A model generated the notes under the pieces. The model did not search any database. It was given only the letters and a program-made list of their open reading frames with translations, and had not been told where the DNA came from. The translations under genes were made by a program, and so were the position numbers. Shown piece by piece: positions 1 to 43,949 of a stretch of 43,949 bases of DNA. The stretch's first letter is position 1; each line of letters starts with the position of its first letter. This DNA comes from a virus. Location: IMG/VR virus record IMGVR_UViG_3300010885_026620, positions 1-43,949 of that record. The stretch is one strand, 5' to 3'.

Positions 1-156
1 ACGCTAGAATTACAGCAGTTGCAGCGGTTGCAGCAGTTGCAGCGTAAACAAAACGTAAGGTTATTTTCAGACGATTATAAAAATATTGTTATCCCTACAG
101 ATGCAATAGTCTATTGTGATATTCCATATAAGGGAACGTCTGAATATAAAGAGGGC
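1..156. repeat. Left copy of the contig-end overlap (circular closure)
   Basis: This segment recurs at 43776-43949, so the contig is a circular or circularly permuted genome of about 43,775-43,793 bp with redundant ends. The two copies are not identical. The right copy carries 18 extra bases (six codons) in a CAG/TTG repeat tract, and base 122 is T here but A at the aligned position 43915. The second difference changes the methyltransferase motif from D-I-P-Y (left) to D-N-P-Y (right). Headful packaging or an assembler overlap would both give such ends. The differences suggest a mixed population. Confidence 0.93.
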
Positions 157-393
157 GGCTTTAATCATGATGATTTTTGGGAGTGGTGCAGACAAATTGC
201 AAAGACTAACAAAGTGTATGTTTCTGAATATACAGCACCGTCAGACTTTGAAACCGTCCTTCAATGGGAACAAAAAAGCACTTTACAGGGGGGAACACAA
301 AAACATAATAATCAACCGAAAGAAAAGTTATTCGCACCAATAGGACAGGATAATTTTTTACATAAAGAATATATGCAACTTTCTTTGTTGTAA
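1..393 (+). CDS. D12-class DNA N6-adenine methyltransferase, C-terminal part
   Basis: This is the 3' part of the gene that starts at 43242 and crosses the contig junction; joined, the product is about 314 residues. The first codons encode a Q/L-rich tract (repeats of CAG and TTG codons), probably a helical insertion. Next comes motif IV, here C-D-I-P-Y-K-G-T, the catalytic motif that is usually D-P-P-Y in N6-adenine methyltransferases. A conserved-looking tail follows and ends at a TAA at 393. A TTG at 19 could be read as a start, but the frame is open from base 1 and continuous with the right end, so it is not the real start. The enzyme probably methylates adenine in phage DNA, for example to evade host restriction. 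Confidence 0.85.
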   Translation, partial: TLELQQLQRLQQLQRKQNVRLFSDDYKNIVIPTDAIVYCDIPYKGTSEYKEGGFNHDDFWEWCRQIAKTNKVYVSEYTAPSDFETVLQWEQKSTLQGGTQKHNNQPKEKLFAPIGQDNFLHKEYMQLSLL

Positions 394-417
394 TGTTAAT
401 TATTGCAAATAATACCT

Positions 418-425
418 TATATTTG
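418..425 (+). promoter_or_regulatory. Bacteroides-type -7 element (TATATTTG) before the antirepressor gene
   Basis: TATATTTG matches the TAnnTTTG -7 consensus of Bacteroidota primary-sigma promoters. I see no good TTTG at the ideal -33 spacing, so this is moderate evidence only. Transcription would start near 430, leaving a short leader before the ATG at 448. That would exclude the upstream in-frame TTG at 403 as the start. Confidence 0.5.
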
Positions 426-447
426 TAGTAAATTAAAAAGTATTATT

Positions 448-1251
448 ATGTTTGAAACGTTTGAAACTAAGTTAGGTCAATCTGTAAAAATGACTGATTT
501 GTACGATTTGCTAGACATGGCAAAATCACAATATTCAAGGTTTATAAAAAAAGAATTGATTGATTCTTTTTACTTTGAAGAAGGTAAAGATTACTTGTCA
601 ATTATGTCGAGTAATACTATTGCAGGACAACGAGGGCAACACCGACAAGAATACCATTTACACATTGATGCAGCGAAAAAACTTTGTATGGTATCAAGAA
701 GTAAAAAAGGAAACGAAATAAGGGATTACCTTGTTAGACTTACTAAGCAAGTTGAAACACATGGTTTAGTTAATCATACTCAAGTTTTGCAAATTATAAA
801 AATGGTTAAAATATTTGCGATTTATGAGTATAGACAGGAAGCACTTAAACGCAACAAAGAAAACTATCTAAGCAACAACCTTGATAATAATAACGTGAAT
901 ATTATTTACGCTAAGTTTTCTCAATGGAGAAATGAAGTTTTGCAAACAGGGAAAGAAGTTTTGGCACAAAGAGTTAAGGAATATTGTTTACTAGATTGCA
1001 AACGTATTCCTGCACGCTATACTCAAGATGAAGCACTTACTTTGATGGGTGAATACGAACAAATAAAAAATGCAATTTGGGATTTGCTGAGTAGTAAAAA
1101 TAAAAGTGAAGAAACTATAAACAACATTTGCAGCCTATCTCAAGAAATTGCAAAAGAGATAAAGCCATATTTACAAAGACTAAATGAAAGTGATTTGTTT
1201 TTCAAGAAAATAGAAAACAATGAAGTTGTAAAAGCTTTAGATAATTTCTAA
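448..1251 (+). CDS. Phage antirepressor-like protein (AntA/AntB-type N-terminal domain)
   Basis: The product has 267 residues. Residues about 7-105 have the AntA/AntB layout: a short helical start, then 'YSRFIKKELID', 'FEEGKDYLSI', a variable basic loop (RGQHRQEYHL) and 'DAAKKLCMVSRSKKGNEIRDY'. The rest is helical and charged, with no domain I recognise. In known phages such proteins neutralise a repressor or act as accessory regulators; here the target is unknown. I use the ATG at 448 rather than the TTG at 403 because the conserved domain begins just after it and a candidate promoter lies between them. The gene sits alone between the adenine methyltransferase and the terminase operon. Confidence 0.72.
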   Translation: MFETFETKLGQSVKMTDLYDLLDMAKSQYSRFIKKELIDSFYFEEGKDYLSIMSSNTIAGQRGQHRQEYHLHIDAAKKLCMVSRSKKGNEIRDYLVRLTKQVETHGLVNHTQVLQIIKMVKIFAIYEYRQEALKRNKENYLSNNLDNNNVNIIYAKFSQWRNEVLQTGKEVLAQRVKEYCLLDCKRIPARYTQDEALTLMGEYEQIKNAIWDLLSSKNKSEETINNICSLSQEIAKEIKPYLQRLNESDLFFKKIENNEVVKALDNF

Positions 1252-1261
1252 CAATTCCCCT

Positions 1262-1292
1262 TACCTTTGCAGTAACCCCTCTAATGGGGTTA
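1262..1292 (+). promoter_or_regulatory. Promoter -7 element plus 5'-terminal hairpin ahead of the terminase operon
   Basis: TACCTTTG (1262-1269) fits TAnnTTTG. Four bases later a 7-bp stem begins, TAACCCC (1273-1279) with GGGGTTA (1286-1292) and a six-base loop. If transcription starts near 1273, the packaging mRNA would begin with this stem-loop, which could protect its 5' end. The hairpin could instead be a weak terminator for the antirepressor gene, but no U-run follows directly. No clear -33 TTTG is visible. Confidence 0.5.
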
Positions 1293-1303
1293 TTTGCGTT
1301 TGT

Positions 1304-1726
1304 ATGAGTGACAAAAGTGACATATTAAAAGCGAAAATGTTAGAAGCCTTAGAATTATCTTACGGGATAGTATCTACAGCAGCTAAGGCGGCTAATATTG
1401 CCCGTAATACTCATTATGATTGGCTTAAAGAAGATGCAGAATATAAAGCAAAAGTAGATGAATTAAGCAACGTAGCACTTGACCACGTTGAAAGTAAACT
1501 ATTTGAAAAAATGAATGGTGTACAAGTTGCAAGGGGTACAGATAGCGAAGGCGAACCAATAGTTTACGATGTGCCACCAAGCGACACAGCACTTATATTT
1601 TATCTTAAAAACAAAGGCAAACAACGTGGATATGTAGAACGTACAGAACAATCCCAAGTTAATAAAAACGGGGAGGATGTGCCAATTATAATGATAGGAT
1701 ATGGCAAACCTGAAAAAGGAGATTAG
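1304..1726 (+). CDS. Terminase small subunit
   Basis: This 140-residue protein sits directly before the large terminase and overlaps it by 26 bases. The N-terminal 60 residues hold a helix-turn-helix of the kind found in many small terminases, with 'STAAKAANIARNTHYDWLKEDAEYKAKV' split as recognition helix and wrap. The middle is helical, 'VALDHVESKLFEKMNG', followed by 'SDTALIFYLKNKGKQRGY', a motif common in this family. It would bind the packaging site on phage DNA and hand it to the large subunit. Position and motifs agree well. Confidence 0.85.
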   Translation: MSDKSDILKAKMLEALELSYGIVSTAAKAANIARNTHYDWLKEDAEYKAKVDELSNVALDHVESKLFEKMNGVQVARGTDSEGEPIVYDVPPSDTALIFYLKNKGKQRGYVERTEQSQVNKNGEDVPIIMIGYGKPEKGD

Positions 1727-3239
1727 ATTTAATCCCGAGTTATTTAATAATATTTACTGGCATTTAAAAAAAGCCTTCGCAAATCCATTAATTAGATTTA
1801 TTTGGGTTTACGGGGGTTCATCTGCATCTAAGACTTTCAGCGTTGTACAATTACAAGTTTTTTTAATGCTAACTGAAACAAATCAAAACGCTATGATAAT
1901 GCGTAAAGTTTCAACAGATATAAGAGACAGCATTTATAAAGACTTTACAGATATTATAAGCGATTGGGGATTAAATGAATATTTTGTTTGTCAGCAAAAC
2001 TATATACTTTGCATTTTAACGGGTTCATATTGTCGTTTTCGTGGGTTAGATGATAGCGAAAAGGTAAAAGGTATTAAAGGGTTTAAACGGGTTATTTTAG
2101 AAGAAGTAAACCAATTTGATTATGAAGACTTAAAGCAAATTAAAAAGCGGTTAAGGGGAATGGTAGGACAGCAAATAATAGGAATATTCAACCCCGTGAG
2201 TGAGGAACATTGGATAAAAAAAGAAATTTTTGATTCTGAAAATCTAGTAGAACAAGAAACTAATATTTACGATGACATACCAAAAGAAAATATACCTATT
2301 ACGGGAATGTGGGTAAACGAAAAAGGAAACCTAGTAGTTTTAAAAACTAATTATTTAGACAATTTTTATATTGTTGGGAAGTGGGGAGTCAATAAATTTG
2401 GGCAAAGGGTACAAGTTGGAGGTTTTGTAGATAATCATGTAATAGAAGATTTTGAACAGGACAAAATAAAAGACTTTAATTACTATCAAATTTACGGTTT
2501 AGGCAATTGGGGAAAAATTAGAACGGGGGGCGAATTTTGGAAAGATTTTAATGCAAATATTCATACTACTAAAATAGGATGGGATGAAGATAAAGCTATT
2601 TTTATGTCATGGGATGAAAATATAAATCCATTTATAACGTGTTTACTTTGGCAAATACACATAAAAGAAGATAAAAAAACTGCCATTCAGATAGATGAGA
2701 TTTGTTTGCCCGACCCTAACAACAGGGTAATAAATGTATGTAACGAATTTATGAAAAGATACCCACATGAAAGAGTGAAAGGGCTTTTTATAGGTGGTGA
2801 CCGTACAAGTATGAAGGAAGATACTAAGCTAGAAAAAGGACAAAACTTTTTTACAAAAATATTAGAACATTTAAAAAGTTACAAGCCTATTTTGAAAATT
2901 CAATCTGTAAATCCTTCGGTTGTTCAAAGTGGCGGTTTTGTTAATAGTTGTTACGCAGGGCGTACTAAAATAGAAATCCTAATAAATGAACGTTGTAAAA
3001 AATCTTTATTCGATTATCAATACGCTTTAGAAGATAGTGACGGAACTTTAAAGAAAACAAAAAAAGTTAATCCCGTTACAAAAGTAAGTTATGAAGAGTT
3101 TGGACACAACTCAGACTGTAAACGTTATTTCATGGTTTCAGCCTTTTCATCCGACTACGACAAATACCGTAACCCTAATAAACCGACCTATACAACGCCT
3201 AAAATAATCCCAAGAACAGAACATCAATTTACTATGTAA
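1701..3239 (+). CDS. Terminase large subunit (PBSX-type)
   Basis: This 512-residue packaging motor and nuclease has an N-terminal ATPase with Walker A GGSSASKT (residues 38-45) and Walker B VILEE (131-135). The preceding 'RGLDDSEKVKGIKG' segment is typical of PBSX-family terminases. The C-terminal RNase H-like nuclease begins near residue 300 with 'SWDENINPF', giving the first acidic residue, and contains 'GGDRTSMKEDT' further on. It converts ATP hydrolysis into DNA translocation at the portal and cuts the concatemer. The start ATG lies inside the small-subunit gene, suggesting coupled translation. The length is normal for the family. Confidence 0.95.
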   Translation: MANLKKEIRFNPELFNNIYWHLKKAFANPLIRFIWVYGGSSASKTFSVVQLQVFLMLTETNQNAMIMRKVSTDIRDSIYKDFTDIISDWGLNEYFVCQQNYILCILTGSYCRFRGLDDSEKVKGIKGFKRVILEEVNQFDYEDLKQIKKRLRGMVGQQIIGIFNPVSEEHWIKKEIFDSENLVEQETNIYDDIPKENIPITGMWVNEKGNLVVLKTNYLDNFYIVGKWGVNKFGQRVQVGGFVDNHVIEDFEQDKIKDFNYYQIYGLGNWGKIRTGGEFWKDFNANIHTTKIGWDEDKAIFMSWDENINPFITCLLWQIHIKEDKKTAIQIDEICLPDPNNRVINVCNEFMKRYPHERVKGLFIGGDRTSMKEDTKLEKGQNFFTKILEHLKSYKPILKIQSVNPSVVQSGGFVNSCYAGRTKIEILINERCKKSLFDYQYALEDSDGTLKKTKKVNPVTKVSYEEFGHNSDCKRYFMVSAFSSDYDKYRNPNKPTYTTPKIIPRTEHQFTM

Positions 3240-3247
3240 TTTTATTA

Positions 3248-3255
3248 TACTTTTG
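3248..3255 (+). promoter_or_regulatory. Candidate -7 element (TACTTTTG) four bases before a start codon
   Basis: TACTTTTG fits TAnnTTTG exactly and ends four bases before the ATG at 3260. Transcription would therefore start at or next to the initiation codon, giving a leaderless mRNA. No good -33 TTTG is present. The same arrangement recurs at 8371, 18721 and 22028. Confidence 0.45.
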
Positions 3256-3259
3256 CGTT

Positions 3260-3712
3260 ATGGCAACACCTATCACACAAGCAGACTTTGAAGCGTTAAG
3301 CTACGGATATTTAACAGGCAAAGACCTGATTCAATATTGTCCTTTCCAAGCATTGCAAAGGCAGTACGCTACATCATCGGACATTATAGTCAATGGAATA
3401 AATACGGCATATGCTGAATTAACAAGTAAGCTAGGGGCAACGTATGACATGACAGGGGAGTTTTCAAAAAGGGCAACGGCACGGGATTTAGTCAGCGTTA
3501 AGCGAACATCAATAAAAGCAATTGAAAATGTGCTAGGTGGGAATAGTTATATTTCCGACAGAATGAAAGATATGATTTCGGAAAATAACGCTGAAATTAA
3601 AAAGATACAACAACAGCAAACATCTTTAAAAGCCGTTCAAAGGGATGCAATAAACCCGAACGTTGGCAGTATAACACAACTTACACAAGATACATTCAGC
3701 TTTATAGGGTAA
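3260..3712 (+). CDS. Head-tail connector candidate, DUF1320/Mu gp36-like
   Basis: This 150-residue protein lies between the large terminase and the portal. The start 'ITQADFEALSYGYLTGKDLIQY' and the segment 'SDIIVNGINTAYAELTSKLG' resemble connector-type proteins of the gp36/DUF1320 group, in which a small helical bundle binds the portal. The second half is helical and rich in K and Q. I do not see a decisive motif, so the assignment rests mainly on gene order and size. It may have its own leaderless promoter. Confidence 0.4.
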   Translation: MATPITQADFEALSYGYLTGKDLIQYCPFQALQRQYATSSDIIVNGINTAYAELTSKLGATYDMTGEFSKRATARDLVSVKRTSIKAIENVLGGNSYISDRMKDMISENNAEIKKIQQQQTSLKAVQRDAINPNVGSITQLTQDTFSFIG

Positions 3713-3715
3713 CTC

Positions 3716-5035
3716 ATGAAAAAAAGAAATCAAGCATATTTAAAAAGCACGGGGGCAGGTACAGGGTGGGGAGTGCCGGGTATCAAGTCAAGTCCTGCAC
3801 AAGGGCAGTCGCCACAAGTAAACCCGTTTATGATACCGAGGACTTCGGGTTATAGTACGACTTCGCAAGTATTCCCTAATAACTACTATAGGCAATGGGA
3901 TTTATTACGTTGGCGGCAGGCTTGTGACAATGCTTTTAGATTTGGTAACGCTATTGATTACGCTGCTTTGGTTTCGTGGACGTATGAAAGTAGTGGGTTT
4001 GTTAGGTTTCTTTTTAGAAAAATTGAAGCGTCAATAGGCAAAGTACCTTTTCAATTAGTAAATGATAAAGGCGAAGAATTACCACTATGGACAGAGGAAT
4101 TATGTAGTAAAAATTGGCAGAAAGAATTAAGGCAACAAATCGCACTTTCTCATTTTTGGGGGTTCACTTGCTTAAACTTCAATCCTATTGAAAATAAAAT
4201 TTACAAATATCCTATGCAAAACGTGGATGCAGTAAACGAATATTTAAAAACGGGAACGTTTGATTATTATGACGGGGTTGCAGTTGCAACGCAAGACGAC
4301 TTGTTATTTATTCAGCCGCACAAGTCACCCGAGAACTTTTTAGGGTGGATGCAAACAATATCAAGGGAGTTTATACTTTGGAATAATGCTTACAACTATT
4401 GGTTAGCAGGTGCAAAGCGTAACGGTTACCCTTTACTTGCATTTGGTTATCCACAACAAGGAACGGCGGACGACACAACAGGCACAGAGTTTAATCCACT
4501 AAGGCATCAAGCGGAAGACCTAGCGGCGAACATAGACCCAACTAAGGGAGTGGTAAGACCTTACATATTAGACGACAAGGGAGAACCTGTATATCAGATT
4601 GACATAGAAGCGGTGGACACGGGCAGCAAGTCCGACCAATACAAAGTTTTTATGGAGTTTATAACTCAAAAACAGGGCGAACTTGAAAGAATGATTATCT
4701 TATCAACACTTACAAGCGGCACCGGTAAGAACGGGAACAAATCTTTGGGCGAAGTGCATGAGAGAAGTTGGGAGGACGTGGCGACCGATATACTAGAATA
4801 TGTCACTAGTTACATGAATAGTATATATTTACCTAAATTGCGAAAATGGTACACTAACCTTCCTGATAATGTAAAGTTTAAGGCAGACACATCAAAGCGT
4901 TTTGATTTGACAGAAATTAAGACTTTGAGTGATATTATGGCAGAAAACAACAAAGAACTTACAGAAGAGTTTTTCATAGCGAACGGAATAGCAAAAAATT
5001 ATTTTCAAGAAAAAACTACAAATGTCGGTCAATAG
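3716..5035 (+). CDS. Portal protein, DUF935/Mu gp29-like
   Basis: This 439-residue protein would form the dodecameric portal ring at the head vertex. The signature region near residues 310-345 reads 'LERMIILSTLTSGTGKNG' followed by 'KSLGEVHERSWEDV'. That matches the DUF935 pattern of a threonine/glycine-rich loop followed by GEVH. The N-terminal 'RQACDNAF', the aromatic-rich core and the C-terminal 'DLTEIKTLSDIMAENN' also fit. It follows terminase and precedes the MuF gene, as in Mu-like head modules. It overlaps the next gene by 14 bases. Confidence 0.85.
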   Translation: MKKRNQAYLKSTGAGTGWGVPGIKSSPAQGQSPQVNPFMIPRTSGYSTTSQVFPNNYYRQWDLLRWRQACDNAFRFGNAIDYAALVSWTYESSGFVRFLFRKIEASIGKVPFQLVNDKGEELPLWTEELCSKNWQKELRQQIALSHFWGFTCLNFNPIENKIYKYPMQNVDAVNEYLKTGTFDYYDGVAVATQDDLLFIQPHKSPENFLGWMQTISREFILWNNAYNYWLAGAKRNGYPLLAFGYPQQGTADDTTGTEFNPLRHQAEDLAANIDPTKGVVRPYILDDKGEPVYQIDIEAVDTGSKSDQYKVFMEFITQKQGELERMIILSTLTSGTGKNGNKSLGEVHERSWEDVATDILEYVTSYMNSIYLPKLRKWYTNLPDNVKFKADTSKRFDLTEIKTLSDIMAENNKELTEEFFIANGIAKNYFQEKTTNVGQ

Positions 5036-6161
5036 TGCAATATCTAAGGCAATGGGGCTAAGGGATGATGAGCTAGATTATGTCTATCAAAATCCTGACG
5101 GAGATATTGTGTTTTTGCCTATCATGCAGATTTATAATGATGCTTTTTTTGAAGCGGAATATAACTCGATTAGCAAGTGGGCGGAGGCATACGTAAACGA
5201 AGCACCTACAGCACTATACGAAAGGTATATTTTAAACTATACTCAATTTTCAGCAGCAAAAACACTTACAGAAGCAAAAGAGTTGCAAAAGTTAGTGTTT
5301 AATTCAGACGGCTCTATAAAGCCTATTGGTAAGTTTATTAACGATGCAAACGAATATAAAAAACAGATTAGCGATACATGGCTACGAGTAGAATATGACA
5401 ATGCAGTAGGTAACGGCGTAATGGCTGATAAGTTTCTACAGATGGAAGAGGATAAAGACATTTACCCATATTGGAAATATGAGACGATGCACGATAGTAG
5501 GGTTAGGCACGACCATAGAGAATTGGACGGTAAAATATTTGAAATAGGTGACCCGTATGGGGATAGTGTAATCCCGAGAAACGCTTTCAATTGTAGGTGT
5601 ACTTTTAAAAATGTCGATTACGGCAAACCACAAACGAAGGCACAAAGTAAGGAATTACTAGAAAAGTATGTTAATGAGCAGTTTCGTTTCAATCCTGCAA
5701 AACAGGGAATGTTTCCGAAGCAAAACTGCCCGTATATCGACAATCTTAAAGCAGCAGGCAACAAAATACAATACACCTCACTTTCATCAATGGGCGGTAA
5801 CGTTCCACCGTTGGCAGACGTAGCAAATCAATTTCATACATGGCAGCACGGAAAGAAGAAGATAGTGTTTCAAAATGATAGATTGAAGTTGAATGTGTTC
5901 CTTAATACCAACATGATTAATCACGTTCGCAACTTTGCCCCTATTAATTACGGCAATATTGACAAGGCTATAAAGTACCCGAATGAAATATGGGGAACAT
6001 GGCTAAATAAGGCTCAAACAGAAACACGGCTATATTTTATATTGTTTGGTAAAGTTAATTTGGTGGTAAGTGTTGAAGGTGGTAATATTGTTAAGGTGGA
6101 AGATATGGTTCAAAGCAAGTATTTAAAATTAAAAAAGGGTTTCCCGATTTATATAAAATGA
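5022..6161 (+). CDS. MuF head-morphogenesis protein with C-terminal BECR-like nuclease toxin domain
   Basis: The product has 379 residues. Residues about 152-197 are a clear MuF domain: 'YETMHDSRVRHDHRELDGKI', then 'IPRNAFNCRCTF'. After a linker (about 205-285), residues 288-379 form a separate compact domain. It starts 'VFLNTNMINHVRNFAP', then has 'AIKYPNEIWGTW', an R-x-Y strand, 'VNLVVSVEGGNIVKVEDM' and a final 'LKKGFPIYIK'. This pattern fits the phage BECR nuclease families (Barnase/EndoU/colicin E5-D/RelE fold) often fused to MuF in polymorphic toxins. MuF is a minor head protein, so the toxin may be packaged and delivered with the DNA. The next gene is a structural protein, not an obvious antitoxin. 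Confidence 0.8.
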   Translation: MSVNSAISKAMGLRDDELDYVYQNPDGDIVFLPIMQIYNDAFFEAEYNSISKWAEAYVNEAPTALYERYILNYTQFSAAKTLTEAKELQKLVFNSDGSIKPIGKFINDANEYKKQISDTWLRVEYDNAVGNGVMADKFLQMEEDKDIYPYWKYETMHDSRVRHDHRELDGKIFEIGDPYGDSVIPRNAFNCRCTFKNVDYGKPQTKAQSKELLEKYVNEQFRFNPAKQGMFPKQNCPYIDNLKAAGNKIQYTSLSSMGGNVPPLADVANQFHTWQHGKKKIVFQNDRLKLNVFLNTNMINHVRNFAPINYGNIDKAIKYPNEIWGTWLNKAQTETRLYFILFGKVNLVVSVEGGNIVKVEDMVQSKYLKLKKGFPIYIK

Positions 6162-6652
6162 AACCTATAACGCAATTATTAGCAGACTTTAGAAAGGATA
6201 ACGAAGCCGTTAAGGAAGTTATCAAGAAATTACCTAGAATTATAGGTAATGCGTCACTAATTGCAATTGACAATAATTTTAAGCTACAAGGTTACTTTGA
6301 TGGCAAAAGAACTACTCAATGGAAGGATAGAAACCCAAAAACAAATAAGGCTTATGATGCAAGGGGTAAGGCATACAAAGGCAGGGTATTTAATAGCAGC
6401 AGACCTATACTTCAACAAATAGGAACGTTGAGAAATAGCATTAAATTTACAGCAGGGGAGAAAAGCGTAAATGTGTACACGAACTTAAAAATAGTACCTT
6501 ATGCACAGGCACACAATGAGGGTGTAGGTAAAATGCCACAACGTCAATTTATGCCTTTGCCTAATAGTGACGGTAACCCTTATATTTACACAATAGCAAA
6601 AGATAAATTTAACACCTTAGTACAGCAAGCACTTAAAGATTTAAAAATATGA
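6158..6652 (+). CDS. Virion morphogenesis protein, Mu gpG-like
   Basis: This 164-residue protein shows the gpG/tail-completion pattern. 'TTQWKDRNPKT' is followed by a basic stretch, then 'RPILQQIGTLRNSIKF', two beta strands, 'PYAQAHNEGVGKMPQRQFM' and a C-terminal helix. In Mu, gpG contributes to head-tail joining. It overlaps the MuF gene by four bases (ATGA) and the next gene by four bases, so translation is probably coupled. Confidence 0.82.
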   Translation: MKPITQLLADFRKDNEAVKEVIKKLPRIIGNASLIAIDNNFKLQGYFDGKRTTQWKDRNPKTNKAYDARGKAYKGRVFNSSRPILQQIGTLRNSIKFTAGEKSVNVYTNLKIVPYAQAHNEGVGKMPQRQFMPLPNSDGNPYIYTIAKDKFNTLVQQALKDLKI

Positions 6653-6855
6653 CAATAGAAATAAATATCATTGATACTGACAAAGTTAAAAATGAAAATG
6701 AAGTTTTAAAAAGAAGAATTGAGCTTTTAGAACAAAAGTACAATAATGAGATTATGTGTAACTTACATTTAAGAAGGCAGTTAGATTATCATCGTTCCGA
6801 TAAATTGCCAATAAAAGAAAGTTTTTTTGAAAAGTTAAAAAAGTTTAAAATATGA
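6649..6855 (+). CDS. Small coiled-coil protein of unknown function
   Basis: The 68 residues are charged and helical, with a heptad-like 'KNENEVLKRRIELLEQKYNNEI' region and a lysine-rich C-terminus. The gene overlaps both neighbours by four bases, so it belongs to the head operon. I do not recognise the family. Its place between two conserved morphogenesis genes, two genes after the MuF-toxin, leaves open a role as assembly factor or toxin partner. That is only a guess from context. Confidence 0.55.
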   Translation: MTIEINIIDTDKVKNENEVLKRRIELLEQKYNNEIMCNLHLRRQLDYHRSDKLPIKESFFEKLKKFKI

Positions 6856-7412
6856 CACCCGAAATTATAAAAGGAATACTTGAAGAAGTTACAGCGATAA
6901 CGTGGCAAATTTTGACCGATAAAAAAAGACCTTTAGATGTTTTTTTATTGGAGAAGTTTAACACGAGCGAAGATGTAAGCACAACGGCAAACTTTGTAAT
7001 TATTTCTTTTGCACCAAGCAGCGGAAACAGTTCAATGAGTATCGGGGGCTTGACAAATATGTGCTTTACTTTGTCAATTAACGTTTATTGTTATTTTGAC
7101 GACCAAGCGAATAGTAACGACTTAGATGTGTCACTATCCTATATCGAGGACTTCGACTACATACGCAATACTTTCAATCTTCGCACACTTACAAGGACAT
7201 GGGAAACTACATCAATGCAAAATATTAAATCAACTTATGGGTTTATTGCTGCATTTGCAGGGGTTGAAGATGCGGACAGTTTACCCGACTTAACAAATAC
7301 AAAAGGTTTTAAATTAGTGTATGAATGTATTGCAATGGATAGCGCAACTTTACCAAATCAAATAATTACGCCTAATACAGTCACCGTTCACCCTACTATA
7401 GTTTTTAACTAA
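6852..7412 (+). CDS. Neck/tail-completion candidate (Mu gp37-like position)
   Basis: This 186-residue protein is the last gene before a strong terminator. It has an N-terminal helix, a beta-rich middle ('NMCFTLSINVYCYFD', then 'SYIEDFDYIRNTFNLRT') and a proline-rich end. Tail-terminator and gp37-type proteins in Mu-like phages have this size and occupy this place after gpG. I see no specific motif, so the function is inferred from order. Confidence 0.4.
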   Translation: MTPEIIKGILEEVTAITWQILTDKKRPLDVFLLEKFNTSEDVSTTANFVIISFAPSSGNSSMSIGGLTNMCFTLSINVYCYFDDQANSNDLDVSLSYIEDFDYIRNTFNLRTLTRTWETTSMQNIKSTYGFIAAFAGVEDADSLPDLTNTKGFKLVYECIAMDSATLPNQIITPNTVTVHPTIVFN

Positions 7413-7440
7413 GCTTTTTTTGTTGTGTTTTTTTATTTAT

Positions 7441-7476
7441 CCCCGTTGATGTATCTACATGAGACGGGGTTTTTTA
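7441..7476 (+). terminator. Intrinsic terminator closing the first head operon
   Basis: CCCCGT (7441-7446) pairs with ACGGGG (7464-7469). An inner ATGTA/TACAT stem (7449-7453 with 7456-7460) lies within the loop, and T-run 7470-7475 follows. It separates the packaging genes from the minus-strand cassette. Its T-run reaches the stop codon of the small minus-strand gene at 7474. Confidence 0.85.
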
Positions 7477-7566
7477 TTTTAGTAAGTTACTGAACCCCTC
7501 CCAAATTTGCCACCATAAGCAAATGATGGCAGCTATGAATAATAGTAAAACTAGTATTGTTCTCAT
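7474..7566 (-). CDS. 30-residue single-pass membrane microprotein
   Basis: The ATG (7566-7564) overlaps the stop of the upstream minus-strand gene as ATGA, which argues for real, coupled translation. The product starts 'MRTILVLLLFIAAIICLWW', one hydrophobic helix, then a short amphipathic tail 'QIWEGFSNLLK'. It is too short for standard gene callers. The family is unknown; a role at the inner membrane, such as exclusion or lysis timing, would fit a late-region insert but is not shown. Confidence 0.6.
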   Translation of the reverse strand: MRTILVLLLFIAAIICLWWQIWEGFSNLLK

Positions 7567-7760
7567 GGTATGGGTTGTGTTACATCTGAAATGATTACTA
7601 CTCTATTAGGTATATTCTTTTTTATACCCTTAATTGCGCTGATACATGGAATATCTGTATTGTGTATCAATAAATTAATTTCCCTCAATACAATTGGTGC
7701 AGATTCTGTACTACCATCCCATTGATTATATAATTCTTGTATTGCTTGTATTATATTCAT
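7563..7760 (-). CDS. Hypothetical protein, minus-strand cassette
   Basis: The product has 65 residues with an amphipathic N-terminal helix (IIQAIQELYNQW) and a mixed C-terminal half. No known motif. It begins one base after the 7762-8085 gene ends and overlaps the membrane microprotein by four bases, so it is part of one cassette read opposite to the surrounding structural genes. Confidence 0.5.
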   Translation of the reverse strand: MNIIQAIQELYNQWDGSTESAPIVLREINLLIHNTDIPCISAIKGIKKNIPNRVVIISDVTQPIP

Positions 7761-7761
7761 T

Positions 7762-8085
7762 TTAATAAGAAATTATTTTTAAGAAATCTTCAAACTTTTT
7801 ATCAATACGTTCTAAAGTTTCAATTGAAATTTTTGTCATAATCCTATAGCTTTCTTTCGTTTGCTTGTTTTCATCAATAAGCCATTGAATCTTACTTTGT
7901 ATATGCTTATTTATTTTAGCATTTATACTGTTGTGAATAGATTGAGTTTCTTGCATGGACTTTTCATTGAGTTCCTTTATAAAGTCGGCAAATTCCTTTT
8001 CTCTTTGTTCTTTAGTAAGGTTGGCAATCCTTATTTCTTCTTCAATTTTTGCCCTTAAATATTCTTCTCCTGTTGCATTGTGCAT
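7762..8085 (-). CDS. Hypothetical coiled-coil protein, minus-strand cassette
   Basis: The 107 residues are almost all helical and strongly charged (E/K-rich), with heptad-like spacing from 'YLRAKIEEEIRIANLT' through the C-terminal 'IETLERIDKKFEDFLKI'. No catalytic motif. Plus-strand frames over this region (7861-8058 and 7955-8290) give hydrophobic, low-complexity translations and are shadows. Confidence 0.55.
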   Translation of the reverse strand: MHNATGEEYLRAKIEEEIRIANLTKEQREKEFADFIKELNEKSMQETQSIHNSINAKINKHIQSKIQWLIDENKQTKESYRIMTKISIETLERIDKKFEDFLKIISY

Positions 8086-8106
8086 ATTTATTGTTTTATT
8101 GTTTTT

Positions 8107-8328
8107 TTATTTCACAACCGTTATTTTTTTACTCTTAAATAGATTCCTATCAATATCCACATACTCCCCTGATTTTTTACAAAACACTTTGATAGTCATA
8201 TTGCCATTAAAGCAAGGGGCAGAAAGTGCAGTTACAATGTCATTCGATGATAGCCCTTTCTCTTTGTACTCATTAATCTTTTTTTTCTGAAATTCAGAAA
8301 CTACAACCTGAAAAAGTAATTTACTCAT
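8107..8328 (-). CDS. Hypothetical protein, first gene of the minus-strand cassette
   Basis: The product has 73 residues. It starts 'MSKLLFQVVVSEFQKKKINE', then 'GLSSNDIVTALSAPCFNGN' and a basic C-terminus. The middle 'LSSNDIVTALS' could be part of a small helical fold, but I do not recognise it. A TATATTTG element on the minus strand lies 25 bases upstream, making this the promoter-proximal gene of the four-gene cassette. Confidence 0.55.
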   Translation of the reverse strand: MSKLLFQVVVSEFQKKKINEYKEKGLSSNDIVTALSAPCFNGNMTIKVFCKKSGEYVDIDRNLFKSKKITVVK

Positions 8329-8353
8329 AAATAAAGTCTTACCTATTGAGATA

Positions 8354-8361
8354 CAAATATA
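8354..8361 (-). promoter_or_regulatory. Minus-strand -7 element (TATATTTG) for the inserted cassette
   Basis: Read on the minus strand, 8361-8354 is TATATTTG, a perfect TAnnTTTG. Transcription would start near 8349, some 20 bases before the ATG at 8328. The -33 region is weak. The element lies back to back with the candidate capsid promoter at 8371. Confidence 0.55.
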
Positions 8362-8370
8362 AGATAATTA

Positions 8371-8378
8371 AACCTTTG
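8371..8378 (+). promoter_or_regulatory. Candidate -7 element four bases before the GTG of the capsid gene
   Basis: AACCTTTG differs from TAnnTTTG by one base and ends four bases before the GTG start at 8383. Since a terminator (7441) and a minus-strand cassette precede it, the capsid gene needs its own promoter, which raises confidence. The resulting mRNA would be leaderless or nearly so. Confidence 0.4.
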
Positions 8379-8382
8379 TTGC

Positions 8383-10737
8383 GTGAAAGAAATTTTAGTA
8401 ACAAATAGCACCCCAAATAACAAAGGATTTATTCTACCTACCAACGTAATTGATTGGAGTAGGTTCGATAAGCACCCTATTATGTTGAAAGGGCATCAAT
8501 GGGAAAGAGACCCATTAGGACTATGGACTATTAATATTAAAGGGGATGACGTTTTAGGCACTCCGAAATTCAATGAAATCACAGAAGAAAGCAGAACGGC
8601 TAAGGCATTATACGAAGCAGGGCAACTAACAGCTAGTATAGGTGGTTTTGTAAAATTTAAAACAACCACTAACCAAGTAGGGAAAGTTGATTTGTTTATT
8701 GACGAAAACGGCAACATGATAGCAGATTCATTTGAAGCCTACGAAATATCACTAGTTACATTACCAAGCAACCCGGCAGCCGTACAACTTTCAGCACACA
8801 TTTACGAAGACAACACTAAGGAGACATTAACTCAATTTATAACTTTAAACTCAAAAAAAATGGAAGGTAATCAAAACATACCACCAATAACACCAACACC
8901 CCAACCTATTGACAACGATTCTAAGATTAGCGTCAAGGAAGCAGGGGGTTTATTTAAGACTATTTTAGATGCAATGGGAATAGGTGAAAAGCCTAAATCT
9001 ACAGTTGCTAAACCTGACACCGAGCCAAGCACCCCGACAGGACTTGCAGCCAAGATTGAAAAAGCTAAAAAGAAAATGGAAGGTGCTAAAGGGAAAGCTG
9101 AGGATGCAAAGTCTAAACTAGAAGAAGTTCAAAAGAAAGTAGCAGAAGCAGGAGACAACGTATCACCTGAGTACAAGCAAGAGTTAGAAGGGGCAGAAGC
9201 AACTTACAACGAATGTTCAAAGGCATACGATGAACACGCTAAGGTTTACAACGCTTTAGTAGAGGACGAAGACCAAGACGGAATGAGCGCAACTAAGGCT
9301 CAATTATCCGCTTCTTTGTTCCCTGTTAGCAATTTGCCAAAAATCAATTTAAAGCCTACACTTGTAGAGCCTACAAAATTAAATACTACACCCGTGAACG
9401 TAAAAGTAAACGAAACTCGTTTTAAGACAATGACTCAATTGTCAGCGAGCAACGATGCACAAGATAAAGCAATCGTTGAAAAATTCAAAACAGGCTTAGG
9501 CGCAAACAAAGAGGATAACGAGTATAAAGCTATTATGATGGGTTTAGCTAGTGACCCTAAGTTTTGCGCAGTAACAAACGCATTCAGACTACATACACTT
9601 AATTCAAGTGTTGACATGGCTGAGGTTGCAGGAAAGCACTACAAGAATAAGCCAGTACCTGAGCAAAGGGGCGGTTCTGATATGATTGGATTGTTAAGTG
9701 CTTTGGATAACGGTACTTTCCGTGTTGGGCTTGATTCAACACCTACAGATACTTTCCTTGCAAATCCTTCAACTTATGCAATTGACTTTTTAAGCCTTGC
9801 ATTTTTCACCCTTTATCCAAAAGGTGATTGGAAGAGCGATATACCAACTTTTAACCCTTCAATGACTACGGGTAATTTAGGGTTAGTTTGGGCAAACATT
9901 GCTGCTAATCCTTTAGTTTACGTTGGATCACAACCTTCAACACCTGCTAACTATAGCACGGATGATGATGCAGTTGCAATGACTATGCTGCCTTACTTCT
10001 TACAACCTATGTTGTGGAATAACTACAAAACAGCGGTACAACGCTATGATGTACAAGGTATGCAATGGGCGCAAGCACTTGACAAGTTTTGGAGTTCAAT
10101 AGATAGTAATTTAATTACTACTTTCTTAGAGCAAGTTTCAGCAACGTCTGTAATTTATTCAACAGGTCAAACAAACAATACAAACAGCGTATTAACTACC
10201 AATATTTCGCCAAACACTAACAACAGTTGGATTTACAATGCTGCTTATAACGGCACGGTAAACAACCTTGTTTTAAATGATGTTTTTTCAATTGAACAAT
10301 TGTTCAGAAAACAAAATTATCGTTTGGATAAAGAGCAAGTTCAAATAGTGGTTGACCCTACAGGCTTAAAAATGTTGAAAACAGACCCTAACGTACAAAC
10401 CTTGCTTAACAAGTTCAGTACAAATGCAGGTGAAAAGAATTTCAGCGCACTTGATTTGAACAGCACAATTGTAAAGGAACGTAGCCAAGTAGGTTTATTG
10501 AGTTCTACAGGTACAGTTATCGACCCAACAGGTTCAGTACCATCAACAGCAACAGGCGCAAACCTTGCATTCATTGCATCTCAGTTAGGTATCGGATTTG
10601 GAATGTTTGATGTGTTTGTACAACAAGACCCTACAAACTACGGTTTGAAACTTTCTTGTGATGCAAGAATGGGGGCAAGTTTGATGAGGAAAACAGGAAA
10701 CGGGGCTGCAATTTTAGGTTATTCAGCAGCTATTTAA
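8383..10737 (+). CDS. Prohead protease-scaffold-major capsid protein fusion
   Basis: One 784-residue reading frame carries three parts. Residues 1-145 are an HK97-type prohead protease: 'NKGFILPTNVIDWSRFDKHP', then 'MLKGHQW' with candidate catalytic H38, and 'GQLTASIGGF' with candidate S85. Residues about 220-280 are a K/E/A-rich coiled coil that would act as scaffold. From about residue 350 ('MTQLSASNDAQDKAIVEKF') the sequence is a major capsid protein with a typical HK97-fold C-terminus. In many phages these are separate genes. Here the protease would have to cut itself off, and self-cleavage should lie between residues 280 and 350. The start is GTG; upstream ATGs are absent. Confidence 0.85.
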   Translation: MKEILVTNSTPNNKGFILPTNVIDWSRFDKHPIMLKGHQWERDPLGLWTINIKGDDVLGTPKFNEITEESRTAKALYEAGQLTASIGGFVKFKTTTNQVGKVDLFIDENGNMIADSFEAYEISLVTLPSNPAAVQLSAHIYEDNTKETLTQFITLNSKKMEGNQNIPPITPTPQPIDNDSKISVKEAGGLFKTILDAMGIGEKPKSTVAKPDTEPSTPTGLAAKIEKAKKKMEGAKGKAEDAKSKLEEVQKKVAEAGDNVSPEYKQELEGAEATYNECSKAYDEHAKVYNALVEDEDQDGMSATKAQLSASLFPVSNLPKINLKPTLVEPTKLNTTPVNVKVNETRFKTMTQLSASNDAQDKAIVEKFKTGLGANKEDNEYKAIMMGLASDPKFCAVTNAFRLHTLNSSVDMAEVAGKHYKNKPVPEQRGGSDMIGLLSALDNGTFRVGLDSTPTDTFLANPSTYAIDFLSLAFFTLYPKGDWKSDIPTFNPSMTTGNLGLVWANIAANPLVYVGSQPSTPANYSTDDDAVAMTMLPYFLQPMLWNNYKTAVQRYDVQGMQWAQALDKFWSSIDSNLITTFLEQVSATSVIYSTGQTNNTNSVLTTNISPNTNNSWIYNAAYNGTVNNLVLNDVFSIEQLFRKQNYRLDKEQVQIVVDPTGLKMLKTDPNVQTLLNKFSTNAGEKNFSALDLNSTIVKERSQVGLLSSTGTVIDPTGSVPSTATGANLAFIASQLGIGFGMFDVFVQQDPTNYGLKLSCDARMGASLMRKTGNGAAILGYSAAI

Positions 10738-10745
10738 TTAATAAA

Positions 10746-10777
10746 AAAGGGGTAACATTAAGTTATCCCTTTCTTTT
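10746..10777 (+). terminator. Intrinsic terminator after the capsid gene
   Basis: An 11-bp stem with one G-U pair, AAAGGGGTAAC (10746-10756) with GTTATCCCTTT (1062-10672 relative to the line, 10762-10772), is followed by CTTTT. It probably lowers expression of the tail genes relative to capsid rather than stopping it fully, because no strong promoter is seen directly downstream. Confidence 0.8.
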
Positions 10778-10797
10778 CACTTCTTAAAATTTTTAAA

Positions 10798-11286
10798 ATG
10801 AAACTTTTACTTTCTTTATTATTTACATTATCGGTTTTAGGTTCTTTTGCTCAAGGGCGTAGTTACACATTAGCACCAACAAATCAAGGTGCAGCAATTT
10901 CAACAAAAAGTGGATGGGGTTCAAATGTTGGTGATAGTATTGGGATTTCTGATACATTGACTTACATTTTACCTATCAATCATGCCAACGCTTTAGCAAT
11001 AGGCGGTCAGCTTAATTGGACTAAAGTAGGTGCAGGAACGGCAACAGTAACGGCAAAGTATTTTCAATCTGAAGATAACAATACTTATACTGCCTTAGTT
11101 AAGGGCGTTAATCAATCAACCTATACTAATACTTATACTTTTTCGGCAACGGGAGCGCAAATATTTGATTTTGCAAAAGATACAGTTTACTTTTCTAGTA
11201 GATATTTGAAAATTCAATACATAACATCAAATACAGCTAGTGTAAGTGCAAAGGCAAATACCTTGATTCGTCCATTGATTAAATAA
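10798..11286 (+). CDS. Exported protein encoded within the virion operon
   Basis: The 162 residues begin with a classical Sec signal peptide (two lysine-leucine residues, a leucine-rich core, then 'VLGSFAQ'), with cleavage probably before or after the AQ. The rest is beta-rich with many T, S and G, ending 'ANTLIRPLIK'. It follows the capsid gene and its terminator. In size and location it could be a capsid decoration protein, but the signal peptide points to export across the inner membrane before lysis. Function unknown. Confidence 0.6.
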   Translation: MKLLLSLLFTLSVLGSFAQGRSYTLAPTNQGAAISTKSGWGSNVGDSIGISDTLTYILPINHANALAIGGQLNWTKVGAGTATVTAKYFQSEDNNTYTALVKGVNQSTYTNTYTFSATGAQIFDFAKDTVYFSSRYLKIQYITSNTASVSAKANTLIRPLIK

Positions 11287-11304
11287 AAAATAAAAAAACA
11301 AAAA

Positions 11305-11730
11305 ATGACAACAGAACAATCTACAATCTTCCCTGCCTTAACACCTTCGCACGTTGACCATTTAGCCTTTGCTATTGATAATTATGGTGAAGCATGGATT
11401 CACGGCAGCGGTGATATTTTTACAGAAAATTACCCAGACCCCGAACATCCGAACTACAAAGTTACGGCGGAAGAAAACAGTAACAACGCTTACAACAAAG
11501 CTAGTGAAGCCTTCGCACATAGTGCTAGAAAAAAGTACAGAAAACAGTACAAAAAAGGCGATAAACTTCCTGCTACTGTTTTAGAAATTGAAAGTGAGTT
11601 ACAAGATGCCTTCAAGAAAGAAAAGCAAAAGAACATCACAGCAAATCAATTTGTAAGGGAAGTGCCTGTATTTACTCCAAAAGTTGAAAAGGTTGTAACA
11701 GAAGAAGTTACAGAAGAAAAAAAAAATTAG
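11305..11730 (+). CDS. Hypothetical structural-operon protein
   Basis: The 141 residues start 'MTTEQSTIFPALTPSHVDHL', continue with a lysine-rich helical centre and end in a low-complexity E/K/V tail. It lies 18 bases after the exported protein and just before the tail sheath. Head-to-tail joining proteins can sit here, but I recognise no domain. Confidence 0.5.
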   Translation: MTTEQSTIFPALTPSHVDHLAFAIDNYGEAWIHGSGDIFTENYPDPEHPNYKVTAEENSNNAYNKASEAFAHSARKKYRKQYKKGDKLPATVLEIESELQDAFKKEKQKNITANQFVREVPVFTPKVEKVVTEEVTEEKKN

Positions 11731-11754
11731 TTGAACAATTAGAAATTTTACCAA

Positions 11755-13536
11755 ATGAAGCACCTAGTCAAACAAACAGTGGCAAACGACCAAGTAGGCG
11801 TACCACAAAGTAGTGACGGAATAGGCTTAATATTTTTCGATGTACCACAAACAGCGGCAGCTAGTGGATGGGCATTCGATACACCTTATTTAATTACTTC
11901 CTTAAAGGATTTAACCGATAAGGGAATAGATGCGGCTTTTGATACTACAAACGGAACGAGAGTATATCAAGACGTTGCGGACTTTTATGTAGAGGCTGCT
12001 ATTGGTACTTTACTTTGGGTGGTTTTCACAAACGTTGCGGGTAATTTCAGTGATTATATTGCAACTGTAAACGGGGCGCACGATAGCTGTATTATTCAAA
12101 CAAGCGTAGAAGATTTTAACCAAAAAGCTAAGATAGTAGCTTATGCCTATTTAGTACCTACAACAGCTACAACAGGCTCAAATGATTTCCCTACAGACGT
12201 TTCAGAAACTATTACAGCCGCAAAGATTAAGCAGGTTACAATGTCGGGTTTAGGTTACTCTTATTACTATATTGTAGATGGTTACGCTATGAACGTAGCG
12301 AGGACACCCGCAACATTAGGAAGTTTATTTACATACAATGCTGCTTTCGGGAGTCTTTGCGTTACAGGGGTGCATCCCAACGGGGTGAGTGCTATTGGTG
12401 CTTATGTCGCTAAATTATCAAAAATTAGCATTGGAACAAGTCCGGGCTTTGTTGATGATGGTAACGGGTTAATTAACTTCAGTGACGCATATTTAACAAA
12501 TGGTATTTACATAGCACCAAGTACAGGAACTTTGACAGTTAATCGTAATTGTACGGTTTTTGGAAAGCCTTTAACTATTGCAGAAACTAAAGCTAGTGTA
12601 ACTTTTACACCAAATGTTTCATTAAGTGGAACAGGCAGAACAGCGAGAGTTTATGTAACTCAAAACGGTTTAGGAATTGTTATTGGTTATTTTGCAGTTG
12701 CTGATGGTGCTACTGCTACTGATGTGGCAACAGGCTTAAAGGATGCTATTAATGCAGCTACATCTTATACAGGGTACACGGCAACAAGTGCAAGTGCAAA
12801 CCTTACAGTAATTGCACCAGCAGGAACAGGGGCTTTATACAATGGACGTGTAGTTAATTATAGTATTTATAATAGCAATATGAACTCATATAGCTATACC
12901 TTAACAGGTGGGGTTAATTCCTACACAACAACAAAGGCAGATTGGTCAGTTGTTTACAATGGAGTAACTTATAAATACGGTGATACCTTAACAGTAGTTA
13001 CAGGATTTACAACCTACACATCAACTACAGGAGGCTATTTGGTGCAAAACCCAACAAGCGTAAAAAGTCTTTCACCAAGTAATGCAAGTGGAACGGGTGA
13101 CGTTGATTTGTTAGGGCAAAAGCAATATCTATTCATTAGAACGTTTGCAGGAAGTAATGTAAGCGGCTTATATTGGAATGATGGCGCAACTTGTGAGGAT
13201 TCAAGCTATACAATTGTTGAGTCACCACAGGTTAGAATTGCAAATCATTTCTTAGATGCAGCAAGAAGTTTTATTATTCGCAAGTCTATTAACGCTCAAG
13301 TTATTACAGATGCAGCGGGTAACGTTTCCCCTGTTTGGGCATCACCTTTGCAAGCGCAATTCGGAAAATTGTATTTTGACCCTTTAGCAAATGGTACGGG
13401 AACGGGCGACATTAATAGTGGCACAATAGTAATTACAGGCGTTAATTTCAAGCAAACAAGAACACTCGACTACACAATTACCATCAATCAAAATGATACT
13501 TGTTGGTCAGTTAATAACACAATCACATTAAATTAA
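11755..13536 (+). CDS. Contractile tail sheath protein (DUF2586-like)
   Basis: This 593-residue protein shows that the phage has a contractile tail. The N-terminal domain handles 'GIGLIFFDVPQ' and 'VYQDVADFYVEA'. An inserted beta domain (about residues 280-390, 'SVTFTPNVSLSGTGRTARVY' to 'GTGALYNGRVVNY') looks like the immunoglobulin-like surface insertion common in sheaths. The C-terminal part has 'GLYWNDGATCED', then 'VESPQVRIANHFLDAARSF', the conserved sheath core. The tube gene follows after six bases, the usual order. Confidence 0.82.
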   Translation: MKHLVKQTVANDQVGVPQSSDGIGLIFFDVPQTAAASGWAFDTPYLITSLKDLTDKGIDAAFDTTNGTRVYQDVADFYVEAAIGTLLWVVFTNVAGNFSDYIATVNGAHDSCIIQTSVEDFNQKAKIVAYAYLVPTTATTGSNDFPTDVSETITAAKIKQVTMSGLGYSYYYIVDGYAMNVARTPATLGSLFTYNAAFGSLCVTGVHPNGVSAIGAYVAKLSKISIGTSPGFVDDGNGLINFSDAYLTNGIYIAPSTGTLTVNRNCTVFGKPLTIAETKASVTFTPNVSLSGTGRTARVYVTQNGLGIVIGYFAVADGATATDVATGLKDAINAATSYTGYTATSASANLTVIAPAGTGALYNGRVVNYSIYNSNMNSYSYTLTGGVNSYTTTKADWSVVYNGVTYKYGDTLTVVTGFTTYTSTTGGYLVQNPTSVKSLSPSNASGTGDVDLLGQKQYLFIRTFAGSNVSGLYWNDGATCEDSSYTIVESPQVRIANHFLDAARSFIIRKSINAQVITDAAGNVSPVWASPLQAQFGKLYFDPLANGTGTGDINSGTIVITGVNFKQTRTLDYTITINQNDTCWSVNNTITLN

Positions 13537-13542
13537 TCAATC

Positions 13543-13962
13543 ATGCCTAATTTAGAATATTTAATTGAAACAGGTGCGGAGAGTCAAATTTCCGTATTGT
13601 TTCCGGGTGGAACTCCTTACTTATTGCTAACTGCTAAAGACTTCGATACATCGGATAAAGTAGCAGTTGAAACAATATTCGCAGTCGGTAATTCTACGGC
13701 TATTGCTTTAAAGAAAAACAACTATGAGTATAGTGGTTCATTCACTTTACAAAGTGGTGAGGTTGCGGCTTTATGCGTTGCATTAGGCGTTAAGTCATTG
13801 GTTCAAGGTGGGGAGTTGGATAGCCTTATGAGGTTCGGTATTAACGTTAAATTTGTAGAGCAATATTTGAACGTTTACATTGCTTCACAAGACACAACAG
13901 TAGGAAGTCAAGCAAAAGAAACTCCTGTTAAAATTGCATTCATGGCACGCACTAAAAAATAA
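13543..13962 (+). CDS. Tail tube protein candidate
   Basis: This 139-residue, beta-rich protein directly follows the sheath. Its size, its start 'MPNLEYLIETGAESQISV' and strands such as 'YEYSGSFTLQSGEVAAL' fit tube proteins that stack as hexameric rings inside the sheath. The assignment rests on size, composition and order rather than on a signature motif. Confidence 0.65.
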   Translation: MPNLEYLIETGAESQISVLFPGGTPYLLLTAKDFDTSDKVAVETIFAVGNSTAIALKKNNYEYSGSFTLQSGEVAALCVALGVKSLVQGGELDSLMRFGINVKFVEQYLNVYIASQDTTVGSQAKETPVKIAFMARTKK

Positions 13963-13970
13963 AAAAACAA

Positions 13971-14354
13971 ATGGCACAATTCACAATAAAATATCATGCG
14001 GACGTACCAAAAGTGCAACCCGACAACACACAAATATTAGTTAAGGAGTTAGTTACTAAGGTACTAACTTTGAAGGAATTAGACCAATACGAAGAAGACC
14101 AAAATGCAATTCATTTTGCGTGTGAGGGATTAATAGGTATTTCAGCAGACGGCAACTTAAAGGCAGACCCCGAAACGGTTATGTATATTGCAAAAATTGC
14201 TATTAACAATATGTTTGTTGAAACTCCCGATTTTACTAAAGTTGATTTATTGCAGTTCAAAAAAGACGGTTTTGCCTTCGCAAGATGGGGAACTGAATTT
14301 ATTACAAAACATATTATCCCTTTTTTTCTAAAATCAGGACAATTGGGGAATTAA
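13971..14354 (+). CDS. Tail assembly chaperone, short product
   Basis: The 127-residue protein lies between tube and tape measure, where phages encode chaperones that coat the tape-measure protein. It is mostly helical ('LVTKVLTLKELDQYEEDQNA') and ends shortly after a run of seven T at 14321-14327. At that run a -1 shift would join it to an open frame continuing to 14551, giving the long form. The short form ends in 'LKSGQLGN'. Confidence 0.72.
   Translation: MAQFTIKYHADVPKVQPDNTQILVKELVTKVLTLKELDQYEEDQNAIHFACEGLIGISADGNLKADPETVMYIAKIAINNMFVETPDFTKVDLLQFKKDGFAFARWGTEFITKHIIPFFLKSGQLGN
14321..14327 (+). promoter_or_regulatory. Programmed -1 frameshift site (T7 slippery heptamer)
   Basis: The zero-frame codons are TTT (14322-14324) and TTT (14325-14327), preceded by T at 14321. 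This fits the X-XXY-YYZ rule for simultaneous slippage of both tRNAs. The -1 frame is open from 14297 through 14548. The position near the 3' end of a tail-chaperone gene is where such shifts occur in many tailed phages. Confidence 0.7.
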
Positions 14355-14551
14355 TTCAAAACGACCCTAAACAAGCTGAAAAAGCATTAATGGCTCAAGA
14401 TAGCGTATTCGTAATGAAAACCCTATTTCGAGCCTTTTTGCATTTGTCAAAAGATGAATGTAATAATATGCCAATAGGCAAGTATTACGATTATAAGATA
14501 ATGCTTAATGTTTATTTAGGTTTGCTACATTTACCATACAAAAAAGATTAA
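14327..14551 (+). CDS. Tail assembly chaperone, frameshift extension
   Basis: After the -1 shift, translation would continue for 74 codons (starting S-K-I-R-T-I-G-E-L-I-Q-N-D-P) and stop at the TAA at 14549-14551, three bases before the tape-measure ATG. The fusion product would be about 193 residues. An internal ATG at 14390 could allow separate translation of 53 residues, but the open frame upstream of it and the slippery run favour the fusion. This is the second, tape-measure-binding half of the chaperone. Confidence 0.65.
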   Translation, partial: SKIRTIGELIQNDPKQAEKALMAQDSVFVMKTLFRAFLHLSKDECNNMPIGKYYDYKIMLNVYLGLLHLPYKKD

Positions 14552-14554
14552 ATC

Positions 14555-16438
14555 ATGGCTGATAAATACGGTTTTACCATTACCACTACCGATGAAGCTA
14601 GTGGTAAGTTACAGAAAATACAAGTACAAATAAATAATACTGTAAATGTTGCCCAAAATGCAGGGCAGGAAATCAGTAAAAGTCTTGAAAATGCAGGTCA
14701 TGGGGCGAATGTATTAGAGCAACAATTCAGTCATATTGGTTCGGCAATTGCAGGGGCTTTTGCTTTGCATGGGATAAAGGAGTTTGCAAGTCATATATTA
14801 GAGGTTACTCAAGAATTTGAAGGTTTTGATAATCGTATCAAATTTTCGTCCAATAGTATAATTGATGCAGGGGAAAATATGGCTTTTTTAAAAAAGCAAG
14901 TAGATACATTAAAATTACCAACAAAAGAGATATACGAAGGATTTACAGACTTACAAACAGGGATGGCAGGGACAGCTATTCAAGGTGAAAAGTTGCGTAC
15001 ATTATTCAAAGGGATAACTGAGTATGCAAGTGTAATTCATTTACCAAAGGCACAGTTAGAGAGGTCGTTATACGATTTAAAGGAAATTGGAGAGGTTGGG
15101 TTAAAGGGAATGCCAGTAAGAAGTTTACAGCAGCAGTTTTCGGGGATAAAAAAAATAGTAAAACAAACATTTGGGAAAAGTATAGAGGAATTAAAGGGAA
15201 ATATCACAGGTGAGGAATTTTTAAGCAAGTTAGGTGAAGGGCTACAAAAGGAAGCCGAAAGGGGGGCGGGTTTAGATAATTGGAAAAATTCACTACAGGC
15301 AAGAAATCAAGATTTCTCCAATAGTGTTACAAATTTAATGTTAGAATTAGGAGACAAATTAAGACCTGTATTTACAGGTATATTTTCAAGTGCAACTGAT
15401 TCAATAAAAAGTGTTACTCAATTTGTTAAAGGTATTGATTTAAGTAGCTTAAATAAATGGGGCAAAACATTAGCAGAGGTAGCTTTAGCTTTTGGAGTTT
15501 TGAAAGTTGCTACTATTGGCTACAATGGTGCTTTAGCAATGTATAATACTTTAGAAGAGTTGGCTATTTGGAGAACTTTAGCTTTAGAAAGTGGACAAAA
15601 AGGACTTGCAGCAACAACAACGGCACTAAATGAAACATTTGTAGGGTTAGGCGCAACTTTAGCTACATTAGGTACGGGGGCGGCAGTTTTTGGGCTTATA
15701 AAAATTGCTGAATATTTTAATAATATTGCAGATGCGGCGAATAAGGCGGCAGACGCAAAAGGTAATTTCAGTAAAACAGACGAAGCCGCTAAAAGTTTGC
15801 AAGATAGATTTAAGGATGTCCAATTAAGTTACGATAGTTTTACAAGAGATTTACAAAGTGGTGACAAATCGGTAGTTGAAGATGCAAAAGAAAGAGCAGG
15901 AAAATTTTTAGGTGATTTGCCTACAACTATAAATGATTACAAAAAAAGTATAAGTGAATTAAAAACAACTCAGCAAGAACAATTTAAGGAGCTTAAAAGT
16001 GCAAATGTTTATGATACCGACCAAACACAAGATTTCGGGGTTGAACCTGCAATTGGTGGCGGCAATACTAAAATATTTTCAGCGTACGGGAAAGAATTAG
16101 CGGACAGAACTGAAAAGACAAAAAAAGATTTAGACGAAAATAATAAACAACTTGCAGCATTAACTAAAATGTTAGATGCAATAAAAAAGTTAGGCATCAA
16201 AGGTAGTGCAGCAGGTACAGGCAGCAAAGAAGGAACAGCCGCCGACAGTATAGGCATTTTAAGCGGTGCAAATGGTGGGCTAGATAAGGCGAATATTATA
16301 AATATAAAAGTTGATACTTTGCAAAATATTGAAAAAATTACATCTATGGAAGATTGGAAAAAAGCAAGTCAGGAAGCAATAGATACAATGATTAGAATGT
16401 TTAACAATATTTCCAACGGTTCAGCAGCAACAGTATAA
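14555..16438 (+). CDS. Tail tape measure protein
   Basis: The 627 residues include a helical N-terminus, a hydrophobic segment 'IGSAIAGAFALHGIKEF', the conserved tape-measure block ('AFLKKQVDTLKLPTKEI', 'SLYDLKEIGEVGLKGMP', 'LQQQFSGIKKI') and a central hydrophobic stretch near residues 300-390. The C-terminal half is helical and charged. By the usual ruler of about 1.5 angstrom per residue, the tail would be near 90-95 nm. Location after the chaperone pair confirms the call. Confidence 0.85.
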   Translation: MADKYGFTITTTDEASGKLQKIQVQINNTVNVAQNAGQEISKSLENAGHGANVLEQQFSHIGSAIAGAFALHGIKEFASHILEVTQEFEGFDNRIKFSSNSIIDAGENMAFLKKQVDTLKLPTKEIYEGFTDLQTGMAGTAIQGEKLRTLFKGITEYASVIHLPKAQLERSLYDLKEIGEVGLKGMPVRSLQQQFSGIKKIVKQTFGKSIEELKGNITGEEFLSKLGEGLQKEAERGAGLDNWKNSLQARNQDFSNSVTNLMLELGDKLRPVFTGIFSSATDSIKSVTQFVKGIDLSSLNKWGKTLAEVALAFGVLKVATIGYNGALAMYNTLEELAIWRTLALESGQKGLAATTTALNETFVGLGATLATLGTGAAVFGLIKIAEYFNNIADAANKAADAKGNFSKTDEAAKSLQDRFKDVQLSYDSFTRDLQSGDKSVVEDAKERAGKFLGDLPTTINDYKKSISELKTTQQEQFKELKSANVYDTDQTQDFGVEPAIGGGNTKIFSAYGKELADRTEKTKKDLDENNKQLAALTKMLDAIKKLGIKGSAAGTGSKEGTAADSIGILSGANGGLDKANIINIKVDTLQNIEKITSMEDWKKASQEAIDTMIRMFNNISNGSAATV

Positions 16439-16440
16439 TT

Positions 16441-17082
16441 ATGGCAAACGATTTTAATAATTTTCAGCATAACGTAAATAGTAAAGTACCTTATATTGAG
16501 GTTGAACTAGATACAACACCAACGACAGCGAGTAAGAGTGTAGTTAAGTTGATACCAATTACCGACTTATTGAATACTCCTTCAATGTGTACTATTGGGG
16601 CGCAAGTTGTGACAGAAACACAAGTTGAAACACTAGACACAGGCGAAGTAATTAGTTACCCTGTACAAAGGATTGTGGGGGGCGTAACGTTACCCGCTGA
16701 TGTAAACATTGAACCTAACTTTGAAAAGTTTATAGTTTTGGACAATATTTTGAATGGCGCACCTGTTACAGAATATGTAAGCAGGAAAGCCACTAAATTT
16801 ACTATAACGGCAACTTTTAGAGCGCAATACAATAACGGACAAATTAACGCAAATGATTTAACGGCTAATATTTTCCCACAGGATTTACTAGAGACTTTTT
16901 TTCAACAAGTATTTCAGCCCAACGGGTCAATAAGTATTCAAAATAGCATTCTTAACGGATTAGGGATTACTAACATTATTGTTCAAAGTATGAAACCTAA
17001 ATTCACAAATGGGAGCTATAATATAGGCTTAACTTTGGAATGTTACGAGGATGTTGCAGGTTCATCATTATTACTAAATTAA
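16441..17082 (+). CDS. Tail/baseplate protein (DUF6046-like)
   Basis: The 213 residues lie between tape measure and hub. The sequence is beta-rich, with 'EPNFEKFIVLDNILNGAPV' and the end 'NGSYNIGLTLECYEDVAG', resembling a family common in Bacteroidota myophages at this place. In P2/Mu-like baseplates a tail-tube initiator or LysM-type adaptor is encoded here. The family call is from memory of the pattern, so moderate confidence. Confidence 0.55.
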   Translation: MANDFNNFQHNVNSKVPYIEVELDTTPTTASKSVVKLIPITDLLNTPSMCTIGAQVVTETQVETLDTGEVISYPVQRIVGGVTLPADVNIEPNFEKFIVLDNILNGAPVTEYVSRKATKFTITATFRAQYNNGQINANDLTANIFPQDLLETFFQQVFQPNGSISIQNSILNGLGITNIIVQSMKPKFTNGSYNIGLTLECYEDVAGSSLLLN

Positions 17083-17087
17083 TCGAA

Positions 17088-18218
17088 ATGCACTTTATAG
17101 GACATACTAAGGTATTTATTAACAACGTTGAAGTGTACGACATTTGCGAAATAGACTATGAGCATGAATGCAGCAACATAGGGGCAACGTTGAATATTAA
17201 ATTACCCTTATTGGTTAGAATTAAAAACACTAATAGCAAGTATAGTACGTTGTCGCAAGTAAAGGTTACAGAAGCCTTTGCAGTAGGAGATAATGTGAAA
17301 GTGATTTGTAATTATGAGGGTTACAGCGATGTAAATGTATTCACAGGATTTATTAGGGATTTCGGACAAGGGCAGCCGATGACTATTAAGTGTATGGACT
17401 ATCAATACTTTTGGCACTTTGGTATTTTTGGAGAAAAAAACAGAATACTAGTAAAGAAGAATGTAAAAAGTAAAAGAGCATTTACGGCGTGGGGTAATCA
17501 CTACCCTAAAATTACCCTACTTGAATTATTACAAAACCTTGTCGATTATGTAAACGATACTATTGATAGCGTTTCAAGCGATTCAAATCATGTAGAGTTA
17601 ATTAATGAAGTTGTACCCGACTTCAATATGTTTAATATTACGTTTGCTAATATGTCACCTTCGGCAGTTTTGCAATACTTAAAACAAAATTTAGGGCTAT
17701 GTATTACAATGATAGGCAATAGACTTTATTGCAATGTTGCCAACACTTATAATTCAACATACACACTAAAAAGCGGTAATCCTAGTGACTTTATTGGGGA
17801 TGGTGGTAATATCCTTAGTTGTGGCATTCAAAAGAGTTATGCAGCCTTTTCACGCTATAGAGTTGTTGTAAATTATCTTTTGGATGATGGAAGGAAACAA
17901 CAATTGAAATTTGGTGATGATAGTGGAGAGACTCACGAATTTTTCTACTACAACATGAAATACAACGCAACCCAATTTGAAAAGATTGGGCTTGACTGTT
18001 TAAATAAATGCAAACAAAATGTTTTCACAGGCGACTTTAAATTAATGTTGTACCCTTTCGTAAATGTATATGATAGGGTTCTTTATAAACGTGATTTTCA
18101 TTTTCCCGAACGACAGGCGAGTTATGTAGTTACAGGCAAAAAGTTTATAGTATCACCAACGGCAGGATATAGGCAAACAATCAAAGTATCATTTTTAAGC
18201 AATTTGGAAAATGGATAA
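17088..18218 (+). CDS. Baseplate hub protein (gpD / late control protein-like)
   Basis: I start this 376-residue protein at the ATG at 17088, just after the previous stop; the ORF is open from 17040. The beginning 'HFIGHTKVFINNVEVYDICE' and 'ATLNIKLPLLVR', then 'VNVFTGFIRDFGQGQPMTIK', match hub proteins of the gpD/gp27 kind, which form the trimeric ring under the tube. A later segment, 'FNITFANMSPSAVLQYLKQ', is also typical. It precedes the spike gene, overlapping it by eight bases. Confidence 0.72.
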   Translation: MHFIGHTKVFINNVEVYDICEIDYEHECSNIGATLNIKLPLLVRIKNTNSKYSTLSQVKVTEAFAVGDNVKVICNYEGYSDVNVFTGFIRDFGQGQPMTIKCMDYQYFWHFGIFGEKNRILVKKNVKSKRAFTAWGNHYPKITLLELLQNLVDYVNDTIDSVSSDSNHVELINEVVPDFNMFNITFANMSPSAVLQYLKQNLGLCITMIGNRLYCNVANTYNSTYTLKSGNPSDFIGDGGNILSCGIQKSYAAFSRYRVVVNYLLDDGRKQQLKFGDDSGETHEFFYYNMKYNATQFEKIGLDCLNKCKQNVFTGDFKLMLYPFVNVYDRVLYKRDFHFPERQASYVVTGKKFIVSPTAGYRQTIKVSFLSNLENG

Positions 18219-18723
18219 AGAAACAGAGTTAAAGCAATCTTTTGAAAAAGCCGTTAATGTTTTGGGTAAATTCAAATCTTTTTATGATGCGACTATTACG
18301 GAACTTGACGAAGGGGAATATACCTGCACGGTTGAAACTATAAGCGGTGCAATATTTGCAAATGTAGCTTTTGCGGTGCTTACAAATAGCTTTTCAACTT
18401 TTAGAATTATTCCCTCAATTGGTAGTTCTTGTGTTTTAGGTTTTCGTGAAAGCAACCAAGCTAGACCCGAACTTTTGAAAGTTGATAAGTTTGATAAAAT
18501 CATATTTTTTGATGGAACTGTGGGAGTTCCTTTGACTCCTAATTTAGTCGAAAGGTTGAATAATATTGAAAAATTATTAAACGGTTTTATTACCTTATAC
18601 AACACTCATACTCATAATGTTGTAGCTATTGGCATCCCTACAGCGACACCTTTGCCAATTGAAAACAACACGGCAACATTAACAACAGAAAAAGATATAG
18701 AAAGTACAAAAATTTATCAATAA
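18211..18723 (+). CDS. Baseplate spike protein (gpV-like)
   Basis: This 170-residue protein follows the hub. It has an OB-fold-like N-terminal half ('TITELDEGEYTCTVETISGA', then 'RIIPSIGSSCVLGF'), a 'ERLNNIEKLLNGFITLYNTH' helix and a T-H-T-H-N stretch near residue 130, often linked with metal at phage spike tips. The C-terminal part is short. It would pierce the outer membrane on contraction. Confidence 0.65.
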   Translation: MDKETELKQSFEKAVNVLGKFKSFYDATITELDEGEYTCTVETISGAIFANVAFAVLTNSFSTFRIIPSIGSSCVLGFRESNQARPELLKVDKFDKIIFFDGTVGVPLTPNLVERLNNIEKLLNGFITLYNTHTHNVVAIGIPTATPLPIENNTATLTTEKDIESTKIYQ

Positions 18724-18728
18724 CTTTG
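18721..18728 (+). promoter_or_regulatory. Candidate -7 element (TAACTTTG) four bases before a start codon
   Basis: TAACTTTG fits TAnnTTTG, overlaps the stop of the spike gene and ends four bases before the ATG at 18733. No TTTG is seen at the ideal -33 distance. The promoter would give a leaderless mRNA for the wedge genes. Confidence 0.42.
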
Positions 18729-18732
18729 CCTT

Positions 18733-19041
18733 ATGACAGACTTTTTTTTCGATGCAAATAAAAGGGATATAGTTCTAGTTTCGGGGGTAGGGTTGGCTAT
18801 TACTAGCAACCCAAGTCCACAAAACTTAGCTATTTGCATTAATTCAAGAGGTGCTATAATGCAAAATAGAGATTTTGGTCAGGGATGTGATGCAAGGGTT
18901 ATAAACGGTAAAATTGACAACGTATCTAATAAAATAGCACTTGTCAAAAAACAGATACTAGCAGACGGCGCATTAACGGTTAGTATTACGGCAAATATTG
19001 CAAATCACATTGTAAATATTAGTGGGTCATGTCAGTATTAG
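18733..19041 (+). CDS. Baseplate wedge protein candidate (gp25/gpW-like)
   Basis: The 102 residues start 'MTDFFFDANKRDIVLVSG' and contain 'NLAICINSRGAIMQNRDFGQG', matching the pattern of gp25/gpW-type wedge proteins (an acidic start, then a helix with R-G-x-x and an F-G turn). Gene order after the spike also fits. It overlaps the next gene by 13 bases. Confidence 0.6.
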   Translation: MTDFFFDANKRDIVLVSGVGLAITSNPSPQNLAICINSRGAIMQNRDFGQGCDARVINGKIDNVSNKIALVKKQILADGALTVSITANIANHIVNISGSCQY

Positions 19042-19379
19042 TGCAATCGAAAGCCTTACAAACTTCTTTGGATTTGGTGACAAATAACACGGGAGTTGCA
19101 ACGATGAGTAACCTAGATTTATTCCTTAAAGCGAATAGTGTAACTGATTTGACTTATGACATAGAGACAAATACTAACTATGTTTTACCAAGTGGATTAG
19201 AAATAAATACTAATAGGCTACAAAGTATCAAAGGCAACTATATTACTGAATGTATAGACAAAGAAATGGTTTTGCAATGTTCTGAATTTTTTACAACGCT
19301 AGATAGTATTTGGATATTATCAACAGGGTTTTGGAACGATAACGCAACGTGGAAAGATGACCAATTTTGGAAAGATTAA
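19029..19379 (+). CDS. Baseplate-region protein with LysM-like segment
   Basis: The 116 residues contain 'MSNLDLFLKANSVTDLTYDI' and 'NYVLPSGLEIN', which resemble the LysM-type repeat of small tail proteins (helix, then L-x-x-G-x-x-L). The tryptophan-rich end 'FWNDNATWKDDQFWKD' is seen in Bacteroidota phage proteins. Its exact role in the baseplate is unknown. Confidence 0.45.
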   Translation: MSVLVQSKALQTSLDLVTNNTGVATMSNLDLFLKANSVTDLTYDIETNTNYVLPSGLEINTNRLQSIKGNYITECIDKEMVLQCSEFFTTLDSIWILSTGFWNDNATWKDDQFWKD

Positions 19380-19389
19380 AATTAATTAA

Positions 19390-19770
19390 ATGGCATATAC
19401 ACCAATAAATAACGGGGATAGCGGACTAATAGCAAGAAATAAAATTAATGCTATGACAGCCGAACTTTATAGCGGTGCTACTCAATTGCTTAAAGTCACA
19501 AATCAAAGTGCATCCTTTACAGTACAAATTCCTGCTAATAGTTATGCGTGGAAGTTGTTTTTAACTAAGATAGGCAGCGGCACAACAGTAGCAAAAGTAG
19601 GCACAACTCCCAACGGTGAAGAAATACTCCCAAGCGTAACGGTTGATAATAATAATTGTCCGGGTAACTCTACAGAGATACCGGTATCAACAACTGCATA
19701 CAATTTATATGTAACCGTTATTTCGGGTGAGATTTCGGCATCTATATTTTTAATCCTTAATATTTTCTAA
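19390..19770 (+). CDS. Small baseplate/fibre-region protein
   Basis: The 126 residues start with 'INNGDSGLIARNKINAM', a motif found at the start of tail or fibre proteins in this phage group, followed by a beta-rich domain ('SASFTVQIPANSYAWKLFL'). It may be an adaptor or head-binding piece for a fibre. No catalytic motif. Confidence 0.45.
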   Translation: MAYTPINNGDSGLIARNKINAMTAELYSGATQLLKVTNQSASFTVQIPANSYAWKLFLTKIGSGTTVAKVGTTPNGEEILPSVTVDNNNCPGNSTEIPVSTTAYNLYVTVISGEISASIFLILNIF

Positions 19771-19771
19771 A

Positions 19772-20536
19772 ATGAGTACTTATCAACAAACGATAGCTAA
19801 TTTAGAAAGTAATGGTTTTGAAAATCCATCGGTAGGCGGCTTGTATAAAAAAATGATTGAGTCTATTCAATTAAATGTAGATGCGACTGCAATTGAACTA
19901 TCCAACGGAAAACAAGGAATTATTGATTTATTCTTATCACAGAATTACGGTAAAAGCGGATATTATGTGAATAATGCAAAGGCTTTTCAGTATGGTGATA
20001 ACTTGTTAATTGATACAAATGGCAACTATTACTATGCAACTATTGACACCACTAAACAAATAATTAAACAGGCGGCATTTGATTGGCATAAATCGTTGAA
20101 TTATCTTAGTTTGAAAGTTGGCACAACGGATGCAACAGGTAACGTTATAGCACTAAGTCAATTACAATTTTCTGCTTTTATTGGGTATATGGATAACTTT
20201 TTAACGGCAGGAGTTCCCGTAAATATTATAAGCAAAAATCCTAACATTATACTTTATAATGCTAATTTAAGCTATTATTCTACTTTCGACTTATCCACAT
20301 TACAAAAACAATACAATCAAGCAGTAAAAGACTTTCAAGTAAATTTCTCTTACAACGGATTATTTTACACGAATGATTTTTCAGACTACATAAAGGCAAA
20401 CGTTGCGGGGGTTAGGGATTTCTTTATTACTAGCATCCTATGTGATAACGTAGCTTTCAGCGGTCAAATATCTTTGACAAGTGGCACGTTCCAATTGTCG
20501 GCATCTAGTAAAGTAACTTATAATTCTGTTTTATAA
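19772..20536 (+). CDS. Baseplate J-like protein
   Basis: The 254 residues fit the gpJ/gp6-like wedge family in position, between gp25-like and gpI-like genes. The segment 'NFLTAGVPVNIISKNPNIIL' resembles the conserved AGVP/PI-S pattern, and the C-terminal half ('GVRDFFITSILCDNVAFSGQ') has the repeated beta-domain look of J proteins. It is shorter than typical gpJ (about 300). Confidence 0.55.
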   Translation: MSTYQQTIANLESNGFENPSVGGLYKKMIESIQLNVDATAIELSNGKQGIIDLFLSQNYGKSGYYVNNAKAFQYGDNLLIDTNGNYYYATIDTTKQIIKQAAFDWHKSLNYLSLKVGTTDATGNVIALSQLQFSAFIGYMDNFLTAGVPVNIISKNPNIILYNANLSYYSTFDLSTLQKQYNQAVKDFQVNFSYNGLFYTNDFSDYIKANVAGVRDFFITSILCDNVAFSGQISLTSGTFQLSASSKVTYNSVL

Positions 20537-21060
20537 TGTTTAAAAAAATAAACTTTAGCAAATTACTTTTATGGGTTTTAACTCCATACTTCGCCATTAA
20601 TAGCGATGGTAAGCTAAGTAATTTATTCAAGTTTTTAGCGTGTTTTTTGCAGCCTATACAGCCTATATTTGACCAATACTACAGCGATAGAGATAGACTA
20701 ATATTATTAGCTCAATGTAAGTTTACAAGGCAACTACAAAACGTTCTTAATATACTTTATGCGCCCGATTATATTAACGACCCCACAAATGGCGGCATTT
20801 ATTTTAGTCGGACAGATTACGCTATAAATGCGGCTAATAGTTTCTATCAAACAGATGCAATTATTTTTGCGGGGGCTTTTGATGACACATTGCAAACGCC
20901 TGTAATGCTTGAAAGTTTTAGCGATAATTTAGGACGTAGCCAATTGACTATTTATGTTCTTAATACCATTTGGGCAGCATCACAAAGACAGATTGAAGCG
21001 GACGTTGCAATGGTAGCAATAGCAGGGGTGAATTATTCATTTAAAACTTATACTTTATAA
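20536..21060 (+). CDS. Tail protein I-like baseplate protein
   Basis: The 174 residues follow the J-like gene with a one-base overlap. The first half is helical and aromatic ('LLLWVLTPYFAINSD', 'FLACFLQPIQPIFDQYY'), the second half carries beta strands. Gene order J-I-fibre supports a gpI-like role connecting wedge and fibre. Confidence 0.45.
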   Translation: MFKKINFSKLLLWVLTPYFAINSDGKLSNLFKFLACFLQPIQPIFDQYYSDRDRLILLAQCKFTRQLQNVLNILYAPDYINDPTNGGIYFSRTDYAINAANSFYQTDAIIFAGAFDDTLQTPVMLESFSDNLGRSQLTIYVLNTIWAASQRQIEADVAMVAIAGVNYSFKTYTL

Positions 21061-21062
21061 CA

Positions 21063-22022
21063 ATGGCAGACATATTTGATTTCCCAACAGAAAGAATAGT
21101 TTACGGTAACATTACTAATACCAACCCAAGCAAAGCAGGTGGTGAGCCTGTATTTGTAAGCGATATTTTAGCAACGCAACAGGAAGCAAACGCAAGCGTG
21201 AGGGCTTTAGCAGGAATTGACTACACAAATGATAGTTTCTTTATTTTGCAAGGATTAAATTATGACGGGTCAAGTTATACTGACGGGATAATTTATTTTA
21301 AAGCTGATGCAGACGAAGCAGGTAGATTTTATTTTGTTGCCGCCTTTGATAAAGGAAACGCTATTTTGCCCGATGCGCCCACAGGCGAAAACGCTAAATT
21401 ATACACGGATGCAGTCATAAGACCTACTTACAACTATTTCACGGCTTCGCCTTCGGCTTATAGTATAGGGGTTACAACTCCTTTATTTACGGGTGACATG
21501 AATGTTTATAGGTTAGCAAATGTGTTTTTAAAATCACAAGTTAATGCCTTGAATGTCATTGCAGCAAGTTTAAAAAGTGCAGCGTTCAAAGATGCAAGCG
21601 CAACGGCAGCAAATGGAATAGTTCCTTTGTGGGATAATGTTTATCCTAAAAATCAAGTTTTGCCAATTACAGGTGGAACTTTGACGGGGGGGTTAACATT
21701 GAATGCAGACCCTACTTCAGCACTACAGGCGGCAACAAAACAGTATATTGATAATAATTACATAAAGATACTTGCAAAGGGTTATACTCATGTTGGGGAT
21801 ATTTCGGGATATGCAACAAAGGATATTGCACTAGGTACTACAATACTTGTTAATTATAAAGTTATAATGACGGTATGGAATAGCACTAATACGGATGGGA
21901 GAATTACATGGTTTATTGATTCACTTAATAGCAATTCCACATCGTTTAGGGTAGCTTATCAAGCAATGGTCGATAGTGGCACTCAAGACCTTTATTTCGA
22001 TTGGTTTGTAATTGCACGATAA
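21063..22022 (+). CDS. Tail fibre protein
   Basis: The 319 residues contain the phage fibre motif 'LPITGGTLTGGLTLNADPTS' followed by 'ALQAATKQYIDNN' (near residues 200-235), characteristic of trimeric fibre shafts. The N-terminal half would attach to the baseplate, the C-terminal 80 residues form a distal beta domain. It probably contributes to receptor recognition. Confidence 0.75.
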   Translation: MADIFDFPTERIVYGNITNTNPSKAGGEPVFVSDILATQQEANASVRALAGIDYTNDSFFILQGLNYDGSSYTDGIIYFKADADEAGRFYFVAAFDKGNAILPDAPTGENAKLYTDAVIRPTYNYFTASPSAYSIGVTTPLFTGDMNVYRLANVFLKSQVNALNVIAASLKSAAFKDASATAANGIVPLWDNVYPKNQVLPITGGTLTGGLTLNADPTSALQAATKQYIDNNYIKILAKGYTHVGDISGYATKDIALGTTILVNYKVIMTVWNSTNTDGRITWFIDSLNSNSTSFRVAYQAMVDSGTQDLYFDWFVIAR

Positions 22023-22035
22023 TTTAATATATTCG
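22005..22035 (+). promoter_or_regulatory. Promoter, TTTG-N19-TATATTCG, ending four bases before the fibre gene start
   Basis: TTTG (22005-22008), exactly 19 bases, then TATATTCG (22028-22035), one base off TAnnTTTG. The -7 element ends four bases before the ATG at 22040. The ideal -33 spacing makes this the best-supported of the near-leaderless promoters and suggests that the adhesin and the genes after it are transcribed separately. Confidence 0.6.
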
Positions 22036-22039
22036 CAAC

Positions 22040-24526
22040 ATGAAACGCTTATTATTCTTACTACTTATATTTTCAAAGTGTTATAGTCAAACGATTATTT
22101 CACAGCCTTATTTGTTTCAAAAATACATAACGGTAAAGGATAGCACACGATTAACAGGTAGGTTAGTTATTCCTACTGATACCATAATTAATAAAATAGG
22201 CTTAGTACAAATCGCTCAAACGCTTTATACAGGTAATGGCACTTATTGGATGCCGATAGCAGGAGCAAGTACTAACGCAATCTTAAACGGCGGTAATTCT
22301 TTCGGTTCTTCAATAAGCATAGGCAGTAATGACGGTAACGATGTGATTTTAAAAAGAAATAACTTACAGTATCTTTCATTGAATGGTGGTAATGTATTTT
22401 TCGGCACAAAGCAAGGTGATTTAAGTACTAATCGTTCTATCGACACATTTGGTAATGCAGTTTTACAGACCGTTAGTTCATTATATAGTTTGCAAATACC
22501 TAAAGATACGAACAGAAATACTTTAAGTGATGCCAACTATGCGAGAATTTCGGGAAGTGCAGCAGATGGAAGGTTATACTATCAAAACTACAACGGCGGC
22601 AATTGGAAGAAACTAGCTTATACAACAGACATTACAAGCGGCACAATTACAGGCACAGGCGTAGCGCAACGAATACCTTATTGGAATAGTAGTAATAATA
22701 TAAGCTATACGAATAATCTAGTATATGATACTGCTTTAATTAGGTTAGGGATTGGAACAAGTACACCTTCAAGTGCGCTTGATATTCATAGCAGCACTAA
22801 CAATATGGCAGACTTGAATAATTCAAGTGCTACAGGTAGTTCATTTCTGTTATTTCAAAAAGTCGATACTACAAAATGGAAAATAGGAAACAATTATAAT
22901 AGTGGTGCAAATACTTTTGAAGTTCAAAATATTGTAAAGCTAAATACACCGTTATCTATTGACAGTAACTCAAGGGCTACTTTCTTAAACAGTCCTTATG
23001 TTGGGGCAAAAAGGATAGTAGATACCACGGACTTAGCGGCGTATGCAAAAGCGGATTCAAGTATATGGCAAACTAAATATCGTTCTGATAGTAGCCGTAA
23101 TAATATTTATTCGGCTATTAATGGAAAACAAGCAAGCGGTAACTATGCAATTGCAGATTCTAGTGTATGGCAGCCAAAATATAGAAGTGATACAATGAGA
23201 GTTAGTGTTTATAATCAACTTGCAAACAAAGCTAATTTAAACTCAATAAACACCTTTACAACGGCTAACTACTTCAAGTCAATTTATGCTAATAAAGATT
23301 CTATTCCTATCACAACAGGCAAAACGTGGGGGCTGATAATTGATACAGTTACAGGGCAAGTAGATAGACAATCTTTAAGTAGCAGTAGTTATTCAGCAGG
23401 GCGAGGGCTTACACTAACTTCTACTACTTTCGGGCTAGATACAACAAAGAATTATTCTTTTACTTCAGATGAAACGATACACACGCTTACAGTAGGTTTA
23501 GGGATTAATTCACTTGCAACTAATACAGCCGTAGGTTACCAAGCACTTTCGGGGAATAATAGCGGTAATGCCAATAACGTTGCTATAGGCTATCAGGCGT
23601 TGAAGGGAAATGCAGTGGGGGCTTATAATGTTGCTATAGGCTATCAGGCATTATTGAAAGACAGTTCATCACCCTATAACGTGGCAATAGGATGGGGCGC
23701 AGCTTCAAATATATACAATACGACTAGTGGGTCAAACGTTGCTATTGGTTACAATGCCATGAATGGAGCTACATTGGGGGGTAATGTTGTTATAGGTAAC
23801 AGCGCAGCTAGTGGAAGTGGGGTATATTATACCAATAACGTTGCAATAGGTAATAATGCAATGATTAATTCAATATATCAAAACAATGTTGCAATAGGTA
23901 ATGGCGCAATGGCAACGGGTAACGGGGGCAATTGTACATACATAGGGATGAATGCAGGGCATAACGCAGGGAATGGCACAGACAATAACACATCATTGGG
24001 TTATAATTCACTTAATGCAATGACAGCAGGGGCAAATAATTTATGTTTGGGGGCTTCTTCTAGTAATTCCTATGCGACCATTAACAATTCTACACTTTTG
24101 GGATATAACACTCAAAATAATGCAAATGCAGAAACAAATGAGACCGTTATAGGATATAATGCAGTAGGTAAGGGAAGTAATACGGTGACTTTGGGGAATA
24201 GTTCGGTTACGGCAACTTATTTAGGTGGCACAGCAAATGCTACTGTATTTAACGCAACAGCTACACAAACAACCGTAAACGCATCAACAAGTGGAACGGT
24301 TATATATAGTGAACCATTTGCAGGAAGCAGTTATAAAAAGGTTATGATTTATTGTAATAATGCTTTGGGTACAGCTAGTTATACATTCCCTACAGCGTTC
24401 ACTTATACACCTACAATATTATCAACTAGCGGACTAGCGACAAGTTTAGTGACTTCAATAAGTACAACAGCAGTAACCGTAACAGGGGCATCATCAATAG
24501 GTTTTTTAATTTTAGAAGGTTATTAA
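22040..24526 (+). CDS. Large fibre/adhesin-like protein with Sec signal peptide
   Basis: The 828 residues begin with a signal-peptide-like segment (basic start, L/I-rich core, then 'KCYSQT'). The middle carries an '[17 protein letters not shown]' fibre motif (about residue 235). Residues about 495-720 hold repeated units of the form N-V-A-I-G-x-x-A-x (for example 'NVAIGYQAL'), like the beta-roll head of YadA-type trimeric adhesins. The C-terminal 80 residues are beta-rich. It is the likely receptor-binding or decoration protein, yet the signal peptide implies export from the infected cell. An alternative is an adhesin displayed on the host. Confidence 0.65.
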
Positions 24527-24528
24527 TT

Positions 24529-24909
24529 ATGAAAAAAGTATTTTTAGTTATCAGTTTATTTTTTGCAATTGCGGCAAATTCGCAAACAGTATATAGTATT
24601 GATACAAGTTTTCACCCTACGCTAGATAATAGTATTACAGGCATTGCAGCGTGTCAAGTTACACCAATTAAGACAGTATTGAGTAATGATACTGTTAGTC
24701 TAGTGAGTATCAAAGTAATTGAAGATAACTTGCAAAATATGGCTAATTTGTCATTTTCATTTATGACTTCAAAGCAAGTAGTTATAAAGTCTGTTTCATT
24801 CACATTACAAGGTCAAAATTACATTGATTGGAATAGTAATGAGTATTTATTTAAGTTACTTGCAACGTTTATTCACGAGCAATACGGACTTAAAATAGTT
24901 TTTAAATAA
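24529..24909 (+). CDS. Exported protein following the adhesin gene
   Basis: The 126 residues begin with a clear Sec signal peptide ('MKKVFLVISLFFAIAANSQT', cleavage around NSQ). The mature part has mixed strands and helices and no known motif. It lies two bases after the adhesin stop, so the two exported proteins are co-expressed and could work together. Confidence 0.6.
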   Translation: MKKVFLVISLFFAIAANSQTVYSIDTSFHPTLDNSITGIAACQVTPIKTVLSNDTVSLVSIKVIEDNLQNMANLSFSFMTSKQVVIKSVSFTLQGQNYIDWNSNEYLFKLLATFIHEQYGLKIVFK

Positions 24910-24930
24910 CCTTTAAATAATTTATTCGAC

Positions 24931-25125
24931 ATGATTCACCATTTAAAAGAGACGGCAGACGGAGTACTAGGATTTTTAAGCGGACTTTGTTTTTTTACAA
25001 TTTCAGCGGCAAGTGTAGATATGACTATGAAAGTCGTTTCTTTTATTCTAGGCAGTATCGTATCAATTTTAGCTAGTATATATTATATCAAAGCAATTAG
25101 CAAACAAAATAAAAGCAGGAAGTAG
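24931..25125 (+). CDS. Two-pass membrane protein, holin candidate
   Basis: The 64 residues hold two hydrophobic segments (about 13-28 and 34-53) and a basic C-terminal tail (K-Q-N-K-S-R-K), the layout of small holins. It is the first gene of the lysis-type cassette. A second holin-like gene lies at 25250, so which one sets lysis timing is unclear. Confidence 0.5.
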   Translation: MIHHLKETADGVLGFLSGLCFFTISAASVDMTMKVVSFILGSIVSILASIYYIKAISKQNKSRK

Positions 25126-25152
25126 AAACCCCCTGCTTTAATTATTAAGATT

Positions 25153-25248
25153 ATGATGCAGCAAATATATATCATAATTGCTAAACTAGCATACATTATA
25201 TTTGCTATGTGGCTGGGAGTTAAATGTTTACAAATTAAAAATAAATAA
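25153..25248 (+). CDS. 31-residue membrane microprotein
   Basis: An ORF too short for usual thresholds begins at 25153 directly after the conserved leader motif TTAAGATT. The product, starting 'MMQQIYIIIAKLAYIIFAMW', has one hydrophobic helix and a basic tail ending K-N-K. Its stop lies one base before the next ATG (25250). The shared leader motif and tight packing make it credible. It could be a holin partner or pinholin; function unknown. Confidence 0.6.
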   Translation: MMQQIYIIIAKLAYIIFAMWLGVKCLQIKNK

Positions 25249-25249
25249 T

Positions 25250-25477
25250 ATGCAATCAAAGTTTTTAACAGTAGGGGTGGCTGATTTTTTACATGGCTTA
25301 TTTGTTTCAGTTGTGGGGGCTGCATTAACGGTGGTAACTCAATCACTTTCAACAGGTAGCCTAACTTTCGATTTGAAAGCCATAGGTACAACAGCGTTAA
25401 TTGCAGGACTAAGTTACATTTCGAAGAAATTCATAAGTAATAATCAAGGGGAAATATTAGCACCTGATAATAAGTAA
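25250..25477 (+). CDS. Holin-like protein
   Basis: The start is taken at 25250 (75 residues, 'MQSKFLTVGVADFLHGLFVS') because the ORF upstream of it would cover the microprotein gene. Two hydrophobic segments ('LHGLFVSVVGAALTVVTQSL' and 'AIGTTALIAGLSYISKKF') with a charged tail match holin-like proteins common in Bacteroidota phages, in which a 'DLKAIGTTAL'-type segment precedes the second helix. It is followed by a structured noncoding stretch and a terminator. Confidence 0.6.
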   Translation: MQSKFLTVGVADFLHGLFVSVVGAALTVVTQSLSTGSLTFDLKAIGTTALIAGLSYISKKFISNNQGEILAPDNK

Positions 25478-25603
25478 TTGGAAGGGGATGCCTATCAAGT
25501 TGCCAAAGAATAGCATTCGGAGGACTTAGACGCACATTTTCCCCTTTCTATAGAATTAAGGACACTCAAAATACAGTCCTGATTCAAGATTGTAGTTCTT
25601 AAT
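25478..25603 (+). ncRNA. Structured noncoding segment before a terminator
   Basis: No convincing gene lies here. The stretch can fold. GAAGGGGATG (25481-25490) is complementary with one bulge to CATTTTCCCCTTTC (25535-25548). AGGAC (25559-25563) pairs with GTCCT (25576-25580). GATTCAAG (25581-25588) pairs with CTTAATC (25598-25604) with a bulge. A 13-codon ORF starts at 25488, probably chance. With the terminator at 25604, this could be a small RNA or a long structured 3' UTR of the holin mRNA. I do not recognise an RNA family. Confidence 0.35.
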
Positions 25604-25641
25604 CCCCCTATAATGTGGAATTTTTATAGGGGGTAATTTTT
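25604..25641 (+). terminator. Strong intrinsic terminator inside the lysis region
   Basis: A perfect 10-bp stem, CCCCCTATAA (25604-25613) with TTATAGGGGG (25624-25633), is followed by TAATTTTTT. It splits the lysis cassette into a holin part and a spanin/lysin part, so the second part needs read-through or another promoter. Confidence 0.88.
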
Positions 25642-25653
25642 AAAAATATTGTT

Positions 25654-25737
25654 ATGATAAAAACTATACTTGCTTTTTTTGGGTTAGTTTATTTAGTGCA
25701 AAAAATATACGATTGGGTTTTATCTAAAATGTTATAG
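25654..25737 (+). CDS. 27-residue membrane microprotein
   Basis: A short ORF starts 13 bases after the terminator T-run and stops two bases before the next gene. The product 'MIKTILAFFGLVYLVQKIYD' plus a seven-residue tail is a single hydrophobic helix with basic flanks. Tight spacing with the 25740 gene supports it; no family recognised. Confidence 0.5.
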   Translation: MIKTILAFFGLVYLVQKIYDWVLSKML

Positions 25738-25739
25738 TT

Positions 25740-25931
25740 ATGCAATACAAAGTATATTTTATTCTTGAGGGCAAAAAGTTGAAAATGACTGTAAAGGCAA
25801 ATTCACAGAATGCAGCGAAAGAGGTTATCAAAAATAAGTATGCAGGAAAGAATATCGACTTTGTGACGTGTATGCCTATTTATAATGAAGATAAAACATT
25901 GAAAAGCCTTAAAAACATATTTGGGATATGA
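25740..25931 (+). CDS. Hypothetical protein in the lysis region
   Basis: The 63 residues, starting 'MQYKVYFILEGKKLKMTVKA', look like a small mixed alpha-beta fold: a strand pair, a helix 'NSQNAAKEVIKNKY' and a final strand. The gene overlaps the spanin-like gene by four bases. I do not recognise the family. Confidence 0.5.
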   Translation: MQYKVYFILEGKKLKMTVKANSQNAAKEVIKNKYAGKNIDFVTCMPIYNEDKTLKSLKNIFGI

Positions 25932-26431
25932 AAAAATACAAACACATACTACTCTACTTTATTCTATTTGCTCTTATAGGCTGCATGACTGACCGAACGG
26001 CAATAATGAAAGTACTAACTAACTCGAAGTCATTCGATACGGTAGGTCACGTTTATACACGTTTGCACCCTTGCAGCAATGACACTATAATTAAGGGTAG
26101 TGATACTATCTACAAGCATGATACCACCGTTCAATCATTCTCATTTGTTGATACTGTTACAAACTCAAAACACGATACTACTATTATACGACTTCGCACA
26201 CTTGCAACAGTCCACGATACAATCGATATAAGAGACAATCAGATATTAGATGACAATACTACACTAAGGTCAGCAAATAGCACACTACAAGCACTATACA
26301 TCGATAGTAATAATCGTATTGGTGAATGTAACAAAACGATAGATAAATGGCAATTTTGGGCGATACTATTAGGCGTTATTGCAGGTTTAGCGGCTATTGG
26401 GTTAATTTTTAAAAGTAGTAGGATATTATGA
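25928..26431 (+). CDS. Unimolecular-spanin-like lipoprotein
   Basis: The 167 residues combine a lipoprotein signal (hydrophobic core ending L-I-G-C, with C19 as the lipidated residue) with a C-terminal transmembrane segment (about 143-161, 'FWAILLGVIAGLAAIGLIF') and a short basic end. A protein anchored in the outer membrane by lipid and in the inner membrane by its C-terminus is the definition of a u-spanin. The centre has repeated D-T-x segments ('SDTIYKHDTTV', 'KHDTTI', 'VHDTIDI') typical of such periplasmic spacers. It would fuse the two membranes in the last step of lysis. Confidence 0.72.
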   Translation: MKKYKHILLYFILFALIGCMTDRTAIMKVLTNSKSFDTVGHVYTRLHPCSNDTIIKGSDTIYKHDTTVQSFSFVDTVTNSKHDTTIIRLRTLATVHDTIDIRDNQILDDNTTLRSANSTLQALYIDSNNRIGECNKTIDKWQFWAILLGVIAGLAAIGLIFKSSRIL

Positions 26432-26628
26432 ATACAATAATAGAAGAAATTAAGAAAGATTTTAGTGGTAGTGACGATTATTTAAGTGGTGTTAATGATG
26501 GCTTATATCAGTTGAATGAGTTTTTGAAAGGTAACCATGAATTATGTATAGTTGATTACGATAAAGAACAAATTAAAACACATCAAATAGTAGCATTTAT
26601 GAAATTAAAAACATCTGAACATATTTAA
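26428..26628 (+). CDS. Hypothetical protein between spanin and lysin
   Basis: The 66 residues start 'MNTIIEEIKKDFSGSDDYLS', acidic overall and mostly helical. The gene overlaps the spanin gene by four bases (ATGA) and ends two bases before the DUF5675 gene. No known motif. Confidence 0.5.
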   Translation: MNTIIEEIKKDFSGSDDYLSGVNDGLYQLNEFLKGNHELCIVDYDKEQIKTHQIVAFMKLKTSEHI

Positions 26629-26630
26629 TT

Positions 26631-27074
26631 ATGACAAACAAACTATTAGTTAAAGCAATAATTAAAACAGAAGAAAGTACAATAAGCCGCTTATACATTA
26701 ACGGACATTTTGAGTGCTACATTCTCGAAGATAAGGATAGGGGCTTAAAACAATCTATGCCTTTAGCTGAATTGCAAAAGTTAAAAGAGCCGACTAAAAC
26801 TGCTATTCCTGAAGGTACTTATCAAGTGCAAACCTCTTTCAGTAATCGGTTTCAAAAGGTTTTGCCTATACTTTTAAACGTTGGGGCATTCGATGGAATC
26901 CGCATCCATCCAGGCAATAAATCAAAAGACACGGAAGGCTGCCTATTACCCGGTACAGGAATTGCTAAAGACATGGTTACTGAAAGCCGCATTGCTTTTG
27001 AATCGTTTTTTATCAAGTTGAAAAATATGCTTGCAAATGGAACGGTTGAAATTACTTTTGATAGGACGGTATAA
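26631..27074 (+). CDS. DUF5675-family protein, endolysin candidate
   Basis: The 147 residues show the DUF5675 signature 'IRIHPGNKSKDTEGCLLPG' (H93, D100, C104), preceded by 'TAIPEGTYQV'. The H...D-T-x-G-C arrangement resembles the catalytic H/C pair of L,D-transpeptidase-like folds, so a peptidoglycan-active role is plausible. Members are frequent in Bacteroidota phages next to lysis genes, as here. No other endolysin is visible in the window. Confidence 0.72.
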   Translation: MTNKLLVKAIIKTEESTISRLYINGHFECYILEDKDRGLKQSMPLAELQKLKEPTKTAIPEGTYQVQTSFSNRFQKVLPILLNVGAFDGIRIHPGNKSKDTEGCLLPGTGIAKDMVTESRIAFESFFIKLKNMLANGTVEITFDRTV

Positions 27075-27105
27075 AAACAAAGCCACCCCTAAAAAGAGAT
27101 GGCTA

Positions 27106-27132
27106 CTAAGGTTTAATAACCCTAGCTTTTTT
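27106..27132 (+). terminator. Intrinsic terminator at the end of the late region
   Basis: CTAAGGTT (27106-27113) pairs with AACCCTAG (27118-27125) with one mismatch and a four-base loop, followed by CTTTTTT. It closes the plus-strand late region before the convergent minus-strand genes. Confidence 0.65.
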
Positions 27133-27157
27133 CGTGGCAGCACTTAGCCGTCACGAG

Positions 27158-27358
27158 TTAATAAATTTTACAACTTACATGAAGACTATATTTATAACCT
27201 TTTGCCCAATGTCTACCCTTAGTGACACGCAATAACCGAACTTTAAACCAAAGATGTTTTATTTGAGTAGTGCAGTTGTTTAGTTGCGTTGCTTGCTTAA
27301 AATGCTTGTCTTTATAGCCTTTAAATTCTCGATTGAAAGAACGAGGGTTGATTATCAT
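27158..27358 (-). CDS. Basic hypothetical protein, last gene of the minus-strand operon
   Basis: The 66 residues are strongly basic. The C-terminal half contains 'LLRVTKGRHWAKGY', which resembles 'KKVTKGIHWHENSF' in the neighbouring 27361-27600 product. The two genes may share a short motif by duplication. No known domain. Confidence 0.45.
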   Translation of the reverse strand: MIINPRSFNREFKGYKDKHFKQATQLNNCTTQIKHLWFKVRLLRVTKGRHWAKGYKYSLHVSCKIY

Positions 27359-27360
27359 TG

Positions 27361-27600
27361 TTAATTAAAATTATAAGTGTTAAAATGTTCGATAATATAA
27401 CTAAAACTATTCTCATGCCAATGTATGCCTTTTGTAACTTTCTTCATTCTTTTAACTGAATCATACAGCTTACTATTGTAGAATTTGCACATTTCAAATC
27501 TTTCAGGGTAATATCCACATAAACTACATATCTGATAATCGTAATCAATCTCATCATAAGTCCTGCCACAATTAGGGCATGATTCATATATTTTACTCAT
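27361..27600 (-). CDS. Zinc-ribbon-like small protein
   Basis: The 79 residues begin with two CxxC knuckles (C8/C11 and C25/C28) that could bind one zinc ion, followed by a basic helical tail with 'KKVTKGIHWHENSF'. The gene overlaps its upstream neighbour by four bases. DNA, RNA or protein binding is possible; no function is assigned. Confidence 0.55.
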   Translation of the reverse strand: MSKIYESCPNCGRTYDEIDYDYQICSLCGYYPERFEMCKFYNSKLYDSVKRMKKVTKGIHWHENSFSYIIEHFNTYNFN

Positions 27601-27884
27601 AGCGTTGCTTTTAATTGTTCAATAATACTCAATAATTGCTTACCGTACACTTGATTACTGAATGCAGCGAGTTGTATATCTTCTTTGATTGAAGTTATTA
27701 CGTTATCGAGTACATTAGGTTCATCTGGCATAGTTATTCTTTGTTCGTTGATTGATTGAAAGAATAAATCATCAAAATATTCCCCATTATTATACCAAAC
27801 AAGCCCTGTGTAATACCTGCATACATAAACATTATTTTTTAATTTACACCAATACCAACCTTGTTTGCGTTTATTATTGTCCAT
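27597..27884 (-). CDS. Hypothetical protein with W/Y-rich N-terminal beta domain
   Basis: I use the ATG at 27884 (95 residues, 'MDNNKRKQGWYWCKLKNNVY') rather than the one at 27971, because the W/Y-rich strands start there and the longer form would bury most of the upstream gene. Such 'GWYWCKLK...CRYYTGLVWYNN' domains are frequent in small phage accessory proteins. The C-terminal half is helical. Confidence 0.5.
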   Translation of the reverse strand: MDNNKRKQGWYWCKLKNNVYVCRYYTGLVWYNNGEYFDDLFFQSINEQRITMPDEPNVLDNVITSIKEDIQLAAFSNQVYGKQLLSIIEQLKATL

Positions 27885-28098
27885 TGTTATAATTTTTATT
27901 GTAATATTCCGCTCCCAATTCGGGCAAAAATTCAATTTTTTCAAAAGGTTGCGGCATCCACTTAGCGGCATCTATTATTTGCTGCTTTTCAATTTCTAAA
28001 CAATCCCTTTTCAATAAGGTATAAAAACTAAAAGTTTCAATACTCATGTTGTGTTCGATATTCTCACAAAATATTTGTAGTGCTGTTTTATTTTCCAT
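27874..28098 (-). CDS. Hypothetical protein with E-x-x-Q-I-I-D-A motif
   Basis: The 74 residues are acidic and helical: 'LEIEKQQIIDAAKWM' in the middle and 'GAEYYNKNY' near the end. This pairing (an E-K-x-Q-I-I-D-A helix, then E-Y-Y-N) is common in Bacteroidota phages, function unknown. It overlaps both neighbouring genes by 11 bases. Confidence 0.55.
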   Translation of the reverse strand: MENKTALQIFCENIEHNMSIETFSFYTLLKRDCLEIEKQQIIDAAKWMPQPFEKIEFLPELGAEYYNKNYNNGQ

Positions 28099-28243
28099 TG
28101 TTACTATATATTATTATTGAATAAACAGCATTCCAAACTCCTAAACCAATAAAACAACTACCTATGTGAGTAGTATTTGACAAGTATATAAGTTCAAGGA
28201 GTACTATGTTAATGATGAAATGAAATGATACTTTATTTGTCAT
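28088..28243 (-). CDS. 51-residue membrane microprotein
   Basis: The ATG (28243-28241) overlaps the upstream stop as ATGA and the stop lies inside the start of the next gene. The product begins 'MTNKVSFHFIINIVLLELIY' and has a second hydrophobic stretch 'GSCFIGLGVWNAVYSIIIY', so two membrane passes. It fills what would otherwise be a 140-base gap. Family unknown. Confidence 0.6.
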   Translation of the reverse strand: MTNKVSFHFIINIVLLELIYLSNTTHIGSCFIGLGVWNAVYSIIIYSNNGK

Positions 28244-28872
28244 AATTCTACGTTTAATTCTTTGCCTGTTAAAAAATAAAATACATTTTGTAAAGTGTGC
28301 AAATACTTTACTTCAGTATTGCCACCAATCCAATCAACAAAAAAAGAATTGTGCCTAATCATTAAGGCAAATGAAAAGTTTGCATAACATTCTTTCAATT
28401 CGCCAAAATCAATCCTGTTTGTTTTTTCAAACCCACATTTTAACAGTATATATTCTGTTAGGGGGATAGGTCCAATTGCATTATAGTTTACATTTTCCCC
28501 TTTACTTGCAATTATTAATTTATTTTTAAGTGTAGTTACCTTTAAAAAAGTTTCATCTAAGGGGCATTTTACATAATTCCCTATTCTCAATTCTTTACTT
28601 TCAATCATTGTAGTTAATAAACCTAATTGTTCAAAAAAATTACCTCTATTGTTATTTATGAAATTTATTGTATTTAATTTGCTACCAATGTAAACTATTC
28701 TATCTTGTTGCATAACATAACATTCAGAGTAATAAAATGGTAAAGGCAAAATAAAATTTCTTCTTAATAAATCCATATCATCATGTACATGAAGTTCTAA
28801 GTTACTATCAATTTCTTTGATGATAACTTTTTTATATCTATCAACTACTTCTTGTGGTATTTTATTATTCAT
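28240..28872 (-). CDS. Accessory protein with common 'ELRIGNYV...PIPLTEYILLKCGF' domain
   Basis: The 210 residues appear to be two parts. Residues 1-88 are unfamiliar. Residues about 90-210 follow a pattern widespread in Bacteroidota phages: 'SKELRIGNYVKCPLD', 'IGPIPLTEYILLKCGFEK', then 'VKYLHTLQNVFYFLTGKEL'. This second part usually occurs alone, so the gene may be a fusion. The function of the domain is unknown. Confidence 0.6.
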   Translation of the reverse strand: MNNKIPQEVVDRYKKVIIKEIDSNLELHVHDDMDLLRRNFILPLPFYYSECYVMQQDRIVYIGSKLNTINFINNNRGNFFEQLGLLTTMIESKELRIGNYVKCPLDETFLKVTTLKNKLIIASKGENVNYNAIGPIPLTEYILLKCGFEKTNRIDFGELKECYANFSFALMIRHNSFFVDWIGGNTEVKYLHTLQNVFYFLTGKELNVEL

Positions 28873-29149
28873 CTTTGTTTATTTTAATTGGTGATACTAT
28901 ATAATCATTTTTATCAATAGGCTTCAATCCATCCCATTTGCTGCCTTTATTAAGGTAATCTCTGTGAATGCTACCTTTACTCCAAGCGTCCGACAACAAC
29001 GGGGTAACGGGGAATATTTTATTTTTTACTAATTGTAAAGACTTTACTTCCGATTGATAACCTCTATTTTTATAATACTTTATTTCGCCATCTAACCACT
29101 CCAAATCAATACATCCGATTTGAGAGGGTAATAGTTCTTTATTTTCCAT
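28865..29149 (-). CDS. Hypothetical protein
   Basis: The 94 residues contain 'SQIGCIDLEWLDGEIKYYKN', helical, and a C-terminal 'WDGLKPIDKNDYIVSPIK'. It overlaps the genes on both sides by 8-11 bases. No known motif. Confidence 0.5.
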   Translation of the reverse strand: MENKELLPSQIGCIDLEWLDGEIKYYKNRGYQSEVKSLQLVKNKIFPVTPLLSDAWSKGSIHRDYLNKGSKWDGLKPIDKNDYIVSPIKINKDE

Positions 29150-29483
29150 TAAATTCTATATTTTCATTATTCAATAAGGCTTCAATTATTGTTTCTACAA
29201 GTTCCCTTTTTTCGGGGGTTAATAGGTGCAGCAGGTTGTAAATGTTATCTATTGCTAATACATCACTTTGCCACTCATTATTGATGCCGTCCTTAACTTC
29301 ACGAGGGAAATCGAAAGATAAATGAGTAAGGAAGTTATCTTTCAATAATTCAATCCTATCTATCAATGTACTTTGTACTTGTCTTTTAAAAGTTGTATGT
29401 GACATTGATTTCACAACTTCAAAATTTAATTGTGCTTTTCTCAAATGGTGAAAGCCTTGTACTATGTTTGATGTTTCTGCCAT
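29139..29483 (-). CDS. Helical hypothetical protein with conserved leader motif
   Basis: The 114 residues are helical ('IVQGFHHLRKAQLNFEVVK', 'TPEKRELVETIIEALLN'). The start ATG is preceded by TTAAGATT, the leader motif shared by seven genes here. A minus-strand terminator lies just upstream, so this gene begins a new translation or transcription unit. No known domain. Confidence 0.55.
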   Translation of the reverse strand: MAETSNIVQGFHHLRKAQLNFEVVKSMSHTTFKRQVQSTLIDRIELLKDNFLTHLSFDFPREVKDGINNEWQSDVLAIDNIYNLLHLLTPEKRELVETIIEALLNNENIEFNGK

Positions 29484-29495
29484 AATCTTAATGTT

Positions 29496-29527
29496 TTTAA
29501 AAAGAGGCAGCAGTAGAAACTGCCGCC
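29496..29527 (-). terminator. Minus-strand intrinsic terminator inside the accessory operon
   Basis: On the minus strand GGCGGCAGT pairs with ACTGCTGCC around a TTTC loop (29527-29506), one mismatch, followed by TCTTTTT. It ends the upstream accessory genes (29540 and above); expression of the genes below it needs read-through or another start. Confidence 0.78.
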
Positions 29528-29539
29528 GTATGTACTCAA

Positions 29540-29794
29540 TTATTTGTTGTATTCTTTGATAATTTTTGTCTCAATATCATCGTAGTTATCATTTAACCAC
29601 GTTTGAACACGGCTAGCATATTCATCGGGTACTTTCTCAAACTCAATGTTTTCTACTACTTCGTAAGTCTTAATAGTAGGTAGGTATTTTGCACCCCAAT
29701 ATTCCCCACCGTCTTCGCCTGTTTGCTCGGTGGTAACGTCACCGTAAAAAGTGACTTCTAGTAATTCGTCTATGTACTCAATAATTGATGCCAT
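29540..29794 (-). CDS. Acidic hypothetical protein
   Basis: The 84 residues are very acidic ('TTEQTGEDGGEYWG', 'DNYDDIETKI'). The stop is directly before the terminator at 29527, and the start overlaps the previous stop by one base. Small acidic phage proteins sometimes mimic DNA, but nothing specific supports this here. Confidence 0.5.
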   Translation of the reverse strand: MASIIEYIDELLEVTFYGDVTTEQTGEDGGEYWGAKYLPTIKTYEVVENIEFEKVPDEYASRVQTWLNDNYDDIETKIIKEYNK

Positions 29795-29991
29795 TATAAA
29801 CGGTTTTTTAAATGTTCGTTAATTTGTTTTTCTGTTAGTTGATTGAGTAGTGAATCAATACCATCAACGCTATCAAGTATTTGCGATAAAATACTCTCAT
29901 AATCTACGTTTGTACAAGTTACTTGTAGTACTCTTTTACGGTCACTGTGTGACTTAATTTGTGCATTTTCGCACTCGAATGTAATGTCCAT
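29794..29991 (-). CDS. Hypothetical protein with conserved leader motif
   Basis: The 65 residues start 'MDITFECENAQIKSHSDRKR' and end with a helical 'LLNQLTEKQINEHLKNRL'. TTAAGATT precedes the ATG at 29991. No known domain. Confidence 0.5.
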   Translation of the reverse strand: MDITFECENAQIKSHSDRKRVLQVTCTNVDYESILSQILDSVDGIDSLLNQLTEKQINEHLKNRL

Positions 29992-30000
29992 AATCTTAAT

Positions 30001-30099
30001 TTAAAAGTTATCGTTATCGTTTGAGATAGGCAAAGAAAAATATCTTACTCCTATCATTTCTGCTACTATTAGCAAGGTAATCGTTATTGTAATCCACAT
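30001..30099 (-). CDS. 32-residue membrane microprotein
   Basis: A short ORF fills the gap between the hexapeptide gene (stop two bases upstream) and the 29991 start. The product begins 'MWITITITLLIVAEMIGVRY' and ends in a polar D-N tail, so one N-terminal membrane helix. Tight spacing supports it; function unknown. Confidence 0.5.
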   Translation of the reverse strand: MWITITITLLIVAEMIGVRYFSLPISNDNDNF

Positions 30100-30101
30100 G
30101 A

Positions 30102-30797
30102 TTAAGGGTTTAAATGATTGTGAAATTGACGAATTGCGTTAATATAGTATTCGTATTCTTTTATTTGTTCTCCCGAATAATTATGTTTTATACCGATAAT
30201 TTTAAAATTAGTCTCCCATTCTGAAATAGTAAAAGACTGACATCCTATTTGTATTTTATCTTCACCCCAATAATAAACTGAATGATTTGAACCACAAAAA
30301 AACAAAGTTTTGACTTTTACATTATCACCTATTTCGCTATTATAACCTATTACACTATTATAACCTATTCGGCTATTATCACCTATTTCGCTATTAGAAC
30401 CTATTCGGCTATTAGAACCTATTGCACTATTATAACCTATTACACTATTAGAACCTATTACACTATTATCACCTATTACACTATTAGAACCTATTACACT
30501 ATTATCACCTATTCGGCTATTATCACCTATTTCGCTATTATAACCTATTACACTATTAGAACCTATTCGGCTATTAGAACCTATTACACTATTATAACCT
30601 ATTCGGCTATTATCACCTATTTCGCTATTATAACCTATTACACTATTATCACCTATTCGGCTATTATCACCTATTTCGCTATTAGAACCTATTGATATAT
30701 TTCTTTCTTTTAACTCATTCGATATATTCTCAAATGTTTCATACTCGAAAGGTTCATAACCTTTACCATTAACCCATAATCTTAATACTTTTTTCAT
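30102..30797 (-). CDS. Left-handed beta-helix (hexapeptide repeat) protein
   Basis: The 231 residues have a short N-terminal cap, then 20 consecutive six-residue units of the form [S/D/Y]-N-S-[V/E/R/A]-I-G (residues 38-157), then a 70-residue C-terminal domain ('VKTLFFCGSNHSVYYWGED' onward). Hexapeptide repeats with a small aliphatic residue every sixth position form left-handed beta helices; 20 units give nearly seven turns. The family includes acyltransferases, but their catalytic histidine loops are absent, so an enzyme is doubtful. The units are nearly identical at DNA level, implying recent expansion or recombination. Confidence 0.8.
   Translation of the reverse strand: MKKVLRLWVNGKGYEPFEYETFENISNELKERNISIGSNSEIGDNSRIGDNSVIGYNSEIGDNSRIGYNSVIGSNSRIGSNSVIGYNSEIGDNSRIGDNSVIGSNSVIGDNSVIGSNSVIGYNSAIGSNSRIGSNSEIGDNSRIGYNSVIGYNSEIGDNVKVKTLFFCGSNHSVYYWGEDKIQIGCQSFTISEWETNFKIIGIKHNYSGEQIKEYEYYINAIRQFHNHLNP
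30327..30686 (-). repeat. Twenty 18-bp tandem repeats coding the hexapeptides
   Basis: On the plus strand the unit reads CTATTA[G/T]AACC... in 18-bp steps, with variation confined to the codons for S/D/Y and V/E/R/A. The tract is exactly 360 bases. Such arrays change length easily by slippage or recombination. Confidence 0.92.
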
Positions 30798-30818
30798 TTT
30801 TGTTTTATTTATTTTTGT

Positions 30819-31010
30819 TTATAAAATGCCTGTTATTTGTTCAGTATGTAGTGATTCTATTTGCTTACACAAATTTACTATTTCTTCATTGTACTTTGCA
30901 ACCTGTGATTTATAGAAATTCGAGCCTTCAAGTACATTGTTATTTCGTGTAAAGTCATTGTACATTTCAGCCTTCTTTTCAAGTTGCTTAATTAGTTGTA
31001 CGTTCTGCAT
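30819..31010 (-). CDS. Coiled-coil hypothetical protein
   Basis: The 63 residues form a long amphipathic helix ('LIKQLEKKAEMYNDF', 'KYNEEIVNLCKQIESL'). It overlaps the upstream 52-residue gene by 23 bases. No known family. Confidence 0.5.
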   Translation of the reverse strand: MQNVQLIKQLEKKAEMYNDFTRNNNVLEGSNFYKSQVAKYNEEIVNLCKQIESLHTEQITGIL

Positions 31011-31146
31011 TATATTGCTTTTTAAGGTGATTAACTTGTTGCCTTAAATAGACAACTTTTTTGTCATTTCTAGGCACTTCTTTGAGTGCATCTTCCAATA
31101 GTTCGGGAAGGAAAGTTTGTCGGTAATACTGTAGTAATTCTTTCAT
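30988..31146 (-). CDS. 52-residue helical protein
   Basis: A short ORF from the ATG at 31146 encodes 'MKELLQYYRQTFLPELLEDA' followed by a basic helical half ('KKVVYLRQQVNHLKKQY'). It overlaps the next gene by 23 bases and follows a hairpin at 31161. Size and composition fit a small nucleic-acid or protein-binding helix; function unknown. Confidence 0.5.
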   Translation of the reverse strand: MKELLQYYRQTFLPELLEDALKEVPRNDKKVVYLRQQVNHLKKQYNAERTTN

Positions 31147-31160
31147 ATAGTTAAATTTGT

Positions 31161-31181
31161 AGGCGGTTGTTTATGCCGCCT
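31161..31181 (-). terminator. Hairpin, weak terminator candidate
   Basis: AGGCGG (31161-31166) and CCGCCT (31176-31181) form a perfect 6-bp GC-rich stem. On the minus strand it follows the 31193 gene but is followed by ACAAATTT, not a clean T-run, so it may stop transcription weakly or only shape the mRNA. Confidence 0.4.
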
Positions 31182-31192
31182 GTGTGATGGGA

Positions 31193-31354
31193 TTAAGCTT
31201 GTATTTTTTTTGCTAATATTGACAAGTCTTTGTTTGACATAAATATCAAATCAAAAAAAGTTTTTATTTCTACTTTTTTATTTGATACCTGATTTATTTT
31301 AGTTAGTATTTTATTAACTAAAACTTTTTTATTTTCAAATGTCGCTTGTGTCAT
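31193..31354 (-). CDS. Small protein with strong promoter and conserved leader
   Basis: I start at the ATG at 31354 (53 residues, 'MTQATFENKKVLVNKILTKI') because TTAAGATT precedes it and a promoter lies at 31389-31418; the ORF upstream would overlap this promoter. Its N-terminus resembles that of the plus-strand 41891 gene ('MAQATLNISKVL'). Lysine-rich and helical, function unknown. Confidence 0.6.
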   Translation of the reverse strand: MTQATFENKKVLVNKILTKINQVSNKKVEIKTFFDLIFMSNKDLSILAKKIQA

Positions 31355-31388
31355 AATCTTAAATTTTTTATTTGTTACTAATGAGACA

Positions 31389-31418
31389 CAAATATATAAC
31401 TTATTTGATAACAACAAG
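31389..31418 (-). promoter_or_regulatory. Minus-strand promoter, CTTG-N18-TATATTTG
   Basis: On the minus strand the -7 element TATATTTG occupies 31396-31389 and CTTG (31418-31415) lies 18 bases upstream. It drives the 31354 gene and probably the downstream accessory genes. Confidence 0.7.
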
Positions 31419-31507
31419 TTTATTTGCAAATATTTTTGGATTATTTTTTAATCAATAATACAATCAATTCAATTATGCAAATTATAACGGATAATTTTAT
31501 TAGTCTA

Positions 31508-31714
31508 TCATTCGCTTTTTTGTAGCCCATTACTTTCTATTTTACTCGGATTTTGTGGGTAAGGCAACTCAGGGCGTTTGCCTTTGGGGTAGGCGATGCA
31601 AAGGGTATGAAGTGAAAAATATGTTTTAACTCTATCATATCCTAATACAACATGAGTACCATTTACTTTGCAATATTGTATAAAAATGTCATTTTCTTTT
31701 ATTCTTGCTACCAT
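31508..31714 (-). CDS. Hypothetical protein
   Basis: The 68 residues start 'MVARIKENDIFIQYCKVNGT' and have a beta-rich first half and a proline-rich end ('PELPYPQNPSKIES'). It is the last gene before the 31389 promoter. No known domain. Confidence 0.5.
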   Translation of the reverse strand: MVARIKENDIFIQYCKVNGTHVVLGYDRVKTYFSLHTLCIAYPKGKRPELPYPQNPSKIESNGLQKSE

Positions 31715-31718
31715 ACAT

Positions 31719-31943
31719 TTAATTTTCTAAAAGTTCAAAAATATCTTTACTACTATTACCTAACAATACTGCAATACAACTAAGTGCATCTATCTTAGTC
31801 AATGAGCCTTTGCAGCTATTTTTATTAATAAGTAGTTGAACGTTCCATTCTGACATGGGCTTATTCTTACTCAATGCCTCCGCTATTTTAAGCCTTACAT
31901 CACGGTTGTTAATGCGTTCGATAACGCTTTGTTTTAATTTCAT
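31719..31943 (-). CDS. Small HTH-like DNA-binding candidate
   Basis: The 74 residues, 'MKLKQSVIERINNRDVRLKI' to 'LTKIDALSCIAVLLGNSSKD', match a pattern in small phage regulators: R-I-N-x-x-x-V-R-x-x-I-A, a central helix pair and an L-T-K-x-x-A-L helix. A Cro-like role is plausible but not proven. The ATG overlaps the upstream stop as ATGA. Confidence 0.5.
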   Translation of the reverse strand: MKLKQSVIERINNRDVRLKIAEALSKNKPMSEWNVQLLINKNSCKGSLTKIDALSCIAVLLGNSSKDIFELLEN

Positions 31944-32227
31944 AAATTCAAATTGGTTATACTGTTTGATAATAATGTTAATGACTTTTCAATAGGCTCG
32001 TTTAAAATAGCGTACTCAATTCGCACCCTATCATTTATGTAAGTCCACTCCTTTATATGCTGCCACTTAGAGCGGTCAATATCTCGGTAAACTATCCAAA
32101 CATCAAAAAGAAAGTCTCTTGAATGTTCGGCACTCATTCCGTAATATTCAATATGTAACAAGTCCATTATTAGACGGTACTTTAATCCTGCGAATTTTGC
32201 TAGGGTTTTGATTTGTTGATTAGTCAT
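31940..32227 (-). CDS. Hypothetical protein, second gene of the early minus operon
   Basis: I use the ATG at 32227 (95 residues, 'MTNQQIKTLAKFAGLKYRLI'), one base after the GNAT stop, instead of 32293, which would lie inside the GNAT gene. The sequence is helical with aromatic residues and no known motif. Confidence 0.5.
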   Translation of the reverse strand: MTNQQIKTLAKFAGLKYRLIMDLLHIEYYGMSAEHSRDFLFDVWIVYRDIDRSKWQHIKEWTYINDRVRIEYAILNEPIEKSLTLLSNSITNLNL

Positions 32228-32228
32228 A

Positions 32229-32516
32229 TTAATAAGGATTATTTTGCATTTCAAAACCAAAATCATTACTTCCTGCAACAACTTCAAATCCAAAAAATTT
32301 ATAAAAATCTACTAACTTTTCAGTTGAAACGCTATCATCCTGACCGTAAGCATGAAGGCTGATAAATTTGCCGTAATTATCTGACATAAATTTTTTCATT
32401 GCTTTTTTTGCAAACCCTTGTCCACGATATAAGGTAGATACTTCAATCATATATATTATTATTTCGTCTTCTTCTATACTATATGTAATAACGCAATTTT
32501 CTGTTTCTTGTCTCAT
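32229..32516 (-). CDS. GNAT-family N-acetyltransferase
   Basis: The 95 residues show the GNAT acetyl-CoA signature: a strand 'IIIYMIEVSTLYRGQGFAKK' (motif A, R-x-x-G-x-A) and, later, 'FYKFFGFEVVAG' (motif B). It is short for the family but includes both core motifs. The substrate is unknown; it could modify a host protein or small molecule. It is the promoter-proximal gene of the minus-strand early operon. Confidence 0.75.
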   Translation of the reverse strand: MRQETENCVITYSIEEDEIIIYMIEVSTLYRGQGFAKKAMKKFMSDNYGKFISLHAYGQDDSVSTEKLVDFYKFFGFEVVAGSNDFGFEMQNNPY

Positions 32517-32534
32517 ATCCTTAATAACTTTTTA

Positions 32535-32564
32535 CAAATATATACAATCTTTTTAAATTCCAAA
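32535..32564 (-). promoter_or_regulatory. Early promoter of the minus-strand accessory operon
   Basis: Minus strand TATATTTG (32542-32535) with TTTG (32564-32561) 18 bases upstream. It sits back to back with the plus-strand promoter, in the 120-bp region between the two diverging operons. Confidence 0.75.
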
Positions 32565-32581
32565 ATAAATTTGCAAAAATA

Positions 32582-32612
32582 TTTGTTTTATATTTTTAGA
32601 GTTGTATATTTG
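32582..32612 (+). promoter_or_regulatory. Early promoter of the replication/recombination operon
   Basis: TTTG (32582-32585), exactly 19 bases, then TATATTTG (32605-32612): a perfect match to the Bacteroidota consensus. It is the strongest promoter prediction in the window. The leader of about 20 bases ends in the TTAAGATT motif before the ATG at 32636. Confidence 0.85.
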
Positions 32613-32635
32613 CACTTCACAAAACAATTAAGATT

Positions 32636-33340
32636 ATGAATAATGAATTACAGACCACAGGCACAAACGCACTTGCACAAATGGCGCAAAATGCAAGTGC
32701 AATAGAATCATTTAGGATTGCGTGCCAAAATTTTAACAGCAAATTACATTCAAATCCTTCACTCGAAAGTTTAGACAAAACACCTGACGGACGGGCGCAA
32801 ACAGTAACGATAAGTCACATTGAAATGACTTTAGATGAATTGTTTTTTGGCTTATGGGAAACCGATAACTTTCGTTGGGCGCAAATAGGGAACGAAGTTG
32901 TAGGGGCAATAGACTTAAAAGTGTTTCACCCCGTTGTTAATGGATGGTTGAAAAGACAAGGGGCGGCATCAATCGTTATAATGGTAGATAAAGCACCCGA
33001 GGGAATGACACAACAGGAAAAAAATCAATGGGCTTTGAATAGCTCAAACAAAAAAAGCAATGCCTTAGATATGGCATTCCCTAAATTAAAGGCTGAATGT
33101 TTGAAAAATGCTGCACAGTCATTAGGTAAACTTTTCGGACGTGACCTTAATAGGAAAAAACAAGACGGTTATAACCCATTAATCAAGCCGCAACAAACTA
33201 CACTAGAGGAATTAACGGCACTATTCGAAGAAAAAAAAGCGTTTATTCCTGCTACATCATTGCCTACTTATCAATTAATTATTGATACTAAGGAGATACA
33301 GTCATACACAAAATTATTCAAGTACCTTCAAACTTTATAA
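32636..33340 (+). CDS. Rad52-like single-strand annealing protein candidate
   Basis: The 234 residues lie directly before an exonuclease, as annealing proteins of two-component phage recombination systems do. 'KSNALDMAFPKLKAECLKNA' followed by 'AQSLGKLFGRDLNRK' resembles the Rad52/Sak helix-strand pattern (A-x-x-D/E-A-x-K-R-A-A...F-G). The N-terminal 'GRAQTVTISHIEMTLDELFF' is also compatible. The family call is based on pattern only; a RecT-type protein is possible. Confidence 0.55.
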   Translation: MNNELQTTGTNALAQMAQNASAIESFRIACQNFNSKLHSNPSLESLDKTPDGRAQTVTISHIEMTLDELFFGLWETDNFRWAQIGNEVVGAIDLKVFHPVVNGWLKRQGAASIVIMVDKAPEGMTQQEKNQWALNSSNKKSNALDMAFPKLKAECLKNAAQSLGKLFGRDLNRKKQDGYNPLIKPQQTTLEELTALFEEKKAFIPATSLPTYQLIIDTKEIQSYTKLFKYLQTL

Positions 33341-33341
33341 A

Positions 33342-34073
33342 ATGGACAACACTAAAAGAAACGGAAACTTTACAAGTAGCGAAATAGTCGCGCTTACAAG
33401 CAACCCGACTGTAAAGGCTAAGGCAAACGGTGAAATATTTGGCGCACCTGCTTTTACTTATATTGAAGAAAAACGTTTTGAAAGAAAGCTAAATTTGCCG
33501 ATTGACATTGAAAGCAACGCAAAGCCGCTAACCTGGGGGAAACTTTGCGAATACAGGATTATTGATTTAGTGTCATTTGATTATCGTGTAACTTCACAGG
33601 AAACCGACACACACCCGACTATTGACTATTGGCGTGGCTCTAAAGATGCAATAAAGAATGATAAAGGCGGCACTATTGTAGATTTCAAATGTCCGATGAC
33701 ACGAAAATCATTTTGTCAATTGGTAGAACCACTTTACAACGGTTGCGATAATCCTATTCAATACATTAGGGATAACCACAAAGACGGTGAAAAGTACTAC
33801 TGGCAGTTAGTTAGTAATGCAATTATCAATAATTGTAAGTACGGCGAATTGATTGTTTATATGCCTTATTTAAGCGAACTTGCATGTATTCAAGACTTAG
33901 CACTAGAGTATGGTACAAAGTGGATACAATGGGCTGAAATTAACGAACTGCCGTATATCTTAGATGATGGCTATTACAAGAATGTAAACGTTATCCGTTT
34001 TGAGATTCCCGAAAGTGACAAAGATTTCTTAACTAACCGTGTAATTGAAGCGGGTAAATATTTATTAAAATGA
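33342..34073 (+). CDS. YqaJ/lambda-exonuclease-like PD-(D/E)XK nuclease
   Basis: I start at the ATG at 33342, just after the previous stop (243 residues). Motifs: 'FTSSEIVAL' (residues 10-18), 'TWGKLCE' (64-70), G-S-K-D (99-102) and 'TIVDFKC' (111-117) with D114 and K116 in place of the usual E-x-K, then 'YYWQLVSNAI'. These are the conserved elements of YqaJ-type recombination exonucleases, which resect 5' ends. It partners with the upstream annealing protein. Confidence 0.75.
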   Translation: MDNTKRNGNFTSSEIVALTSNPTVKAKANGEIFGAPAFTYIEEKRFERKLNLPIDIESNAKPLTWGKLCEYRIIDLVSFDYRVTSQETDTHPTIDYWRGSKDAIKNDKGGTIVDFKCPMTRKSFCQLVEPLYNGCDNPIQYIRDNHKDGEKYYWQLVSNAIINNCKYGELIVYMPYLSELACIQDLALEYGTKWIQWAEINELPYILDDGYYKNVNVIRFEIPESDKDFLTNRVIEAGKYLLK

Positions 34074-34303
34074 CAAACGAAGAAAAAGAGAAAGTACAAG
34101 CGATTAAGTTTGCGCAAATTAGCGGCACTTTCGATGCAGCCCGTAAATTGCAATGTCACCCACGAAACCCGACATTTATAGGTCTTTTAACTGAATTACT
34201 AGGTAACGATGAAGACCTTAAAATAAAGGCTCGTATCATGTTAGTAGAATATGATAAGGAATATAACGCAACAATTATAAGCAATGGCACAACAGCGAAA
34301 TAA
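34070..34303 (+). CDS. Hypothetical helical protein
   Basis: The 77 residues start 'MTNEEKEKVQAIKFAQISGT' and are helical. Overlaps the exonuclease by four bases. No known family. Confidence 0.45.
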   Translation: MTNEEKEKVQAIKFAQISGTFDAARKLQCHPRNPTFIGLLTELLGNDEDLKIKARIMLVEYDKEYNATIISNGTTAK

Positions 34304-34481
34304 ATACGGCTACCCTATCACAGCAATTGAGAGCGAAACTAAAAAAGGTTTTGTTGATTTTGATAAACTCAATACTTTATTAGGTTTCTTTGCAATTGCT
34401 GACAGGACAAGCAGGGCAACAACAATTAATAAAACGTATAAAACAAAGAACAATGTCACGAACAGGACAAAGAATGAATAG
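34284..34481 (+). CDS. Hypothetical protein
   Basis: The 65 residues start 'MAQQRNKYGYPITAIESETK' and end with a basic T/N-rich tail. The gene overlaps both neighbours by 20-29 bases, as is usual in this operon. A minus-strand ORF over it is a shadow. Confidence 0.45.
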   Translation: MAQQRNKYGYPITAIESETKKGFVDFDKLNTLLGFFAIADRTSRATTINKTYKTKNNVTNRTKNE

Positions 34482-34632
34482 GCTAAAGTATGCTGATTTT
34501 CGACCCTGTAAGGTAATATTAGCAGCGAAAAGGCTATCTGAAAAAAGGTTAGGTAAGTGGTACGAAACACGACAACCTAATAGATTGCAAAGAACAATAA
34601 TAAATAATCACTTTAAAAAAGTTATGTTATGA
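34453..34632 (+). CDS. Very basic small protein
   Basis: I choose the ATG at 34453 (59 residues, 'MSRTGQRMNRLKYADFRPCK') over 34390 to reduce overlap with the previous gene. It carries about 17 lysine/arginine residues and should bind nucleic acid if expressed. Its stop overlaps the next start as ATGA. Function unknown. Confidence 0.45.
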   Translation: MSRTGQRMNRLKYADFRPCKVILAAKRLSEKRLGKWYETRQPNRLQRTIINNHFKKVML

Positions 34633-35156
34633 AATGGAAAGATGATTTTATTGCATTTGTTGGCAATGAAACAGGAATATTAAATTATCCTCCTCACGGT
34701 AAAAGAATCACAAAATCCGAATACCTTAAATTAACAGGTCGTGAACCGTTGCAACGGAATTGGAAGGGGGTAAGGTTTAGAATGGTAGAAAGTTTTATTA
34801 CAAAATATTGTGTAATAACAAAAAAAGATAGTTCAAATTATTACATTGAAGGTAAATCTGGAGGTTGTGATTTTAGGCAACAAAGAAATATTGATGAAGT
34901 CAATAAAAACTTTGAAAACGGAACATGGATTGAACTCAAGGAAGAACCTACTAATGCAAAAGAACTAATTGCAGACCCTACTTATTACACCCCTAATTAC
35001 TTAGTTGATGCAATTAGTAACATCCACGTTGAACGCCCTAATACACTAGAGGATAGAGTTAAGGAACTTGAAAAAGAAGTTGAAATGTTGCCTAAGTTAT
35101 TTGAAAAATTAGATGAATTATTATCAATCCTAAATAAAAGACATGGAGATAAATAA
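34629..35156 (+). CDS. Hypothetical protein with C-terminal coiled coil
   Basis: The 175 residues have a compact N-terminal half ('MKWKDDFIAFVGNETGIL', 'GRYPLQRNWKGVRF'-like region) and a C-terminal helix with heptads ('LEDRVKELEKEVEMLPKLFE'). No known domain; in the recombination operon, so possibly a DNA-metabolism accessory. Confidence 0.5.
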   Translation: MKWKDDFIAFVGNETGILNYPPHGKRITKSEYLKLTGREPLQRNWKGVRFRMVESFITKYCVITKKDSSNYYIEGKSGGCDFRQQRNIDEVNKNFENGTWIELKEEPTNAKELIADPTYYTPNYLVDAISNIHVERPNTLEDRVKELEKEVEMLPKLFEKLDELLSILNKRHGDK

Positions 35157-35319
35157 AATACAAGTCGATATTATTAAGAAAAACATCATAATAGCCGACA
35201 ACGATAATATCCCTTTTGTTGAACACGTTTTCATCCCCCTAGAAGATTGGAACGTAGTTAAAAGTTACATAGATTCACAAATTAAACTAAAAAGTAAGGC
35301 TACTGACAGCCAGGAATAA
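35143..35319 (+). CDS. 58-residue hypothetical protein
   Basis: A short ORF overlapping the previous gene by 14 bases and ending two bases before the next ATG. Its 'VFIPLEDWNVVKSYIDSQIK' resembles 'IIIPITEWEDIKNYIDQQF' in the 37135 product, so the two may be distant paralogues. Function unknown. Confidence 0.55.
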   Translation: MEINKIQVDIIKKNIIIADNDNIPFVEHVFIPLEDWNVVKSYIDSQIKLKSKATDSQE

Positions 35320-35321
35320 TT

Positions 35322-35558
35322 ATGGAAAATGAAATAACAAAACAAACAATGGCAGACAAATTTAATGCTATTTATGAAATTGCAATGGCAACTTCACGCA
35401 AGTTAGACCAACAAAAAATTAAAGTAGAACACGCAAAGGCTACAGCATCACTAATGAAACAAGCTAATAATGTTTTAGTATGTCAATTAGATGCAGCTAA
35501 ATTTATTAGAGATTCAAAAGAAACATCAAAAGATTTATTAAATGAAGTCGGGTTGTAA
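35322..35558 (+). CDS. Hypothetical helical protein
   Basis: The 78 residues are one long amphipathic helix ('TSRKLDQQKIKVEHAKATAS', 'QANNVLVCQLDAAKFI'), like small proteins next to recombination genes in other Bacteroidota phages. Function unknown. Confidence 0.5.
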   Translation: MENEITKQTMADKFNAIYEIAMATSRKLDQQKIKVEHAKATASLMKQANNVLVCQLDAAKFIRDSKETSKDLLNEVGL

Positions 35559-36003
35559 TATCGCTAAAAGTGTAAGATATAATTTGAAAGATTATAGGTT
35601 AGCTTTTATAAAGCATTTTTATGAAAGTTACAGAATAAATAATTTACATAAAAATACACCATTATTTATAAAAACTGAACTTTCTAAATTAGATATTAAA
35701 ATAAAAAATAAAGGGATATTACAAAATAAGGAAATAGTAAAAGAGTATTTTATTGGATTAAAATTATGTTATGAGTTTTATGAAAATGATGATTTATTTT
35801 CAATTAAAGAAACTGAAATATTAAAATCTATAAAATATTATCATAGTAGATTGACTTTATCATATAAAGATAACCCGTGGATTTATTTTAATATAATTAG
35901 CCCTATTATTGATAAATATCCTTTATTTTTTAAAATGAAAAAAGTACAATCTTTTATAGTTTCATATAATTATTATCTTAAACGTAAACCTAACACAAAA
36001 TAA
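35542..36003 (+). CDS. AT-rich hypothetical protein, probably acquired
   Basis: The 153 residues are rich in K, I, Y and F, and the gene is visibly more A+T-rich than its neighbours, with ATA, AAA and TTA codons dominating. This suggests recent transfer. It has no recognised motif; a basic, aromatic helical protein. It overlaps the previous gene by 17 bases and is followed by a small hairpin (36010-36026) before SSB. Confidence 0.5.
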   Translation: MKSGCNIAKSVRYNLKDYRLAFIKHFYESYRINNLHKNTPLFIKTELSKLDIKIKNKGILQNKEIVKEYFIGLKLCYEFYENDDLFSIKETEILKSIKYYHSRLTLSYKDNPWIYFNIISPIIDKYPLFFKMKKVQSFIVSYNYYLKRKPNTK

Positions 36004-36038
36004 ACCCCCACTAGAGGTAATCTAGTTATATAAATATT

Positions 36039-36446
36039 ATGATTAAATTAACAGCAATCGGACATTTGGGCAAGGATTCAGAAGTTCGGAAAGTAGGCGA
36101 AAGGCAAGTGATTAACTTTTCAGTAGCTCATTCAGAAAAATACAAGGATGCACAGGGTAATCAACAAACTAAATCCTTATGGATTGAGTGTGCGTATTGG
36201 AGTGAAAAAACAGCAATAGCCCAATATCTTAAAAAAGGTACTCAGGTTTACATTGAGGGGCAACCTGATATACAACAGTATCAAACAAACGATGGAAGGA
36301 CAGGCGTAAAGTTGATATGTAGGGTTGGTAGTGTTCAATTATTAGGTAGTAGTAATACCGAGCAACAACAAGCACCTACTACTTTTTCACAAAGCAATGC
36401 AGCGGGAACGGTAACTGATGTGGCAAGTGATGATTTGCCTTTTTAG
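36039..36446 (+). CDS. ssb: Single-stranded DNA-binding protein
   Basis: The 135 residues form a bacterial-type SSB: an OB fold from 'MIKLTAIGHLGKDSEVRKV' through 'VYIEGQPDIQQYQTNDGRTG', then a disordered Q/S/T linker and the acidic tip D-D-L-P-F, which recruits replication and repair proteins. It protects single strands during replication and recombination. Confidence 0.95.
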   Translation: MIKLTAIGHLGKDSEVRKVGERQVINFSVAHSEKYKDAQGNQQTKSLWIECAYWSEKTAIAQYLKKGTQVYIEGQPDIQQYQTNDGRTGVKLICRVGSVQLLGSSNTEQQQAPTTFSQSNAAGTVTDVASDDLPF

Positions 36447-36455
36447 GTTATCCTA

Positions 36456-36487
36456 AATAATAATTTAGATTAATCTAAATTATTATT
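36456..36487. promoter_or_regulatory. 32-bp perfect palindrome after ssb
   Basis: Bases 36456-36470 are an exact reverse complement of 36473-36487, separated by two bases (core TAGATTAATCTA). It is AT-rich. As DNA it could bind a dimeric regulator; as RNA it forms a 15-bp hairpin ahead of the terminator at 36492. Confidence 0.6.
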
Positions 36488-36491
36488 AACA

Positions 36492-36527
36492 CCTGCTATA
36501 CCAAATCCGTATAGCAGGTTAATTTTT
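36492..36527 (+). terminator. Intrinsic terminator between ssb and the nuclease gene
   Basis: A perfect 10-bp stem, CCTGCTATAC (36492-36501) with GTATAGCAGG (36509-36518), seven-base loop, then TTAATTTTT. Together with the palindrome just upstream it makes a double hairpin after ssb. Confidence 0.85.
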
Positions 36528-36533
36528 ACAACA

Positions 36534-36992
36534 ATGACCTACAAAGAACGATACAACGAGATTCACAAAGAGTGGAGTAAAAAGAAGTTCCCAAGCGTAC
36601 ATAAGGATAATTTCTACACTTTGCCTAAAATGCCTGACATAAGAGCAAGTAACGGGCTTACAAATTATATAGTGAACGTTATTAATTGGATGGGTGGAAA
36701 TGCGACAAGGGTATCAAGTGCAGGGCGAATGGTCGATGCACAACAGAAACAACCAAGCGGCACAATCCTTACAGTCAAAAAATACATTCCATCCACAACA
36801 CGCAAAGGAACGGCGGACGTTACAGCGACTTTTAAAAGCAAAAGTTTTAAGTTTGAAATAAAAATAGGAAATGATAAACCTAGTGCTTACCAAATTGAAG
36901 AACAAAGAAGAGAAATAGCAGCAGGCGGTTATTATTTTTTTATAAAAACTCCCGATGATTTTTGGAGTGCAATAGATTTTGTATTGAAATAA
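36534..36992 (+). CDS. VRR-NUC-like nuclease
   Basis: The 152 residues contain the VRR-NUC/PD-(D/E)XK core: G92-T-A-D95 ('KGTADVTATF'), E108-x-K110 ('FKFEIKIG'), then Q120 and Q124 ('SAYQIEEQRREIAAGGYYFF'). This layout fits Holliday-junction or flap nucleases in phage replication modules, which also commonly sit after SSB. It may resolve recombination intermediates or trim DNA before packaging. Confidence 0.75.
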   Translation: MTYKERYNEIHKEWSKKKFPSVHKDNFYTLPKMPDIRASNGLTNYIVNVINWMGGNATRVSSAGRMVDAQQKQPSGTILTVKKYIPSTTRKGTADVTATFKSKSFKFEIKIGNDKPSAYQIEEQRREIAAGGYYFFIKTPDDFWSAIDFVLK

Positions 36993-36996
36993 TGAT

Positions 36997-37004
36997 TATA
37001 TTTG
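36997..37004 (+). promoter_or_regulatory. -7 element (TATATTTG) for the structured RNA
   Basis: TATATTTG overlaps the end of the nuclease gene. A TTTG lies at 36978-36981, closer than the ideal 19 bases (15), so strength is uncertain. Transcription would start near 37009 and run into the structured RNA. Confidence 0.55.
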
Positions 37005-37008
37005 CAGC

Positions 37009-37128
37009 AGTTCGCACAGGTAGAAGTGTACGACAATAAACTCATTTTAAACGCCCGAAAGGCGGACTAGCCGAACATAACTAAAGTGTTATGTTCACTT
37101 CTACCTAGTCCATCTTTCGGGTTTTTTT
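37009..37128 (+). ncRNA. Structured RNA or transcription attenuator before the replication-initiator operon
   Basis: Four helices can be read from the sequence. A: GGTAGAAGTG (37019-37028) with CACTTCTACC (37096-37105). B: CCCGAAAG (37054-37061) with CTTTCGGG (37114-37121). C: GGACTAG (37064-37070) with CTAGTCC (37105-37111). D: GAACATAAC (37073-37081) with GTTATGTTC (37088-37096). B, C and D nest and, with the T-run at 37122-37128, make a terminator. A crosses B and C, so it is either a pseudoknot or an alternative fold that would open the terminator. The 3' arms of D, A, C and B are almost contiguous. No known RNA family comes to mind. Thirteen bases later the next gene starts. Confidence 0.72.
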
Positions 37129-37134
37129 ATTTTT

Positions 37135-37329
37135 ATGGCACAATTAGAATTAATTTACGTTGTTGAAACTGAAAATAATACTGAAGAAAAGTATTTATGT
37201 ACAGTAACAAAAAGAAATGAAATCCAAATTTTAAAAGCCTTAAATGGTGAAAAAATTATTATTCCTATTACTGAATGGGAAGATATAAAAAATTATATAG
37301 ACCAACAATTTACTCACTACGAACCTTAA
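37135..37329 (+). CDS. Hypothetical protein, first gene after the attenuator
   Basis: The 64 residues start 'MAQLELIYVVETENNTEEKY' and form strands followed by the helix 'ITEWEDIKNYIDQQF', similar to the 35143 product. It begins six bases after the terminator-like T-run. Function unknown. Confidence 0.5.
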   Translation: MAQLELIYVVETENNTEEKYLCTVTKRNEIQILKALNGEKIIIPITEWEDIKNYIDQQFTHYEP

Positions 37330-37340
37330 AATATCTAACG

Positions 37341-38102
37341 ATGGCAAAAGATACATTTTACTTTACTCATGATTTCAATACTAGAAATGATGAAAAAATA
37401 AAGCTACTAATAAGAAAACACAGGATGCAAGGTTATGGCATTTTTTGGGCAATTATAGAAGACCTTTATAATAATGCAAACGTAATGAGATTGGATTACG
37501 AAGGTATTGCAGACGATTTAAGAGTGGATACTGACATAATAAAAAGCATCATAAATGACTTTAATTTATTTATAATTGATGGTAATAATTTTGGCAGTTT
37601 ATCGGTAGAAAGAAGACTGAACGAAAGGAAAGAAAAAAGCAAAAACGCTAGTGATTCAGCAAATAAAAGATGGGAAATTTATAGAAATTATTTAGATAAT
37701 AATGCGAACGCAATGCAAACGCATAGCGAACGCAATGCGAATGTTATGCGAACGCAATGCGAAACAGATGCGACCGCAATGCTAGAAAGGAAAGGAAAGG
37801 AAATAAAAGAAATAAATAAAGAAAATATTATTGTTGCTAAAGCAACCTCCACCAAAAAGTCATTTGAAGAAAGAAGGAAAGATTTTGCTATACAAGTACA
37901 ATCTTTTAAGGATAAGTACGAAAAAGATTTATTAGCAAAATTCTTTAGTTATTGGGTAGAGCCTAATAAGCCAAAAACTAAAATGAAATTTGAATTAGAA
38001 AAGACTTGGGATTTATCTATGAGGATTGCTAGATGGAAAGCTAACGACTTCAAAAAGAAAATTACAGAAATCCCTATTTACGTACCCGAATTTGTAATGT
38101 AA
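37341..38102 (+). CDS. DUF4373-type replication initiator
   Basis: I start at the ATG at 37341 (253 residues), since the domain begins directly there: 'KDTFYFTHDFNTRNDEKIKL', 'LIRKHRMQGYGIFWAIIEDL'. This is the DUF4373/Lin1244-like N-terminal domain (winged helix) of phage replication proteins. The middle (residues about 121-148, N/A/M/R/T-rich) is coded by four iterons; the C-terminal half has 'FEERRKDFAIQVQSFKDKY' and 'LLAKFFSYWVEPNKPKTKM', common in phage initiators that load helicase. As in lambda O, the origin probably lies inside the gene. Confidence 0.75.
   Translation: MAKDTFYFTHDFNTRNDEKIKLLIRKHRMQGYGIFWAIIEDLYNNANVMRLDYEGIADDLRVDTDIIKSIINDFNLFIIDGNNFGSLSVERRLNERKEKSKNASDSANKRWEIYRNYLDNNANAMQTHSERNANVMRTQCETDATAMLERKGKEIKEINKENIIVAKATSTKKSFEERRKDFAIQVQSFKDKYEKDLLAKFFSYWVEPNKPKTKMKFELEKTWDLSMRIARWKANDFKKKITEIPIYVPEFVM
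37704..37782 (+). repeat. Four 13-bp iterons at exact 22-bp spacing (candidate origin)
   Basis: GCGAACGCAATGC occurs at 37704, 37726 and 37748, and GCGACCGCAATGC at 37770: four copies, each 22 bp apart with nine-base spacers. Because 22 is not a multiple of three, each copy is read in another frame, so the conservation is in DNA, not protein. A purine-rich, AT-rich tract (37783-37838, GGAAA repeats) follows, as at unwinding elements. This is the layout of an initiator-bound replication origin. Confidence 0.85.
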
Positions 38103-38103
38103 C

Positions 38104-40017
38104 ATGATAGCACAATTAACATTAGATGCAGTTAAGCAAAGGATTGACATAGTTACTCTAATAGGTGAATATGTTACATTAAAAAAGAACGGTAGTAATC
38201 ATGTTGGTTTATGTCCTTTCCATGACGAGAAAAGCGGTTCATTTACTGTAAGTAAATCGAAAGATATGTTTAAATGTTTTGGATGCGGTAAAAGTGGTGA
38301 TTCTATTACTTTTGTCATGGAACACCAAAAAACAACATATCCAAACGCTTTAAAGTTTCTTGCAGCAAAATACAATATTGAAGTACTTGAAGAAACAACC
38401 GAAAATAAAAAAACTTACGAAAAGCCTACTCCTAGACTTGAAAAGTTATCAAAAAAGACAATTGAGTATTTTGAAAAGAATAGGGGAATATCAAACAATA
38501 CTTTACTACGATTCAATGTAACTGAATGTTTGGAATGGATGCCGAAAGCACAAAAAGAAGTGCCTACTATTTGTTTTAATTTTTATCAAAATGACGAATT
38601 GGTAAATATTAAGTTCAGAGCAAAAAATAAAGACTTTAAATTAAATAAAGATAGTAAGCTAATTTTTTACAACATTGATGCAATAGATGGTACAGACGAT
38701 GCAATAATTTGCGAAGGTGAAATAGATGCGATGTCTTTTTATGAAGCGAATGAGTATAATGTTGTAAGTGTTCCAAACGGGGCAGCTACAGGTAAATTGA
38801 ATTTAGAATACTTAGACAATTGTTATAAATATTTTGAAAATAAGGAACGTATTTATATCGCTAGTGATGGCGATGCAGCCGGTAAAAAATTAGCGGAAGA
38901 ACTTTGCAGACGTTTAGGGAAAGAACGTTGTTTATTGGTGCAATATCCTGAAGGGTGCAAGGATACAAACGAAGTGTTATTGAAGTACGGCAAACAAGCG
39001 GTAAATGATTTGATTTTAAACGCTAAGTTATACCCACTTGAAGGTGAAAGCACAATGGAGGATATGTTTCCAACATTGCAAGACTTTTATAAAAATGGTT
39101 ATCCCAAAGGATGCAATAGTGGAATGTTAGATGAATTAGGCGATAATGATAGTTTTGTTACGTTTATCCCTCAGCAACTTACAATGGTCACAGGTATTAA
39201 TGGACATGGTAAGGACGAGGTTGTGAATAATATTTGCATGGGATTAGCTAAGATTAACGGCTGGAAAACGGCAGTTTGCCAATTTGAAGAAAATACAGAA
39301 ATAACAGCGAGTAAATTACTAGAGAAATACACTAACAAAGCATTTGACTTTAGAAAAGATACCACACAAAGAATGAATCCTGATGAATTTAATGAAGGAG
39401 TTTTATTTGTTTCAGAATATTTTAAATTAATGAATGTTGATGAAATGGATACTACGATTGATTCAATCATCGAAAAGGCAAAGCAAATGATTGTAAGATA
39501 TGGGATTAACTGCTTAGTGATTAGCCCGTGGAACTGTATAGAGCATCAAATACCTATTGGGATGCCCGAAACTCAATACATAAGCCAAACACTTAGCAAG
39601 CTAACATCCTTTATAAAAAAATATCATATTCATTGTTTCTTAGTTGCTCATCCTACTAAGATGCAAAAGAATTTAGTTACTAAGAAATACGAAATACCTA
39701 CAATGCAAAATATTAGCGGTTCAGTTCATTTTGCTAATAAGACACATAACGGATTATCAATTTATCGAAATTTTGAGGACGGCACAACAGAGGTTCATGT
39801 TCAGAAAGTAAAGTTTTATTGGTTGGGTCGTGTTGGTATGCGTTTATTTGACTACGATAGAATGACAAGACGTTACACAGGATTAGACGTTGCAGAAGTA
39901 AAGCCACAAACACAGCAACCACAACCTCCGCCAAACTTTAAAAAGATTGAAGTAGTTCAGCAATTAGAGCAAGCGGATTTATGGGGGATGGACGTAGATA
40001 GAGAAAATGAATTTTAA
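38104..40017 (+). CDS. Primase-helicase (CHC2 zinc, TOPRIM, DnaB-type helicase)
   Basis: The 637 residues hold, in order, a CHC2 zinc finger (C37, H40, C58, C61), a TOPRIM domain (E204 in 'ICEGEIDAM', D255-x-D257 in 'ASDGDAAG') and a RecA-fold helicase. The helicase P-loop reads 'GINGHGKDE' (364-372), with D371 instead of S or T, then 'SPWNCIEHQIPIGMPETQYI' and 'VAHPTKMQKN'. It makes primers and unwinds DNA, like T7 gp4 and Twinkle. It is two bases behind the initiator gene. The odd P-loop may lower ATPase activity. Confidence 0.9.
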   Translation: MIAQLTLDAVKQRIDIVTLIGEYVTLKKNGSNHVGLCPFHDEKSGSFTVSKSKDMFKCFGCGKSGDSITFVMEHQKTTYPNALKFLAAKYNIEVLEETTENKKTYEKPTPRLEKLSKKTIEYFEKNRGISNNTLLRFNVTECLEWMPKAQKEVPTICFNFYQNDELVNIKFRAKNKDFKLNKDSKLIFYNIDAIDGTDDAIICEGEIDAMSFYEANEYNVVSVPNGAATGKLNLEYLDNCYKYFENKERIYIASDGDAAGKKLAEELCRRLGKERCLLVQYPEGCKDTNEVLLKYGKQAVNDLILNAKLYPLEGESTMEDMFPTLQDFYKNGYPKGCNSGMLDELGDNDSFVTFIPQQLTMVTGINGHGKDEVVNNICMGLAKINGWKTAVCQFEENTEITASKLLEKYTNKAFDFRKDTTQRMNPDEFNEGVLFVSEYFKLMNVDEMDTTIDSIIEKAKQMIVRYGINCLVISPWNCIEHQIPIGMPETQYISQTLSKLTSFIKKYHIHCFLVAHPTKMQKNLVTKKYEIPTMQNISGSVHFANKTHNGLSIYRNFEDGTTEVHVQKVKFYWLGRVGMRLFDYDRMTRRYTGLDVAEVKPQTQQPQPPPNFKKIEVVQQLEQADLWGMDVDRENEF

Positions 40018-40035
40018 CACATAAAACAAACAATT

Positions 40036-40089
40036 ATGATACTATCAGACAGCGCAATATTGCAGGAAAAACAAAAATTAGGATTATGA
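40036..40089 (+). CDS. 17-residue leader peptide with dCTP-deaminase-like start
   Basis: A short ORF, 'MILSDSAILQEKQKLGL', ends in an ATGA overlap with the methyltransferase start. Its first eight residues resemble the N-terminus of dCTP deaminases (M-I-L-S-D-x-x-I-L), so it may be a relic of a lost gene. It could alternatively serve as a leader for coupled translation. Weak evidence. Confidence 0.3.
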   Translation: MILSDSAILQEKQKLGL

Positions 40090-41126
40090 AAATAAATGTG
40101 TTAAGCTTATTCGATGGTATATCATGTTGCCAACAGGCATTAAATAGAGCAGGAATACAATACAACAAATATTATGCAAGCGAGATTGATAAACACGCAA
40201 TTAAATCTACTATGTGCAATTATCCTGATACTATACAATTGGGTAGTGTTACGGAATGGCAAACATGGAGTATAGATTGGCAAAGTATAGGTTTAATTGT
40301 TGCCGGGTCACCTTGTCAAGGATTTAGTTTTGCAGGAAAACAACTTGCTTTTGATGACGAAAGAAGTAAATTGTTTTTTGAGTTTGTCAATATTCTACGC
40401 CACGTTCAAAAGTTTAATCCTGATGTTAAGTATATTTTAGAAAACGTTTACATGAAAAAAGAACATGAAAAAGTTATAACAAACATTTTAGGCGTAGCTC
40501 CTATTAAAATAAATTCAGCTTTATTTTCAGCCCAATCTAGGAAAAGGAACTACTGGACAAATTTTGGCTTGCAGTCAGCAGGTTTGTTTGGTTACCCGGT
40601 ATCAACTATCAAACAACCAAAAGACAAAGGCATCTTATTAAAGCACATTTTACAGCCTGAAAGCGAAGTTGATGAAAAGTATTATTTGAGTGATAAGATG
40701 TTATCTTTTTTTATTAGTAATCATGAAAAAATGAAAGCTAATAATCAAGGTTTTTCTTTTACCCCTACTGAAAACTTTGATACTAAATCTAAAACAGTAA
40801 CAACAAAGGAAGGCAGTAGGATGGAAAATAATTTTATCAAAGTTTCAAGAGACGGACAGGTAAAAAAAAACCAAAATAAAAGTGTATGCTTTACAGCAGG
40901 TGGTAATAGTGGCGGTAACCATTCGGATATGGATTTGATATTATTATTAGAAAATTACCGTATCAGAAGATTGAGTGTAATCGAAGTTTGCAGACTTCAA
41001 ACGATTGCAGACGATTACTTTTTTAAAGATGGCAAACAAATAATATCAGATTCACAAATTTATAAATCATGCGGAAATGGGTTTACCGTTGACGTTATTG
41101 CTTATATATTAAACTACATAAAATAA
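40086..41126 (+). CDS. DNA cytosine-5 methyltransferase
   Basis: The 346 residues contain motif I 'LSLFDGISCCQQAL' (D10-G11), motif IV 'GSPCQGFS' with catalytic C77, motif VI E119-N120-V121, motif VIII 'QSRKRNYW' (150-157) and motif X 'GNGFTVDVIAYIL'. All catalytic parts are present. The recognition region (about 180-270) is not recognised, so the target site is unknown. It would protect phage DNA from restriction or mark it; with the D12 enzyme the phage would carry two modification types. Confidence 0.92.
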   Translation: MKINVLSLFDGISCCQQALNRAGIQYNKYYASEIDKHAIKSTMCNYPDTIQLGSVTEWQTWSIDWQSIGLIVAGSPCQGFSFAGKQLAFDDERSKLFFEFVNILRHVQKFNPDVKYILENVYMKKEHEKVITNILGVAPIKINSALFSAQSRKRNYWTNFGLQSAGLFGYPVSTIKQPKDKGILLKHILQPESEVDEKYYLSDKMLSFFISNHEKMKANNQGFSFTPTENFDTKSKTVTTKEGSRMENNFIKVSRDGQVKKNQNKSVCFTAGGNSGGNHSDMDLILLLENYRIRRLSVIEVCRLQTIADDYFFKDGKQIISDSQIYKSCGNGFTVDVIAYILNYIK

Positions 41127-41173
41127 AACACATCCCCACACCACAACAGCTACTTAATGAAGTATGCGATATT

Positions 41174-41419
41174 ATGCAAGAACACCCCATAAAAGTAGCA
41201 GGACGCAACAGAGACAAGGGAATAGTAAAGGTCAGACATTACTACGCCTACATAGGGCGAAAATACTACAAGTTCAAACTGAAACAACTTGCAGAACCGT
41301 TATATCGAGACCATACAACGATAATCAACAGCCTTCAAGTAGTAAAAGATTGGATTGATAGTAAAGATTGGATTTGCGTAAATGATTTGGAACTTTTAAA
41401 AAGACATTTTAAATTATGA
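41174..41419 (+). CDS. DnaA domain IV-like origin-binding protein
   Basis: The frame from ATG 41174 gives 81 residues with a DnaA domain IV pattern: 'RNRDKGIVKVRHYYAYIGRK', then 'LAEPLYRDHTTIINSLQVVK', where R-D-H-T-T is the DnaA-box-binding signature. The family's first helix, however, seems to lie upstream in the same frame ('TPQQLLNEVCDIM', 41135-41176), which is open back to 41093 without an ATG, GTG or TTG. The true start may be a rare codon (ATT at 41108 or ATA at 41123) or follow a -1 shift at the methyltransferase end. It could assist or compete with host DnaA. Confidence 0.65.
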   Translation: MQEHPIKVAGRNRDKGIVKVRHYYAYIGRKYYKFKLKQLAEPLYRDHTTIINSLQVVKDWIDSKDWICVNDLELLKRHFKL

Positions 41420-41706
41420 AAGAAGTAACAACGCCGCAACAGTTGAAGTTATTAATTGAATTATACTTTTCCGACATTGAAATAGACGTGAAAGAAGTTG
41501 AGGAATACTTTTGTTTTATCGCTAGTGTAGTTTATCGGTTTAGTTATGTCTCAATAGGAAAGGCATTAGGAGTTTGTGAATGTACGCCGCCGTTAAAAAA
41601 AAGAAAGTTAGATAAGAAATTGAGACTTAATAAAGGAAGCGAATACAGCACAATCAAAGAAATAGTCAAATTTGCATCCCCTAGCCTTGTTTTTAGTCTT
41701 TATTAA
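41416..41706 (+). CDS. Hypothetical protein after the DnaA-like gene
   Basis: The 96 residues start 'MKEVTTPQQLKLLIELYFSD', share T-P-Q-Q-L with the extended start of the DnaA-like frame, and end in a basic tail. 'YVSIGKALGVCECTP' may belong to a small helical fold. The start overlaps the previous stop as ATGA. Function unknown. Confidence 0.5.
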   Translation: MKEVTTPQQLKLLIELYFSDIEIDVKEVEEYFCFIASVVYRFSYVSIGKALGVCECTPPLKKRKLDKKLRLNKGSEYSTIKEIVKFASPSLVFSLY

Positions 41707-41841
41707 TGGAAGTAAGGGGTTTATATTACTAACTACACTATAATTGAAATTTAAGCTTTATTTTAAGTTATTGTATTTGTTAATGAAAATAAAAAATTAT
41801 AGAATTATAAAAAATAATTAGCAACGTATTGAAATAACCTA

Positions 41842-41849
41842 TATCTTCG
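41842..41849 (+). promoter_or_regulatory. Candidate -7 element (TATCTTCG) in a 184-base intergenic region
   Basis: The region 41707-41890 holds no gene. TATCTTCG is one base off the consensus and resembles TATATTCG used at 22028. No good -33 element. It would give a leader of about 37 bases for the 41891 gene. Confidence 0.35.
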
Positions 41850-41890
41850 TGTCATCAAAGCAATTAAGCGGAGAGATAAATATTAAGATT

Positions 41891-42184
41891 ATGGCACAAG
41901 CTACATTAAATATCAGCAAAGTTTTAACAGTTTTGGAATCAACTAAGTTTGGTACTAAAGTATATTCTACAAGTAAAAAAAGATTTGTAGAAATTGCATC
42001 AACTTTTGATAAAATAGAGTTTACTGCTTCATGGACAAAACTATCAAATTTCAATAAGTTAGAATCTGAATTATTAAATTTAGGCTTTGTAAAAAGTACA
42101 ATTTCTTATTTTACAATAGATAATATTGAAGACGTAAAATTTGATTTATGTATGTTTAGAATCGAATACATCAAATCTAATTAA
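41891..42184 (+). CDS. Hypothetical protein with conserved leader motif
   Basis: I use the ATG at 41891 (97 residues, 'MAQATLNISKVLTVLESTKF') preceded by TTAAGATT instead of the one at 41849. Two helical stretches and several beta strands; no known family. N-terminus similar to the minus-strand 31354 product. Confidence 0.55.
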   Translation: MAQATLNISKVLTVLESTKFGTKVYSTSKKRFVEIASTFDKIEFTASWTKLSNFNKLESELLNLGFVKSTISYFTIDNIEDVKFDLCMFRIEYIKSN

Positions 42185-42228
42185 TTCACCTCAAAGGGGT
42201 GCAGCATCCTATAAACTGCATTAAGATT

Positions 42229-42423
42229 ATGAACATAGAACGTTGGCAACAGCACAGCCTACCCGAAAAATGGGAGTTAATAGGCAAGATTACCCACTTA
42301 ATGCAAAATAGCGAACAAGGCTATGACAAGTGCATGGAGTTGATTAGACAAGCCGAGCAAGACGGCATTTTTTCACAAGTAAAATTTGAACATAATGGAA
42401 TGGACGTACAAGAACAAAACTAA
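42229..42423 (+). CDS. Small hypothetical protein with conserved leader motif
   Basis: The ATG at 42229 (64 residues, 'MNIERWQQHSLPEKWELIGK') follows TTAAGATT; a GTG at 42199 is less likely. A short hairpin (CACC/GGTG, 42187-42203) lies upstream. Acidic and helical. Overlaps the XRE gene. Confidence 0.55.
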   Translation: MNIERWQQHSLPEKWELIGKITHLMQNSEQGYDKCMELIRQAEQDGIFSQVKFEHNGMDVQEQN

Positions 42424-42601
42424 GTCCGAGTGGGCGAAGTTAATCAGAAAACAGCGTAGGGCGTTGGATATAACGCAGCAAGAACTAGCAGGTTATGTGA
42501 ACGTTGCTACTTCGACAATTGCTCACATTGAAACGTGTAGAATGTTTCCAAGTGAGGATAAACTAGAAAAAATATTGTTGGTACTTAAAATTGAAGAATA
42601 A
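42386..42601 (+). CDS. XRE-family HTH transcriptional regulator
   Basis: The 71 residues contain a Cro/C1-type helix-turn-helix: 'WAKLIRKQRRALDITQQELA', then 'YVNVATSTIAHIETC'. An ATG at 42395 is an alternative start. It probably regulates phage promoters; no repressor with a dimerisation domain is seen, so lysogeny is uncertain. It overlaps the next gene by one base. Confidence 0.85.
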   Translation: MNIMEWTYKNKTKSEWAKLIRKQRRALDITQQELAGYVNVATSTIAHIETCRMFPSEDKLEKILLVLKIEE

Positions 42602-43242
42602 TGAACACATACGAAAAATATTGTGCAAATGTATTTGTTGCAAAGTGTACAGAACAACACGAAAAAGGGGAAATAATCACCCTTACAACTAAGTACGGTC
42701 AAGAACACGACTGTATAGTATTTAACCAAGTAGCCGCAAAGGACGGCTGCTTTTACTACTCGATAGTAAGGGCAGACGGTTACAACGTACAGGAGAGAGC
42801 TAAGGCTAAGGCAGAGCGTTTACAAGGATGGGCTATTAATGCCGAGAAACGCTCAAATGATTATTACAAGGCTTCACAAGAAGGTAAAGACTTCTTAGTA
42901 CTAGCAGAGCCTATAAAAATAGGGCATCATTCAGAAAAGCGGCACAGAGCTTTAATAGACCGCAATTGGAATAGGATGGGGAAATGTGTTGCGGAAAGCA
43001 ATAAAGCCGCTGAATATGAAAGCAGGGCTGAATATTGGGAAAAACAGGCGAACGTCATAAACTTGTCAATGCCAGAAAGTTTGGACTATTACGAATATAA
43101 ACTTGAACAAGCAAAAGCAATACACCAAGGCATGAAAGATGGTACAGTTAAGAGGTCGCACGGAATGAGCTTGCAATATGCAAATAAAGACGTGAAAGAA
43201 TTGCAAGCTAAATTAATCACAGCGCAAAAATTGTGGAAGTAA
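42601..43242 (+). CDS. DUF3560-family protein
   Basis: The 213 residues fit DUF3560: 'AERLQGWAINAEKRSNDYYK', then 'EPIKIGHHSEKRHRALIDRN' and 'ESNKAAEYESRAEYWEKQAN'. The G-H-H-S-E-x-R-H block is the family hallmark. DUF3560 proteins occur on phages and plasmids, with unknown function. The stop overlaps the methyltransferase start by one base (TAATG). Confidence 0.82.
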   Translation: MNTYEKYCANVFVAKCTEQHEKGEIITLTTKYGQEHDCIVFNQVAAKDGCFYYSIVRADGYNVQERAKAKAERLQGWAINAEKRSNDYYKASQEGKDFLVLAEPIKIGHHSEKRHRALIDRNWNRMGKCVAESNKAAEYESRAEYWEKQANVINLSMPESLDYYEYKLEQAKAIHQGMKDGTVKRSHGMSLQYANKDVKELQAKLITAQKLWK

Positions 43243-43949
43243 TGCCTATCCCCTATCAAGGCAGCAAAAGAAAGTCTGCACACAAAATTTATAGTACTAT
43301 TTCAAAGTTGAATCCTGAAAGTAAATTTTTAGTCGATTTGGTTTGCGGCGGTTTTGCAGTAGGCGAATATTTCATCAAAAAAGGATGGAGTGTTATCGCC
43401 AATGACAAAAACAAATATGTAGTTGCCTTATTGAAAAAGGTAATATTTGAAGGATTACCTGAAGATATTGTAACAAAGTTTGTTACTCGTGAAATGTTCT
43501 TTGATATTAGCCGTGACAATAGCGACAATTATGAACCGTGGTATGTGGGTTTTGTTCAATGCGGTTATAGTTTTGGGAATAATCAAGTAACTTATTTATT
43601 TGGCAAAGACATTGAACATATCAAAAAAGCAGGACATGAATTAGTAGTTAATAGCAATAGTGCTTTAATTCAAGGCATGCTGACAAAGGAACAAATAGAC
43701 CGTGTATTTCAATATAAAGACCGTATTAGGCGTAGGATTGAGTTAAGGCGTATATCAGTAGAATTACAAAGTAGAACGCTAGAATTACAGCAGTTGCAGC
43801 AGTTGGAGCAGTTGCAGCGGTTGCAGCAGTTGCAGCGTAAACAAAACGTAAGGTTATTTTCAGACGATTATAAAAATATTGTTATCCCTACAGATGCAAT
43901 AGTCTATTGTGATAATCCATATAAGGGAACGTCTGAATATAAAGAGGGC
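43242..43949 (+). CDS. D12-class DNA N6-adenine methyltransferase, N-terminal part
   Basis: This frame runs off the right end and continues at base 157 on the left. Residues 1-10 'MPIPYQGSKR' and motif I 'FLVDLVCGGF' (29-38), then N54-D55, are the S-adenosylmethionine-binding elements of D12/Dam-type enzymes. The Q/L-rich tract follows near residues 178-202, then motif IV as D224-N-P-Y227 in this copy (D-I-P-Y in the left copy). It is coupled to the DUF3560 gene by TAATG. Together with the cytosine methyltransferase it suggests anti-restriction modification. Confidence 0.88.
   Translation, partial: MPIPYQGSKRKSAHKIYSTISKLNPESKFLVDLVCGGFAVGEYFIKKGWSVIANDKNKYVVALLKKVIFEGLPEDIVTKFVTREMFFDISRDNSDNYEPWYVGFVQCGYSFGNNQVTYLFGKDIEHIKKAGHELVVNSNSALIQGMLTKEQIDRVFQYKDRIRRRIELRRISVELQSRTLELQQLQQLEQLQRLQQLQRKQNVRLFSDDYKNIVIPTDAIVYCDNPYKGTSEYKEG
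43776..43949. repeat. Right copy of the contig-end overlap
   Basis: Matches 1-156 except for 18 extra bases in the CAG/TTG tract and A at 43915 versus T at 122. Because the difference is a whole number of codons, the methyltransferase frame stays open in both versions. Confidence 0.93.

Follow-up and report, generated by a model that had tools for sequence, protein, structure and literature searches.

A predicted kissing-loop or pseudoknotted terminator ahead of the replication operon in a phage genome and its relatives

In the sections of the account of phage P4 that we draw on, the replication operon is under the control of an RNA derived from its own leader, and the same sections describe IsrK of Gifsy-1, a small RNA made by termination in a phage leader from which read-through yields an mRNA (PMC4825925). 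In the pT181 attenuator, which operates in a replication-control transcript and includes a kissing step, formation of an intrinsic terminator depends on a hairpin at the 5' side of the leader (PMC4878617). The fluoride riboswitch, in the excerpts of its description considered here, joins a pseudoknot to a downstream intrinsic terminator in co-transcriptional folding (PMC11077080). Replication-gene control in phages of Bacteroidota is little described in the literature searched, and no published description of a module like the one below was found in the open-licence part of it.

The window, by which we mean the whole 43,949-base stretch of DNA that was analyzed (IMG/VR virus record IMGVR_UViG_3300010885_026620), encodes terminase, portal and tape-measure proteins, and its promoters, together with its relatives, indicate a phage of Bacteroidota. 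A gap of 142 bases separates a small gene at 36534-36992, with a weak match to a phage endonuclease family, from the replication operon, and into this gap are packed a perfect -7 box, five helices and a T7 tract. The first ORF past the terminator (37135-37329, + strand) starts 7 bases after the T7 tract and encodes 64 aa of unassigned function, with no match in Pfam or PHROG. Behind it lie the genes for a replication-initiation protein with a Lin1244_N domain (37341-38102, + strand; PF14297, E 1.4e-10; phrog_2562 'replication initiation protein', E 1.7e-13) and for a DnaG-type DNA primase/helicase (38104-40017, + strand; PF01807, E 3.8e-36; phrog_239, E 1.5e-88). The flanks are thus as a preliminary description of this DNA had them, with a promoter element on the 5' side and the initiator operon on the 3' side. 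A search of the 1.5-kb region against annotated phages gave no DNA match.

Several other features of the record were noted. The small ORFs at 35143-35319 and 37135-37329 have similar C-terminal ends (9/20 identical, pair E 7e-6) and are possibly a small paralogous family. A second terminator-like hairpin of 11 pairs lies at 36491-36519, just 5' of the gene at 36534. An AntA-type antirepressor-like protein (PF08346) is encoded at 403-1251 and a small XRE-type repressor-like protein (PF01381) at 42386-42601, and no integrase was seen among the proteins of the record that were scanned. Bases 123-156 recur as the final 34 bases (43916-43949), which suggests that the assembly overlaps or is circularly permuted at its end.

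All parts of the element lie on the + strand. The Bacteroidota-type -7 promoter element TATATTTG (36997-37004) is perfect by sequence, and its -33 partner is weak or mis-spaced. Helix A pairs a 5' arm, GGTAGAAGTG (37019-37028), with its exact complement CACTTCTACC (37096-37105), which sits inside the loop of the terminator hairpin; it has 10 bp, or 11 if A37018-T37106 is counted, and both the 10-mer and its complement are unique on this strand of the record. The A 5' arm is presented by hairpin F (37012-37033), which is weak in the window (TCG 37012-37014 with CGA 37031-37033) and is followed by an A-rich, single-stranded linker (37034-37051), the relatives having AT-rich linkers of similar length. 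The terminator is built from helix B at its base (8 bp, CCCGAAAG 37054-37061 with CTTTCGGG 37114-37121) and helix C in its upper stem (7 bp, GGACTAG 37064-37070 with CTAGTCC 37105-37111), with the 9-bp hairpin D in its loop (GAACATAAC 37073-37081 with GTTATGTTC 37088-37096). The T7 tract (37122-37128) directly adjoins the B 3' arm, so that the element has the form of an intrinsic terminator, a GC-containing B/C hairpin and then seven T on the transcribed strand. Two bases serve twice, C37105 in both C and A and C37096 in both D and A. Finally, the short hairpin E, CGCC(CGAAA)GGCG (37052-37064; CGCC 37052-37055 with GGCG 37061-37064), occupies bases of the B 5' arm and therefore excludes B. The minimum free energy of -41.6 kcal/mol compares with -22.1 +/- 3.4 in dinucleotide shuffles (z = -5.8), none of 200 shuffles being as stable. 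Helices A to D had been named in the preliminary description at just these lengths, with T7 after B, with A crossing B and C and with the four 3' arms nearly gapless, and we found all of this: the A 3' arm sits between the 3' arms of D and C, flush with both. Helices E and F do not figure in that description. Its notion of two incompatible folds has to be moved to a different pair of helices, as A and B/C can coexist in a pseudoknot, whereas E and B are strictly exclusive.

Loci of relatives were gathered through primase homologues in IMG/VR, GTDB and annotated phages, and the association with replication is in part a product of this sampling. Loci L015-L019, whose primases are 45-47% identical, have the same arrangement in the same place with different letters. 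A DNA pattern made from E and B only retrieved further members, all of them at such replication loci and all with A, whereas chance matches of the pattern at other places were without A. Where picks were blind to A and rested on the E/B pattern or on protein homology, an A helix of 7-10 bp was present in 11/11, as against ~4% of loop shuffles, and a covariance model lacking the A pairing brought in 4 further members with 9-10 bp of A at the predicted place in each; in all, A was kept with different letters in the 15/15 relatives recovered without its use, four cultured flavobacterial phages among them. Helix F reaches 5-8 bp in most relatives, with the A 5' arm in its loop, and the most reduced forms, L028 and L035 for example, have a terminator loop of 7 nt that is fully complementary to the 7-nt F loop. 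From this pairing of the F loop with the terminator loop the shared architecture can be read as promoter, 5' hairpin, AT-rich linker and terminator hairpin with the two loops paired. The modules are preceded by a TAnnTTTG-like box (at most one mismatch in TTTG allowed) 16-26 nt from the A 5' arm. The other parts are less constant: D is missing from minimal relatives such as L014 and L028, and E, conserved in window-type members with CGCC/GGCG changed to AGCC/GGCT in some, is found in most members and is absent or negligible in several (L028, L031, JQ). Compared with other terminators, those of the modules have 5' arms that fold on themselves with greater stability (p = 0.005), a difference that some subgroups do not show.

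The helices are maintained by compensatory change. In eight distinct window-type sequences, two-sided compensatory changes were seen in 22/32 pairs and 99.6% of cells were paired, against 72.5% in shuffles; the covariation score was 0.80 against 0.24 when shuffled, 0/500 shuffles scored as high, and sliding by one column destroyed the signal. By helix, two-sided changes occurred in 6/8 counted pairs of A (100% of cells paired), in 7/15 of B and C together, in 4/4 of D and in 5/5 of F (97.5% of cells paired). The arms were laid out by hand and the A columns are hand-chosen 8-mer registers, for which reason we make no claim of homology for single A columns between subgroups. The compensating changes that the preliminary description proposed to look for in A, B, C and D among relatives are there, in every helix. 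Since G-T combinations are common among the helix pairs (14) and A-C nearly absent (1), it is RNA-level pairing that is kept, and this pattern of substitutions shows selection at the RNA level on both the A5'-A3' pairing and the terminator stem. With loop-loop pairing conserved through such changes in A and F, the common architecture, as read from the alignments, is that of a kissing-loop or pseudoknotted terminator.

These results bear on two rival explanations. The element could act as single-stranded DNA, as an origin or a protein-binding cruciform, and it does adjoin the replication initiator and primase genes; the covariation and the 14 G-T against 1 A-C point to RNA, the T tract and promoter are strand-specific, and modules also precede other genes, so that we rejected a single-stranded-DNA origin and regard a DNA element of any such kind as exceedingly improbable. 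The hairpin could also be an ordinary terminator or insulator that just ends upstream transcription, with A incidental. Terminators are common between phage operons, and the terminator alone is the minimum-energy fold of the full-length RNA; against this, a promoter stands ~110 nt 5' of the terminator, and A covaries as strongly as the stem and was recovered blind. The covariation led us to reject the ordinary insulator, to which we give very little credence.

With cut-offs of at least 7 bp for A and at least 12 for the terminator stem, promoter and module occurred together upstream of the primase genes in 22/154 non-redundant replication loci, as compared with 1/154 on the reverse strand and 3/1540 shuffles; 116/154 loci had no recognizable module even at the loosest setting. 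Four cultured phages carry it in the gap before the replication operon, Tenacibaculum phage JQ, Cellulophaga phi10:1 and Flavobacterium lillamy9-1 and elemoA, and these and the window have one convincing copy each in complete or 50-kb sequences. Second modules with a different A were found on the same contig in L029 (155, 1030), L244/L256 (1980, 3018) and L248 (2981, 7322) and are probable in L249 and L250. Some copies precede genes other than the replication operon, the second copy of L244/L256 standing before a gene whose product resembles, by eye, phage HNH/NUMOD-type proteins. The idea of one copy per genome, solely at the replication operon, was dropped on account of these second copies and other genes. 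An attenuator or pseudoknotted regulatory RNA before the initiator, as first proposed, thus gains from the conserved architecture, from the compensatory changes in every helix, from the order of promoter, terminator and start codon in relatives and from the four cultured flavobacterial phages, and loses its restriction to replication operons. The window-type model found one copy on a Chitinophagaceae MAG contig and, under strict filters, none in 296 Bacteroidota genomes, and the idea of a host RNA was rejected. The integrated-prophage loci L135, L145, L146, L148 and L151 had no promoter-linked module. Rfam gave no match at gathering score in the window or at the module in 12 relatives; sub-threshold matches, STnc310 and Trp_leader_2 among them, look like chance and were rejected.

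Some details of individual relatives deserve mention. In lillamy9-1 (L116), an Rfam DUF805b RNA (RF02914) scores above gathering at 1647-1681, upstream of gp41. phi10:1 (L114) and lillamy (L116) have a common post-terminator leader, TTTAATAGTT.T.GGTAATCTT.AAACC ... ATG, with ~45-50 nt from T tract to start codon, and their modules themselves differ. The A arms appear swapped between JQ (L113, ~2876-2943), whose 5' hairpin carries GCATCCTAC and whose terminator loop carries GTAGGATGC, and L028 (3422-3480), whose 5' hairpin carries GTAGGATGC, so that the 5' loops of the two would be mutually complementary, perhaps by chance. A divergent module with a 12-bp A occurs in L031 (3483-3586), L029 (1029-1130) and L033, in surroundings otherwise like those of L028/L035; it looks as though the module had been swapped as a unit.

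A itself differs among closely similar neighborhoods (L028/L035/L029/L031), as if it were free to change while pairing, or selected to differ. This variation matters for two readings in which the terminated RNA acts in trans. One holds that the product is a stand-alone phage sRNA, short and knotted, directed at host or phage RNA, at a protein or serving as a decoy, with the terminator merely its end. Promoter and terminator do delimit a discrete transcript of ~100-130 nt, it has an elaborate fold with neither end left open, and a shape that is kept while the sequence drifts would be expected if a protein recognized it. However, when the long A sequences of the window, JQ and lillamy were each compared with the same strand of the genome they come from, no third match appeared, and A differs between near neighbors, which argues against A as the seed for any fixed target; for the long A sequences, the first of these grounds led us to reject a target within the phage's own genome. 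The tight coupling to the following start codon would also be left unexplained, and we hold a stand-alone sRNA to be unlikely. The other reading makes A a specificity element: processed pieces of the terminated RNA would compete for the nascent A and lower replication-gene expression as copies accumulate. It would resemble the copy-number or superinfection control exerted by plasmid kissing RNAs, the complementary A segments are exposed in loops and have diverged even between closely related phages, modules on one contig differ in A, and P4 offers, in the sections cited, a replication operon controlled by a leader-derived RNA (PMC4825925). Yet intramolecular pairing should beat pairing in trans, most members examined, the window included, lack an antisense -7 box over the element, no third complementary segment of the seqC kind was found, and the few loci of integrated prophages that were inspected yielded no passing module; such competition in trans seems to us improbable.

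The reading we prefer, and think rather probable, is that the module is a leader attenuator of the replication operon whose terminated product is a short knotted RNA. Its position upstream of the operon and the mutually exclusive E and B, both present in the sequence, would suit an attenuator. RNA polymerase would start at ~37010, mostly halt at ~37128 and free a knotted RNA of ~120 nt, and the replication genes would be fed by the read-through fraction and any upstream transcription. Among modules the next ATG lies 7-51 nt past the T tract, mostly 10-20, which leaves no room for an operon promoter in between; the terminator must then be passed by transcripts from the module promoter or from upstream. 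As the terminator looks strong in every member, the read-through is assumed. During transcription, A could form over D, and over E where present, while the 3' arms of C and B are still to be made; once transcribed, these arms would have to melt E and zip up the terminator stem with the A contact inside it. In energy calculations made without pseudoknots, ions or polymerase, the minimum-energy fold of an RNA ending just past A3' has A in most members tested, the window included, and in the window type A wins over D and E, while in the full-length RNA no other nested fold comes close to the terminator. A and E would in this way set the timing of terminator closure, and the balance of the folding steps would determine the read-through level, adjusted, in our view, by a phage- or infection-dependent factor. 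As A lies in the loop of the terminator and not in its stem, it need not oppose termination; from the folding order, our guess leans slightly toward A and E delaying the terminator (antitermination) over A helping it. Knotted from one end to the other, the completed RNA is likely to be stable and could serve some other function as well.

The attenuator is argued for by the covariation, the tests blind to A, the enrichment at replication loci, the G-T and A-C counts, the ATG spacing, the folding order, the stability of E, and the differing A among similar neighborhoods and within contigs. The absence or negligible size of E in L028, L031 and JQ, the loci that are missing the module and the weak F of the window speak against it. 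A bolder version, which we put forward as a doubtful speculation, is that phages of Bacteroidota carry widespread, undescribed 'kissing terminators' in which the private A pairing is an address; if true, this would amount to self-limiting, copy-number-like or superinfection-specific control of replication. The module would be a recurring RNA architecture, maintained by compensatory change as the sequence turns over and placed where replication expression can be limited. Its presence in cultured phages of Flavobacterium, Cellulophaga and Tenacibaculum makes experiments feasible, and a natural kissing complex linked to a terminator offers a system in which to study whether contact with the terminator loop alters termination.

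A riboswitch is expected to carry a conserved ligand-binding sequence; the module, in contrast, conserves little beyond its architecture and corresponds to no Rfam family at gathering score. What it shares with the fluoride riboswitch, as far as the excerpts describe it, is the coupling of a pseudoknot to a downstream intrinsic terminator (PMC11077080). Its likeness to the P4 immunity leader, again from the cited sections, would be one of logic, namely leader attenuation together with a short RNA. There the CI RNA is processed, acts in trans and pairs with two segments, seqA and seqC (PMC4825925, same sections), whereas the module has just two segments, A5' and A3', which pair in cis with A3' in the loop of an intrinsic terminator. 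No third copy of A that could correspond to seqC was found in the window, JQ or lillamy, and the 600 nt downstream of members contain only short partial ones. With IsrK, as portrayed in the same sections, the module would share a terminated phage-leader RNA and read-through giving mRNA, the latter being proposed for the module; it differs in phage group, operon and structure, and those sections describe no pairing of a 5' hairpin with a terminator loop. In pT181, the pairing partner of the 5' region is the 5' strand of the terminator stem, and the signal is an antisense RNA (PMC4878617); in the module, where the A 5' arm lies in a 5' loop, its partner is the terminator loop and not the 5' strand of the stem. 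An antisense -7 box across the element was seen neither in the window nor in 8/11 other members examined; one lies downstream in L214 and L198 and within the element in L035. Although the hallmarks of P4 and pT181 that were looked for are thus absent from the window, we place the module, from its predicted structure and position, among attenuators or leader RNAs, with an architecture that sets it apart from them.
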